Virus record (IMG/VR): IMGVR_UViG_3300030328_002664
Span: 1 to 42,903 of that record
Direction: 5' to 3' (one strand)
DNA: 42,903 bases
Source of the DNA: a virus
Shown here: positions 1 to 42,903 of the stretch, piece by piece
Numbering within the stretch: position 1 is the stretch's first letter
How the letters are laid out: each line of letters starts with the position of its first letter
The notes under the pieces: model-generated
Database searches by the model: none
Told to the model about the DNA's origin: nothing
What the model saw: only the letters and a program-made list of their open reading frames with translations
Made by a program: the position numbers and the translations under genes

Positions 1-17
1 TCGTAAAAACCTTTAAA

Positions 18-45
18 TAACAATTAAATTAAATTAAATTAAATT
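18..45 (+). promoter_or_regulatory. AATTA tandem-repeat leader before groEL
   Basis: Nearly five copies of the 5-base unit AATTA run directly into the groEL start codon, preceded by TAAC. There is no Shine-Dalgarno sequence. The A at -3 and A-rich upstream bases fit the Kozak-like initiation known from flavobacteria. A shorter copy of the same leader, also preceded by TAAC, stands before the gene at 9574. Probably an untranslated leader that favours ribosome loading; a promoter element is possible but no convincing TAnnTTTG box is visible. Confidence 0.5.
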
Positions 46-1602
46 ATGTCAAATATGATAGTTAAAAATCTTAACTTCGGTGACGAAGCTAGGACGAAAA
101 TATTTGAAGGTATTGAAAAACTCACTAAAGCTGTTAGCTCCACACTTGGAGCTAGCGGTAAGTGTGTAATACTTGAAGATGGAGGAGGTAATCCTATTAT
201 TACAAAAGACGGTGTAACAGTAGCTGAAAATATAATCTTAAGAGATCCAGTGGAAAACATGGGTGCTACCTTATTAAAACAAGCTGCTAAAAAAACTGTA
301 CAAGAAGCTGGAGATGGTACCACAACTGCCACAGTATTAGCTCATGCAATATTAGAGCAGGCTTACGGTATATTAGATAAGAAAAACGTAAGAGAAATAA
401 AAGAAGGTATAAACACAGCTGTTGAAGAAGTTTTAAAATATCTAGATAGTATATCTATACCTGTAGAAGATAAAATGCTAGATAATGTAGCTACTATATC
501 TACAAATAATGATAAAGTTTTAGGAAAACTCATAGCTGATGCTTTTAGAGAAGTAGATAAAACAGGAGTTGTTATGATGGAGGTTTCAGTTTCAGGAGAA
601 ACTAAAGTAGAAATAATAGATGGAGCTCAGTATCCAAAAGGTATTATTAGTCCTCATTTTATAACAAATAAAGAAAAAAAGACTGCTGAACTAGATAATC
701 CAGTTGTTCTTATTATTGATTCTGAAGTATCTAATATTAGACAAATACAAGGAATATTAGAGTATGTTATTAAAAACAAAAAATCTCTTTTAATTATAGG
801 TGACTTAGAACCTGATGTTTTAACAGCTTTAGCGATGAATAAAACTAAAGGTAATATAAAAGTTAATGTAATTGAAGCACCTGTATTAGGAATAAATAGA
901 AAACAAATATTAGATGATATTGCTTTACTAACTAATGCAGTAGTAATAAACGAAGATCTAGGAGATGACATGGATGTTATAGATATTGATTTCTTAGGCA
1001 CTTGTTCTAAAAGTGTTACAAATCAAGATGAAACTATAATACAAATTCAGGAAACTAAACCTGAAACACTTTCTATAATTAAAGAGTTAAAAAAAGAATT
1101 AAAAACTTGTAAGATTCCAGACCAAATTATAAGTTTAGAAAAAAGATTAGCAAGATTAGCTGCTAAAATAGCTGTTGTTAAAATAGGTGCTAATTCTGAA
1201 GTAGAGTTAAAAGAAAAACTCGATAGAGCAGAAGACGCTATTTGTGCAACTAAAGCTGCAATAAAAGAAGGTATAGTTCCCGGCGGGGGAGTTGCTTTGT
1301 TAAATGCAGCAATGAAAGTAGATGAAAAAAATAAAGGAGAAAGAATATTAACTGCTTCTATATTGTCACCGTATAAAACTATTTTATTAAATGCGGGTTC
1401 AGAACAAATAACAATTCCAGCTGAAGATGGACATGGAGTAAATGTTTTAACTGGCGAAGTTGTTGATATGGTTAAAGCAGGAATTATAGATCCTTTATTA
1501 GTAACTAAAAGCGCTTTGAAAAATGCAGCTTCTGTGGCTACTACTATTTTATCTACAGATTGTGTAATTAATAATTTAAGAGTTGATGAAAGCAATAGGT
1601 AG
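46..1602 (+). CDS. groEL: Phage-encoded GroEL-like chaperonin (Cpn60)
   Basis: Group I chaperonin of 518 residues, expected to form an ATP-driven folding cage in the cytoplasm with the GroES encoded next. Visible hallmarks: ITKDGVTVA at residues 52-60, the GDGTTTATVLA nucleotide motif at about 89-99 (D90 matches the catalytic Asp87 of E. coli GroEL), EDA before the VPGGGVALLNA motif near residue 415, and IIDPLLVTKSALKNAASVA near the C-terminus. It is divergent: the usual TLGPKGR loop reads TLGASGK, and the Gly-Gly-Met C-terminal tail is missing, which with small internal deletions explains the length against about 548 in bacteria. ATG at 46 follows the AATTA leader; an alternative ATG lies at 55. 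The divergence and the phage neighbours argue for a virally adapted chaperonin rather than a recent host capture. Confidence 0.95.
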   Translation: MSNMIVKNLNFGDEARTKIFEGIEKLTKAVSSTLGASGKCVILEDGGGNPIITKDGVTVAENIILRDPVENMGATLLKQAAKKTVQEAGDGTTTATVLAHAILEQAYGILDKKNVREIKEGINTAVEEVLKYLDSISIPVEDKMLDNVATISTNNDKVLGKLIADAFREVDKTGVVMMEVSVSGETKVEIIDGAQYPKGIISPHFITNKEKKTAELDNPVVLIIDSEVSNIRQIQGILEYVIKNKKSLLIIGDLEPDVLTALAMNKTKGNIKVNVIEAPVLGINRKQILDDIALLTNAVVINEDLGDDMDVIDIDFLGTCSKSVTNQDETIIQIQETKPETLSIIKELKKELKTCKIPDQIISLEKRLARLAAKIAVVKIGANSEVELKEKLDRAEDAICATKAAIKEGIVPGGGVALLNAAMKVDEKNKGERILTASILSPYKTILLNAGSEQITIPAEDGHGVNVLTGEVVDMVKAGIIDPLLVTKSALKNAASVATTILSTDCVINNLRVDESNR

Positions 1603-1846
1603 AAATTTAATAATAGAAAAAGCTAAACAAGGAACTACAAAAACTAAAGGTGGTTTGTTACTTGCTGAAAAACATAAAGAAGACATTAGGTATACAAAAG
1701 CTAAGGTTTTATCTGTAGGTGATGAGATAAATGGATTAAACAAAAACGATGTTATTTATTTTGATCGTCACGCTGGACATAAAATTGAAGTAGAAGATAA
1801 TACTTACCATGTTATAAAATCACAAGATGTGGTCGTTGTTTTATGA
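1586..1846 (+). CDS. groES: Phage GroES-like co-chaperonin (Cpn10)
   Basis: Single-domain cpn10 of 86 residues, the lid of the GroEL cage. It starts MKAIGRNLIIEKAK. A mobile-loop region (TTKTKGGLLLAE) follows at about residues 17-28, then VLSVGDEI, the NDVIYFDRHAGHKIEVED core and a final SQDVVVVL strand, all in cpn10 order. The open frame extends back to a TTG at 1583, but I choose the ATG at 1586 because the domain begins there. It overlaps the end of groEL by 17 bases, so the two are probably translationally coupled. The order groEL then groES is the reverse of the common bacterial operon. Confidence 0.9.
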   Translation: MKAIGRNLIIEKAKQGTTKTKGGLLLAEKHKEDIRYTKAKVLSVGDEINGLNKNDVIYFDRHAGHKIEVEDNTYHVIKSQDVVVVL

Positions 1847-2289
1847 AAAGGCTAGACGCAGGAGATTTAAAAGATCTTAACCTGCTTAAACATTACCGTA
1901 TAATACGAAGATGGGCTTCCAAAAACAACGATATAACTGGTGCTGAAGTAGAATTATTAATATACCTAGATTGTATAGATTTATTCACAATAAAAGATTT
2001 TAAACTAGGAACGTATAGTTATAGTTGGAATAAAAAAAGATGGAATAAATTAATAAAAAATGACTGGATAGTAGTATGGAGACATAGAAATAGAACTACT
2101 CAAAAGTATAATATATATAAAATTTCTTTTAAAGCTAAACAACTTATAAATAAAATTTATAAAATAATGTTAGGATATGAAGATATACCAACAAGTGAAA
2201 GAAGAAATATTATAATGAGAAAAAATACATATAGTAATAAGGTTTTAAGAACTTCTATATACAGTGTAAATACAGATAAAAATAGATAA
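1843..2289 (+). CDS. Winged-helix-like small protein (MarR-like?)
   Basis: Protein of 148 residues whose ATG overlaps the groES stop by 4 bases (ATGA), implying coupling. A helical stretch around residues 12-45 (LLKHYRIIRRWAS, GAEVELLIYLD) is followed by WNKKRWNKLIKNDWIVVWRHRNR and a strand-like KYNIYKISFKAKQLI. This helix-helix-hairpin pattern resembles a winged-helix DNA-binding fold of the MarR type. The C-terminal third is Asn/Lys/Arg-rich. A role as a phage transcription regulator is inference; the fold assignment rests on pattern only and should be treated as tentative. Confidence 0.5.
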   Translation: MKRLDAGDLKDLNLLKHYRIIRRWASKNNDITGAEVELLIYLDCIDLFTIKDFKLGTYSYSWNKKRWNKLIKNDWIVVWRHRNRTTQKYNIYKISFKAKQLINKIYKIMLGYEDIPTSERRNIIMRKNTYSNKVLRTSIYSVNTDKNR

Positions 2290-2290
2290 A

Positions 2291-2866
2291 ATGAGTTTTA
2301 ATAATAAAACAAAAATAGCTGCTACAAAAATGTTCGGTGAAGAACATGAGAGAGAAATGGATCACCCATTAAAACAAGTAGGTGTAAGAGCTGCTAGCGC
2401 TGGTTATAATGCTATGGAAGCAATTAATCAAATTAAAGATCAATTAGATCCTACTAGTTCTAGATACCATGGCAATATGCCTCAAGGATCGAGTAGCATG
2501 GGAGCAAGCACACCTTTACCTGGAGTACCAGATCAAAATTCTAATTTTTCTTCAGGTAGTTATGCGAATCCATCTTCTACAACAGATTCAGGAGCTAATT
2601 CTAATAGTAGTTCTTTAAATTATAGTTTTATGGAGGACATAAATGAAGGACCACAATCTAAAGCACAAGATCCAAATAGAAATAAATTTGGTTTCTGGAA
2701 AAGAGATGAAAAGTCTATACAAGCTAGAATAGATGATGCTGTAGATAGGGGTAAAAAAGCTAAAGAGGCAAGATTAAGAAAGAAACTTAAAAATTTCCAA
2801 GACAATCAATCAGCTAGAGCACAAGGAAATATAATAGATAAAGTTAATCCTAAAAACTGGTTATAA
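2291..2866 (+). CDS. Unrecognised Ser/Asn-rich protein with FWKR tail
   Basis: 191 residues. After a short helical N-terminus (MFGEEHEREMDHPLKQVG) comes a low-complexity Ser/Gly/Asn/Pro stretch at about residues 60-115. A charged C-terminal helix follows, containing FGFWKRDEKSIQARI and KLKNFQDNQSARAQG. This C-terminal segment resembles the 83-residue protein at 21301-21552 (IFWKRTPESFAHRI, then KLKTRFANFKNTRARKG), so the two may be paralogues. Its stop shares one base with the next start (TAATG). Function unknown; a virion accessory role is possible from context only. Confidence 0.6.
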   Translation: MSFNNKTKIAATKMFGEEHEREMDHPLKQVGVRAASAGYNAMEAINQIKDQLDPTSSRYHGNMPQGSSSMGASTPLPGVPDQNSNFSSGSYANPSSTTDSGANSNSSSLNYSFMEDINEGPQSKAQDPNRNKFGFWKRDEKSIQARIDDAVDRGKKAKEARLRKKLKNFQDNQSARAQGNIIDKVNPKNWL

Positions 2867-3462
2867 TGGCAAGAAGAAGAATATCACGTAAAATGCCTCC
2901 GTTGAGACAAATATTTCCAGGATCACAAGGTATAAACAATTATGATCAAGCTAACATAGATCAAAATGCGGCCGCTTCATTTAATCAACAATTTAGAGTA
3001 GGTTCTTATAATTCTACTTATGGTAGTGGAGGAAGTTTTGATCAAGGTGCTATGAACGCAGCAGGTGTAAATCAAAATTGGGGAGCTAACAATGCTAATA
3101 TAAGTCAAGATAGAATAACAGGGGCAATCACCCAAGGTAGTGGTTTTCAACCTACTTTTATTGCTAATCAAAGACATTGGAATCAAGGTGCTCAAAACGA
3201 AACTATGTTAACACCTTTTAATTTTGGTGGTCCAGGAAAAGGATTAGGACGACAAAACGCTATAAATGCAGGTAAACCTATGGTGGAAGATGTTGCGGCA
3301 AACGCTAAAGAATCTGTTAATACTTTTTCATCAGAAATAGATCCAGCTGATAAATCAGAATTTAAAAACGAAGTAGTAAATGAAGTAATGAACAAAGTAG
3401 GTGGTAATGAAATAGCAGCAAGTCCACAAAATAAATTAGAAGAATTATATAAACCAGTTTAA
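2866..3462 (+). CDS. Unrecognised Asn/Gln/Gly-rich protein
   Basis: 198 residues starting MARRRISRKMPPLRQIF, a basic N-terminus, followed by a long Asn/Gln/Gly/Ser-rich and probably disordered middle (about residues 20-135). A short acidic helical C-terminus follows (EIDPADKSEFKNEVVNEVM). It is coupled to the previous gene by a TAATG overlap. The composition is like that of disordered virion-associated or linker proteins, but no family is recognised and no function is proposed. Confidence 0.55.
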   Translation: MARRRISRKMPPLRQIFPGSQGINNYDQANIDQNAAASFNQQFRVGSYNSTYGSGGSFDQGAMNAAGVNQNWGANNANISQDRITGAITQGSGFQPTFIANQRHWNQGAQNETMLTPFNFGGPGKGLGRQNAINAGKPMVEDVAANAKESVNTFSSEIDPADKSEFKNEVVNEVMNKVGGNEIAASPQNKLEELYKPV

Positions 3463-3472
3463 CACAAAAATT

Positions 3473-3685
3473 ATGAATCATAAAAAATATGATCCAGCAA
3501 TGGAAAGATTAAAGCCAGGAACTAAAGTTGGTATAGTTGGAGAATCTCATATATGGGATGGGCCTCTAGATCAAGTTGGTAGACCTCATGGTAAAGGCTC
3601 TAGTTCAGGTATAAATGGAATGGAAGTTTTAAAAGCTCCTTCTATGTATAAGGCAGGACCTATAACTCAAATCGCTAAAGGTTAA
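3473..3685 (+). CDS. Unrecognised small protein, 70 residues
   Basis: Small protein starting MNHKKYDPAMERLKPGTKVG, with GESHIWDGPLDQVGRPHGKG in the middle. No family recognised. Length, A-rich leader (AAAATT before ATG) and tight packing between two other small + strand genes support it as real. It contains no membrane segment or signal peptide. Confidence 0.5.
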   Translation: MNHKKYDPAMERLKPGTKVGIVGESHIWDGPLDQVGRPHGKGSSSGINGMEVLKAPSMYKAGPITQIAKG

Positions 3686-3688
3686 GTT

Positions 3689-3835
3689 ATGAGTTTCGAA
3701 AGTCTAGTAGATGAGCTTATGAGAGAGGGTAAATCAAGAACTTCAGCACTTAAAATAGCTGGCTCTATAGCTAATGCTAAATTAAAAGGTGCTGGTTCTG
3801 GACCTACTGCTGCTCAAAAAGCTCGTATGAAATAA
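3689..3835 (+). CDS. Small conserved-looking protein, 48 residues
   Basis: A 48-residue frame that starts MSFESLVDELMREGKSRTSA and continues with KIAGSIANAKLKGAGSGPT and a basic end (AAQKARMK). It begins 3 bases after the preceding stop. The predicted helix followed by a Gly-rich basic tail, and its position in a run of short genes, make it a likely real micro-gene. No function is recognised. The following 60 bases hold only the ACATTA leader of the next gene. Confidence 0.5.
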   Translation: MSFESLVDELMREGKSRTSALKIAGSIANAKLKGAGSGPTAAQKARMK

Positions 3836-3860
3836 CAGTAAGAGAACTGTGTAAAACTCA

Positions 3861-3895
3861 ACATTAACATTAACATTAACATTAACATTAACATT
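3861..3895 (+). promoter_or_regulatory. ACATTA tandem-repeat leader
   Basis: Almost six perfect copies of the hexamer ACATTA end exactly at the ATG at 3896, leaving A at -3. No Shine-Dalgarno sequence and no hairpin are present. The arrangement parallels the AATTA repeats before groEL and before 9574, with a different unit. Likely an unstructured ribosome-loading leader; copy-number change by slippage could tune spacing and expression. Confidence 0.5.
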
Positions 3896-4201
3896 ATGGC
3901 AAATTACATTAAAATTAAAGCGGCAGACATAGATGGAGGCACAACTAATGGTTCTGACATACTAATCGGTAAAATTATATATGTTGCTCAAGGAGCAGCA
4001 GATGGTACTGGTAGTGCGAATACTTTTAGCGTTGTGACTGAAGGTGCTGAAGGCGCATCTAGTTGGACATTTACAGTTACTGGAAAAGGTCTAGATTGGG
4101 CTAATCAAGTGATTTCAGCAGTAACAGCTAATCCAGGAGGCGTTATGTCAATTGTACAAAACAGTACAGGTGTGAAAATATCTGGAATTTCAGGTTCGTA
4201 A
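3896..4201 (+). CDS. Small beta-rich protein, candidate virion protein
   Basis: 101 residues beginning MANYIKIKAADIDGG, rich in Gly, Thr, Ser and Ala with alternating strands (ILIGKIIYVAQG, SSWTFTVTGKG, GVMSIVQNSTGVKISG). No signal peptide or membrane segment. The composition is typical of abundant phage surface or decoration proteins. The dedicated repeat leader and a strong hairpin terminator just downstream suggest a separately controlled, perhaps highly expressed transcript. The specific role is not known; decoration protein is a guess from composition and expression signals. Confidence 0.55.
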   Translation: MANYIKIKAADIDGGTTNGSDILIGKIIYVAQGAADGTGSANTFSVVTEGAEGASSWTFTVTGKGLDWANQVISAVTANPGGVMSIVQNSTGVKISGISGS

Positions 4202-4222
4202 CACAAATTATTAATCATAATT

Positions 4223-4250
4223 CCCTGTTATTTTTATAGCAGGGTTTTAT
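4223..4250 (+). terminator. Rho-independent terminator
   Basis: A 9-bp stem CCCTGTTAT / ATAGCAGGG (one T-G wobble) closes a TTTT loop and is followed by TTTTATT. It lies 21 bases after the stop of the beta-rich protein gene and 14 bases before the next start. It would end transcripts of the 3896 gene and separate it from the following group. Confidence 0.8.
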
Positions 4251-4264
4251 TAAAACTAACAAAA

Positions 4265-4675
4265 ATGGGAGAATATTCAGGAAACCATCCACGTTTTTCA
4301 AAAAGACAAGAAGAGCATTATGATGCTAAGATGGCACACGATAAAGACTTATCCGCTTCTGCAAGACTACATTATTTAGAGAATGATGAAACTCATCATC
4401 CCGCTAAGATGAGTGCAGAGTTAAAAGATCCGGTATTAAGTGATGACATGAACTTAGAAAATCCAGTTTATGCTGGTGGACCAGAAGGTCATTTAGGAAA
4501 AGTTGCTGGTATGGAAGAACCGGCTAAAAACCATAACCAAGGTTATGATGACAGAGAAGATGAATCTATTGGAGCACGAGTAGGACATAAAAATAGTCAT
4601 CAAAGTTGGATGTCACGTAGAAACGAATCTTACGGAAAGTGGGGTTCTAGACACAACAAGGGAATACATAAATAA
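4265..4675 (+). CDS. Unrecognised hydrophilic protein
   Basis: 136 residues, very polar and rich in His, Glu, Lys and Asn. Notable segments are DLSASARLHYLENDETHHP (about residues 29-47) and a C-terminal SWMSRRNESYGKWGSRHNKG. No hydrophobic segment. It starts 14 bases after the terminator at 4223-4250 with an A-rich leader. No family is recognised; the position among probable virion accessory genes is the only clue. Confidence 0.55.
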   Translation: MGEYSGNHPRFSKRQEEHYDAKMAHDKDLSASARLHYLENDETHHPAKMSAELKDPVLSDDMNLENPVYAGGPEGHLGKVAGMEEPAKNHNQGYDDREDESIGARVGHKNSHQSWMSRRNESYGKWGSRHNKGIHK

Positions 4676-4677
4676 AA

Positions 4678-4878
4678 ATGTTTTCACAAAAGGGTTATTT
4701 AAGAAATAGTCCAGATATTAATAAACCTCAAAACATTATACCTGGAAATAAAATCACTATGAAAGGAGTTGATTTTAAAGTAAAAGGTACTGATCATAGA
4801 GGATATACAAAGGTGATGTACCCCGGTTACGATTATACGTTTCCCGGGGCACGTTACGTTATAGAAGAACGTATATAG
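4678..4878 (+). CDS. Unrecognised small basic protein, 66 residues
   Basis: 66 residues starting MFSQKGYLRNSPDINKP. Likely a compact beta fold (KITMKGVDFKVKGTDHRG, KVMYPGYDYTFPGARYVIEE). It starts 2 bases after the previous stop and ends 1 base before the next start, consistent with co-translation. Not recognised as a named family. Confidence 0.55.
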   Translation: MFSQKGYLRNSPDINKPQNIIPGNKITMKGVDFKVKGTDHRGYTKVMYPGYDYTFPGARYVIEERI

Positions 4879-4879
4879 T

Positions 4880-5242
4880 ATGGCTTTTAAAATGAAAGGT
4901 GCACCTTATTGTAGAGGTACGTTAAACACTCCAGTTTATCATATAGACATGGAAGATGATACAAACGGTATGGCTACTAAAAACGGAAGCATTTTAATTA
5001 ACAATAAACTTTCTCCAGATCAGGAAGAAGATGTTAAAAATCATGAAGAAGTACACTATCAACAAGTAAAAGAATTTCATAAAACTGGTGGTGAAAAAGG
5101 TTTAGATTATCAAGATGATTATCTAGTGTTTGACGGAGTATCATATCCTCGTAAAGATGGTAAAATAAAATATGAAGGTAAATGGAGACCTGAAGGCTGG
5201 CCAGGATTTATTTGGGAACAAGAAGCCTATAGAAACGCGTAA
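4880..5242 (+). CDS. Putative small zinc metallopeptidase (HEEVH)
   Basis: 120 residues. The N-terminal motif MAFKMKGAP is shared with three other proteins of this window. A zincin-type HExxH lies at residues 55-59 (H55-E56-E57-V58-H59) inside a predicted helix (QEEDVKNHEEVHYQQVKEF), and a C-terminal WEQEAYRNA could supply a third ligand (E in WEQEAY). In HExxH enzymes the two His bind zinc and the Glu activates water. The small size resembles minimal phage or toxin-type zincins, but no specific family is recognised and the substrate is unknown. The stop overlaps the next start (TAATG). Confidence 0.55.
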   Translation: MAFKMKGAPYCRGTLNTPVYHIDMEDDTNGMATKNGSILINNKLSPDQEEDVKNHEEVHYQQVKEFHKTGGEKGLDYQDDYLVFDGVSYPRKDGKIKYEGKWRPEGWPGFIWEQEAYRNA

Positions 5243-6759
5243 TGGCATTTAAAATAAAAAACCCTATAAAAACACCACTAAAACAAATGGGCCCAAAATC
5301 TGGTCCATCTACTTTACCATCCTCGTTAATTAATAAATTACTAACTAATGACAATATTCAAAACTTTTTTGAATTTGGTAAAGCAAAATTTGATGCTAAA
5401 GAAGACCATCAAATGAAAAAAGATCTAATGCAAGAGACATTAGATAAAGAGATGTTAGCTAAATTGCAAAAACAACATCCAAGCGCTAGTATTGAAGAAT
5501 TAAAAAATTATGCTCTTAATCCAGAGCGAGGACAAATAGTAGCTGGACAAGGAGTAATAGGTAGTGGTTTTCCTAGTAAGTTTGAGGGAGATATGATGGA
5601 TCCAAGTACTTTAGGACAAAGAGGAGGAGCAGATACACCTCATGTTATGCCTAGAAATATTTTATATACAAACAATCCTAACGCTGCTAGGCATGGATAT
5701 AATGATTTTTACATGGTTAGTAGACAAAATGATCCAAGTAGTTCTTTATTTGGAATGACTGGAGATGAAAAAACCGAATATTTAAAAAGCTTATATCCAA
5801 AAACACCTCAAGCTGCACTAGATCCAACAATGCAAGAAGCATTTGATAAAGCAAGAACAGAAGATATTGAATGGTTTAATAACCCTATAACTAGAGAAAG
5901 ATGGAAAAATCAAGCTCAGTTTAGTGGTTCTGATTATACTTTTGATAGATTATATGGTAAAGATGAATATGATAATTTTGATTCATTTAATTTTAGTATA
6001 TTAGATCAACCTAATAAAATGTCAGATTATGATTTAGATAACATGTTAAATGTTATAGCTACTTCTAATGTAAAAATTCCTAAACCAGGACAGTCAATGC
6101 CATATAACCCTAACGCATTAGGAATGTATGCAGACTTTGAAGGTGCTACTACAAACCCTTTAGATTATTATAATACAATGTCTGATGTGCTTGGATTACC
6201 AAGAACAAAAAAAGAATTTTATGGTAATTACGCAACATCTAACCGTGAAAATGAAAATATTAAATTTGAAACAAATAAAGATGTATGGTTAAACCCAAAT
6301 AATCCTAATTTTGGAGAAGGTGATAATCCAAAATATGATTTAGGTAATGTTTTAAGTGAAGAATTTTTACATGCTTCACATATTGATAAAGCAATGGATT
6401 CTAAACTTAGAAACACTTTAGTATCTTCAAGAGATAAAAGTAGATACACTGCGCCTGAATATGTTCAAAAACCTGGTGAGTTATATGCTAAATTTCATTT
6501 ATATAGAAAAGAATTAGGAATGAAACCTGGCGAACAATTTGATAAAGCTAAATTAGAAGAATATATTAAAAATGCAAAAAATCCAAATGATAATATCTTT
6601 CAGGTTATTCAAAATAATTTTACACAAGAATCTATAATTGAAGCTTTAAATACAATAGCAAGTAAAGAAGATAAAATTCCTGGATCTACCAAATGGGACG
6701 AGTTAAGCTCTAAACAAATGTTAAGTAATATAGAACAAGATAAACAAATGAATGCATAA
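5242..6759 (+). CDS. Large MAFK protein with EEFLHASH motif
   Basis: 505 residues starting MAFKIKNPIKTPLKQMG. Mostly hydrophilic, Asn/Asp/Lys-rich, without signal peptide or membrane segment. Residues 373-380 read EEFLHASH. This lines up with the HEFLHA of the giant protein at 30616 except that the first His is Glu, so it looks like a variant or degenerate zincin centre. Near the C-terminus (IPGSTKWDELSSKQ) it shares a PGST[KR] motif with the next protein. It is coupled on both sides by TAATG overlaps. Possibly a virion-associated protein released into the host; enzymatic activity is uncertain because of the changed first ligand. Confidence 0.5.
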   Translation: MAFKIKNPIKTPLKQMGPKSGPSTLPSSLINKLLTNDNIQNFFEFGKAKFDAKEDHQMKKDLMQETLDKEMLAKLQKQHPSASIEELKNYALNPERGQIVAGQGVIGSGFPSKFEGDMMDPSTLGQRGGADTPHVMPRNILYTNNPNAARHGYNDFYMVSRQNDPSSSLFGMTGDEKTEYLKSLYPKTPQAALDPTMQEAFDKARTEDIEWFNNPITRERWKNQAQFSGSDYTFDRLYGKDEYDNFDSFNFSILDQPNKMSDYDLDNMLNVIATSNVKIPKPGQSMPYNPNALGMYADFEGATTNPLDYYNTMSDVLGLPRTKKEFYGNYATSNRENENIKFETNKDVWLNPNNPNFGEGDNPKYDLGNVLSEEFLHASHIDKAMDSKLRNTLVSSRDKSRYTAPEYVQKPGELYAKFHLYRKELGMKPGEQFDKAKLEEYIKNAKNPNDNIFQVIQNNFTQESIIEALNTIASKEDKIPGSTKWDELSSKQMLSNIEQDKQMNA

Positions 6760-8444
6760 TGGCTTTTAAAATAAAACATCCATTTAAATTTCACGATACA
6801 ACTAATAATCAAAGAACATTAGGTCGAGATGGTAGAGTTGTATCTCCAGTTAAACAAACTGATCCTAGAGATCCTAATTATGTTTCTCCAGAAGCTTCTA
6901 GATTATCTAAATTAGACCCACGTGATTTAACTTTAGATGATGTTGTTAATTTACCTAGACCTGTTACAAAAGCTGATTACAATTTAAGACATAAAATTCG
7001 TCCAAAATTTGCAGAAAATCCAGATGCAGGAATGGAAGAAAAATTAATGAATTTTGTTTACGATAATCCTTGGGCTTTAAGTGCGGCTATGAAAACTCCT
7101 GTTATAAATAATATTGTAAAAGATAATATAAAAAAATATATGGGTCGATCTCAAGGTGGGGCTGGAACCACACTTGATGACTATAATAAGTATGTATCAA
7201 AGATCGAAGAAAACAACGCCGAAGAACTTGCTATTCAAAAAGAAAATCCAAGTTATGAACCTCAAATAGATGAAATATTAAGTAAAGAAGACTACTACGA
7301 CCAATATAAAGGTGATATAGGTTATAAAGGTGAAGGATATTTTGGTGATATTCATTGGAGAGGAAAAGACGCTGCTCAACCAGTTGATCAATATCTTTCA
7401 GACAAACCTCTTTATAAAGAAGCAACTAATGCTCCTAAATCTGATTTTTATCCTTTTATGAAAAGATATAGTGTTAAGGGAGATGATTTTGCTAAAAATT
7501 TAGATCAAGTAAATCCAGATTTAGCTTCAGATTTTATATATGAAGATCTTGCAGGTTTAGGTCCATGGGAAAAACCCGGATGGGATGATATGTCTGAAGA
7601 AGAACAATTAGCGGCAGAAAATAAATTCCAACAAGAAGTTGACAAAAAATCTCAATTGACAAATAGACAAATGGTACCATACTTGTTAGATAAAATAATG
7701 ATGCAAACTAAAGATTTTTCTGGAGGAGATGAAGAAGAAGAAATCGATTTACCATATTTTACTAAAGATTCTGACGCTTGGAGAGGAAGAGATTATGGAG
7801 TGTATGGAGGAGAAAAAGCTAATCCAATAGTGGATAAAGCTTTTGAACAATTATATAGTGGTAATTATCAAAGTCCGTATTCAAACACACCTGGAATAAT
7901 GGTAGGAAGAAATGAAGAAGATGGTTTAATATCATCATTTATGAACACTGATTATGGAAGAGTAAGAGCAGGATTTGGAATGGATGATAAATTACCATAT
8001 GCTTCTATTTCGGATGCATGGGATTTTCAAGCAACTGGGCCTGGAGGATATGGACAAAATTGGGATGCAGGTGATGTAGCTGTTAATGAAGATGGAGAAA
8101 TCATGGGAGATATTGGAACTGAATTTAAACAAGCACAGCTTTTACAACAAGCTGGAGAATTAGCTGGTGGAGGAGGTTTTAAGTTATATGATAGGTTTTA
8201 TTTCCATCCATCAAAAAGTGGAAAAAGAGATTTAATTGAAGACAAAAACATACCATTTGCACAAGAGTTTTATGGTTCAAATAAATATAGTGATGAAGAA
8301 ACTATGAGAGAAAATAATCCTGATTGGATACAACCTGAATTACTAGATGAAGTAGTAATAAATGTTTCTAAAAAAGATATTGAAGAAAAAGAAAAAAAAT
8401 CTCCTGGAAGTACTAGATTTGAAGTATTAAAAAATAGACAATAG
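6759..8444 (+). CDS. Large MAFK protein, unknown function
   Basis: 561 residues starting MAFKIKHPFKFHD, an N-terminus nearly the same as the preceding protein. A Pro/Asp-rich region (DPRDPNYVSPEASRLSKLDP) follows, then a long acidic body with GGDEEEEIDLPYF at about residue 325 and many aromatic residues. It ends KKSPGSTRFEVLKNRQ, matching the C-terminal motif of the 505-residue protein. The shared ends suggest the pair derive from a common architecture or carry the same targeting signals. No catalytic motif is recognised. A 37-base AT-only gap separates it from the holin. Confidence 0.5.
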   Translation: MAFKIKHPFKFHDTTNNQRTLGRDGRVVSPVKQTDPRDPNYVSPEASRLSKLDPRDLTLDDVVNLPRPVTKADYNLRHKIRPKFAENPDAGMEEKLMNFVYDNPWALSAAMKTPVINNIVKDNIKKYMGRSQGGAGTTLDDYNKYVSKIEENNAEELAIQKENPSYEPQIDEILSKEDYYDQYKGDIGYKGEGYFGDIHWRGKDAAQPVDQYLSDKPLYKEATNAPKSDFYPFMKRYSVKGDDFAKNLDQVNPDLASDFIYEDLAGLGPWEKPGWDDMSEEEQLAAENKFQQEVDKKSQLTNRQMVPYLLDKIMMQTKDFSGGDEEEEIDLPYFTKDSDAWRGRDYGVYGGEKANPIVDKAFEQLYSGNYQSPYSNTPGIMVGRNEEDGLISSFMNTDYGRVRAGFGMDDKLPYASISDAWDFQATGPGGYGQNWDAGDVAVNEDGEIMGDIGTEFKQAQLLQQAGELAGGGGFKLYDRFYFHPSKSGKRDLIEDKNIPFAQEFYGSNKYSDEETMRENNPDWIQPELLDEVVINVSKKDIEEKEKKSPGSTRFEVLKNRQ

Positions 8445-8481
8445 GCTAGTAAAATAATATAAAAATAAGTAATTATATAAA

Positions 8482-8940
8482 ATGTCAAAGAAAAAATTTA
8501 AAGACACAACTGTAGGTCAATTATTATTTGGTGCCGCTTCTGTTATTAATCCTACATTAGGAAATGTCTTACAAGGAGTTACTTCACCAAAAGAGGCTAT
8601 TGAAGCAATTACTAAAGCTGAAGCACCTGCTGAAGATAAAGTAAAACTACAACAAATAATATTTGAGCAACAAACTAAAGAGATTGAAGCTATCACCTCA
8701 AGGTGGGAAGCAGACTCCATGTCAGATTCATGGATGTCAAAAAACGTACGTCCATTAGTATTAATATGGTGTATATGTATATTTTCATTAGCTGGAATTT
8801 TAGATAGCGTTGAAACTATACCTTTTCATATTAATGAATTATGGAATGATACTTTCGAAAAGGTCATGATGGCCGTCGTTTTAGCCTATTTCGGCGGACG
8901 TACGACAGAAAAGGCAAGTAATATATTTAACAAAAAATAA
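8482..8940 (+). CDS. Holin, GTA-type 3TM family
   Basis: 152 residues. A mildly hydrophobic N-terminus (TVGQLLFGAASVINPTLG) and an amphipathic helix lead to the signature SRWEADSMSDSWMSKNVRPL at residues 73-92. A membrane segment follows at about 92-108 and a second at about 126-138, ending in YFGGRTTEKASNIF. The RWxxD...SDSW.SKNVRPL pattern followed by FGGR..EK is the hallmark I associate with the GTA_holin_3TM family. Holins make the inner-membrane lesion that lets the endolysin reach peptidoglycan. Here it is about 32 kb from the M15 peptidase, so lysis genes are split across the arm. Confidence 0.8.
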   Translation: MSKKKFKDTTVGQLLFGAASVINPTLGNVLQGVTSPKEAIEAITKAEAPAEDKVKLQQIIFEQQTKEIEAITSRWEADSMSDSWMSKNVRPLVLIWCICIFSLAGILDSVETIPFHINELWNDTFEKVMMAVVLAYFGGRTTEKASNIFNKK

Positions 8941-8949
8941 AAATTAAAA

Positions 8950-9540
8950 ATGGGTTATACAGCAAACCAAAGTGATTTCGCAACTAAAGCAATACCTTTT
9001 GTTGCTAGTACAGTAAAAGAAGATACTGCTTTAAATTTAAGTGCAAATACAAGTGCAAATTTAGCAGCTTCACAAACAGCTATATGTGTTCCTTCAAGTG
9101 GAACAGCATGGGCAAAATCTACAGATTATATATTCACATTAACTACTAATAGCAGTGTTCCTAACGCTGCCGTTAACCAAGTTAAAGCTACTTATGTAGG
9201 ACCAAAAGCTTATAATGAAGCTTTAGTAGGTGAAACATTTGTATTTAATGCAGCAGCATTAGCTCCTTTAGGAGCTGATGGGGTTAACCCAATAGCCGGT
9301 GCGGTTACTGTTACTTTACAAGCAGCTCAGCTTGATTTTCCTATTTCTACAAAATATTGGAACAATGAATGCGTTTCTATATATGTAGGAGGAACAGCTG
9401 GAAATATAGTAGGTGTATTAGCGTCAGACGAATCTGAATCAACAATAAAGGTATCAGCTGGTCAAGGAGCAGTTCCTTTATCATACAAATCACTTAACAG
9501 TACAGGTACTACCGCAGGAGATGTGGTATTACTACAATAA
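8950..9540 (+). CDS. Probable virion structural protein
   Basis: 196 residues, rich in Ala, Thr, Ser, Val and Gly and predicted to be almost all beta (for example ICVPSSGTAWAKSTDYIFTL, ECVSIYVGGTAGNIVGVLAS). No signal peptide or membrane helix, low Lys content and balanced codon use as in the capsid gene. It resembles phage surface or decoration proteins in composition only. It starts 9 bases after the holin stop; the next gene has its own repeat leader. Confidence 0.55.
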   Translation: MGYTANQSDFATKAIPFVASTVKEDTALNLSANTSANLAASQTAICVPSSGTAWAKSTDYIFTLTTNSSVPNAAVNQVKATYVGPKAYNEALVGETFVFNAAALAPLGADGVNPIAGAVTVTLQAAQLDFPISTKYWNNECVSIYVGGTAGNIVGVLASDESESTIKVSAGQGAVPLSYKSLNSTGTTAGDVVLLQ

Positions 9541-9551
9541 AAACAATTATT

Positions 9552-9573
9552 AACAATTAAATTAAATTAAATT
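9552..9573 (+). promoter_or_regulatory. AATTA tandem-repeat leader, second copy
   Basis: Nearly four copies of AATTA after AACA, ending at the ATG at 9574. Together with the TAAC just upstream it duplicates the groEL leader at 18-45 with one unit fewer. It gives A at -3 and an unstructured leader. Probably a shared translation-enhancing or promoter-proximal element. Confidence 0.5.
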
Positions 9574-9831
9574 ATGGCAAAAGTAAAAAAACTAAATAAA
9601 GAAGAATTAGCAAAAGTTACAGAATTAACTAATAAAGCTAATCAAATAGCTATGCAATTAGGTTCTTTAGATGTTCAAAAAAGTTTATTAAGAGAACAGT
9701 TTAAAGAAAATAATGTTTTAATAGAGGAATCTAAAAAAGAATTAATGGAAAAATATGGTAATATTTCTATTGATTTAAAAGACGGAACTATTAGTGAAAC
9801 AGAAGAGGTTGTAGCTGAAGATGGAAAATAA
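9574..9831 (+). CDS. Small coiled-coil protein
   Basis: 85 residues starting MAKVKKLNKEELAKVTEL. Residues 5-65 form a near-continuous amphipathic helix with heptad-like spacing of Leu, Ile and Val (for example LGSLDVQKSLLREQFKEN), then a short EKYGNISIDLKDGTISE tail. No enzyme motif. The strong repeat leader suggests good expression. An assembly-chaperone or structural adaptor role is possible but unproven. The end overlaps the next start by 11 bases. Confidence 0.6.
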   Translation: MAKVKKLNKEELAKVTELTNKANQIAMQLGSLDVQKSLLREQFKENNVLIEESKKELMEKYGNISIDLKDGTISETEEVVAEDGK

Positions 9832-10048
9832 TATAAGAAAAATCAGTATTGGTTCTGATTATAAAAATGACGCTATGCATTATGCTGTAGGACAACAAGT
9901 ATACGGCGGTCATGTTATATCTCATATTATTTTAGAACCACAAGATAATTCTTATAATATTTATATAAAGAAAAACAACGAGGTATTGCCATGGAAAAAG
10001 TTTAACTCTAACATGGCTATATCCGTTGAATATGACTTAGAGTATTAA
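9821..10048 (+). CDS. Unrecognised small protein, 75 residues
   Basis: 75 residues starting MENNIRKISIGSDYKNDAMH, with alternating strands (GGHVISHIILEPQDNSYNI, AISVEYDLEY). The start overlaps the coiled-coil gene by 11 bases in a different frame, and the stop shares one base with the following ATG, so three genes are probably co-translated. No family recognised. Confidence 0.6.
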   Translation: MENNIRKISIGSDYKNDAMHYAVGQQVYGGHVISHIILEPQDNSYNIYIKKNNEVLPWKKFNSNMAISVEYDLEY

Positions 10049-10674
10049 TGAAAAGTTTATATGATTTTATCGTAGAACCTCTGGGTGAAACATATAACAA
10101 TGAGATTCAAATAGAAGATAAGAGTTTAATTTTAAATTCTAAAATTGAAAGCTTTAAGTTTGTTAACAGGCACGCGATAGTTAAAACATGTCCATTAGCT
10201 TATTATACTCCTATAAATGTAGGAGATATTGTTATAGTTCATCAAAATGTTTTTAGAGTTTTTTATGATACTAAAGGTAAAAGAAAAAAAAGTAGATCAT
10301 GGTTTAAAGATGATTTATATTTTTGTCAACCAGATCAAATATATTTATACAAACAAAATGATATTTGGAATACTTTTAATGATAGATGTTTCATAAAACC
10401 ACTAAAAAACAATTCATCTCTAAGCAGTGAAAAAGAACAAAAGCTTATAGGTATACTAAAATATAGTAATAGCTCCTTAGAAGACAAGGGAATATACCCA
10501 GAAGACACAGTAGGTTATACTCCATATGGAGAGTGGGAGTTTATTATAGATGGTGAACGTCTTTATTGTATGAAATCAAATGATATTGTAATTAAGTATG
10601 AAAATAAAAGAAACCAAGAAGAATATAATCCAAGCTGGGCAAGTAGCGGTGGACGAGCTAATCAAAGTAGCTAA
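10048..10674 (+). CDS. Putative tandem GroES-like (double cpn10) protein
   Basis: 208 residues that appear to contain two divergent cpn10 folds. First half, residues 5-102: YDFIVEPLG, LILNS, then PINVGDIVIVHQNVFR and a closing DDLYFCQPDQIYLYK. Second half, residues 111-185: NDRCFIKPLKN (compare the DRVLVKP start of GroES), a loop, GYTPYGEWEFIIDGERLYCM and SNDIVIKYE, which matches the IDGEEYLI...DDILAVV ending of GroES. The halves align with each other at their ends (LYFCQPDQIYLY with LYCMKSNDIVIKY). Chloroplast Cpn20 is a known double cpn10. If correct, this would be a second co-chaperonin or a derived assembly factor directly upstream of the terminase genes. The assignment rests on reading motifs and is moderately sure. 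Confidence 0.5.
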   Translation: MKSLYDFIVEPLGETYNNEIQIEDKSLILNSKIESFKFVNRHAIVKTCPLAYYTPINVGDIVIVHQNVFRVFYDTKGKRKKSRSWFKDDLYFCQPDQIYLYKQNDIWNTFNDRCFIKPLKNNSSLSSEKEQKLIGILKYSNSSLEDKGIYPEDTVGYTPYGEWEFIIDGERLYCMKSNDIVIKYENKRNQEEYNPSWASSGGRANQSS

Positions 10675-10876
10675 AGAACCAATTGTTGATTCAGACGATG
10701 ATATATCAGCGGATAGATTAAAGAATGCTGCGGCTACGAAAAAACTAGCTATATTTGATGCTTTTGAAATACTTAATAGAATTGAAGAAGAAAAAAATAT
10801 GTTAGAAGATAAGCCAAAAGAAGAAGTTAAAAAAGAAAAAACCTTTAGAGGTTTTGCAGAAGGTAGATCAAAATAA
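10598..10876 (+). CDS. Putative small terminase subunit
   Basis: 92 residues starting MKIKETKKNIIQAGQVAVDE. Mainly helical, with an acidic DSDDDISADRLKNAAATKK segment, a second helix (LAIFDAFEILNRIEEEKNM) and a basic tail. The length is on the short side for TerS. The call rests mainly on position: it ends in the TAATG that starts the large terminase. The start at 10598 lies inside the preceding gene, giving a 77-base overlap in another frame. A different DNA-binding packaging adaptor cannot be excluded. Confidence 0.55.
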   Translation: MKIKETKKNIIQAGQVAVDELIKVAKEPIVDSDDDISADRLKNAAATKKLAIFDAFEILNRIEEEKNMLEDKPKEEVKKEKTFRGFAEGRSK

Positions 10877-13086
10877 TGTATCAGCAAAGTTTATATAAAA
10901 TATTAAAAAACTATATTAAACCACATATTGTAAAGAAAAACAATAAAAAGAAAAAGTGGGAATATGGTTATAATAAAGAGCATGATGTTATAGTCATAAG
11001 TAAAACTGGAGAAATAGGTGATATTTATGAAATACAAGATTTAAAAATTGCTTTACCTAAGGAAAAAGATACACATACTTTTGATAATAATAAATGGAGT
11101 AAAACAGATTACCCTAAGATTCTATCTAAAATAAAAACTGTTTTTGATTGGAGACAATATCCTGAAGATTTTAAAGAAAAATGGTATGATTACATTGATA
11201 AAGAGTTTACACGTAGAGAAGAAGGTTTTTGGTTTTATAACAAAGATGTTCCTACTTATCTTACTGGCACTCATTATATGTACTTGCAGTGGAGTAAGAT
11301 TGACGTTGGGGCACCAGACTTTAGAGAAGCCAATAGATTATTCTTCATATTCTGGGAAGCTTGCAAAGCAGATACAAGATGCTACGGAATGTGCTACCTT
11401 AAAAACCGTCGTTCTGGATTCTCTTTCATGGCGTCTGGAGAAGTTGTAAACTTAGCAACAATATCAAGTGATTCAAGATATGGTATATTATCAAAATCTG
11501 GACCTGATGCAAAAAAAATGTTTACTGATAAGGTTGTACCAATATCAGTTAATTATCCTTTCTTTTTTAAACCGATTCAAGATGGTATGGATCGACCTAA
11601 AACAGAATTAGCATATAGAGTACCAGCTTCTAAATTTACTAGACGTAAATTAGATACTAACGAAACTCTTGAAGAACTAAAAGGTCTTGACACCACTATT
11701 GACTGGAAAAATACAGGTGATAATAGTTATGATGGTGAAAAATTAAAACTATTAGTACATGATGAATCAGGTAAATGGGAGAGACCTAATAATATTTTAA
11801 ATAACTGGAGAGTTACAAAAACTACATTAAGATTAGGAAGCAGAATTATTGGTAAGTGTATGATGGGATCAACATCAAACGCTTTAGATAAAGGAGGTGA
11901 TAACTTTAAAAAATTATACGATGACTCAAATGTTACACAACGAAACGCCAACGGACAGACTCGTTCGGGACTCTATTCTTTGTTCATTCCTATGGAATGG
12001 AACTACGAAGGATACATTGATTCTTATGGATTACCTGTGTTCGACACACCTAGTAGACCAATTATCGGACCCAAAGGAGACAAAATTGAGCTTGGGGTTA
12101 TTAAGTACTGGGAAAACGAAGTTGAAGGATTAAAGCAAGATCAAAACGGATTAAACGAATTTTATAGACAATTTCCACGAACAACTCAACACGCTTTTAG
12201 AGATGAATCTAAAGCATCTTTATTTAATCTAGTAAAGATATATGAGCAAATAGATTTTAACGAAGATTGTCAAAGTTATAAAACAGTAACAAAAGGTTCT
12301 TTTCAATGGGAACACGGAGTTAAAGATACTAAGGTGATTTTTATGCCTAATGAAAACGGTAGATTTAATATATCATGGGTTCCACCAGTTCATTTACAAA
12401 ACAATGTAATAATGAAAAATGGTGTGAGATACCCAGGTAATGATCACACAGGATGTTTTGGTTGTGACCCATATGATATATCAGGTACTGTAGATTCAAG
12501 AGGTTCAAATGGTTCACTACATGGACTTACAAAATTTTCTATGGAAAATATACCACCAAATATGTTTTTTTTAGAATATATATCAAGACCACAAACAGCG
12601 GAGATATTTTTTGAAGATGTTTTAATGGCTTGTGTTTTTTACGGTATGCCAATACTTGCGGAAAATAATAAACCAAGATTGTTGTATCATTTTAAAAGAA
12701 GAGGTTATAGAGGTTTTAGTATGAATAGACCTGATAAACTCTTAATGAAACTTTCAGTAACAGAAAGAGAAATAGGTGGAATACCTAACTCAAGTGAAGA
12801 TATAAAACAAGCGCATGCTGCTGCTATAGAATCATATATAGAAACCTACATTGGTAATTTAGGTTCAAAATATGGTAATATGTATTTTCAAAAAACATTA
12901 GAAGATTGGGCTAAATTCGATATTAATAATAGAACAAAGCACGATGCTTCTATTAGTAGTGGTTTAGCAATAATGGGTTGTAATAGAAACATGTATAAAC
13001 CCATATTTACTAGAACTTTAACGCCAAAGCCTTTAGGTTTTAAAAAATATAGTAATAAAGGAACATTATCAAAAATAATAAAATAA
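10876..13086 (+). CDS. terL: Terminase large subunit (ATPase-nuclease)
   Basis: 736 residues; powers DNA packaging into the prohead and cuts concatemers. ATPase domain: the P-loop reads KNRRSGFS at 176-183, a variant with the Lys first, like KSARVGYS of lambda gpA. The Walker B motif LLVHDE is at 292-297, followed by a motif III-like CMMGSTSN. Nuclease domain: an acidic residue in GCDPYD (D531) in the usual RNase H-like first-strand position, followed further on by MNRPDKLLMKLS and helical segments. Portal and capsid genes follow directly, as expected. Two patches (about 11340-11450 and 11940-12130) use visibly more GC-rich codons than the rest. Confidence 0.9.
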   Translation: MYQQSLYKILKNYIKPHIVKKNNKKKKWEYGYNKEHDVIVISKTGEIGDIYEIQDLKIALPKEKDTHTFDNNKWSKTDYPKILSKIKTVFDWRQYPEDFKEKWYDYIDKEFTRREEGFWFYNKDVPTYLTGTHYMYLQWSKIDVGAPDFREANRLFFIFWEACKADTRCYGMCYLKNRRSGFSFMASGEVVNLATISSDSRYGILSKSGPDAKKMFTDKVVPISVNYPFFFKPIQDGMDRPKTELAYRVPASKFTRRKLDTNETLEELKGLDTTIDWKNTGDNSYDGEKLKLLVHDESGKWERPNNILNNWRVTKTTLRLGSRIIGKCMMGSTSNALDKGGDNFKKLYDDSNVTQRNANGQTRSGLYSLFIPMEWNYEGYIDSYGLPVFDTPSRPIIGPKGDKIELGVIKYWENEVEGLKQDQNGLNEFYRQFPRTTQHAFRDESKASLFNLVKIYEQIDFNEDCQSYKTVTKGSFQWEHGVKDTKVIFMPNENGRFNISWVPPVHLQNNVIMKNGVRYPGNDHTGCFGCDPYDISGTVDSRGSNGSLHGLTKFSMENIPPNMFFLEYISRPQTAEIFFEDVLMACVFYGMPILAENNKPRLLYHFKRRGYRGFSMNRPDKLLMKLSVTEREIGGIPNSSEDIKQAHAAAIESYIETYIGNLGSKYGNMYFQKTLEDWAKFDINNRTKHDASISSGLAIMGCNRNMYKPIFTRTLTPKPLGFKKYSNKGTLSKIIK

Positions 13087-15501
13087 ATGATAACATATAA
13101 TTACGCAGGCTCGTTTCCTAGTCAGGTAGTACCAGACGCGGAAAAGCAAACAATGGAATATGGTTATGCTGTCGGTAGAGCCATAGAAGGTGAATGGTTC
13201 TCTGGAGACAGAGGAGGCATGGGAAATAGATACCAAAATAGTTGGTTAAACTTCCATAGATTAAGATTATATGCTAGAGGAGAACAACCTGTGCAAAAAT
13301 ATAAAGATGAATTAGCTGTAAATGGTGATTTATCTTATTTAAATTTAGACTGGAAACCAGTTCCTATTATTCCTAAATTTGTAGATATAATAGTAAATGG
13401 AATGTCTCAAAGAGTTTTTGATGTAAAAGCTTATGCACAAGATCCTGAATCTTTAAAACAAAGAACAAAATACGCTGACGCTATAATGCGTGATATGTAT
13501 GCTAAAGAGTTGATCCAAGCAACAAAAGAAGCTACAGGAATGAACTTTTTTAATTCAGCTGATCCAAATAATATACCTGAAACTCAAGAAGATTTAGATC
13601 TTCATATGCAATTAAGTTATAAACAATCTATAGAAATTGCAGAAGAAGAAGCTATTGATAGTGTTTTACAAGCTAATAAATATGAATTAGTAAAAAGAAG
13701 ACTCACTGAAGATTTAACAGTTATTGGAATTGGAGCAGTGAAAACTAACTTTAATTTAGCTAATGGTATTGATATAGAATATGTAGATCCTGCTAATTTA
13801 GTTTATTCTTATACTGATGATCCAAACTTTGAAGATATATACTATGTTGGAGAAGTAAAATCTATGAGTTTAGTAGAAGTTAAAAAACAGTTTCCATGGT
13901 TGTCTGACCAGGAATTAGAAAAAATACAAAAATTCCCAGGTGATGCTAATTATACTAGGAATTTTTATGCTCAACAAGATTCTTATAATCAAGTTCAAGT
14001 ATTATATTTTGAATACAAAACATATAGTAATCAAGTATTTAAAATAAAACAAACAGAACAAGGCTTAGAAAAAGCATTAGAAAAACCTGATACCTTTGAT
14101 CCACCTTCAAATGACAACTTTGAAAGAGTAGGAAGATCTATAGAAGTTTTATATACTGGAGCTAAAATATTAGGTCATGAAATGATGCTGGATTGGAAAA
14201 TGTCTGAAAATATGACAAGACCTACATCTAACGTTAGTAAAGTAAATATGAATTATTGTATTTGTGCACCTAAGCTCTATAAAGGTATGATAGAATCTAC
14301 TGTTAGTCGTATTACTGGTTTTGCAGATATGATTCAATTAACACATTTAAAACTTCAACAAGTATTATCAAGAATGGTTCCAGATGGAGTATTTGTAGAT
14401 GTTGATGGTTTAGCCGAGGTTGATTTAGGTAATGGAACAAATTATAATCCTGCAGAAGCATTAAATATGTACTTCCAAACAGGTAGTATAGTAGGTAGAT
14501 CTATGACTCAAGAAGGAGATATAAATAGAGGAAAAGTCCCTATTCAAGAATTACAAACATCAGCAGGTGGTCAGAAAATAGCAAGTTTAATTCAAACATA
14601 TCAGTATTATTTACAAATGATAAGAGATGTGACCGGATTAAATGAAGCTACTGATGCTAGTACTCCAGATGTTAAAGCTTTAGTTGGATTGCAAAAAATA
14701 GCAGCTGCTAACTCTAACACAGCTTTAAGACATTTAATGAAATCTAGTTTATATTTAACTTTGAGAATTTGTGAAAATATATCTTTAAGAATAGCAGATG
14801 TTTTACAATTTCCATTAACTAGAGCTGCTTTAATTGATTCTATATCTGCTTATAATACAGGTACATTAGAGGAATTACAAGAAAAAAGTTTACAAGACTT
14901 TGGTATATTTTTAGAACTAGAACCTGACGAAGAACAAAAAGCGCAATTAGAACAAAATATACAAGTTGCTTTAGCTTCAGGTGGTATTGATTTAGATGAC
15001 GCAATTGATGTAAGACAGGTTAAAAATTTAAAACTAGCTAATCAGTTATTAAAACAAAAGCGTAAAAAGAAATTAGAAAAAGATCAAGCAGCACAACAAG
15101 CTAATATCCAAGCTCAAGCAGCAGCAAACGCTCAAGCAGCTGAACAAGCAACATTAGCAGAAATGCAAAAACAACAAGCTTTAGCTGAAACAGAAGTTCA
15201 AATAGAACAAGCTAAGTCTCAAATGGAAATTCAAAGAATGCAGACAGAAGCTACAATTAAAAAAGAGTTAATGGCTGAAGAGTTTAATTACAACATGCAG
15301 TTAGCTAGAATTAAAGCTGATGCAGAAGGTATGAAAGAGCGAGAAATTGAAAATAGAAAAGATAACAGAATTAAAATGCAAGGCACACAAGAATCTCAAT
15401 TAATACAGCAAAGACAAAACAATGCTTTGCCTACTGATTTTGAATCTGCAGGTTTTGATTCGTTAGGTGGGTTCGGTCTAGAACAATTTGAACCTAGATA
15501 A
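13087..15501 (+). CDS. Portal protein
   Basis: 804 residues, forming the dodecameric DNA channel at the capsid vertex. After a short N-terminus comes the segment GEQPVQKYKDELAVNGDLSY and then PIIPKFVDIIVNGMSQRVFD, of the kind seen at the start of many portal proteins. Long helices with DVTGLNEATDASTP and LRHLMKSSLYLTLRICENIS match the stem and wing pattern. Residues 657-765 are an Ala/Gln/Glu-rich coiled coil, a C-terminal barrel-like extension common in podovirus portals. It starts right at the end of terL and is followed by a putative scaffold and the major capsid gene, which supports the call. Confidence 0.82.
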   Translation: MITYNYAGSFPSQVVPDAEKQTMEYGYAVGRAIEGEWFSGDRGGMGNRYQNSWLNFHRLRLYARGEQPVQKYKDELAVNGDLSYLNLDWKPVPIIPKFVDIIVNGMSQRVFDVKAYAQDPESLKQRTKYADAIMRDMYAKELIQATKEATGMNFFNSADPNNIPETQEDLDLHMQLSYKQSIEIAEEEAIDSVLQANKYELVKRRLTEDLTVIGIGAVKTNFNLANGIDIEYVDPANLVYSYTDDPNFEDIYYVGEVKSMSLVEVKKQFPWLSDQELEKIQKFPGDANYTRNFYAQQDSYNQVQVLYFEYKTYSNQVFKIKQTEQGLEKALEKPDTFDPPSNDNFERVGRSIEVLYTGAKILGHEMMLDWKMSENMTRPTSNVSKVNMNYCICAPKLYKGMIESTVSRITGFADMIQLTHLKLQQVLSRMVPDGVFVDVDGLAEVDLGNGTNYNPAEALNMYFQTGSIVGRSMTQEGDINRGKVPIQELQTSAGGQKIASLIQTYQYYLQMIRDVTGLNEATDASTPDVKALVGLQKIAAANSNTALRHLMKSSLYLTLRICENISLRIADVLQFPLTRAALIDSISAYNTGTLEELQEKSLQDFGIFLELEPDEEQKAQLEQNIQVALASGGIDLDDAIDVRQVKNLKLANQLLKQKRKKKLEKDQAAQQANIQAQAAANAQAAEQATLAEMQKQQALAETEVQIEQAKSQMEIQRMQTEATIKKELMAEEFNYNMQLARIKADAEGMKEREIENRKDNRIKMQGTQESQLIQQRQNNALPTDFESAGFDSLGGFGLEQFEPR

Positions 15502-15514
15502 ATTATTTACTAAT

Positions 15515-15533
15515 TATTTAATTATATTATATT
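15515..15533 (+). promoter_or_regulatory. 19-base AT leader, copy 1
   Basis: The sequence TATTTAATTATATTATATT lies directly before the ATG at 15534. The same 19 bases occur directly before the ATG at 18258. It gives A at -3 and no Shine-Dalgarno. The identity at two separate genes suggests a selected expression element. Confidence 0.5.
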
Positions 15534-16730
15534 ATGTCAGAAACAAAAACAAATGAACCTGTTAAGCAGGAAGGTGACTTTAAACTTAAAAAGAAAAGAA
15601 TACCTAAAAAATTAACGGTTCCAGAAGAAACAGTTAAAATTGATTTAGCAGCAATAAAAAAAGCTGATGAACCGATCAAAGTTGATTTAACTAAAACAGA
15701 AAACAAAGATGCCGTTCAAGAACAAAAAACAGAGGAGAGCGTGTTACGCGAAGAAGGATCCGAGGTGGGATTGCAAGAAGTGGGACAAGCACACGAAGGG
15801 ACCACTGAAAATGTTATTGAAGAAATACCAGTAACAGAAGAAGATAAGAAAAAAGAGATAGAACAAAAGGTTGAAGAAACTAAACCAGTGGAACAACCTG
15901 TTAAGCAATTACCTGAAAATGTTGAAAAGCTAGTTTCGTTTATGGAAGAAACTGGAGGAACGGTAGAAGATTATGTAAGATTAAACGCTGATTACGAAAC
16001 TATAGACAATGAAGCGTTATTACGAGAATATTATAAAAATACTCGTCCACATTTAACTTACGATGAAGTTAACTTTTTATTAGAAGATAATTTCAAAGTA
16101 GATGAAGAAGTAGACGAAGAACGCGAGATTAAAAAGAAAAATCTTGCGTATAAAGAAGAAGTTGGAAAAGCTAAAAGCTATTTAAATGATTTGAAAAGCA
16201 AATACTATGATGAAATCAAGTTGAGATCTAATGTAAATGCAGACCAAGAAAAAGCTATAAATTTTTTCAACCGATACAACGAAGATCAGAAAACACTATC
16301 TCAACAGAGAGAGGTTTTTCAAAAAGTAACTAAAGATACTTTTACTGATGAATTCAAAGGTTTTGATTTTAAAGTAGGTGATAAAAAATTTAGGTACGGA
16401 GTAAAAAATCCTAACGAAATAGTGGAAAAACAAACAGACATAACTCCTTTTGTCAAGACGTTCTTGGATGAAAAGGGAATGCTAGTGGATCCACAGGGAT
16501 ACCATAAGGCCATGTATGCTGCTAGAAATTCTGATACAATCGCAAAACATTTTTACGAGCAAGGAAAGGCTGATGCTACAAAAGAATTAGTTGCAAAAAC
16601 TAAAAACTTAAGTACTGAACCTAGAAAAGAAGCTTCTGGAGATGTTTTTGTTGGAGGTATAAAAATTAAAGCAATAAGTGGTGCTGATGCTTCAAAACTT
16701 AGAATAAAAAAACGAAAATTTAACAATTAA
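15534..16730 (+). CDS. Putative capsid scaffolding protein
   Basis: 398 residues between portal and capsid genes, the usual place for a scaffold. The first 130 residues are Lys/Glu-rich, probably disordered, with repeated acidic runs (TEEDKKKEIEQKVEET). The middle is a predicted long helix (residues about 190-270) and the C-terminus is basic (SGADASKLRIKKRKFNN), as in scaffolds whose basic helix binds the capsid shell. No sequence family is recognised, so the call depends on position, charge and helicity. Confidence 0.6.
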   Translation: MSETKTNEPVKQEGDFKLKKKRIPKKLTVPEETVKIDLAAIKKADEPIKVDLTKTENKDAVQEQKTEESVLREEGSEVGLQEVGQAHEGTTENVIEEIPVTEEDKKKEIEQKVEETKPVEQPVKQLPENVEKLVSFMEETGGTVEDYVRLNADYETIDNEALLREYYKNTRPHLTYDEVNFLLEDNFKVDEEVDEEREIKKKNLAYKEEVGKAKSYLNDLKSKYYDEIKLRSNVNADQEKAINFFNRYNEDQKTLSQQREVFQKVTKDTFTDEFKGFDFKVGDKKFRYGVKNPNEIVEKQTDITPFVKTFLDEKGMLVDPQGYHKAMYAARNSDTIAKHFYEQGKADATKELVAKTKNLSTEPRKEASGDVFVGGIKIKAISGADASKLRIKKRKFNN

Positions 16731-16741
16731 AACAATTTAAA

Positions 16742-18193
16742 ATGAGTTTAACTCCACAATTTGGGTCTATTGTCCCATCACAAAAACAAGAGTTACTTAA
16801 CAGTAACTATTTACAGTGGACTGATTCAGGTACAGCTGCAACATTCGCAGACTTCGCGCAACAATATTTGCCAGAAGTTTATGAACAAGAAGTTGAAAGA
16901 TATGGTAATAGAACTTTATCTGGATTCTTGAGAATGGTAGGTGCAGAAATGCCTATGACGTCTGATCAGGTCATTTGGTCTGAGCAAAACAGATTACACA
17001 TTGCATATGATGGTGTTACTATCGGAAATGGTGTAGGTGTAAATACTGTTACAATTGCTGTAACTGCTACAGTAAAAAATGTAGTATCTCCTAAGAGTAC
17101 TATAGTTATAATGGATGATGCTGGTAAAGAAATCAAAGCGTTTGTATCTGAGAGTAATACTGCTACAGGTGTATTAGCTGTTCTTCCTTACACAGCTGCT
17201 GATTTACAAGGATTTGCTGCAACTGGTAAGATCTTTGTTTACGGTTCTGACGTACAAAAAGGTCAGTCTGTAACCAATGCTTCAGACACAGCAGGTAATG
17301 TAACTGGCGATAAATATATTAGCGTTGATCCTTCTTTTCAACAATATTCTAACTCACCAATCATTATTAGAAGCAAATACGTTGTATCTGGTTCTGATAC
17401 TGCACAAATCGGTTGGGTAGAAGTTGCTACTGAAGACGGAACAAGTGGATATTTATGGTATCTTAAAGCTGAGTCTGAAACAAGACTTAGATTTGAAGAT
17501 TACCTAGAAATGGCTATGGTTGAAGGTGAATTAGCTGCTGCAGGTTCTGCGGTTGCAGGTTCTACTTTAGTTGGAGGTGGTACTCAAGGTTTATTTGCTG
17601 CTATCGAAGATAGAGGTAACGTAAACGTTGGATTCACTGCTTCTGCTGGTATTGATTCATTTGATGCTATTCTTAAGAATTTAGATACACAAGGTGCAAT
17701 TGAAGAAAACATGCTTTTCTTACAAAGACAAACAGCTCTTGACTTTGATGATATGCTTGCGCAAATCTCAGGTGGTTATGCTGGTGGTACTGCATTTGGT
17801 TTATTTGAAAACTCTGAGGAAATGGCATTAAATTTAGGTTTCTCTGGTTTCAGAAGAGGTTCTTATGACTTCTATAAAACTGACTGGAAATACTTAAATG
17901 ATGCTTCTACAAGAGGTGCTATGGACGGTGTAAGTTCTATTGAAGGTGTATTAATACCTGCTGGAACATCTACTGTTTATGACCAAATTCTTGGTACTAA
18001 CATTAGAAGACCTTTCTTACATGTAAGATATAGAGCTTCTCAAGCTGATGATAGAAGAATGAAATCATGGTTAACAGGTTCTGTTGGCGGTGCTTATACT
18101 TCTACTCTTGATGCTATGGAAGTTAACTTCTTATCAGAAAGATGTCTAGTCACTCAAGCAGCTAACAACTTTGTATTATTCAAAGGTGTGTAG
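16742..18193 (+). CDS. Major capsid protein
   Basis: 483 residues starting MSLTPQFGSIVPSQKQELL. Helical N-arm with FADFAQQYLPEVYEQEVERYGNR, then a long beta-rich central part and a C-terminal region with RPFLHVRYRASQADDRRMKS. Size, position after portal and scaffold, and a more balanced, Ala/Gly/Ser-rich composition fit an HK97-fold capsid subunit. No protease gene lies beside it, and no obvious cleavage signal was identified. A UUCG hairpin follows the stop at once, consistent with an abundant, separately ended or stabilised message. Confidence 0.85.
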   Translation: MSLTPQFGSIVPSQKQELLNSNYLQWTDSGTAATFADFAQQYLPEVYEQEVERYGNRTLSGFLRMVGAEMPMTSDQVIWSEQNRLHIAYDGVTIGNGVGVNTVTIAVTATVKNVVSPKSTIVIMDDAGKEIKAFVSESNTATGVLAVLPYTAADLQGFAATGKIFVYGSDVQKGQSVTNASDTAGNVTGDKYISVDPSFQQYSNSPIIIRSKYVVSGSDTAQIGWVEVATEDGTSGYLWYLKAESETRLRFEDYLEMAMVEGELAAAGSAVAGSTLVGGGTQGLFAAIEDRGNVNVGFTASAGIDSFDAILKNLDTQGAIEENMLFLQRQTALDFDDMLAQISGGYAGGTAFGLFENSEEMALNLGFSGFRRGSYDFYKTDWKYLNDASTRGAMDGVSSIEGVLIPAGTSTVYDQILGTNIRRPFLHVRYRASQADDRRMKSWLTGSVGGAYTSTLDAMEVNFLSERCLVTQAANNFVLFKGV

Positions 18194-18202
18194 TTGATTT
18201 AT

Positions 18203-18234
18203 AAGGTAAGGGCGCTTCGGCGCCCATATACCTT
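18203..18234 (+). terminator. UUCG hairpin after capsid gene
   Basis: GGGCGC-TTCG-GCGCCC forms a perfect 6-bp GC stem with a UUCG tetraloop. An outer AAGGTA / TACCTT stem extends it. No long T-run follows (TTAACTA), so it may be a weak terminator, a processing site or a 3' stabiliser for capsid mRNA. It sits 9 bases after the capsid stop and upstream of the leader of the next gene. Confidence 0.75.
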
Positions 18235-18238
18235 TAAC

Positions 18239-18257
18239 TATTTAATTATATTATATT
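18239..18257 (+). promoter_or_regulatory. 19-base AT leader, copy 2
   Basis: Exact second copy of TATTTAATTATATTATATT, again ending at the ATG. It follows the UUCG hairpin, so it could carry initiation signals for a new message or re-load ribosomes on a processed one. Confidence 0.5.
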
Positions 18258-19031
18258 ATGGCAACAAAAGAAAAAGAGGTTAAAAAACCTCAAGCTCCTA
18301 AATGGGAGATAAAAGATAGAAGATATTTTTTAAATGATAAGAAAGAACCTTTGACTTATACAATACCTTCTAAACATACAAGAAAACACTCATTACTTTA
18401 TTTTGATACAGAATCAGGTAAACAAAGAGAATTAAGATACGCAACTAATCAAGATTCACCGTTTGTAGATGAACAAAAAGGTGAAGCAACATTAGGGCAT
18501 ATAACTTTTAGAGATGGGGTGCTATCAGTTCCTAAAGAAAAACAAAATCTACAGAGACTATTATCACAATACCATCCATTAAGAAGTAAAATTTATAGTG
18601 AATTTGATGCAGTAGAAGAAGCAACTGATGAATTAGAGTTGTTAAGTCTACAAGTTGATGCTCTTAATTTAGCTAGAGAAATAGATATTAATCTAGCTGA
18701 AGCAATATTAAGAGTTGAAATAGGATCAAAAGTAAATGAAATGTCTTCAAAAGAATTAAAAAGAGACTTATTGATTTTTGCAAGAAGTAGACCTATGTTG
18801 TTTATAGAGTTAGCGCGAGATGAGAATGTTCAGCTTAGAAATGTTGCGATTAGAGCAACTGAAGCAGGAATTATAAAACTATCTCAAGATCAAAGATCAT
18901 TTTCATGGGCTTCTAATAATAGAAAACTAATGAATGTTCCTTTTGATGAAAATCCTTATTCAGCAATGGCTGCCTTTTTCAAGACAGATGAAGGGGTAGA
19001 AATTTACAAGTCTATAGATAAAAAACTATAA
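18258..19031 (+). CDS. Conserved-type head gene, function unknown
   Basis: 257 residues starting MATKEKEVKKPQAPKWEI. A beta-rich N-terminal half (RRYFLNDKKEPLTYTIPS, KHSLLYFDTESGKQREL) precedes a helical half with EATDELELLSLQVDALNLAR. The ending includes NVPFDENPYSAMAAFFKTDE. Placed directly after the capsid gene and flanked on both sides by UUCG hairpins. I recognise it only as the kind of protein often found beside capsid genes in environmental phages; a virion or completion role is inferred from position. Confidence 0.6.
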   Translation: MATKEKEVKKPQAPKWEIKDRRYFLNDKKEPLTYTIPSKHTRKHSLLYFDTESGKQRELRYATNQDSPFVDEQKGEATLGHITFRDGVLSVPKEKQNLQRLLSQYHPLRSKIYSEFDAVEEATDELELLSLQVDALNLAREIDINLAEAILRVEIGSKVNEMSSKELKRDLLIFARSRPMLFIELARDENVQLRNVAIRATEAGIIKLSQDQRSFSWASNNRKLMNVPFDENPYSAMAAFFKTDEGVEIYKSIDKKL

Positions 19032-19050
19032 ATACCTGTAATTATAACAA

Positions 19051-19081
19051 TATAGTCAGGGTCTTCGGGCCCTGAACTATA
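19051..19081 (+). terminator. UUCG hairpin downstream of 18258 gene
   Basis: CAGGGTC-TTCG-GGCCCTG is a 7-bp stem (one T-G wobble) with a UUCG loop, extended by an outer TATAGT / ACTATA stem with one bulged A. AATTAAAAG follows rather than a T-run. It is the second UUCG hairpin in 850 bases and separates the 18258 gene from the neck genes. Terminator, attenuator or stabiliser. Confidence 0.72.
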
Positions 19082-19099
19082 TAATTAAAAGAAATATAA

Positions 19100-20017
19100 A
19101 TGGCTATAAACGTAGATAAAGTTTACAAAACAGTCTTATTAATAATAAATAAAGAACAAAGAGGTTATTTAACTCCAGATGAGTTTAATAAAATTGCTAC
19201 TCAAGTTCAATTAGAAATATTTGAAAGCTATTTTGAAACGTTAAATCAACAAATGCGTGTACCACAAAATGAAAGTGAGTACGGTAACAGATATAAAACG
19301 GTTCAAGAAAAACTTGATATATTTAAAGTATTAGGCGACGCTTCTTATGTTGTCGCAACACCTAATTATTTTACCCACCCAAATTCTTCAGGAGTGGCCA
19401 GCGGAACGCAAACTTTCCCCACAGTTAGTACACAAACTGCTTATACATTAACAACAATAACACAAGCTCAAGTAGAAGATAGTAATGTAGTAGTCACTTT
19501 AAATGGTGTTGCTTATACTAATTATAATATTACTGGCGGTGTATTTAATTTAACAGCCGGTGCTATTGCTGCAGGTTCTACTTTATTAATTACGTTATAT
19601 CCACAAGATTTTTATAAACTTGGAACTGTATTTTACAAAGACAATAAAGAGGTTCAATGTGTTCAAAGAAATGAAATAGCTCAAATGAACATGTCTACTA
19701 TCACTAAACCTTCTGAATATTTTCCAGTATATGTTTATGAAAATAATAATATAATAATATATCCACAAACAATAACATCTGACGTTTCAGTAAGTTATGT
19801 AAGAAAACCTGGTGATGTGATATGGAATTTTACATCTACTACTGGTTATTACGTTTGGAATCCTACGACTTCAGTAGACTTTGAACTAGATATATCTGAA
19901 CAAACTACAGTTATTTTAGAAATATTAAAATACGCTGGTATTACAATTAAAGATCCAATGATAGTTCAAGCGGCTTCACAAGAATTAGCTGCTAATGAAA
20001 TAAATGAAAAACAATAA
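19100..20017 (+). CDS. Putative head-tail connector protein 1
   Basis: 305 residues. The helical N-terminus (VYKTVLLIINKEQRGYLTPDEFN and FESYFETLNQQMR) is typical of adaptor proteins that follow capsid genes. Residues about 95-168 form a beta insert (SNVVVTLNGVAYTNYNITGG, then GAIAAGSTLLITLYP) that reads like the small beta-sandwich modules of phage fibres. The C-terminal part returns to a beta then helical pattern (TVILEILKYAGITIKDP). The connector role is inferred from order: capsid, this gene, the 20024 gene, nozzle. Confidence 0.55.
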   Translation: MAINVDKVYKTVLLIINKEQRGYLTPDEFNKIATQVQLEIFESYFETLNQQMRVPQNESEYGNRYKTVQEKLDIFKVLGDASYVVATPNYFTHPNSSGVASGTQTFPTVSTQTAYTLTTITQAQVEDSNVVVTLNGVAYTNYNITGGVFNLTAGAIAAGSTLLITLYPQDFYKLGTVFYKDNKEVQCVQRNEIAQMNMSTITKPSEYFPVYVYENNNIIIYPQTITSDVSVSYVRKPGDVIWNFTSTTGYYVWNPTTSVDFELDISEQTTVILEILKYAGITIKDPMIVQAASQELAANEINEKQ

Positions 20018-20023
20018 TAAGTT

Positions 20024-21298
20024 ATGGCAAGTATAATAAAACCACCTAACAATGGTATGATAAGCGAAACAGCACAACAATACTATGCAGGATCTCAAAA
20101 CTTTAGAGGTGATGCCGGTAATACTGCTGGACAAAAGCTAGAAACAACTTTTGATACTGATTTGTATTTAGGTAATTATAATCCTACTACCGCTGATTAT
20201 GCTTTAAATAATTTTAAAATATACACTAGTGCATTAGGAACACCAGGAACTTGGACAGAATACACAGCTGCTTATACACTAGCAGACAATGTTATTACTA
20301 TAACTGGAAACCCAGGCGCTAATGTTTTTATTGTTGTTCAATTAAAGAGTTTATCTGGGGGTAAATATGGTAACACTCAAGCAGAAAAGGCTTATGGTGA
20401 AGCTGTAGAAGATAACTACGGTAGTTATCAATATATAAAACTAAATGATGTTGTAAACAATTTCTTAGTTGGATATGTAGGAAAAGATAAATTAATTCCA
20501 GATGTTAAAAGAACTGATGTAATTTTCCATGCTAAACGAGCTATGCAAGAGTTTAGTTATGACACATTGAAAAGTATAAAATCTGCAGAGTTAACAATTC
20601 CTTCTAATTTAACATTGATATTACCTCAAGATTATGTAAATTATGTTAGATGTTCATGGATAGATCAATTAGGTGTTAAACATATTATATATCCTACTAA
20701 CAATATAACTATTAGTCCATATTACACACAACTACAAGATGATCAAGGAGTACCTACTCAAGATAATTTTGGTAATGATACAGAAGGTACATCACTAACG
20801 CAAGAGAGATGGCATGACGCAAACACAACTTTAATAAATAATAATCTAACTGATGCTGAGATAACTAATGGCATGGATCCAGATTGGTATGGGTATGGAT
20901 ATGGTTGGGGTCTTGGAACCGGGTACGGCTGGGGTCAAAGATATGGTTTAGAACCTTCCGCTTCTCAAATGAATGGTTGGTTTAATATAAATGAAAGAGA
21001 AAATAAATTATCTTTTTCTAGTAATTTAGCAGGAAATCTAATGGTTTTTGAATATGTTTCAGATGGATTAGCTTATGATTTAGACAGTAAAGTTCCTAAA
21101 CTTGCTGAAGACGCTATGTATTCTTATATAATCTACTCTATTATAGCTAGTAGAATTAATCAACCTGAATATGTTGTTTTAAGACTTAAAAAAGAAAAAG
21201 CAGCTAAATTAAGAAATGCTAAAATTAGATTATCTAATATCAAGTTAGATGAGATAGTACAAGTTATGCGTAACAAATCTAAGTGGATTAAAAATTAA
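20024..21298 (+). CDS. Putative head-tail connector protein 2
   Basis: 424 residues starting MASIIKPPNNGMISETAQQ. Residues about 45-110 form a beta module (FKIYTSALGTPGTWTEY, NVITITGNPGANVFIVVQL) similar in layout to the insert in the preceding protein. A helical-beta core follows (VKRTDVIFHAKRAMQEFSYD), then an unusual Tyr/Gly/Trp loop near residues 287-305 (WYGYGYGWGLGTGYGWGQ) and a helical C-terminus (LAEDAMYSYIIYSIIASR). The core pattern resembles gp11-like tail tubular or adaptor proteins, but the identity is not firm. Confidence 0.5.
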   Translation: MASIIKPPNNGMISETAQQYYAGSQNFRGDAGNTAGQKLETTFDTDLYLGNYNPTTADYALNNFKIYTSALGTPGTWTEYTAAYTLADNVITITGNPGANVFIVVQLKSLSGGKYGNTQAEKAYGEAVEDNYGSYQYIKLNDVVNNFLVGYVGKDKLIPDVKRTDVIFHAKRAMQEFSYDTLKSIKSAELTIPSNLTLILPQDYVNYVRCSWIDQLGVKHIIYPTNNITISPYYTQLQDDQGVPTQDNFGNDTEGTSLTQERWHDANTTLINNNLTDAEITNGMDPDWYGYGYGWGLGTGYGWGQRYGLEPSASQMNGWFNINERENKLSFSSNLAGNLMVFEYVSDGLAYDLDSKVPKLAEDAMYSYIIYSIIASRINQPEYVVLRLKKEKAAKLRNAKIRLSNIKLDEIVQVMRNKSKWIKN

Positions 21299-21300
21299 GT

Positions 21301-21552
21301 ATGGGACATCCTAAAGAAGAAAGTCATAAACATAAAAATCTAGGAATTTTCTGGAAAAGAACACCAGAGTCTTTTGCACATAGGATAAAACTAGTAGAAG
21401 CAGAGACAGATGGACCACCTGAAATTGGTAGTAAAAATTACGCAAAAATAGAAAAATTGAAAACAAGATTTGCTAATTTTAAAAATACTAGAGCAAGAAA
21501 AGGAAAACCGATACATGACAGTAGTTCTAATAAATTACCAGGAGAAATATAA
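21301..21552 (+). CDS. Small basic protein with FWKR motif
   Basis: 83 residues starting MGHPKEESHKHKNLGIFWKR. Its centre (FWKRTPESFAHRI) and tail (KLKTRFANFKNTRARKG) resemble the C-terminal segment of the 191-residue protein at 2291-2866, suggesting a short shared module. Highly charged, no membrane segment. It starts 2 bases after the connector stop and ends just before the nozzle gene. Function unknown. Confidence 0.55.
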   Translation: MGHPKEESHKHKNLGIFWKRTPESFAHRIKLVEAETDGPPEIGSKNYAKIEKLKTRFANFKNTRARKGKPIHDSSSNKLPGEI

Positions 21553-21557
21553 TAAAA

Positions 21558-24500
21558 ATGGCAGAAAATAAAAATAGCTTTATCAAGTCTAAGATGAATA
21601 AAGACTTAGACGATAGACTAGTACCAAATAATGAATACAGAGACGCTCAAAACATAGCGGTATCTAGATCTGAAGACCAAGATGTTGGTGCGCTAGAAGC
21701 TGTTTTAGGTAATGAAAAAGTTATAGATAGCTCAGATGGTACTCAATGTATTGGAACATATATTGATGACGCTAGTGGGTACATATATTACTTCATGACA
21801 GATAACACTGAATCTGCCACTCTTTTATCTACTTCTACTAAAAAATGTAAAATATTAAGATGGCAACCAAGTTCAAATACTTCTACGGCTCAAACTTTAG
21901 TATCAGGTGTTTTCTTAAACTTTTCAACAACTAGTAGAGTTACTGGGATTAACTTATTAGAGAACCTATTATTTTGGACTGATAATAGAAATCAACCTAG
22001 AGTTATAAATGTAGTAACAGCGTCTTTAAACAGTTCTTATTATGATAGTGAGACTAGTGTAACAGTATGTAAGTTTGCTCCTTATTTAGCGCCTGATCTA
22101 ATAGATCTTAGAAGTATTAGTGATTTAAAACCTAGTACAATGTCTGATGCTGAAAATTTACCTGTTATAACTATAGGTTCATATACATGGGCTACAGATA
22201 ACCTAGATGTAACTAGATATAGAAATGGTGATTTAATACCACAGGCTGAATCTTATACAGATTGGGTTGCATATGATAGTTCTTCAACAGGTTGCTGGTG
22301 TTATTATGAAAATCAATTAAGTAATGGTGTTGTTTATCAAAAGTTATATAATAGACATGCTGTAACAGATTCTAGAAATTTAGCTCCTTATGGTTATACA
22401 TTGGCTACAGAAGCTATGTTTACTAATCTTAAAACAGAAACAGCAACAGGAACTCCAGGTAATATAAAGTCTACAGATTTATGGTCAACCACGTCTAGTG
22501 CTTCTAATAATACTAAAGGTTTTGATGGTACTCCTTCAGGTCAGAGAAAAGCTACTGCGGCTAATAATGATTTTGATAATTTAACAACTGAGGCTAGATA
22601 TTGGATAGCTGATGCTAATAAGTATTTTCTAATTGAGGATAATGCTAACGCACCAACTATTGTTACTAATTCAGGCACAAAACAAGGTTACGCTGTAAGA
22701 GTAACTCAAAACGCTGGATTTAAAGGATGGCAAGGTGACCCAGAATTTATAAAAGATAAATTTGTTAGATTTAGTTATAGATTTAAATTTGCAGATGGAG
22801 AGTATTCAATCATTGCTCCTTTCACACAAGAGTGTTTTATACCACAACAAGAAGGTTGGTTTTTAAATGATGATGAAGATGATGCAATGAGATCAACTAT
22901 TATTAAATTTATGCAAAATAGTATTAATAATATTGTTTTAAATATACAACTACCTTCATTAGATATTGTAAGTGATTATCAAGTTAGTGATATAGATATT
23001 ATATATAAAGAATCAGATTCTCTTGCTTATAAAATACTACAAAGTATAGAGGTAACTCCTCAATTTATAACCAATCTAAATAAAACTAATATATATCAGT
23101 ACACATATCAGTCAACTATTCCTTTTAAAACCTTACCTACAGACGAAACTACTAGAGTATATGATAAAGTTCCAGTAAGAGCTTTAACTCAAGAAATTGC
23201 AGGTAATAGAGTAATGTATGGTAATTTTATACAAGGATATAACGCTCCTTTAGGATTAGATTACGCTGTTGCATCTGGAGATAGAACAGCCCAAAACGCT
23301 GAAGAATATCCTCAACATTCAGTTAAACAAAACCGAAATTATCAAGTTGGTATAATATTAGCTGATAAATGGGGTAGACAAACAGATGTAATATTATCTT
23401 CAAAAGATAATGTATTAGTTGCTGGTGGTGAACCAGTTGAAGGATCTAATTATTTTACAACTTATAGATATGCTGAAAACGCTGAATTAACAAAAGCTTG
23501 GACAGGTGAAAACTTAAATATAACATTTGACAGTGTAATAAATGTAAATGGTGATAGCAGTGCTTTATACGCACAACCAAGTATGTATACAATTGGTAGT
23601 TCATCAGCTCCAACATATGCTTCTCCATGGGCTGGGTTTTTAAATTATAGCGTGCAAGAACAGAATACTGTAGCAGGTCAAGTTTGTTATGCTTGGACAA
23701 ATATGCTAGTAGGTACTGTTGCTTCAGGTAATACTTTAAAACTTTATACTAATGATGGAACTGGATGGGTAGAAGTCACTTTACCATTTACAGCATCTAC
23801 CAATGGTAGCGGTCAATTACAAACTTGTTTTAATAGCGGTGCTAGTTTGTCTGTTAGTGGTTTAAAAATTAAATTAGAATATTTATTTGAAGGAACTACT
23901 AATGAAGCGGGTAAATACAGGTATCAATTAGATTATTTAAAATTAGATGCTGATACTACCGCTAGTATAGCTAATACAACAGCTTTATTTGGAGTAGGTA
24001 GAAGTTTAAGAGGTAAATATGTAGATTATACAGAGGTAAAAACATTTGCACAAGTTGGAACAACTGATGTTTTTAATATATATACTGATGATGAAATTTC
24101 AGACAATTATATGTTTCAAGGAGACACTGATCCCGCTAGTAATCCAACTACTAGAACAGAACCAAAAACAGATAAACAAGTAAGTAATTTTACTTATAAT
24201 ATAAATGTAAACGGTTTCTATTCATATAGAGTAGTAGTAAAACAACAGCAACAAGAATTTTATAATGTTTATTTACCTGGAATTGTAAGCGGTTATCCAA
24301 TACAAGGTAATACTACTGAAATAGGTAGTACGGCTTTTTGTGTTTTAGTACATGATAACATAAATAAAGTACCTAGACAATTAACAGAAATTAGTAATCA
24401 AGACGTACAATTTAACAGTGATCTCACTTGGTTTGGTAGAGTAACTAATAACACAGCTACGGCGGCTGGAAATAATGCGCAGTTTTTTCCAAATACCACT

Positions 24501-26375
24501 CCTGATTCAGTTGAATTAATAGGTGGTATTAGAGATGTTTTTCCTGATATATCTTATGACGGAAGTCCTGGTAGTCCTGCCGCTGCTGATAAAATAAATA
24601 ATAATGCTATTTTTGATGTAGAACAAAAACCAATGATAGCAAAAATAAGTGTACAAAAAGCTATAGGAGTTCCTCAAGGAGATTTTAACACAACAGCTGT
24701 TGGTTCTGAATATCCTAACGTTATGTCTTTATCTGTTTATGAAACTTCACCAACAGTTTCTAATCTTGATTTATTTTGGGAAAGCTCTACAACAGGTTTA
24801 ATCTCAGATATAAACGAAGCAGTAGTAGGATCAGGAACAGCTATAACAGGATTAAGTACTTTTAATTGGGAATACAATGAAGGAGATTGCGCGGGATCTG
24901 ATATAACAACAGCTTTTTTCGCACAAACACCTCAAGGTAACGATGTAAGCACTACAGCTATATTATCATCTGTTTATTCTTATGACAATGTATCTTTTCA
25001 GCTAGATACAAGTGTTAATAGGAATAATGAATTTCAGATAGTAGCTGCCGGTGGTGGTGCGTGGAAGTTACAAAACACAGCTACAAATGCTTGTTTAACT
25101 GGTTTTGAATGGTTGCAAAAATATCAATTTAACATACAATTTACCCAAGCTGACGGAACAATTTCTAATCAAAGTTTTACTAGGACTTTAGCAAATGATC
25201 CACCTATTATAAGTCTAGCAAATGGTCCACAACCCAGTGCTACTGACGTTACTATTTTAAAATGGACAGGTACTGCTTTTAATGGAATAGGAAATGTAAA
25301 AGGATACAATGGTAGCTGTGATTCATGTGATAAATCTAAGGATTTAGTTTGGACAATACAAAGTTGTAGATGGCAAAGTGTTGTAACAGGTGCTTGGTAT
25401 GGTGAAATAACAGGTACTAACACCTCTGCTCCTTTAGCTTCTACAGATATTGCTACGTATTTTTACATAAAAGGACAAGCAGAGCAAAATGCGTCTACTT
25501 GTGCTGGAGGTAGTCCAGAAAATTATTATGGTTTATGGTTAGAAAGAAAAGCAGATGTAAGTGGTAGTATAGGAACTTTACAAGGTGATTTCTTTTCATC
25601 TACACTACATGAGGTTGTTGTTCAATTAAGTGATACAAATGGAACTAGTGCTTCTGAAACATTAGCTATTCAATTTACCCCTTCAGCAGTAACATACACA
25701 GGGGTTAGAGCTAACTATTACACGGCATCTACAAACGCAAGTGATCCAAATTATATAAATCCACTTAATCATTGGTTAAGTGTACCACCTATGTTACCAG
25801 GTTGTTTAACTTCATCCTCATCAGCAACTTTACCAATATGGGTAGGAGGTATACAAAACTGGACAACTAATAAAGTATACATATATATGAAAGTAGAGGG
25901 TACTGTTTTGCCTGCTCAAGCATTTGCATTAAATGCATCTTTTGGAGGATACAATACAGATTCAACTTCAGCAATGAAAGCTCCAGCTTATGGAGATGGG
26001 ACAAATGGTTTTGGAGGCCCAACAAATGGACCAGCCACAGTGTCTTATGATACTACAGGAATAGTTTATTCTTTAGTAGGTTCTTTAGAAGCGTTTACTC
26101 CAAGCGCAGCTGCTACAAACGCTGGTGTTGTACCAGGTGATAACGCGTCTGCTGCTTTTGGAGCTAGTCAAGACTTTAAAGATTCCGCGTGGATAAACTG
26201 CAAACTTGAATGGACGCTTTGTAATTCTTGCTCTGCGGGTGCTAAAGTAAGTTTGGTTTATGATTTAGTAGGAAATCCTACGCCAGTTAGTCCACAAGCT
26301 GTAACAGGAGCTTCAGGTGTTCCACCATTTCACACTAGTGTTTGGTATAAAACAAGTGGCTGGCCAGGAGCATAG
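21558..26375 (+). CDS. Tail nozzle/stabilisation protein with FISUMP domain
   Basis: 1605 residues. The N-terminus (SKMNKDLDDRLVPNNEYRDA, then GNEKVI) and the segment GDPEFIKDKFVRFSYRFKF at about 394-412 are the kind seen in tail stabilisation/nozzle proteins of Bacteroidota podoviruses. Between them, residues about 203-384 form an apparent Fib_succ_major (FISUMP) domain. Visible steps are VITIGSYTWATDNLDVTRYRNGD (203-225), YQKLYNRHAVTDSRNLAPYGY, GTPSGQRKA, ARYWIADA and QGYAVRV. This fold is C-type-lectin-like and suits ligand binding. The rest is beta-rich, with a Cys-containing C-terminal third (CDSCDK, CNSCSAG). It probably works with the 445-residue protein that follows as one tail assembly. 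Confidence 0.7.
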   Translation: MAENKNSFIKSKMNKDLDDRLVPNNEYRDAQNIAVSRSEDQDVGALEAVLGNEKVIDSSDGTQCIGTYIDDASGYIYYFMTDNTESATLLSTSTKKCKILRWQPSSNTSTAQTLVSGVFLNFSTTSRVTGINLLENLLFWTDNRNQPRVINVVTASLNSSYYDSETSVTVCKFAPYLAPDLIDLRSISDLKPSTMSDAENLPVITIGSYTWATDNLDVTRYRNGDLIPQAESYTDWVAYDSSSTGCWCYYENQLSNGVVYQKLYNRHAVTDSRNLAPYGYTLATEAMFTNLKTETATGTPGNIKSTDLWSTTSSASNNTKGFDGTPSGQRKATAANNDFDNLTTEARYWIADANKYFLIEDNANAPTIVTNSGTKQGYAVRVTQNAGFKGWQGDPEFIKDKFVRFSYRFKFADGEYSIIAPFTQECFIPQQEGWFLNDDEDDAMRSTIIKFMQNSINNIVLNIQLPSLDIVSDYQVSDIDIIYKESDSLAYKILQSIEVTPQFITNLNKTNIYQYTYQSTIPFKTLPTDETTRVYDKVPVRALTQEIAGNRVMYGNFIQGYNAPLGLDYAVASGDRTAQNAEEYPQHSVKQNRNYQVGIILADKWGRQTDVILSSKDNVLVAGGEPVEGSNYFTTYRYAENAELTKAWTGENLNITFDSVINVNGDSSALYAQPSMYTIGSSSAPTYASPWAGFLNYSVQEQNTVAGQVCYAWTNMLVGTVASGNTLKLYTNDGTGWVEVTLPFTASTNGSGQLQTCFNSGASLSVSGLKIKLEYLFEGTTNEAGKYRYQLDYLKLDADTTASIANTTALFGVGRSLRGKYVDYTEVKTFAQVGTTDVFNIYTDDEISDNYMFQGDTDPASNPTTRTEPKTDKQVSNFTYNINVNGFYSYRVVVKQQQQEFYNVYLPGIVSGYPIQGNTTEIGSTAFCVLVHDNINKVPRQLTEISNQDVQFNSDLTWFGRVTNNTATAAGNNAQFFPNTTPDSVELIGGIRDVFPDISYDGSPGSPAAADKINNNAIFDVEQKPMIAKISVQKAIGVPQGDFNTTAVGSEYPNVMSLSVYETSPTVSNLDLFWESSTTGLISDINEAVVGSGTAITGLSTFNWEYNEGDCAGSDITTAFFAQTPQGNDVSTTAILSSVYSYDNVSFQLDTSVNRNNEFQIVAAGGGAWKLQNTATNACLTGFEWLQKYQFNIQFTQADGTISNQSFTRTLANDPPIISLANGPQPSATDVTILKWTGTAFNGIGNVKGYNGSCDSCDKSKDLVWTIQSCRWQSVVTGAWYGEITGTNTSAPLASTDIATYFYIKGQAEQNASTCAGGSPENYYGLWLERKADVSGSIGTLQGDFFSSTLHEVVVQLSDTNGTSASETLAIQFTPSAVTYTGVRANYYTASTNASDPNYINPLNHWLSVPPMLPGCLTSSSSATLPIWVGGIQNWTTNKVYIYMKVEGTVLPAQAFALNASFGGYNTDSTSAMKAPAYGDGTNGFGGPTNGPATVSYDTTGIVYSLVGSLEAFTPSAAATNAGVVPGDNASAAFGASQDFKDSAWINCKLEWTLCNSCSAGAKVSLVYDLVGNPTPVSPQAVTGASGVPPFHTSVWYKTSGWPGA

Positions 26376-26407
26376 TAAAATATTAAATAAATAAGTGATT
26401 ATAATAG

Positions 26408-27745
26408 ATGGCAACGACACTACAGATAAAATACTATAATACCTATATTTTAAAGAAGATAAACCAAACATGGAATGCTTCTACTGGTAATATGGATAGA
26501 ACAAATGCTCAATATGATTGGTATGTTGAAGAATCAAGAATAAAAGGTGATTTCAATGGTAAGTTTTCTGGTATTGCTCCTAGAGCTTATTTAGCTACTG
26601 AGAATAAATATCAAGAATCATTTGGTAATAGTATTATATATTCTGGAATTTTTAATTCTAGAACAGATGTTAATGAAACAAATCAATTTTCAGTTGCTAA
26701 TGAGATAACAAGAACTGTAGATCCTTCTAAAGGAACTATACAATTACTATATGCTGAAGATACTAATTTAATAATATTCCAAGAATATAAAGTTAATAGA
26801 GCTTTAATAGATAAAGATGCTATTTATACAGCTGAAGGTCAACCCATAACTACAAGTAGTAATTTAGTTATAGGTCAAGTACAATCTTACGCGGGTGAAT
26901 TTGGTATTGCTACAAATCCTGAATCATTTGCTGTGTATGGTTATAGAAAATATTTTACTGATGCTAATAAAAGTGCGGTAATGAGATTATCTCAAGATGG
27001 TTTAACAGAGATATCTAGTTATGGAATGTATGATTATTTTAGAGATAACCTAAGTTTAAGTAACATGGGTGAAATAGGTAGATTAGTAGGTGGTTGGGAT
27101 ATACATAGTAAACAATATGTGTTATCAATTCAACCATCTGTAGGGAAAGATAGTGGCGCAAGAGCTGTTACTCTTTCTTTTGATGAAAAAACTAGAGGTT
27201 GGACTAGCTTCTATAGTTATATTCCAGCTTACACTTTTAGTGTGGATAATAGGTTTTATAGTTTTGATTTAACAGGGGATTTATATCAACATTATTCAGA
27301 GAATATAGATAGAGCTGCTTTTTATGGATCAAAAAATATATCCACTGTTACCACAATATTTAATGCTCAACCATCTATGAGTAAAACATTTAAAACAGTT
27401 AATTATGAAGGTGATGGTAATTGGGCTTTAAGTTCTTTTGTAACATACTTAACTAATACGTCAGATACAGCTCATTCAATAGATGTTTATACAGTTCCTA
27501 CTACTTTAGCAAACATGGAAAGTGCATTGCTACAAAATACTTTTAAAGCAAAAGAAAATAAATATTTTGCTAATTTATTAAACACTAGTCCAGTGAATCA
27601 AGGAGAGGTTATTTATGGAGCTGATATATCTGGAGTAAAAGGATTTTATGGTATAGCCACGTTTAGTGCTACTAATGAAGCTGGCGCAAGTCAAACAAAC
27701 GAATTATTTGCAGTATCTACAGAATATGTGCAATCATCATATTAA
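26408..27745 (+). CDS. Tail nozzle/stabilisation protein, second part
   Basis: 445 residues, all-beta. It carries repeats of the kind seen in beta-propeller tail tubes (TIQLLYAEDTNLIIFQEYKV, YRKYFTDANKSAVMRLSQDG followed by LTEISSYGMYDYFRDNL, KTRGWTSFYSYIP). The RLSxDGLTEIS.YGM motif is one I associate with the C-terminal portion of nozzle/stabilisation proteins in related podoviruses. With the preceding 1605-residue protein it would cover the complete nozzle in two polypeptides. No signal peptide, and no in-frame link to the upstream gene (32-base gap with a stop). Confidence 0.65.
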   Translation: MATTLQIKYYNTYILKKINQTWNASTGNMDRTNAQYDWYVEESRIKGDFNGKFSGIAPRAYLATENKYQESFGNSIIYSGIFNSRTDVNETNQFSVANEITRTVDPSKGTIQLLYAEDTNLIIFQEYKVNRALIDKDAIYTAEGQPITTSSNLVIGQVQSYAGEFGIATNPESFAVYGYRKYFTDANKSAVMRLSQDGLTEISSYGMYDYFRDNLSLSNMGEIGRLVGGWDIHSKQYVLSIQPSVGKDSGARAVTLSFDEKTRGWTSFYSYIPAYTFSVDNRFYSFDLTGDLYQHYSENIDRAAFYGSKNISTVTTIFNAQPSMSKTFKTVNYEGDGNWALSSFVTYLTNTSDTAHSIDVYTVPTTLANMESALLQNTFKAKENKYFANLLNTSPVNQGEVIYGADISGVKGFYGIATFSATNEAGASQTNELFAVSTEYVQSSY

Positions 27746-27750
27746 ATTAA

Positions 27751-28140
27751 ATGATAATAAAAAAATTTAAAACCAATAGTGATAATGAAATTATTAATTG
27801 GTGGAAAGATTGGGGTTTAAAAATCCCTGATCAAGAATGTCTACCTAAGAAGGGTTATGTTATTATTAACAAAAACATTAAAGTAGCAGCTGGTTATTTA
27901 TATTACACCAACGCTAAAATAGCTTATGTTGATTTTGTTATTTCTAATATAAAGTATAGAGAAAAAGATAGAAACACTTTAATAACAAAGCTAATTGATC
28001 ATATGGTTCAAAAAGCTTTAAGTAAAGGTTGTAAATTTGTATGGGCTACTACAGCTAATACAAGTATAGTAGACAAGGTTAAGAAATTAAACTACAAAGT
28101 ATTAGATAAAAAACACAACATAATATATAAATATTCATAA
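27751..28140 (+). CDS. GNAT-like acetyltransferase
   Basis: 129 residues. The pattern of the GNAT fold is visible: strands KGYVIINKNIKVAAGYLYYT and AKIAYVDFVISN, then a basic turn and helix (YREKDRNTLITKLIDHMVQ) in the place of the acetyl-CoA loop. A strand (KFVWATTAN) and a final helix-strand (IVDKVKKLNYKVLDKKHNIIYKY) complete it. The canonical Q/RxxGxG/A loop is not conserved (KYREKDR), so cofactor use is uncertain. It sits between the nozzle and the internal virion proteins, a place where podoviruses often carry a small acetyltransferase. Confidence 0.6.
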   Translation: MIIKKFKTNSDNEIINWWKDWGLKIPDQECLPKKGYVIINKNIKVAAGYLYYTNAKIAYVDFVISNIKYREKDRNTLITKLIDHMVQKALSKGCKFVWATTANTSIVDKVKKLNYKVLDKKHNIIYKYS

Positions 28141-28142
28141 AT

Positions 28143-28814
28143 ATGGGAGCAGCATCAGGAGTAATCAGCGGGGCAGTTGGCTTGCTTGGAGCAGGAGCCG
28201 CGCAGCGAAGAGCCGCAGACGATAGACGAAGGGCTGAACAAGAAACTAACCGTCTTAAAGGCGAGTTAAACACACTAGAAAACTCAAGACAACCTATTAT
28301 AAATCCGTACGAAAACGTAACAGATACTAGCGGTGAACTATCAAACACATATGCTAATTTAGGTGTAGCGACAGAAGCTGCTAAATTTCAAGCGGAACAA
28401 GCTGATATTTCTTTAGCTAATACCCTAGATACATTAAGAGCAACTGGAGCTAGCGCAGGTGGTGCTACAGCTTTAGCCCAAGCAGCATTGCAAAGTAAAA
28501 AACAAGTATCTGCTAGTATACAATTACAAGAAGCTCAAAATCAAAAACTATATGCTCAAGGAGAAGAAAGATTAAACCAAGCTAAAATGCAAGAAGAACA
28601 AAGACTTCAATCAGCTGATGTTATGGGTAAACAATTTATGTTTGGAGCACAAGAACAAAGAGAAGTAGCTAAACTTAATAGAACCGCAAGTATGTTAGAT
28701 AATGCAAATCAAGATTTAAGAGCTGCTAGAACCGCTGAAGCAGGTGCAGAAGCTCAAATGTATAGTTCATTGGGTGAAGTAGTTGGTGGTATAGGAGGTT
28801 TAATAGGAGGTTAA
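28143..28814 (+). CDS. Putative internal virion (ejection) protein, small
   Basis: 223 residues with a Gly/Ala-rich hydrophobic N-terminus (ASGVISGAVGLLGAGAA) and a similar C-terminus (SSLGEVVGGIGGLIGG). Between them lies an Ala/Gln/Glu-rich coiled coil. This membrane-active-ends-plus-coil plan resembles T7 gp14-like ejection proteins that line the trans-envelope channel. The first 130 bases are noticeably richer in GC than the surroundings. The call is by architecture and by position before two larger internal proteins. Confidence 0.6.
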   Translation: MGAASGVISGAVGLLGAGAAQRRAADDRRRAEQETNRLKGELNTLENSRQPIINPYENVTDTSGELSNTYANLGVATEAAKFQAEQADISLANTLDTLRATGASAGGATALAQAALQSKKQVSASIQLQEAQNQKLYAQGEERLNQAKMQEEQRLQSADVMGKQFMFGAQEQREVAKLNRTASMLDNANQDLRAARTAEAGAEAQMYSSLGEVVGGIGGLIGG

Positions 28815-28824
28815 AAATAAAATT

Positions 28825-30612
28825 ATGGCAACAAAACAATCATCAAGTTATCCCTTACCAGGAGTTAGTTTACCTAATGTAAACTACAGTCAATATTCTA
28901 ATCCACAAAGAGGAAGAACAGTACCTCCAGCCGCTGCTATGGTAAGCGTATTACAAACAGGTAGCAAACTACGTCAAGATCAAGAAGCTGCAAGAAAAGC
29001 AGAAGAAGCTAGAAAAGAAAAAGAATATAAAGCTGTTATAGAAAATATGCAGAGAGTTCAAACCAATGCTGATCTATGGAATCTAGAGCAAATGAGTAAT
29101 ATGCAAACTCTTCCTCAAACTTCTGCTATTCAAGATCAATTACAAAACACTTTACAAGGTAGATTAGATACAGCTACACAAGCTCAAGTTTATTTAAAAA
29201 CTCAATTTGGAGATAAAGAAAAAAGAAAGTCTGCCCAAAAAGCTATTAATGATTATTATGATTTATTATCTCTTACTAAAAATACAGTAACTAATTTTAC
29301 AGCATTAGGTTCTTATTGGAAAGAAAAAGCTCCAACTATTGGAAGTGCTATTACTATTATAGGAAATGATGAAAATGAAATAGCTAACAACCAATATTTT
29401 GTTAATGCTTTGGGAGGAGTTTATGATGATGCTGAATTTGAAATGGTTTATGATGAAGAAAATAATGATATAATGATAAAGGTTTCTGGATACGAACATG
29501 ATTTAGTAGACGGAAAAATGGTTCAAGGAGAATATAGAGAAAAAATAATGAGTGCTAGAGCATTTAATGCTAGAACTGGTGAAGGAAAAGATTTTGGTTT
29601 TGTTTCAAATGTTCCTCAAATTGTTAATGAAACAATTAAAAAACTATATCCTAAAATAAAAACTCCTGAAGGAGATGGTTTAGGTATATTAAATGATAAA
29701 GGGGTTATATCTGATAAATACTGGATAGGTGAAGAAGTTGTAACTGGAAATTTAAATAAAGGTTACACAACAGCTGCTATAAGAAAACAATTAAACTTAG
29801 ATTTATTAAGGAAAGATATGGCTGGTCTTTTAAAACAGAAAATAGGTGGTGTTGTTTCTACTGGACCCCAGCAAACAGCTAATTTTTGGAATATAGATTT
29901 AAAAAAGTTAAATCAAGGATTTGAAAATTCTTATCAAGAAATATTGCCAGATAGCTTAGCTATGGAAACAGCATTGTTTGATAGCGTGATTGAGAGTTTA
30001 ACTAGTTATGATGGGATAACTCAAGATGAAAATGGTAATATATTTATGGAAAGTAATAAATCTATTAACAAACCAAGTAAAGGTACTCCAGAGAAAACTC
30101 CAGAGAGCTATAGAGTTGAGACAGTACAAGACATTGTTTTATTAGGAGGCGTAAACCCATTAGATGCAACAAAGTCAGTTGTTAAGAAAATGGCTAATAG
30201 AGAGATTTACACAAAAGAAGAAATATATGATATTTGGTTAGATTCTCTTCCAGCAGAAGAATTAGATACAGCAGTACCAACAAATAGAGAGTATTATGAA
30301 AAGTACGATAAGGATCCAAGAGTAGCGTTTAACAAATATACAAAAACCGGTGAATTATTTGAAATTAAAAACGGTACAGTTAGTTCCGTAGGTGATTATG
30401 ATTTTAATAGCGCAGAAGATAGACTTAACTATATATTAAACACGTTACCATCTACTGAAAGATCACTTATAAATAATAAGAGTAAATTAAGAAAATTAGC
30501 TTGGGCTACAGATTGGAAAGCTAGTAATAAAAAGAATGAAGGAGAAACTTTAAATGAGTACGTAGAGCGAATGAAAAAAGCTTATAAAAAAGAATTCAAA
30601 AAGAATTATTAA
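28825..30612 (+). CDS. Putative internal virion protein, medium
   Basis: 595 residues. A Pro/Ser-rich start (YPLPGVSLPNVNYSQYSNPQ) leads into a long charged helix (SKLRQDQEAARKAEEARKEK) and a mostly helical body with an acidic central patch (VYDDAEFEMVYDEENNDI). Hydrophilic, no membrane helix. Placed between the gp14-like and giant gp16-like proteins, it has the position and character of T7 gp15-like ejection proteins. No sequence match is claimed. Confidence 0.5.
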   Translation: MATKQSSSYPLPGVSLPNVNYSQYSNPQRGRTVPPAAAMVSVLQTGSKLRQDQEAARKAEEARKEKEYKAVIENMQRVQTNADLWNLEQMSNMQTLPQTSAIQDQLQNTLQGRLDTATQAQVYLKTQFGDKEKRKSAQKAINDYYDLLSLTKNTVTNFTALGSYWKEKAPTIGSAITIIGNDENEIANNQYFVNALGGVYDDAEFEMVYDEENNDIMIKVSGYEHDLVDGKMVQGEYREKIMSARAFNARTGEGKDFGFVSNVPQIVNETIKKLYPKIKTPEGDGLGILNDKGVISDKYWIGEEVVTGNLNKGYTTAAIRKQLNLDLLRKDMAGLLKQKIGGVVSTGPQQTANFWNIDLKKLNQGFENSYQEILPDSLAMETALFDSVIESLTSYDGITQDENGNIFMESNKSINKPSKGTPEKTPESYRVETVQDIVLLGGVNPLDATKSVVKKMANREIYTKEEIYDIWLDSLPAEELDTAVPTNREYYEKYDKDPRVAFNKYTKTGELFEIKNGTVSSVGDYDFNSAEDRLNYILNTLPSTERSLINNKSKLRKLAWATDWKASNKKNEGETLNEYVERMKKAYKKEFKKNY

Positions 30613-30615
30613 AAC

Positions 30616-33600
30616 ATGGAAGAACTAGAGATCTATCAATTACCTGATGGACAAAGGGTTGACATAACTAATTGGCCTGATGACTATAAGTTTATTTGGT
30701 TAGCAGAAAATTCCGAAGCAGAAGCAGTAGAACCTAAGGGTGATGAAATAGCTTTAGATACTAGTATTTTTAGTCAGTATATTTCACCAAAATCACAAGC
30801 TGGACCAGATATGTATGGCCCATCTTTACCTCAAGGTTATCAAGATTTTGATTTAACTGAAATGACAAATCAACTTTTTAGTAGAGAAATTGAGAAATAT
30901 GATAGAAAAATGGGTGGGTTTGATTCAGACGAAAAATTTGATACTAAACTTAATTTATCTTTAGAAGATCTTAAAAGAGAAGATGTTAAAGACGCGGTTC
31001 TTAGAAATTATATTGATTTACAAAAAAATATTCGAGGAGAATTTGATGAAAGAATTCCTGGACTAGAAGGAGAATTAGCTAGCGGTATTGATAGTTATAG
31101 CCAAGAAGATAGAGATAATGCTGTGTACGGTAAAATTGATAGACAAACCTTTATTAATCAACCTAGTATTAAATTAGCTTTGGAAGAAGGTATGATTACA
31201 ATTGGTGATTTACAAAATGGTATGTATCCTGGTTATACGGCATGGCCAAAAAATGCTAGTAAAGAAATATCTGGTATGTCAGGTATTACAACACCTGAAG
31301 GATATGAATTATCTAATGCTGAGGTTTATGAAATAATGTGGCAAACAGATATGCCATTTAATACAGATGTAGAAAGGTTAAAAAGAGAGTCAAGAAAAAA
31401 AGTTGATAGATTTGTATTAAAAACACCTGGTCAAATAGAATCTATTATTGATTTACAAAAACTAAACCAACCATATATATATGAAGAGTTTGCTGAAGAT
31501 GATGGGTTTATAGAAAGTTTCTTTAGTACTGACGCCTTATCTCAGGATCCCGATTTTAATATAAAAGATTTTAATGGTTTTCTAGCAAACAGAGGTCACA
31601 AGAAATATTTACAAGAACAACTAGCTAAAATAGAAAATGATAATAGTGACAATGCCTTAAAAGCTAGAGAACTTTTAAAACTACAAGGTTTAAATTTATA
31701 TTTAAACGAACAAATAAGTAGAGATTTATTACAGCAAAAACTAATGTGGGAAAAAGCTAATCCTACTAAAGACGCTGATACAGAGGGAATACAGTTTTAC
31801 ATGTCACCTAAAAATTTCAATCCAGATTTTATAAAAAATTGGATGAAAACAGAAACACCTTATGTATATAATCATTTAGAACAAAATCAATTAAGATTAG
31901 AAAAAGAATATCAAAAAGTTTTAAGTTCAGGAGGTAATGTTGAAACAGGTGAATTTTTAAATAAAATAGGTTCAAATGCTTGGGTAGGTTTTTGGCATGA
32001 CTTTACTACTCCACTTGCTACATACGCGATGGATGTTTTACCAGGTGAATACACTGATGAAATTGCAGAAAACTGGAGACGTAATACTTTAATTAATAAC
32101 TTTGAAAGAGGAGACCAATTAAGATACGCGTATAAAAGAGGTAAAATGTTAGAATTCCCAGAGTACGGAACAACATATTTAGTGAATGATGATGGAAGAA
32201 TATTTGATGATGGAAATAAAATAGAAGCTACATCTTTTTTAACACCACAACAAAGAAATAATATAGTTGAAAGAACAAGAAAAGAGGGTAGAACAGGTAG
32301 TTCATTTTCTAGTTCTGGTTTAGCCTTTGAATCATCTAGAGTTATTGGGGATTTATTTGGTCAAATAGCTTTAACTAGAGGTATAGGTAAAACAAAAGCT
32401 GCTCTTGGTAAATTTACTCGAGGGTTAGGAGTTTTAGGTCCAACTAAAAACTTTTTAAAATCACTACCTGTTAAAAGTCAGGTTGCTGATGCTATTATAG
32501 CTCAAGGAACAATTGGTTTTGTAAGAGGTTATGAAGATACTTTATTAGCTGCTAGATCTGCTGGTTTGCCAGATGATGAATCAAGAGAGTTAGCTGCTAA
32601 CGCTTCTGTTCAAACAGGTTTTTGGTATGCTATTACAGCACCTATTAGTCCTCAAACTAAAGCTCAAAATTTATTATTTGGAAAACCTGTTAAAGAGAAT
32701 ATTGACGTAGCTGTTCAAACTTATATGAAACAAGGCTGGAAAGGATGGAATGAGTTTTGGAAAACACAAGGTCAAAGATTTGGAACCAGAGAGGGTTTAA
32801 AAGAAACTGGAAAAGGTATTCTTAGAACAGGTGATATGATTCAGAGAGAAGGTTGGAAAGAACTTTTTCAAGAAAATATACAGCAAGCTGGTGAAACTCT
32901 AGCAATAGGAGCTGATATAAATAGACAAGCTGGTCAACAATTACTTAAATCAAATTACACTTTAGAAGATTTTATACACACTTCTGCATTATCTTTTACA
33001 GCTGGTGCATTTATGCCAGGGGCTGGAAAGATTGTAAACTCTTCAAACCAACAAATAAGAGAGTTTATGGGTTGGGATGCTGTTGATAGGTTTAACTCAC
33101 TAGCTTACATGGCTTACCATGAATCAGATTTAAAACAATTATTAGCAAGTCAAATTGATCAGGGTCTTTATACGCAAGAAGAAGTTGACAATTTACTTGG
33201 AGAAGTTGATCAATATAGAAATACGATAAATCATGTACCACCTAATATGTCAGCTAATGCTGCCTCTACAATACTAGGAGATATACAGCAGTTAAACAAA
33301 CTTGAAAACGATAAGAAAAAAGCACCAAAAGGTTTTACAGGCTTTGATGATGAAATTCAACAACTAAAAGATAGAATAAATAATACTTATTATGACGAGT
33401 TAACTAAAGCTCAAAGAAAAGGTATAATGGCAGCAGCTAAAGCTGGTGTTGCTGGTAAAACTATTTATAAAGATTTAAAATCTGAAGAAGAAGCTTTAGA
33501 ATATTTAAAAAATACGGTTAGTAGATTTGATAAAGAAAAGGGAAGAGACATGACTAACCAAGAATTTGAAAGGTATTTAAAAAATAGATTCTTTAAAGGT

Positions 33601-36600
33601 GGTGCTTTTGGAGCTATGTTTACTCAAGATGGTACTAAATATGCTCTTGAATTTAAATGGAATGCTGCAAAAAGTAAAGAAGGTAAACGTATGACTCAAA
33701 CAGCTCAACATGAGTTTTTACACGCTTTAATAAATGAAGTGGTTTCTAATGATGTTGAAGCAGGTAGACTATTAGGTAAAGCTTTATTTAACGAATTAGG
33801 TAAGCTTGATTTACAATTAGAAGATGATTTAGATCAAAGCGTTATGCCATCTGATTTCAAAAGAAGATTAAAAGGATATTTAACTCGTTTTGAAACTATT
33901 AAAGATAAAATAAATAGACAAGTAAAAAACAAAATTATCAGTAAACAAAAAGCTGATAATATGTTAAACCAAAAATTTAGTGATACATGGGAAGAAGCTA
34001 TGAACTTATACTCAGAAGCTATTGGAGATCCTGATGTAAATTTAAAATATGATGCCTCAGCTATAGAACAAATTAGAAACTCTTGGAGAAGAGCATTACA
34101 GTTTGTAGGAGCTAAAGATATAGATTTAGGAAGTGGTAAAGCTGTTTATAATATGTTACAGGATTATAACAAGAGTGTAAAATCCGGAATGCTAAAATGG
34201 AATAGAGCGTTTAAAAAATTAGGAGAGAAAAAAGGGTTAACAGAAAAAGAAAAAGAGAACTTACAAAAAGAAGAATATGAGCTTCAAGGTAAAACTTTAC
34301 CTAAATTAAAAAGGAAATTAGATAGACAAAAAGAAAAGCAAGCTCAACAAGCAGAAAGGGATTTAGATACTCTTAAATTAGCAGCTGCGGTTGCAAAGGA
34401 AAAAAGGGAAAAACAAGCAGCAAGGAGAAAAGCTATAACAACAGCTGCGGCTGCCGCTAATATTGATGAAGAAGAAAGTGATTTAGCTAATAAAATTAAT
34501 GATAAGTTTTCTATTAGAGCAGAAAAAGCATTAAGACCAGACGAGTTTAAAAGAAACATAGATAATTATTATGATCGCGATGTTTTTTCTACTCAAACAG
34601 GTATAGACAGTGTTGTATTTAGTATATTGCAAGATTACGAAAACGTTATTGAATACAGAATAGAAACTAAATATGGTTCACTACCTGGCCTCCAATTCGA
34701 CGATTTAGTATGGGAAACTAAATTAGAATTATTAAAACATATCAGAAATTTTAATAAAGAGTTTTTATCATTAAGAGATAAATATAAAGATCAACTAGCT
34801 GCTAAAGGTTTAAGTAAAGCTGAAATAACTAAAAGAGTTGAGGCTCAAGACGAGAAAGGTTATAAAAATTCAAAAGGTGAGTTAATAACTGAAAATGATA
34901 GTTTAAACGCGTGGATAAACTCTCAGCTTAATAACAAAATAAAACAAGCTTTAAAAAGACCGGGAATTACTACTGAAAAATTTACAAGTGAAATAGACGA
35001 TAGAACTTTAAGTGAAGTAGACGAAGAATCTAATGTTGGTGAAGAGAAAATGAAGTTTGAAGAAGATCAAGAAAAATTAGTTGAATTATTAAATGATCCA
35101 ATATTTGGTTTTGTAGATGTAAATGGAGATCCTATTATTATAGAAACATTACCATTAGGTGATAGAGCAATTACTTTAGAAACAATAGACGATGTTGATG
35201 CAACTATAAATAAAAGAATAGCAGCTGCAGAAGACCCTAAAATTAGAAAAGAATTAGAGCAACAAAAAAGAGATTTAAAAAGAGGTTTAGAATTAGAAGC
35301 TATAAAAGGTAGAACTAAAGCTGAAAACGAGGAACTACAAAGATTAAAAGATTTTGAAGTTTATGATTTAGGTTCTAGAGGAATATTGAAAACGTTTAAA
35401 GCACTTAGCGTACCTCAAAAACCTGTTGACATGCTTATAAAAGAGGTTGAAAAATTCATATTAAGAGCAGCAAATAAAGAAACACTTAAATTTTATAATT
35501 TTCAAGAACAGCTTTTCAAAATTATATTCCCTTTATTAAGAAGAGTTACATTTAAAAAAGGTCCTTTTTTAGATGAATTTATGTATACTCATTGGAAATT
35601 ATTGTTAGACGTTATTAATAATCCATTTGATCCTATAACAGGACAAGCTACATATGCTGCTAAAAAGATGCCGGACTCTTTAAAAGAGTTTAATGAAGAA
35701 GGTAGAAGAATTAAAAGAAAAAAAGTAACAAGAGCATTATTTTTACAAACATATTTTGGTAAAATTAAAGCTACGGAGATAATAAAAAAATATAGTAAAA
35801 CACCAGCGAAAGAATTAAAGCAATTAGTTCCTACAGAAATAAATGAGAAAACTGGTAGAGAAATAACTCTCAATGGATTTTTTGATAGAAGAACAGCTTT
35901 AATGGAATTATTAAGTAATGTTTTTGTTTTACAACAAGCTAGAAAATCATTAAGAAGTCAAAGTTTTTTAAATGAAATAGGTAGGAAAAATACAAACTTA
36001 TATAATCAATTAAAAAATGACAATGTAATAGCTGATGTTATAAATAACATGGCTAGTGGAAAATCATCTAGTGTTAAATTTAGTTTCAACAATGATTTAA
36101 GCCCTTTCTTTAAAGGAAGAACTCTGCTACAACAAGTTTTAATGGGTAATGTTATGCTGGATGCTGGATTAAATGTACAGATAAAATCTAAGAACCATGA
36201 ACTTAAAAATTCTATAAAGTTTTCTGTTCCCAATTTAGGTAACATGAAAGATGAAACAATAGCGTTTTATTTAATAGATAAGTTTTCTAAAGGTTATAAT
36301 AATTTTGAATTTAGAAACATAGAAAATTCTAAAGGTAGACTTACAAAAAAATTATTAGAAGAAGGAGATGTTAAGTTTAATAGTGATTTTGATTTTGACG
36401 AATATAGTACAGATATGAGTGTGGCAGTAAATCAAATTATTGCTGAAGGTGAAGGTATAAGTCCTGAGAAAGTATTTGATAATATTGAAGCAAGAAACCG
36501 AGGGAAAAAGTTTGGTAAATATAATAATAGCTGGTGGTTGGGTCCAGGTGATATGGATTTAAAAGGATTATTATGGCAACTAGTTAGAGTAGGAGGTAAA

Positions 36601-38565
36601 AAAGGTGATCAACAATTAGATTGGTTATATGATAATATATTAGAACCTTATAATATGGGTCATTTAAATATAGCCAAAGCAAGAAATACTACAAACAAAG
36701 ACTTTGTTAACTTAATGGTGAAATATACAGGTATGAAAGATAGGTTGAAAAAACAAGTTCCTGGATTTAAAGATTTTACTATTGATCAAGCTATAAGAGT
36801 TTATCTATGGAATAAAGGGAGATTTCAAATGCCTAGTAAAGGTCAACCTGGTTATATAAGTAAGAAAAACATATTTGAATTATCAAACTTTGTAAGAAAA
36901 GATAAAGAGCTACGAGAATTTGCTGGAGAGTTATCTCTATTAACTAAACAACCTAACGGATATATTGAACCTGAAGGAGATTGGTTTACCAATAGTATAC
37001 AGATGGATATTGCAGATAAGTTAAAAGTAACACAAAGAAGAAAGCATTTAAGAGATTATCTTTATGCAATTGAAATAGCTTTTAACGCGGATAATTTAAA
37101 TAAAATAGAAGCTGTATATGGAAAATTATATAGAGATGCTTTAGAAGATATGCTTTATAGAACTGAAACAGCAGCTACTACACAAAAAAATGAAAAACTA
37201 GGTAACGCCACAAAAGGTTTCATGACTTGGATAAGAGGTTCTGTAGGTGTTACAATGTTCTTTAATTCTAGATCAGCGTTATTGCAGCTTGTTTCTACAT
37301 TAAACTATATAAACACGACTGATAATAATCCATTAGCTTTTGGTGTAGCTATGGCTAATTTACCTCAACTAAGAAAAGATATTTCGTATTTATGGAATTC
37401 TGATTATTCACAAGATAGAAGATCAGGAATGTTAAATGATTTGCAAGAACAAGAAATTCAAGCTATTCTTTTTCAAAGTGATGCTAAAACCCCTGTAGAA
37501 ATTTTTAAACAAGCTACTGCTTGGGCGCTTAAAAGAGGATTCTTATTAACTAGACTTTTTGATAGTATTGCAATTGTGTTTGGTGGAGCTTCATTTTATA
37601 GAAACAGAATTAATACTTATATAAAAGATGGGTTCACTGAAAAGGAAGCAGAAACAAAAGCTTATTATGATTGGTTTTTAATAACAGAAGAAACTCAACA
37701 ATCTGGAGATCCTTCAAAAATATCTATGAACCAAGCTGGATTGGTGGGAAGATGGATGTTAGCTTTTCAAAACACTCCTTTACAATATGGTAGAGTTTAT
37801 AAAAGAGATATAGTAGATATTATAAAAGGTAGAGGTAAGAAACTAAAAAAGACTGATAAATGGAATACGGGTACTTTTAATAAGTTAACTAAAATATCAT
37901 ATTACGCCGGACTTCAATATGCTATTTTCGCTTATTTACAAAATGCTTTATTTATGAAGTGGTTTGATGACGAAGAAGAAATGTGGCCAACTGGTAAATA
38001 TGATAAACAAGAGCAAAGATTTATACAGGGATGGTTAGATAACTATTTAAGAGGTGGAGGATTAAAATTAGCAGGTGTTGCATGGGCTAAAAACGCTGCG
38101 CTTGGTATGTATAATACATATAATGATCCTAAAGCCCCATACAAAGGACAAGAAGTTGCTTTAGCTTTAACTGATGGTTTAATTCCTTTAAATATAAAAT
38201 TAAGAAAAATATTTGGTGCTTATCAAACTTTAGTTTGGAATAAAAAGGAAAGCGAATATTTGGTAGAAATGCATGGTCGTTTTAGTTTGAAAAATAAATA
38301 TCAGCTTGCTTTCGCTATTCAATTGTTTGAAGGAGTAACAAATGCTCCGTTAGGAAGAATTCAAAGAAAAATGGAAAATATAATGAATGCTATGAGTAGT
38401 GATTATAGAATATTATTAAGACTTATGTTCTTAGCGGGTTATAGTACTTGGAACCTAGGCCTTGAAGGAGGTAATACAAGAAGAGGAAGATCTAATGAAT
38501 TAGACTTCGGTCCTAATATAGATTTTAATAGAGATTTAAATTTAAAACCAAAAATAAAATTTTAA
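30616..38565 (+). CDS. Giant internal virion protein with HEFLH zincin motif
   Basis: 2649 residues, the largest gene here. N-terminus: LEIYQLPDGQRVDITNWPDD, a short motif I associate with large podovirus internal proteins. Residues 1032-1036 are HEFLH (in TAQHEFLHALINEV), a zincin HExxH. EEAMNLYSEA near 1123 is a candidate for the third ligand. Residues about 1340-1460 resemble sigma-70 region 2, with GLQFDDL at 1358-1364 and SLNAWINSQLNNKIKQAL from 1429. A coiled, Lys/Ala-rich linker lies around 1195-1300. The C-terminal third has hydrophobic helices (TWIRGSVGVTMFFNSRSALL, SIAIVFGGASFY) of the kind found at the ends of large polyvalent phage proteins. Likely packaged in the head and injected, where it could cut envelope proteins and form a channel. 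Individual activities are inference. Confidence 0.65.
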   Translation: MEELEIYQLPDGQRVDITNWPDDYKFIWLAENSEAEAVEPKGDEIALDTSIFSQYISPKSQAGPDMYGPSLPQGYQDFDLTEMTNQLFSREIEKYDRKMGGFDSDEKFDTKLNLSLEDLKREDVKDAVLRNYIDLQKNIRGEFDERIPGLEGELASGIDSYSQEDRDNAVYGKIDRQTFINQPSIKLALEEGMITIGDLQNGMYPGYTAWPKNASKEISGMSGITTPEGYELSNAEVYEIMWQTDMPFNTDVERLKRESRKKVDRFVLKTPGQIESIIDLQKLNQPYIYEEFAEDDGFIESFFSTDALSQDPDFNIKDFNGFLANRGHKKYLQEQLAKIENDNSDNALKARELLKLQGLNLYLNEQISRDLLQQKLMWEKANPTKDADTEGIQFYMSPKNFNPDFIKNWMKTETPYVYNHLEQNQLRLEKEYQKVLSSGGNVETGEFLNKIGSNAWVGFWHDFTTPLATYAMDVLPGEYTDEIAENWRRNTLINNFERGDQLRYAYKRGKMLEFPEYGTTYLVNDDGRIFDDGNKIEATSFLTPQQRNNIVERTRKEGRTGSSFSSSGLAFESSRVIGDLFGQIALTRGIGKTKAALGKFTRGLGVLGPTKNFLKSLPVKSQVADAIIAQGTIGFVRGYEDTLLAARSAGLPDDESRELAANASVQTGFWYAITAPISPQTKAQNLLFGKPVKENIDVAVQTYMKQGWKGWNEFWKTQGQRFGTREGLKETGKGILRTGDMIQREGWKELFQENIQQAGETLAIGADINRQAGQQLLKSNYTLEDFIHTSALSFTAGAFMPGAGKIVNSSNQQIREFMGWDAVDRFNSLAYMAYHESDLKQLLASQIDQGLYTQEEVDNLLGEVDQYRNTINHVPPNMSANAASTILGDIQQLNKLENDKKKAPKGFTGFDDEIQQLKDRINNTYYDELTKAQRKGIMAAAKAGVAGKTIYKDLKSEEEALEYLKNTVSRFDKEKGRDMTNQEFERYLKNRFFKGGAFGAMFTQDGTKYALEFKWNAAKSKEGKRMTQTAQHEFLHALINEVVSNDVEAGRLLGKALFNELGKLDLQLEDDLDQSVMPSDFKRRLKGYLTRFETIKDKINRQVKNKIISKQKADNMLNQKFSDTWEEAMNLYSEAIGDPDVNLKYDASAIEQIRNSWRRALQFVGAKDIDLGSGKAVYNMLQDYNKSVKSGMLKWNRAFKKLGEKKGLTEKEKENLQKEEYELQGKTLPKLKRKLDRQKEKQAQQAERDLDTLKLAAAVAKEKREKQAARRKAITTAAAAANIDEEESDLANKINDKFSIRAEKALRPDEFKRNIDNYYDRDVFSTQTGIDSVVFSILQDYENVIEYRIETKYGSLPGLQFDDLVWETKLELLKHIRNFNKEFLSLRDKYKDQLAAKGLSKAEITKRVEAQDEKGYKNSKGELITENDSLNAWINSQLNNKIKQALKRPGITTEKFTSEIDDRTLSEVDEESNVGEEKMKFEEDQEKLVELLNDPIFGFVDVNGDPIIIETLPLGDRAITLETIDDVDATINKRIAAAEDPKIRKELEQQKRDLKRGLELEAIKGRTKAENEELQRLKDFEVYDLGSRGILKTFKALSVPQKPVDMLIKEVEKFILRAANKETLKFYNFQEQLFKIIFPLLRRVTFKKGPFLDEFMYTHWKLLLDVINNPFDPITGQATYAAKKMPDSLKEFNEEGRRIKRKKVTRALFLQTYFGKIKATEIIKKYSKTPAKELKQLVPTEINEKTGREITLNGFFDRRTALMELLSNVFVLQQARKSLRSQSFLNEIGRKNTNLYNQLKNDNVIADVINNMASGKSSSVKFSFNNDLSPFFKGRTLLQQVLMGNVMLDAGLNVQIKSKNHELKNSIKFSVPNLGNMKDETIAFYLIDKFSKGYNNFEFRNIENSKGRLTKKLLEEGDVKFNSDFDFDEYSTDMSVAVNQIIAEGEGISPEKVFDNIEARNRGKKFGKYNNSWWLGPGDMDLKGLLWQLVRVGGKKGDQQLDWLYDNILEPYNMGHLNIAKARNTTNKDFVNLMVKYTGMKDRLKKQVPGFKDFTIDQAIRVYLWNKGRFQMPSKGQPGYISKKNIFELSNFVRKDKELREFAGELSLLTKQPNGYIEPEGDWFTNSIQMDIADKLKVTQRRKHLRDYLYAIEIAFNADNLNKIEAVYGKLYRDALEDMLYRTETAATTQKNEKLGNATKGFMTWIRGSVGVTMFFNSRSALLQLVSTLNYINTTDNNPLAFGVAMANLPQLRKDISYLWNSDYSQDRRSGMLNDLQEQEIQAILFQSDAKTPVEIFKQATAWALKRGFLLTRLFDSIAIVFGGASFYRNRINTYIKDGFTEKEAETKAYYDWFLITEETQQSGDPSKISMNQAGLVGRWMLAFQNTPLQYGRVYKRDIVDIIKGRGKKLKKTDKWNTGTFNKLTKISYYAGLQYAIFAYLQNALFMKWFDDEEEMWPTGKYDKQEQRFIQGWLDNYLRGGGLKLAGVAWAKNAALGMYNTYNDPKAPYKGQEVALALTDGLIPLNIKLRKIFGAYQTLVWNKKESEYLVEMHGRFSLKNKYQLAFAIQLFEGVTNAPLGRIQRKMENIMNAMSSDYRILLRLMFLAGYSTWNLGLEGGNTRRGRSNELDFGPNIDFNRDLNLKPKIKF

Positions 38566-38570
38566 AAATT

Positions 38571-38804
38571 ATGTGGAAATTAACAAAACAATACTGGAAA
38601 GACATGTGGAATTACATGTGGAGTAAAACTGATATTGATGAAAAAGCAATATCAACTTTAGAAGAAATACAAAAAAGATATAAACTAACAGCTAAAGAAT
38701 TAGCTGATGTAGGCAACGCAATAAAACAAGTAGGAAATCAAATAGATGATATTCCAGCTGCGTTAGCCGGTAAAAAAAGAAAAGGTAGAAAGCTTAATAT
38801 GGGG
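38571..38804 (+). repeat. Direct repeat copy A, about 234 bases
   Basis: Gene-internal direct repeat paired with 41739-41972. The DNA of the second half is almost identical between the copies and the first half more diverged. The repeats are in the same direction and about 3.2 kb apart, so recombination between them would delete the envelope/lysis cassette. Confidence 0.85.
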
Positions 38805-38837
38805 CCTAAACCTGTTAATATGAACGGAAAAAAATAA
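38571..38837 (+). CDS. Duplicated small Trp-rich protein, copy A
   Basis: 88 residues. The N-terminal amphipathic stretch (MWKLTKQYWKDMWNYMWSK) has five Trp. A helical middle (STLEEIQKRYKLTAKELADV) and a basic tail (AGKKRKGRK) follow. The first 78 residues match copy B at 41739-42014 at 71 positions, and residues 34-74 are identical. It might bind a membrane or nucleic acid through the aromatic and basic ends; no family is recognised. It starts 5 bases after the giant gene and opens the envelope/lysis cassette. Confidence 0.6.
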   Translation: MWKLTKQYWKDMWNYMWSKTDIDEKAISTLEEIQKRYKLTAKELADVGNAIKQVGNQIDDIPAALAGKKRKGRKLNMGPKPVNMNGKK

Positions 38838-38844
38838 ATAATTA

Positions 38845-40014
38845 ATGAAAAAATTACTAGCGCTTGCTTTATTAATGACATTATCTTTTCAAGCACAAGA
38901 GAAGAAAAAGTTGTTTAAAGATTTTTTTAAATACAGTACTCTTTATGTATCTGGAGATCTTAAAAACTCAAAAGAAAATGCACCAAGTTATTTTGTAAGA
39001 ACAAATCCTAACGGAAGTTTATACGATGTACCTGTTGTAGTGGATGGAACTGATTATTATAATCATGATTACCGTTATGGTTTTGGTATTCGCAAAATTG
39101 CAAGATTTGATTATGAAATAAAGGGTAAACAATATTATGATGGGACTGAATCTAACGTATCTATGACAGCTCCTAATTCAGCTATTAACGGATTTGAATA
39201 TGTATTTCATACTGAAAAAGAAAGGGTCAGAGATGATGTGTTTAAAAATCATAGATATTTCTTAAAACACAGTGGAAAATACCATATTGTTAAGATAGAA
39301 AGTAGAAAGCAGGGTAAAGTAAATTTTGATTATAAATCAGCAGAATTAAGAGCTAAATTACCTATTGGTAAAAAGTTTAGTTTATCAGGAGGAATTATGT
39401 ATCGTACACATGAAAGACCTTATGGTTATAATCCTGTAGAAATATGGTTGAATGAAACCACACCAGATGGATATGCGGTCAACCCATGGTACACACTTGG
39501 TTTTTATTATGGTTATGATGATATTTATTATACATCAGAAGATCAAAATGGAAATGAGGTATCTGATTGGTATTGGATAAATCCTGAAGGTGAAACTGTA
39601 GCTTATACAGATTTACAATTTAGACAAACAGTATTTACTGATCTTATGAATCGTTATAATAATGAAATATGGGCAGACATAGATGCTTTTGGTGTTATAT
39701 CACCAGTGCTCGGTTTTGACTTTTATCATTATAAAAATAACTTCTGGCTTCATGCTTATGGTTCTTATTTATTACCATATCATAAGTATGTAAAAGGTGA
39801 TGAAGACTTTAGTTATCACAATAGAAATAACTGGGGACTCGGAGGATTAATACAAGATGCTGAAAAAGAACAGTGGGAAGATTATCAAACCGGAGTACAG
39901 TTTGGTTGGAAACTTAGTAAAAGTATAGGAATATTTGTTGAAGGTGAATATACTAAGTTTTGGGATTCAAAAATATATAACAGTTCAGTTGGTCTGAACA
40001 TAACGCTTAAATAA
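38845..40014 (+). CDS. Secreted outer-membrane beta-barrel-like protein
   Basis: 389 residues with a clear Sec signal peptide (MKKLLALALLMTLSFQAQ, cleavage likely A17|Q18 as common in Bacteroidota). The mature part is rich in Tyr, Trp, Phe and Gly with many short alternating strands (DYNHDYRYGFGIRKIARFDY-like hairpins, GGIMYRTHERPYGYNP, WLHAYGSYLLPYH). It ends in an amphipathic strand (SSVGLNITLK), as in outer-membrane barrels. It would reach the host outer membrane. Possible roles are superinfection exclusion, receptor masking or envelope disruption. The barrel call is by pattern and the function is open. The stop shares one base with the next ATG. Confidence 0.6.
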   Translation: MKKLLALALLMTLSFQAQEKKKLFKDFFKYSTLYVSGDLKNSKENAPSYFVRTNPNGSLYDVPVVVDGTDYYNHDYRYGFGIRKIARFDYEIKGKQYYDGTESNVSMTAPNSAINGFEYVFHTEKERVRDDVFKNHRYFLKHSGKYHIVKIESRKQGKVNFDYKSAELRAKLPIGKKFSLSGGIMYRTHERPYGYNPVEIWLNETTPDGYAVNPWYTLGFYYGYDDIYYTSEDQNGNEVSDWYWINPEGETVAYTDLQFRQTVFTDLMNRYNNEIWADIDAFGVISPVLGFDFYHYKNNFWLHAYGSYLLPYHKYVKGDEDFSYHNRNNWGLGGLIQDAEKEQWEDYQTGVQFGWKLSKSIGIFVEGEYTKFWDSKIYNSSVGLNITLK

Positions 40015-40457
40015 TGAAAATATGGAAAATTGTCCTTTATGTGGTGGTTATTGCGGCCTTTGCTAGTTGCGGAACCTACACACAAGCACCAAAAAATACA
40101 GTTAAAGTTCTAGCAGTTACTCATGAAGGTGATACTATTCAACTTGATGTTAACTCGTTAAGACCTAGAGTTTATCAAAATATTTACCACACTTATCCTT
40201 ACTATCATAATTACTGGAGACCATCTCCTTATTATGGAACATGGGGTTGGGGTAACTATTATTATACGAGACCAAGTGGAACTAGACCTAATAATATAAC
40301 TGTTCCTAATGTAACTATACCAACTAAACCGACCGGTACATATAATAAACCTGCTAATACAGGAACTGGTCCATCGTTATCACCAAGTTTAAGTACACCA
40401 TCAAATTCAAATACAAATAAAGGAAATGGCAGCACCGGAAATAGGGGAATCAACTAA
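40014..40457 (+). CDS. Proline-rich lipoprotein, candidate outer spanin
   Basis: 147 residues. Lipoprotein signal: a hydrophobic run (IVLYVVVIAAFAS) ending in lipobox FASC with the lipidated Cys at 19. The mature part has a Tyr/Trp/Pro segment (YPYYHNYWRPSPYYGTWGWG), then a long Pro/Thr/Asn/Ser-rich tail that should be extended. A Pro-rich lipoprotein overlapping a TM plus coiled-coil protein is the pattern of Rz1/Rz spanins. Here the lipoprotein comes first and overlaps the next gene by 32 bases. It could equally be a structural outer-membrane lipoprotein. Confidence 0.6.
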   Translation: MKIWKIVLYVVVIAAFASCGTYTQAPKNTVKVLAVTHEGDTIQLDVNSLRPRVYQNIYHTYPYYHNYWRPSPYYGTWGWGNYYYTRPSGTRPNNITVPNVTIPTKPTGTYNKPANTGTGPSLSPSLSTPSNSNTNKGNGSTGNRGIN

Positions 40458-40716
40458 GGTAACATTAGATCTTAAAACTATTGGAATGATCGTAGCGTTT
40501 ATAGTAACCATAGCGGGTATGTGGTTTACATTACAAGCAGATATAGCACAGGCAAAAGAATTACCTGTGCCAGTTATTGATAGAGTTGAGTACGATCTAA
40601 AAGACGAATTGATTCGTCAGACAATAATGGATACACAAGAAGATGTGGAGGAAATAAAAGAAACCATTGACAAGATAGATCAACGATTGTACGATATACA
40701 AAGTAAACAAAGATAG
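40426..40716 (+). CDS. TM plus coiled-coil protein, candidate inner spanin
   Basis: 96 residues with one transmembrane helix (IGMIVAFIVTIAGMWFTL, residues 19-36). A periplasm-facing part follows: a Pro-containing linker (KELPVPVIDRVEYDL) and a coiled coil (EDVEEIKETIDKIDQRLYDI). This matches the plan of inner-membrane spanins such as Rz, which bridge to a lipoprotein and fuse the membranes at lysis. The start lies 32 bases inside the lipoprotein gene. The small size and lack of sequence recognition leave room for other membrane anchors or regulators. Confidence 0.55.
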   Translation: MAAPEIGESTKVTLDLKTIGMIVAFIVTIAGMWFTLQADIAQAKELPVPVIDRVEYDLKDELIRQTIMDTQEDVEEIKETIDKIDQRLYDIQSKQR

Positions 40717-40717
40717 T

Positions 40718-41116
40718 ATGAAATACTTAAATATAATTTTACTGTTAATGTCATTTAGTATGTCTGCTCAAGAGTGGATTACAGATGATAATTTTGATAG
40801 TAAAATAAATGAAAGAAAAGCTTTTGGTGATGATGAATCATTACCAGTAGCTGTAGAGTTTTACGCTAAGTTTAACGATGCAAATAAGTTTGGAGATTGG
40901 GATAAATTAGAAAATGTAATATATTATAGAGCTGATATATCTACTAGTCCTGAAGCTAAAAAGAAATATAAAGTACGAATGGCACCAACTTTAATTATAT
41001 TTAAAGATGGTATTAAAGAAGTTATATTTAAAGCAGGTTTAGATCTTGTATTACCTGTTGAGTTAAAAGAAATACAAGAAGCTATAAATGAAATAAATAC
41101 AGCAAGTCAATTTTAA
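40718..41116 (+). CDS. Periplasmic thioredoxin-fold protein lacking CxxC
   Basis: 132 residues. Sec signal peptide MKYLNIILLLMSFSMSA, cleavage before QEW. The thioredoxin pattern is visible: strand PVAVEFYAKF, helix with the active-site position occupied by FNDANKFGDW (residues 52-61, no Cys pair), strand NVIYYRADIS, then the cis-Pro segment KVRMAPTLIIFKDG (P90) and a final helix. Without any Cys in the mature part it cannot act as a dithiol oxidoreductase, so a binding or chaperone role in the periplasm is more likely. It lies between the spanin-like pair and the endolysin. Confidence 0.6.
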   Translation: MKYLNIILLLMSFSMSAQEWITDDNFDSKINERKAFGDDESLPVAVEFYAKFNDANKFGDWDKLENVIYYRADISTSPEAKKKYKVRMAPTLIIFKDGIKEVIFKAGLDLVLPVELKEIQEAINEINTASQF

Positions 41117-41120
41117 TTAA

Positions 41121-41270
41121 ATGAAAAAAAGAAAACTAAATAGTACTAATCCTAAATACTACCCTACCCCGGACAAAGAAATAGTAAATGAACGTAAAGA
41201 GTTGATTGCTAGTATTCCTAAAGGTAGAAAGCGTAATGTAAATGTTTACGCGGTATTTGAAATAGATTAA
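41121..41270 (+). CDS. Small basic protein, 49 residues
   Basis: 49-residue frame from ATG at 41121, starting MKKRKLNSTNPKYYPTPDKE and continuing with ELIASIPKGRKRNVNVYAVF. It fills the 155-base gap between the thioredoxin-like gene and the endolysin and ends 1 base before the endolysin start. Leader AATTAA before ATG is as for its neighbours. Basic, no membrane segment; function unknown. Confidence 0.5.
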   Translation: MKKRKLNSTNPKYYPTPDKEIVNERKELIASIPKGRKRNVNVYAVFEID

Positions 41271-41271
41271 T

Positions 41272-41736
41272 ATGGAAAATATAAGTAAGAATATAACTTA
41301 CGCTGAAGCAATACACTCAAACACTGCTAAGCGTAGATGTATAGATAACACTCCTAATCCTACACAAGTAGAGAATATGAAGTTGTTAGCAGAAAAAGTA
41401 TTTGAACCATTAAGAGAGTGGACTGGTGGACCAATAAAAGTTAATTCATTTTTTAGATCACCTGAACTTAACACAGCTATTGGAGGCGTTGCTTCTAGTC
41501 AACATTGCAAAGGTCAAGCAATTGATATTGATGATGTGTATGGTTGTAAAACAAACGCAGAAATGTATGCGTGGATAAAAGAAAATTTAGATTTTGATCA
41601 AATGATTTGGGAGTTCGGTACAGACATGAATCCTAATTGGATACACATATCATATGTTTCAAAAGAAGATAATAGAAATAGATGTCTTAAAGCATATAAA
41701 GACGAATATAAAAAAACAAAGTATAAAACAATATAA
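41272..41736 (+). CDS. Peptidase M15 endolysin (D-Ala-D-Ala-type)
   Basis: 154 residues of the M15A zinc peptidase type that cuts peptidoglycan stem peptides. Motifs: SFFRSPELNTAIGG (59-72), SSQHCKGQAIDID with Zn ligands H78 and D85, and the last ligand H125 in NPNWIHISY; E114 (in IWEFG) may be the catalytic acid. No signal peptide, so export would depend on the holin encoded at 8482. The length is that of compact phage M15 lysins without a separate cell-wall-binding domain. Followed after 2 bases by copy B of the duplicated gene. Confidence 0.88.
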   Translation: MENISKNITYAEAIHSNTAKRRCIDNTPNPTQVENMKLLAEKVFEPLREWTGGPIKVNSFFRSPELNTAIGGVASSQHCKGQAIDIDDVYGCKTNAEMYAWIKENLDFDQMIWEFGTDMNPNWIHISYVSKEDNRNRCLKAYKDEYKKTKYKTI

Positions 41737-41738
41737 TT

Positions 41739-41972
41739 ATGTGGAAATTAACTAAACAATACTGGATAGATATGTGGAATTATTTATGGAGTAAAACTTC
41801 TATAGATGAAAAAGCTATCGCTACATTAAAAGAAGTACAAAAAAGATATAAACTTACAGCTAAAGAATTAGCTGATGTAGGTAATGCAATAAAACAAGTA
41901 GGAAATCAAATAGATGATATTCCAGCTGCATTAGCCGGTAAAAAAAGAAAAGGTAGAAAAACTAACATGGGG
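41739..41972 (+). repeat. Direct repeat copy B, about 234 bases
   Basis: Second member of the direct repeat pair with 38571-38804. The longest near-identical DNA run covers the 3' part, from the segment encoding KRYKLTAKELADVG to KKRKGRK, where only scattered third-position changes are seen. Confidence 0.85.
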
Positions 41973-42014
41973 AAAAACGCTCAGAACCCAATAAATATGA
42001 ACAATAAAAAATAA
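41739..42014 (+). CDS. Duplicated small Trp-rich protein, copy B
   Basis: 91 residues, paralogue of the protein at 38571-38837 (71 of the first 78 residues identical). The N-terminus keeps the Trp pattern (MWKLTKQYWIDMWNYLWSK) and the basic AGKKRKGRK tail is unchanged; the last dozen residues differ. Its maintenance as an intact frame suggests that both copies are functional or that the duplication is recent. Flanks the cassette on the endolysin side. Confidence 0.6.
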   Translation: MWKLTKQYWIDMWNYLWSKTSIDEKAIATLKEVQKRYKLTAKELADVGNAIKQVGNQIDDIPAALAGKKRKGRKTNMGKNAQNPINMNNKK

Positions 42015-42019
42015 ATATT

Positions 42020-42592
42020 ATGGCATTTAAAATACCAAATTTTGCAAAACAAATGGGCGGATCTCCGTTCAAAGCAACACAAAAAGGTGGATCTCCGTTT
42101 CACGTAACACCAGATCCAGAAAAAAAATCAGACGACAGTAGTTCAACTAAAAAATCATCTATGGCCGCAGTAGGTACGGAAGAAAGAAAAAAGCAATATG
42201 ATGAAAAAGGTTGGAAGTATGATGATACTATTGCAGGTTACAACAGAGATGGTAGTAAGAAAGAGGAACCTAAAAAAGAGGAGCCTAAAAAAGAAGAACC
42301 TAAAAACGAAGAACCTAAAAACGAAAAGAAAGATCATAAACCAGCTGAAGGAGTTGAAGTTAAATCTCGTAAACAAAGAAGAGCTGCGAGAAGAGTAGCT
42401 AGGTTATCTAAGAAAAATAAAAAGAAAGGATTAACTAAAGGTCAATCTAAAAGATTAAGTAGAAATATTTCTAAAGCTAAAGGAGAAGAGGTTAAAGATG
42501 AAGATAAAACTAATGTAGGTAAAGTTATCAAGAAAGGTGTTGATAAAGTTAAAAAAGTAGTTAAGAAAAAAGACAAAGAAACAGAAGAATAA
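42020..42592 (+). CDS. Basic MAFK protein with KEEPK repeats
   Basis: 190 residues. Begins MAFKIPNFAKQMGGSPFKAT, with GGSPF twice. The MAFK start is shared with the proteins at 4880, 5242 and 6759. A 24-codon low-complexity stretch at DNA 42257-42328 encodes imperfect 5-residue repeats (KKEEP, KNEEP). The C-terminal half is strongly basic (SRKQRRAARRVARLSKKNKK, KKVVKKKDKE), suggesting DNA or RNA contact or an internal head position. Last gene before the terminator. Unrecognised family. Confidence 0.55.
   Translation: MAFKIPNFAKQMGGSPFKATQKGGSPFHVTPDPEKKSDDSSSTKKSSMAAVGTEERKKQYDEKGWKYDDTIAGYNRDGSKKEEPKKEEPKKEEPKNEEPKNEKKDHKPAEGVEVKSRKQRRAARRVARLSKKNKKKGLTKGQSKRLSRNISKAKGEEVKDEDKTNVGKVIKKGVDKVKKVVKKKDKETEE
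42257..42328 (+). repeat. 15-base coding tandem repeat (KEEPK)
   Basis: About five imperfect 15-base units of the type GAACCTAAAAAAGAG, coding for Lys/Asn-Glu-Glu-Pro units. The units differ by point changes (AAA to AAC, GAG to GAA), showing drift after expansion. Confidence 0.75.
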
Positions 42593-42641
42593 GGAACAAA
42601 ATAAAATGGGCGTACCATACCCAAAGTTCCTGTAACCAAAG

Positions 42642-42668
42642 AAGGGGATCGTTATGATCCCCTTTTTT
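42642..42668 (+). terminator. Strong intrinsic terminator ending the + arm
   Basis: AAGGGGATC / GATCCCCTT, a 9-bp stem with loop GTTAT, flows directly into six T. It lies 50 bases after the last + strand stop and 20 bases from the stop of the opposing nrdA, so it ends the structural/lysis transcript between convergent arms. On the - strand the stem is followed only by CTTTGG, so it should work less well in that direction. Confidence 0.9.
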
Positions 42669-42675
42669 GATATTA

Positions 42676-42691
42676 CTAACTAACTAACTAA
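42676..42691. repeat. (CTAA)4 microsatellite at nrdA stop
   Basis: Four perfect CTAA units. On the - strand they supply the TAG stop of the reductase gene and further in-frame stops just after it, so small changes in repeat number would not extend the protein far. Confidence 0.7.
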
Positions 42692-42903
42692 CCATCACAC
42701 GCGACACAATCTTCCATTGCTCGCTGTGCAATATCTCCACGGAGAACACTTTCAGTTCTCATGTAGTATAATGTTTTAATTCCTTTCTTCCAAGCATCTA
42801 AATGAACTTGATTAATCCATTTAGGAGTTGCCTCTGCTGGAAAAGCTAAATTTAAACTTACACTTTGATCTATATATTGCTGACGTATACCAGCTTGTCT
42901 GAC
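42688..42903 (-). CDS. nrdA: Ribonucleotide reductase class I large subunit, C-terminus (partial)
   Basis: The last 71 residues of a protein that enters from the right edge of the window. Diagnostic segments: RQQYIDQSVSLNLAFPAEAT (the QxxIDQSxSLNL motif of NrdA), WKKGIKTLYYMRTES, and an end DCVACDG. The tail CxxC pair is the thiol shuttle that re-reduces the active site of class I enzymes using thioredoxin or glutaredoxin. Ribonucleotide reductase makes dNTPs for phage DNA synthesis. It is the only - strand gene visible and converges on the terminator at 42642-42668, marking the border to a DNA-metabolism arm. Confidence 0.92.
   Translation of the reverse strand, partial: VRQAGIRQQYIDQSVSLNLAFPAEATPKWINQVHLDAWKKGIKTLYYMRTESVLRGDIAQRAMEDCVACDG

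What the first reader, a model, noticed from the sequence alone, without database searches (positions are those of the whole stretch)
10048..10674. Possible double-GroES (Cpn20-like) protein upstream of terminase
The 208-residue protein can be read as two cpn10 folds in a row. Each half has a D-x-(I/C)-(I/V)-x-(K/E)-P type start (YDFIVEP at 5-11, DRCFIKP at 112-118), a central hydrophobic barrel segment and a closing strand pattern (LYFCQPDQIYLY; LYCMKSNDIVIKY). The second half carries EFIIDGERLY...NDIVIKY, close to the IDGEEYLI...DDILAVV end of GroES. The phage also has a normal groEL-groES pair at 46-1846. A separate tandem co-chaperonin beside the packaging genes would be a new arrangement: perhaps a lid specialised for a large capsid or tail protein, or a GroES-derived assembly protein.
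Basis: partly seen in the sequence, partly recalled or inferred. Interest (0 to 1): 0.72.

Follow-up and report, generated by a model that had tools for sequence, protein, structure and literature searches.

The report
Phage double-domain GroES lid protein
A family of viruses whose cultured members infect flavobacteria carries, just before its DNA-packaging genes, a protein made of two GroES-type barrels in a row, much like the double lid protein of chloroplasts; with the virus's own GroEL and ordinary GroES it probably helps form a custom folding chamber for virus particle proteins.

Summary
Window 10048-10674 encodes 208 aa; AlphaFold2 gives two GroES-type barrels (mean pLDDT 81). The best solved match is the tandem chloroplast Cpn20 chain 7ekq_R (VIA Z 10.2 over residues 1-185); a relative's model repeats this. 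By profile the second half is Cpn10; the first is weak but above 300 of 300 shuffles. P0001 alone hits no Pfam family. Relatives are already annotated "chaperonin cpn10" or "co-chaperonin GroES", so the gene is not new; I found no account of it as a tandem. All five GenBank phage records searched also carry GroEL and single GroES. Terminase follows in 104 of 104 IMG/VR loci. Domain 1 keeps a long loop with a hydrophobic tripeptide, the expected GroEL-binding loop; domain 2's loop is shortened here but not in Pervagoviridae-type members. Best reading: a Cpn20-like co-chaperonin for the phage GroEL, serving virion proteins. Boldest open reading: a mixed lid of three doubles plus one single, seven domains and four loops, as in the algal Cpn11/20/23 ring. 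Function was not tested.

The parts
10048..10674 (+). double-GroES (tandem Cpn10-fold) protein, 208 aa (P0001)
10048..10359 (+). domain 1, residues about 1-104, GroES-type barrel
   Evidence: VIA Z 8.9 to Cpn10 1wnr_G and 3nx6 and 7.6 to gp31 2cgt_O; hhalign score 25.0 vs shuffle maximum 20.6
10081..10167 (+). candidate GroEL-binding mobile loop of domain 1 (residues 12-40), hydrophobic tripeptide LIL at 27-29 (10126-10134)
   Evidence: low pLDDT, residues 30-36 below 50; hhalign places it on the E. coli GGIVLTG loop; pN/pS 0.235; no binding test
10360..10605 (+). domain 2, residues about 105-186, GroES-type barrel
   Evidence: VIA Z 7.8 to GroES 8wuc_a; hhalign score 42.9, P 1.1e-7
10399..10452 (+). 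shortened loop of domain 2 (P118-G135, 18 residues, no hydrophobic tripeptide)
   Evidence: 18-19 residues in 48 of 51 rows of A2, 28-29 in the 3 Pervagoviridae-type rows; residues 119-131 pN/pS 0.444
10598..10674 (+). C-terminal tail (residues 184-208) overlapping the start of the 92-aa ORF in another frame
   Evidence: ORF list; tail absent from the five GenBank relatives in A1
46..1602 (+). phage GroEL, 518 aa; D52, D87, D398 kept
   Evidence: PF00118 E 2.9e-59
1583..1846 (+). ordinary single-domain phage GroES (ATG at 1586); by eye mobile loop GGLLLAEK and short roof segment
   Evidence: PF00166 E 2e-13
9821..10048 (+). 75-aa conserved ORF immediately upstream (its TAA overlaps the ATG)
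   Evidence: found by tblastn upstream in 98 of 98 window-type and elemo-type loci with room, 0 of 4 Pervagoviridae-type
10598..10876 (+). 92-aa ORF, conserved downstream in the window lineage
   Evidence: 80 of 80 window-type loci, 0 of 24 others by tblastn
10876..13086 (+). terminase large subunit
   Evidence: phrog_6681 E 2.2e-163; downstream in 104 of 104 loci
13087..15501 (+). portal protein
   Evidence: phrog_6547 E 2.7e-140

Best explanation
The protein is a tandem co-chaperonin: two GroES barrels joined head to tail, Cpn20-like, encoded in the packaging gene block. It most likely works as all or part of a lid on a seven-fold GroEL ring, first of all the phage's own. Domain 1 docks through a long flexible loop with a hydrophobic tripeptide; domain 2 mainly fills ring positions and shapes the dome, having lost most of its loop in this lineage. 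Both domains and the phage's single GroES have a short roof segment, so the chamber would be more open and suit large virion proteins. SHOWN: fold prediction, sequence relation, gene set, gene order, purifying selection, loop lengths. INFERRED: late expression, GroEL binding, lid formation, ring make-up, clients. The homo-lid (rival 2) and the mixed lid (novel case) are sub-cases of this explanation.
For: AF2 model, mean pLDDT 81.2, pTM 0.73. PDB top hit 7ekq_R, E 4e-5 over 202 columns, VIA Z 10.2, 151 residues, 3.9 A over model 1-185; that chain is named 'Cpn20 co-chaperonin subunit'. A second model, of a relative 39% identical to P0001 (L105), repeats this: pLDDT 82.2, 7ekq_R first, Z 10.5, 162 residues, 4.6 A. 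hhalign against 8 Cpn10 sequences from outside the family: domain 2 42.9, domain 1 25.0; 0 of 300 column shuffles reach either. Residues 27-29 are hydrophobic in 49 of 51 rows of A2 (LIT in 2; the 49 include one MAV). GroEL and single GroES in all five GenBank phage records and in 20 of 26 records overall. GroEL aspartates D52, D87, D398 kept. For phi38:1, which has this gene, methylated peptides of a phage GroEL are listed for infected cells and for free-virion samples (PMC13288928, passages).
Against: P0001 has no Pfam hit; of ten halves of five family members only the second half of phi38:1 hits Cpn10. The family profile finds no significant PDB sequence, best Cpn10 E 0.13 with an unrelated BamB chain at 0.24. 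Domain 1 against domain 2 gives only a 13-column match. The whole-chain Foldseek fit to 7ekq_R is loose (rmsd 7.4, TM 0.51) and single-domain Z values of 7-9 are near what the tool calls middling. Domain 2 lacks a normal mobile loop here. In Panino the aligned tripeptide reads FET. Of eight apical GroEL positions checked, five differ in the window GroEL (Y199I, Y203H, L234Q, V263A, V264M) and F204, L237, L259 are kept (choice of positions recalled). Six of 26 records show no GroEL; they end 0.2-5.7 kb upstream of the gene. AF2 was a monomer run. No binding or folding assay.
Confidence: 0.72

Rival explanations
1. GroES-derived assembly or structural protein: the barrels were co-opted as a scaffold, portal/terminase assembly factor or minor virion part and no longer touch GroEL.
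For: Fixed place before the terminase gene (104 of 104 loci); a separate complete groEL-groES pair is present; domain 2 lost its loop in this lineage. A single cpn10 gene also sits among neck/tail genes of a Vibrio/Shewanella phage.
Against: Domain 1 keeps a long low-confidence loop with a hydrophobic tripeptide under purifying selection, hard to explain without a GroEL partner; every one of the 20 records that reach more than 5.7 kb upstream, or were searched whole, has a phage GroEL.
Confidence: 0.18
2. Stand-alone homo-oligomeric lid (four copies, eight domains, as for Arabidopsis Cpn20), with the single GroES used in a separate cycle. A sub-case of the best explanation.
For: Cpn20 forms functional tetramers in vitro and 8-domain lids work with GroEL (PMC5780408 and PMC4242682, passages). 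The two phage genes lie 3.2-8.2 kb apart in the 15 IMG/VR records with both and on opposite strands in elemoF.
Against: Mixed rings are stated as the most likely native form in Arabidopsis and Chlamydomonas.
Confidence: 0.35
3. Cap or regulator of another ring machine, as the algal Cpn11/20/23 complex caps ClpP.
For: The best structural match comes from that ClpP-bound complex (PMC8889267, passages).
Against: The match is to the lid fold itself; no phage or host protease partner was tested, while phage GroEL co-occurs.
Confidence: 0.04

Closest known systems
Chloroplast Cpn20/Cpn23 tandem co-chaperonins (7ekq chains R and Q)
   Same: Two GroES-type barrels in one chain, best structural match over the whole length; in both systems a single-domain partner and a GroEL-type chaperonin coexist.
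   Different: Identity only 9-16% in these matches; domain-2 mobile loop shortened in the window's lineage; Arabidopsis Cpn20 domains are said to keep roof loops (PMC4242682, passage) while here both are short by eye; viral, beside terminase; ring make-up unknown.
PHROG phrog_13932 proteins: 'co-chaperonin GroES'/'chaperonin cpn10' of Cellulophaga phi38:1 and Calle_2, elemo phages, Panino
   Same: Same gene family, same place before terminase (so named; by tblastn in IMG/VR copies of phi38:1, Calle_2 and an elemo phage).
   Different: Phi38:1-type members keep a 28-29 residue domain-2 loop; the window's protein has 18. The annotations seen do not note the tandem. The PHROG profile itself also picks up ordinary GroES through its second half.
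T4 gp31
   Same: Phage co-chaperonin; domain 1 to 2cgt_O Z 7.6, 62 residues, 1.7 A; missing roof recalled.
   Different: gp31 is one domain and uses host GroEL; here two domains and a phage GroEL on the same genome.
Single-domain GroES/Cpn10 (PF00166)
   Same: Fold of each half.
   Different: Two domains per chain; P0001 falls below Pfam detection.

Membership tests
Cpn10/GroES family | GroES-type beta barrel in each half | tested here: met
   VIA Z 8.9 (model 1-103) and 7.8 (106-185) to Cpn10/GroES chains; L105: 8.0 (1-102) and 8.7 (103-190). Predicted models only
Cpn10/GroES family | profile sequence similarity, second half | tested here: met
   hhalign P 1.1e-7, 0 of 300 shuffles; PF00166 over its cut-off in phi38:1 and Calle_2; PF00166 at E<=1 in 27 of 51 members. 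P0001's own second half: no Pfam hit
Cpn10/GroES family | profile sequence similarity, first half | tested here: inconclusive
   hhalign probability 25, score 25.0 vs shuffle maximum 20.6; 0 of 5 first halves hit Pfam Cpn10
Cpn20-type tandem co-chaperonin | two tandem Cpn10-like domains in one chain | tested here: met
Cpn20-type tandem co-chaperonin | a mobile loop with hydrophobic tripeptide in both domains (feature partly recalled) | tested here: not met
   present in domain 1; domain 2 of P0001 has 18 residues there and no tripeptide; full-length domain-2 loops only in the 3 Pervagoviridae-type rows. So Cpn20-like, not filed as Cpn20
Cpn20-type tandem co-chaperonin | plant, algal or apicoplast origin | tested here: not met
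   phage gene; no plant sequences were searched for closer relatives
Functional co-chaperonin | ATP-dependent binding to GroEL and support of refolding | not testable with these tools
   needs protein
Functional co-chaperonin | seven-position ring or dome | not testable with these tools
   only monomer prediction was on offer

The most novel reading that the evidence does not exclude
The phage builds a mixed seven-position lid from three double-GroES chains and one ordinary GroES, the same 3 x 2 + 1 arithmetic as the algal ring in 7ekq (Chaperonin 11 one chain, Cpn20 two, Chaperonin 23 one). Because only domain 1 keeps its loop, such a lid has exactly four GroEL-binding loops, the reported minimum for GroEL binding (PMC4242682 citing its reference 28, passage): a weak, asymmetric, roofless lid tuned for large virion proteins. 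If so, viruses and chloroplasts arrived at the same lid design.
Probability: 0.25. Interest if true: 0.78.

Novelty: new variant of a known kind. Interest (0 to 1): 0.57.

Why it matters
A review calls the tandem co-chaperonin type chloroplast-specific (PMC5780408, passages). A widespread phage version, with natural variants that have one or two loops and with a phage GroEL plus single GroES on the same genome, gives a simple system for the open question of how even-numbered lids fit a seven-fold chaperonin, and for what phages gain by carrying a whole chaperonin set.

Tried and rejected
Chance or misread ORF: rejected. Single GroES with an extension: rejected by the two-barrel models. Recent internal duplication: domain 1 against domain 2 gives only a 13-column match, so the halves are old or separately derived. 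GroES-like domain of alcohol dehydrogenases: present in the list at Z 5.9 and below, under the Cpn10 rows. Other weak Pfam matches: MJ0548_C in 12 of 51 members, best E 0.0053, not followed. Cellular origin: the genome scan gave 17 loci, 16 titled MAG and one a binned archaeal contig; no isolate genome title appears; I did not check whether each contig is phage. The 204-aa gene before groES in phage CBB was looked at as a possible second tandem; I saw no GroES pattern by eye and ran no search on it. Panino's version found no relative in IMG/VR by its own patterns. Literature searches for a phage tandem GroES: open-access library only; two searches returned no paper, and nothing seen in the listings or passages of the others described one. 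The paper that presents the elemo phages was not found; a paper on other Baltic Flavobacterium phages has no chaperonin or GroE term (PMC7077304, term search).

Errors of mine: one search used a wrong filter and kept 1 sequence; one search printed GroEL positions off by one. In one search one of 80 loci (L061, 2-residue insertion) was dropped, duplicates were merged to 75 sequences, and only the 256 pairs with pS 0.05-0.5 were pooled; pairs are not independent. Alignment A2 used 38 of the 80 window-type loci and 12 of the 24 others.

Full report
What is there. It starts on the stop codon of a 75-aa ORF and is followed by a 92-aa ORF, the terminase large subunit and the portal. The window is a 42,903-base IMG/VR virus record. 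At its start lie a phage GroEL (PF00118 E 2.9e-59) and an ordinary GroES (PF00166 E 2e-13).

Relatives. PHROG phrog_13932, 'co-chaperonin GroES', matches residues 1-182 at E 1.9e-22; the phage's single GroES matches only the second half of that 200-position profile. The profile also catches ordinary GroES in 9 of 14 control genomes, so the name alone does not prove a tandem; the double proteins align from profile position 1. tblastn finds 77 GenBank phage records at E<=0.01, all under 60% identity: 68 from Flavobacterium sp. BAL314 (those listed are elemo phages), 7 Cellulophaga phages, Maribacter phage Panino and MW202828. Many are labelled 'chaperonin cpn10' or 'co-chaperonin GroES'; MW202828 and phi40:1 are 'hypothetical'. 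A scan of bacterial and archaeal genomes gave 17 loci, 16 titled MAG and one a binned archaeal contig.

Fold. AlphaFold2 with 51 sequences gave mean pLDDT 81.2, pTM 0.73, two beta barrels, and low confidence at 30-36. The PDB search ranks the tandem Chlamydomonas chains first, 7ekq_R at E 4e-5 (TM 0.51, rmsd 7.4 over 202 columns) and 7ekq_Q at 5.8e-4, the only two below 0.001, then single GroES/Cpn10 chains and gp31. PDB molecule names give R as 'Cpn20 co-chaperonin subunit' (2 chains), Q as 'Chaperonin 23' (1) and P as 'Chaperonin 11' (1). VIA gives Z 10.2 (151 residues, 3.9 A) for 7ekq_R over 1-185, 8.9 for Cpn10 chains on domain 1, 7.8 for GroES on domain 2. A second model from L105, a Pervagoviridae-type relative, has pLDDT 82.2 and again 7ekq_R first, Foldseek E 2e-4, VIA Z 10.5 over 1-190. 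Among predicted viral structures the named hit is 'Chaperonin cpn10' of Cellulophaga phage phi18:3, E 6e-12, second to an unnamed protein at 3.5e-19.

Sequence of the halves. P0001 has no Pfam hit. Of ten halves of five family members only the second half of phi38:1 hits Cpn10 (25.4 against a cut-off of 21.1 bits); no first half does. PF00166 is seen at E<=1 in 27 of 51 members, and in six-frame searches the second half scored below E 0.001 but under the cut-off in six IMG/VR records and over it in phi38:1 and Calle_2. The family profile finds no significant PDB sequence (best Cpn10 E 0.13). Profile comparison with eight Cpn10 sequences from outside the family gives 42.9 for domain 2 and 25.0 for domain 1; of 300 column shuffles each the maxima were 18.8 and 20.6, and reversed profiles gave 12.9 and 8.5. 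The domain-1 alignment runs in register and places SLILNS on GGIVLTG of E. coli GroES.

Two unequal domains. Residues 11-43 around the first loop span 30-33 residues in all 51 rows; positions 27-29 are LIL, LVL, IVV and the like, LIT in two rows and MAV in one; in the 80 loci LIT occurs twice and all others are hydrophobic. Panino reads FET at that place. The second loop (P118 to G135) is 18-19 residues in 48 of 51 rows and 28-29 in three Pervagoviridae-type rows, two of which read GSIIV like a normal mobile loop. Pooled pN/pS is equal over the two domains (0.249 and 0.240), 0.235 on the first loop and 0.444 on the short second loop. By eye the segment that forms the GroES roof is some seven residues shorter than in E. 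coli in both domains and in the single phage GroES.

Gene set and order. GroEL was found in 20 of 26 records, among them all five GenBank records (MW202828, Panino, elemoF, phi38:1, Calle_2); the single GroES is in the same 20. The six records without GroEL end 0.2-5.7 kb upstream of the double gene, while the gap from GroES to it is 3.2-8.2 kb in the 15 IMG/VR records with both. Five of the six are plainly too short or borderline; G005, with 5.65 kb, is longer than 8 of the 15 gaps and could be a true absence or a more distant pair. In the clipped loci themselves (5-kb or 8-kb flanks) GroEL was seen in 4 of 80 window-type, 7 of 20 elemo-type and 0 of 4 Pervagoviridae-type loci, as expected from the distances. 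Terminase follows in 104 of 104 loci. The phage GroEL keeps D52, D87 and D398; of eight apical positions checked, F204, L237 and L259 are kept and five differ.

How it may work. A review states that plastid tandem lids coexist with single ones, that 6- or 8-domain lids still work on GroEL, and that the native form is most likely a mixed ring of seven domains (PMC5780408, passages). Another paper cites a minimum of four working GroES subunits for GroEL binding (PMC4242682, passages). The algal complex contains CPN11, CPN20 and CPN23 (PMC8889267, passages), by chain count 1 + 2x2 + 2 = 7 domains. A phage with one single and one double GroES could build the same ring, with three domain-1 loops plus one, four in all; four doubles would also have four. 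This is arithmetic, not a measurement. For phi38:1 methylated peptides of a phage GroEL (gp054 in that paper's numbering, which I did not match to the GenBank gene) are listed for infected cells and for free-virion samples; a term search of the main text found no co-chaperonin (PMC13288928, passages). The Panino paper notes GroEL and GroES homologues in one sentence (PMC11590407, passages). The gene stands with terminase, portal and a 483-aa head protein (phrog_13704 'virion structural protein'; that it is the major capsid protein is my guess), so virion proteins are the likely clients, by analogy with gp31 and gp23 (PMC5780408).

Verdict. A structurally supported tandem GroES; known as an annotated gene, but not described as a tandem or as part of a three-gene set in anything seen (open-access library only). 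New variant of a known kind.

Noticed in passing
window 10598-10674: The last 25 codons of the double GroES overlap the 92-aa ORF in another frame; the YNPSW tail is missing from the five GenBank relatives, and the overlap shows low synonymous change in both frames (pS 0.13 and 0.18 against 0.38 for codons 1-184), suggesting an overprinted extension.
   Followed up: partly
window 9821-10048: A 75-aa ORF of unknown function sits directly upstream of the double GroES in 98 of 98 window-type and elemo-type loci with room; similar-sized ORFs stand there in MW202828, Panino and phi38:1. Possible partner.
   Followed up: no
L134 586-906: A Vibrio/Shewanella phage carries a single cpn10 gene between tail-completion and major tail protein genes.
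   Followed up: no
window 46-1602: The phage GroEL lacks the GGM-repeat C-terminal tail of E. coli GroEL, as do the elemo and MW202828 GroELs in the alignment.
   Followed up: no
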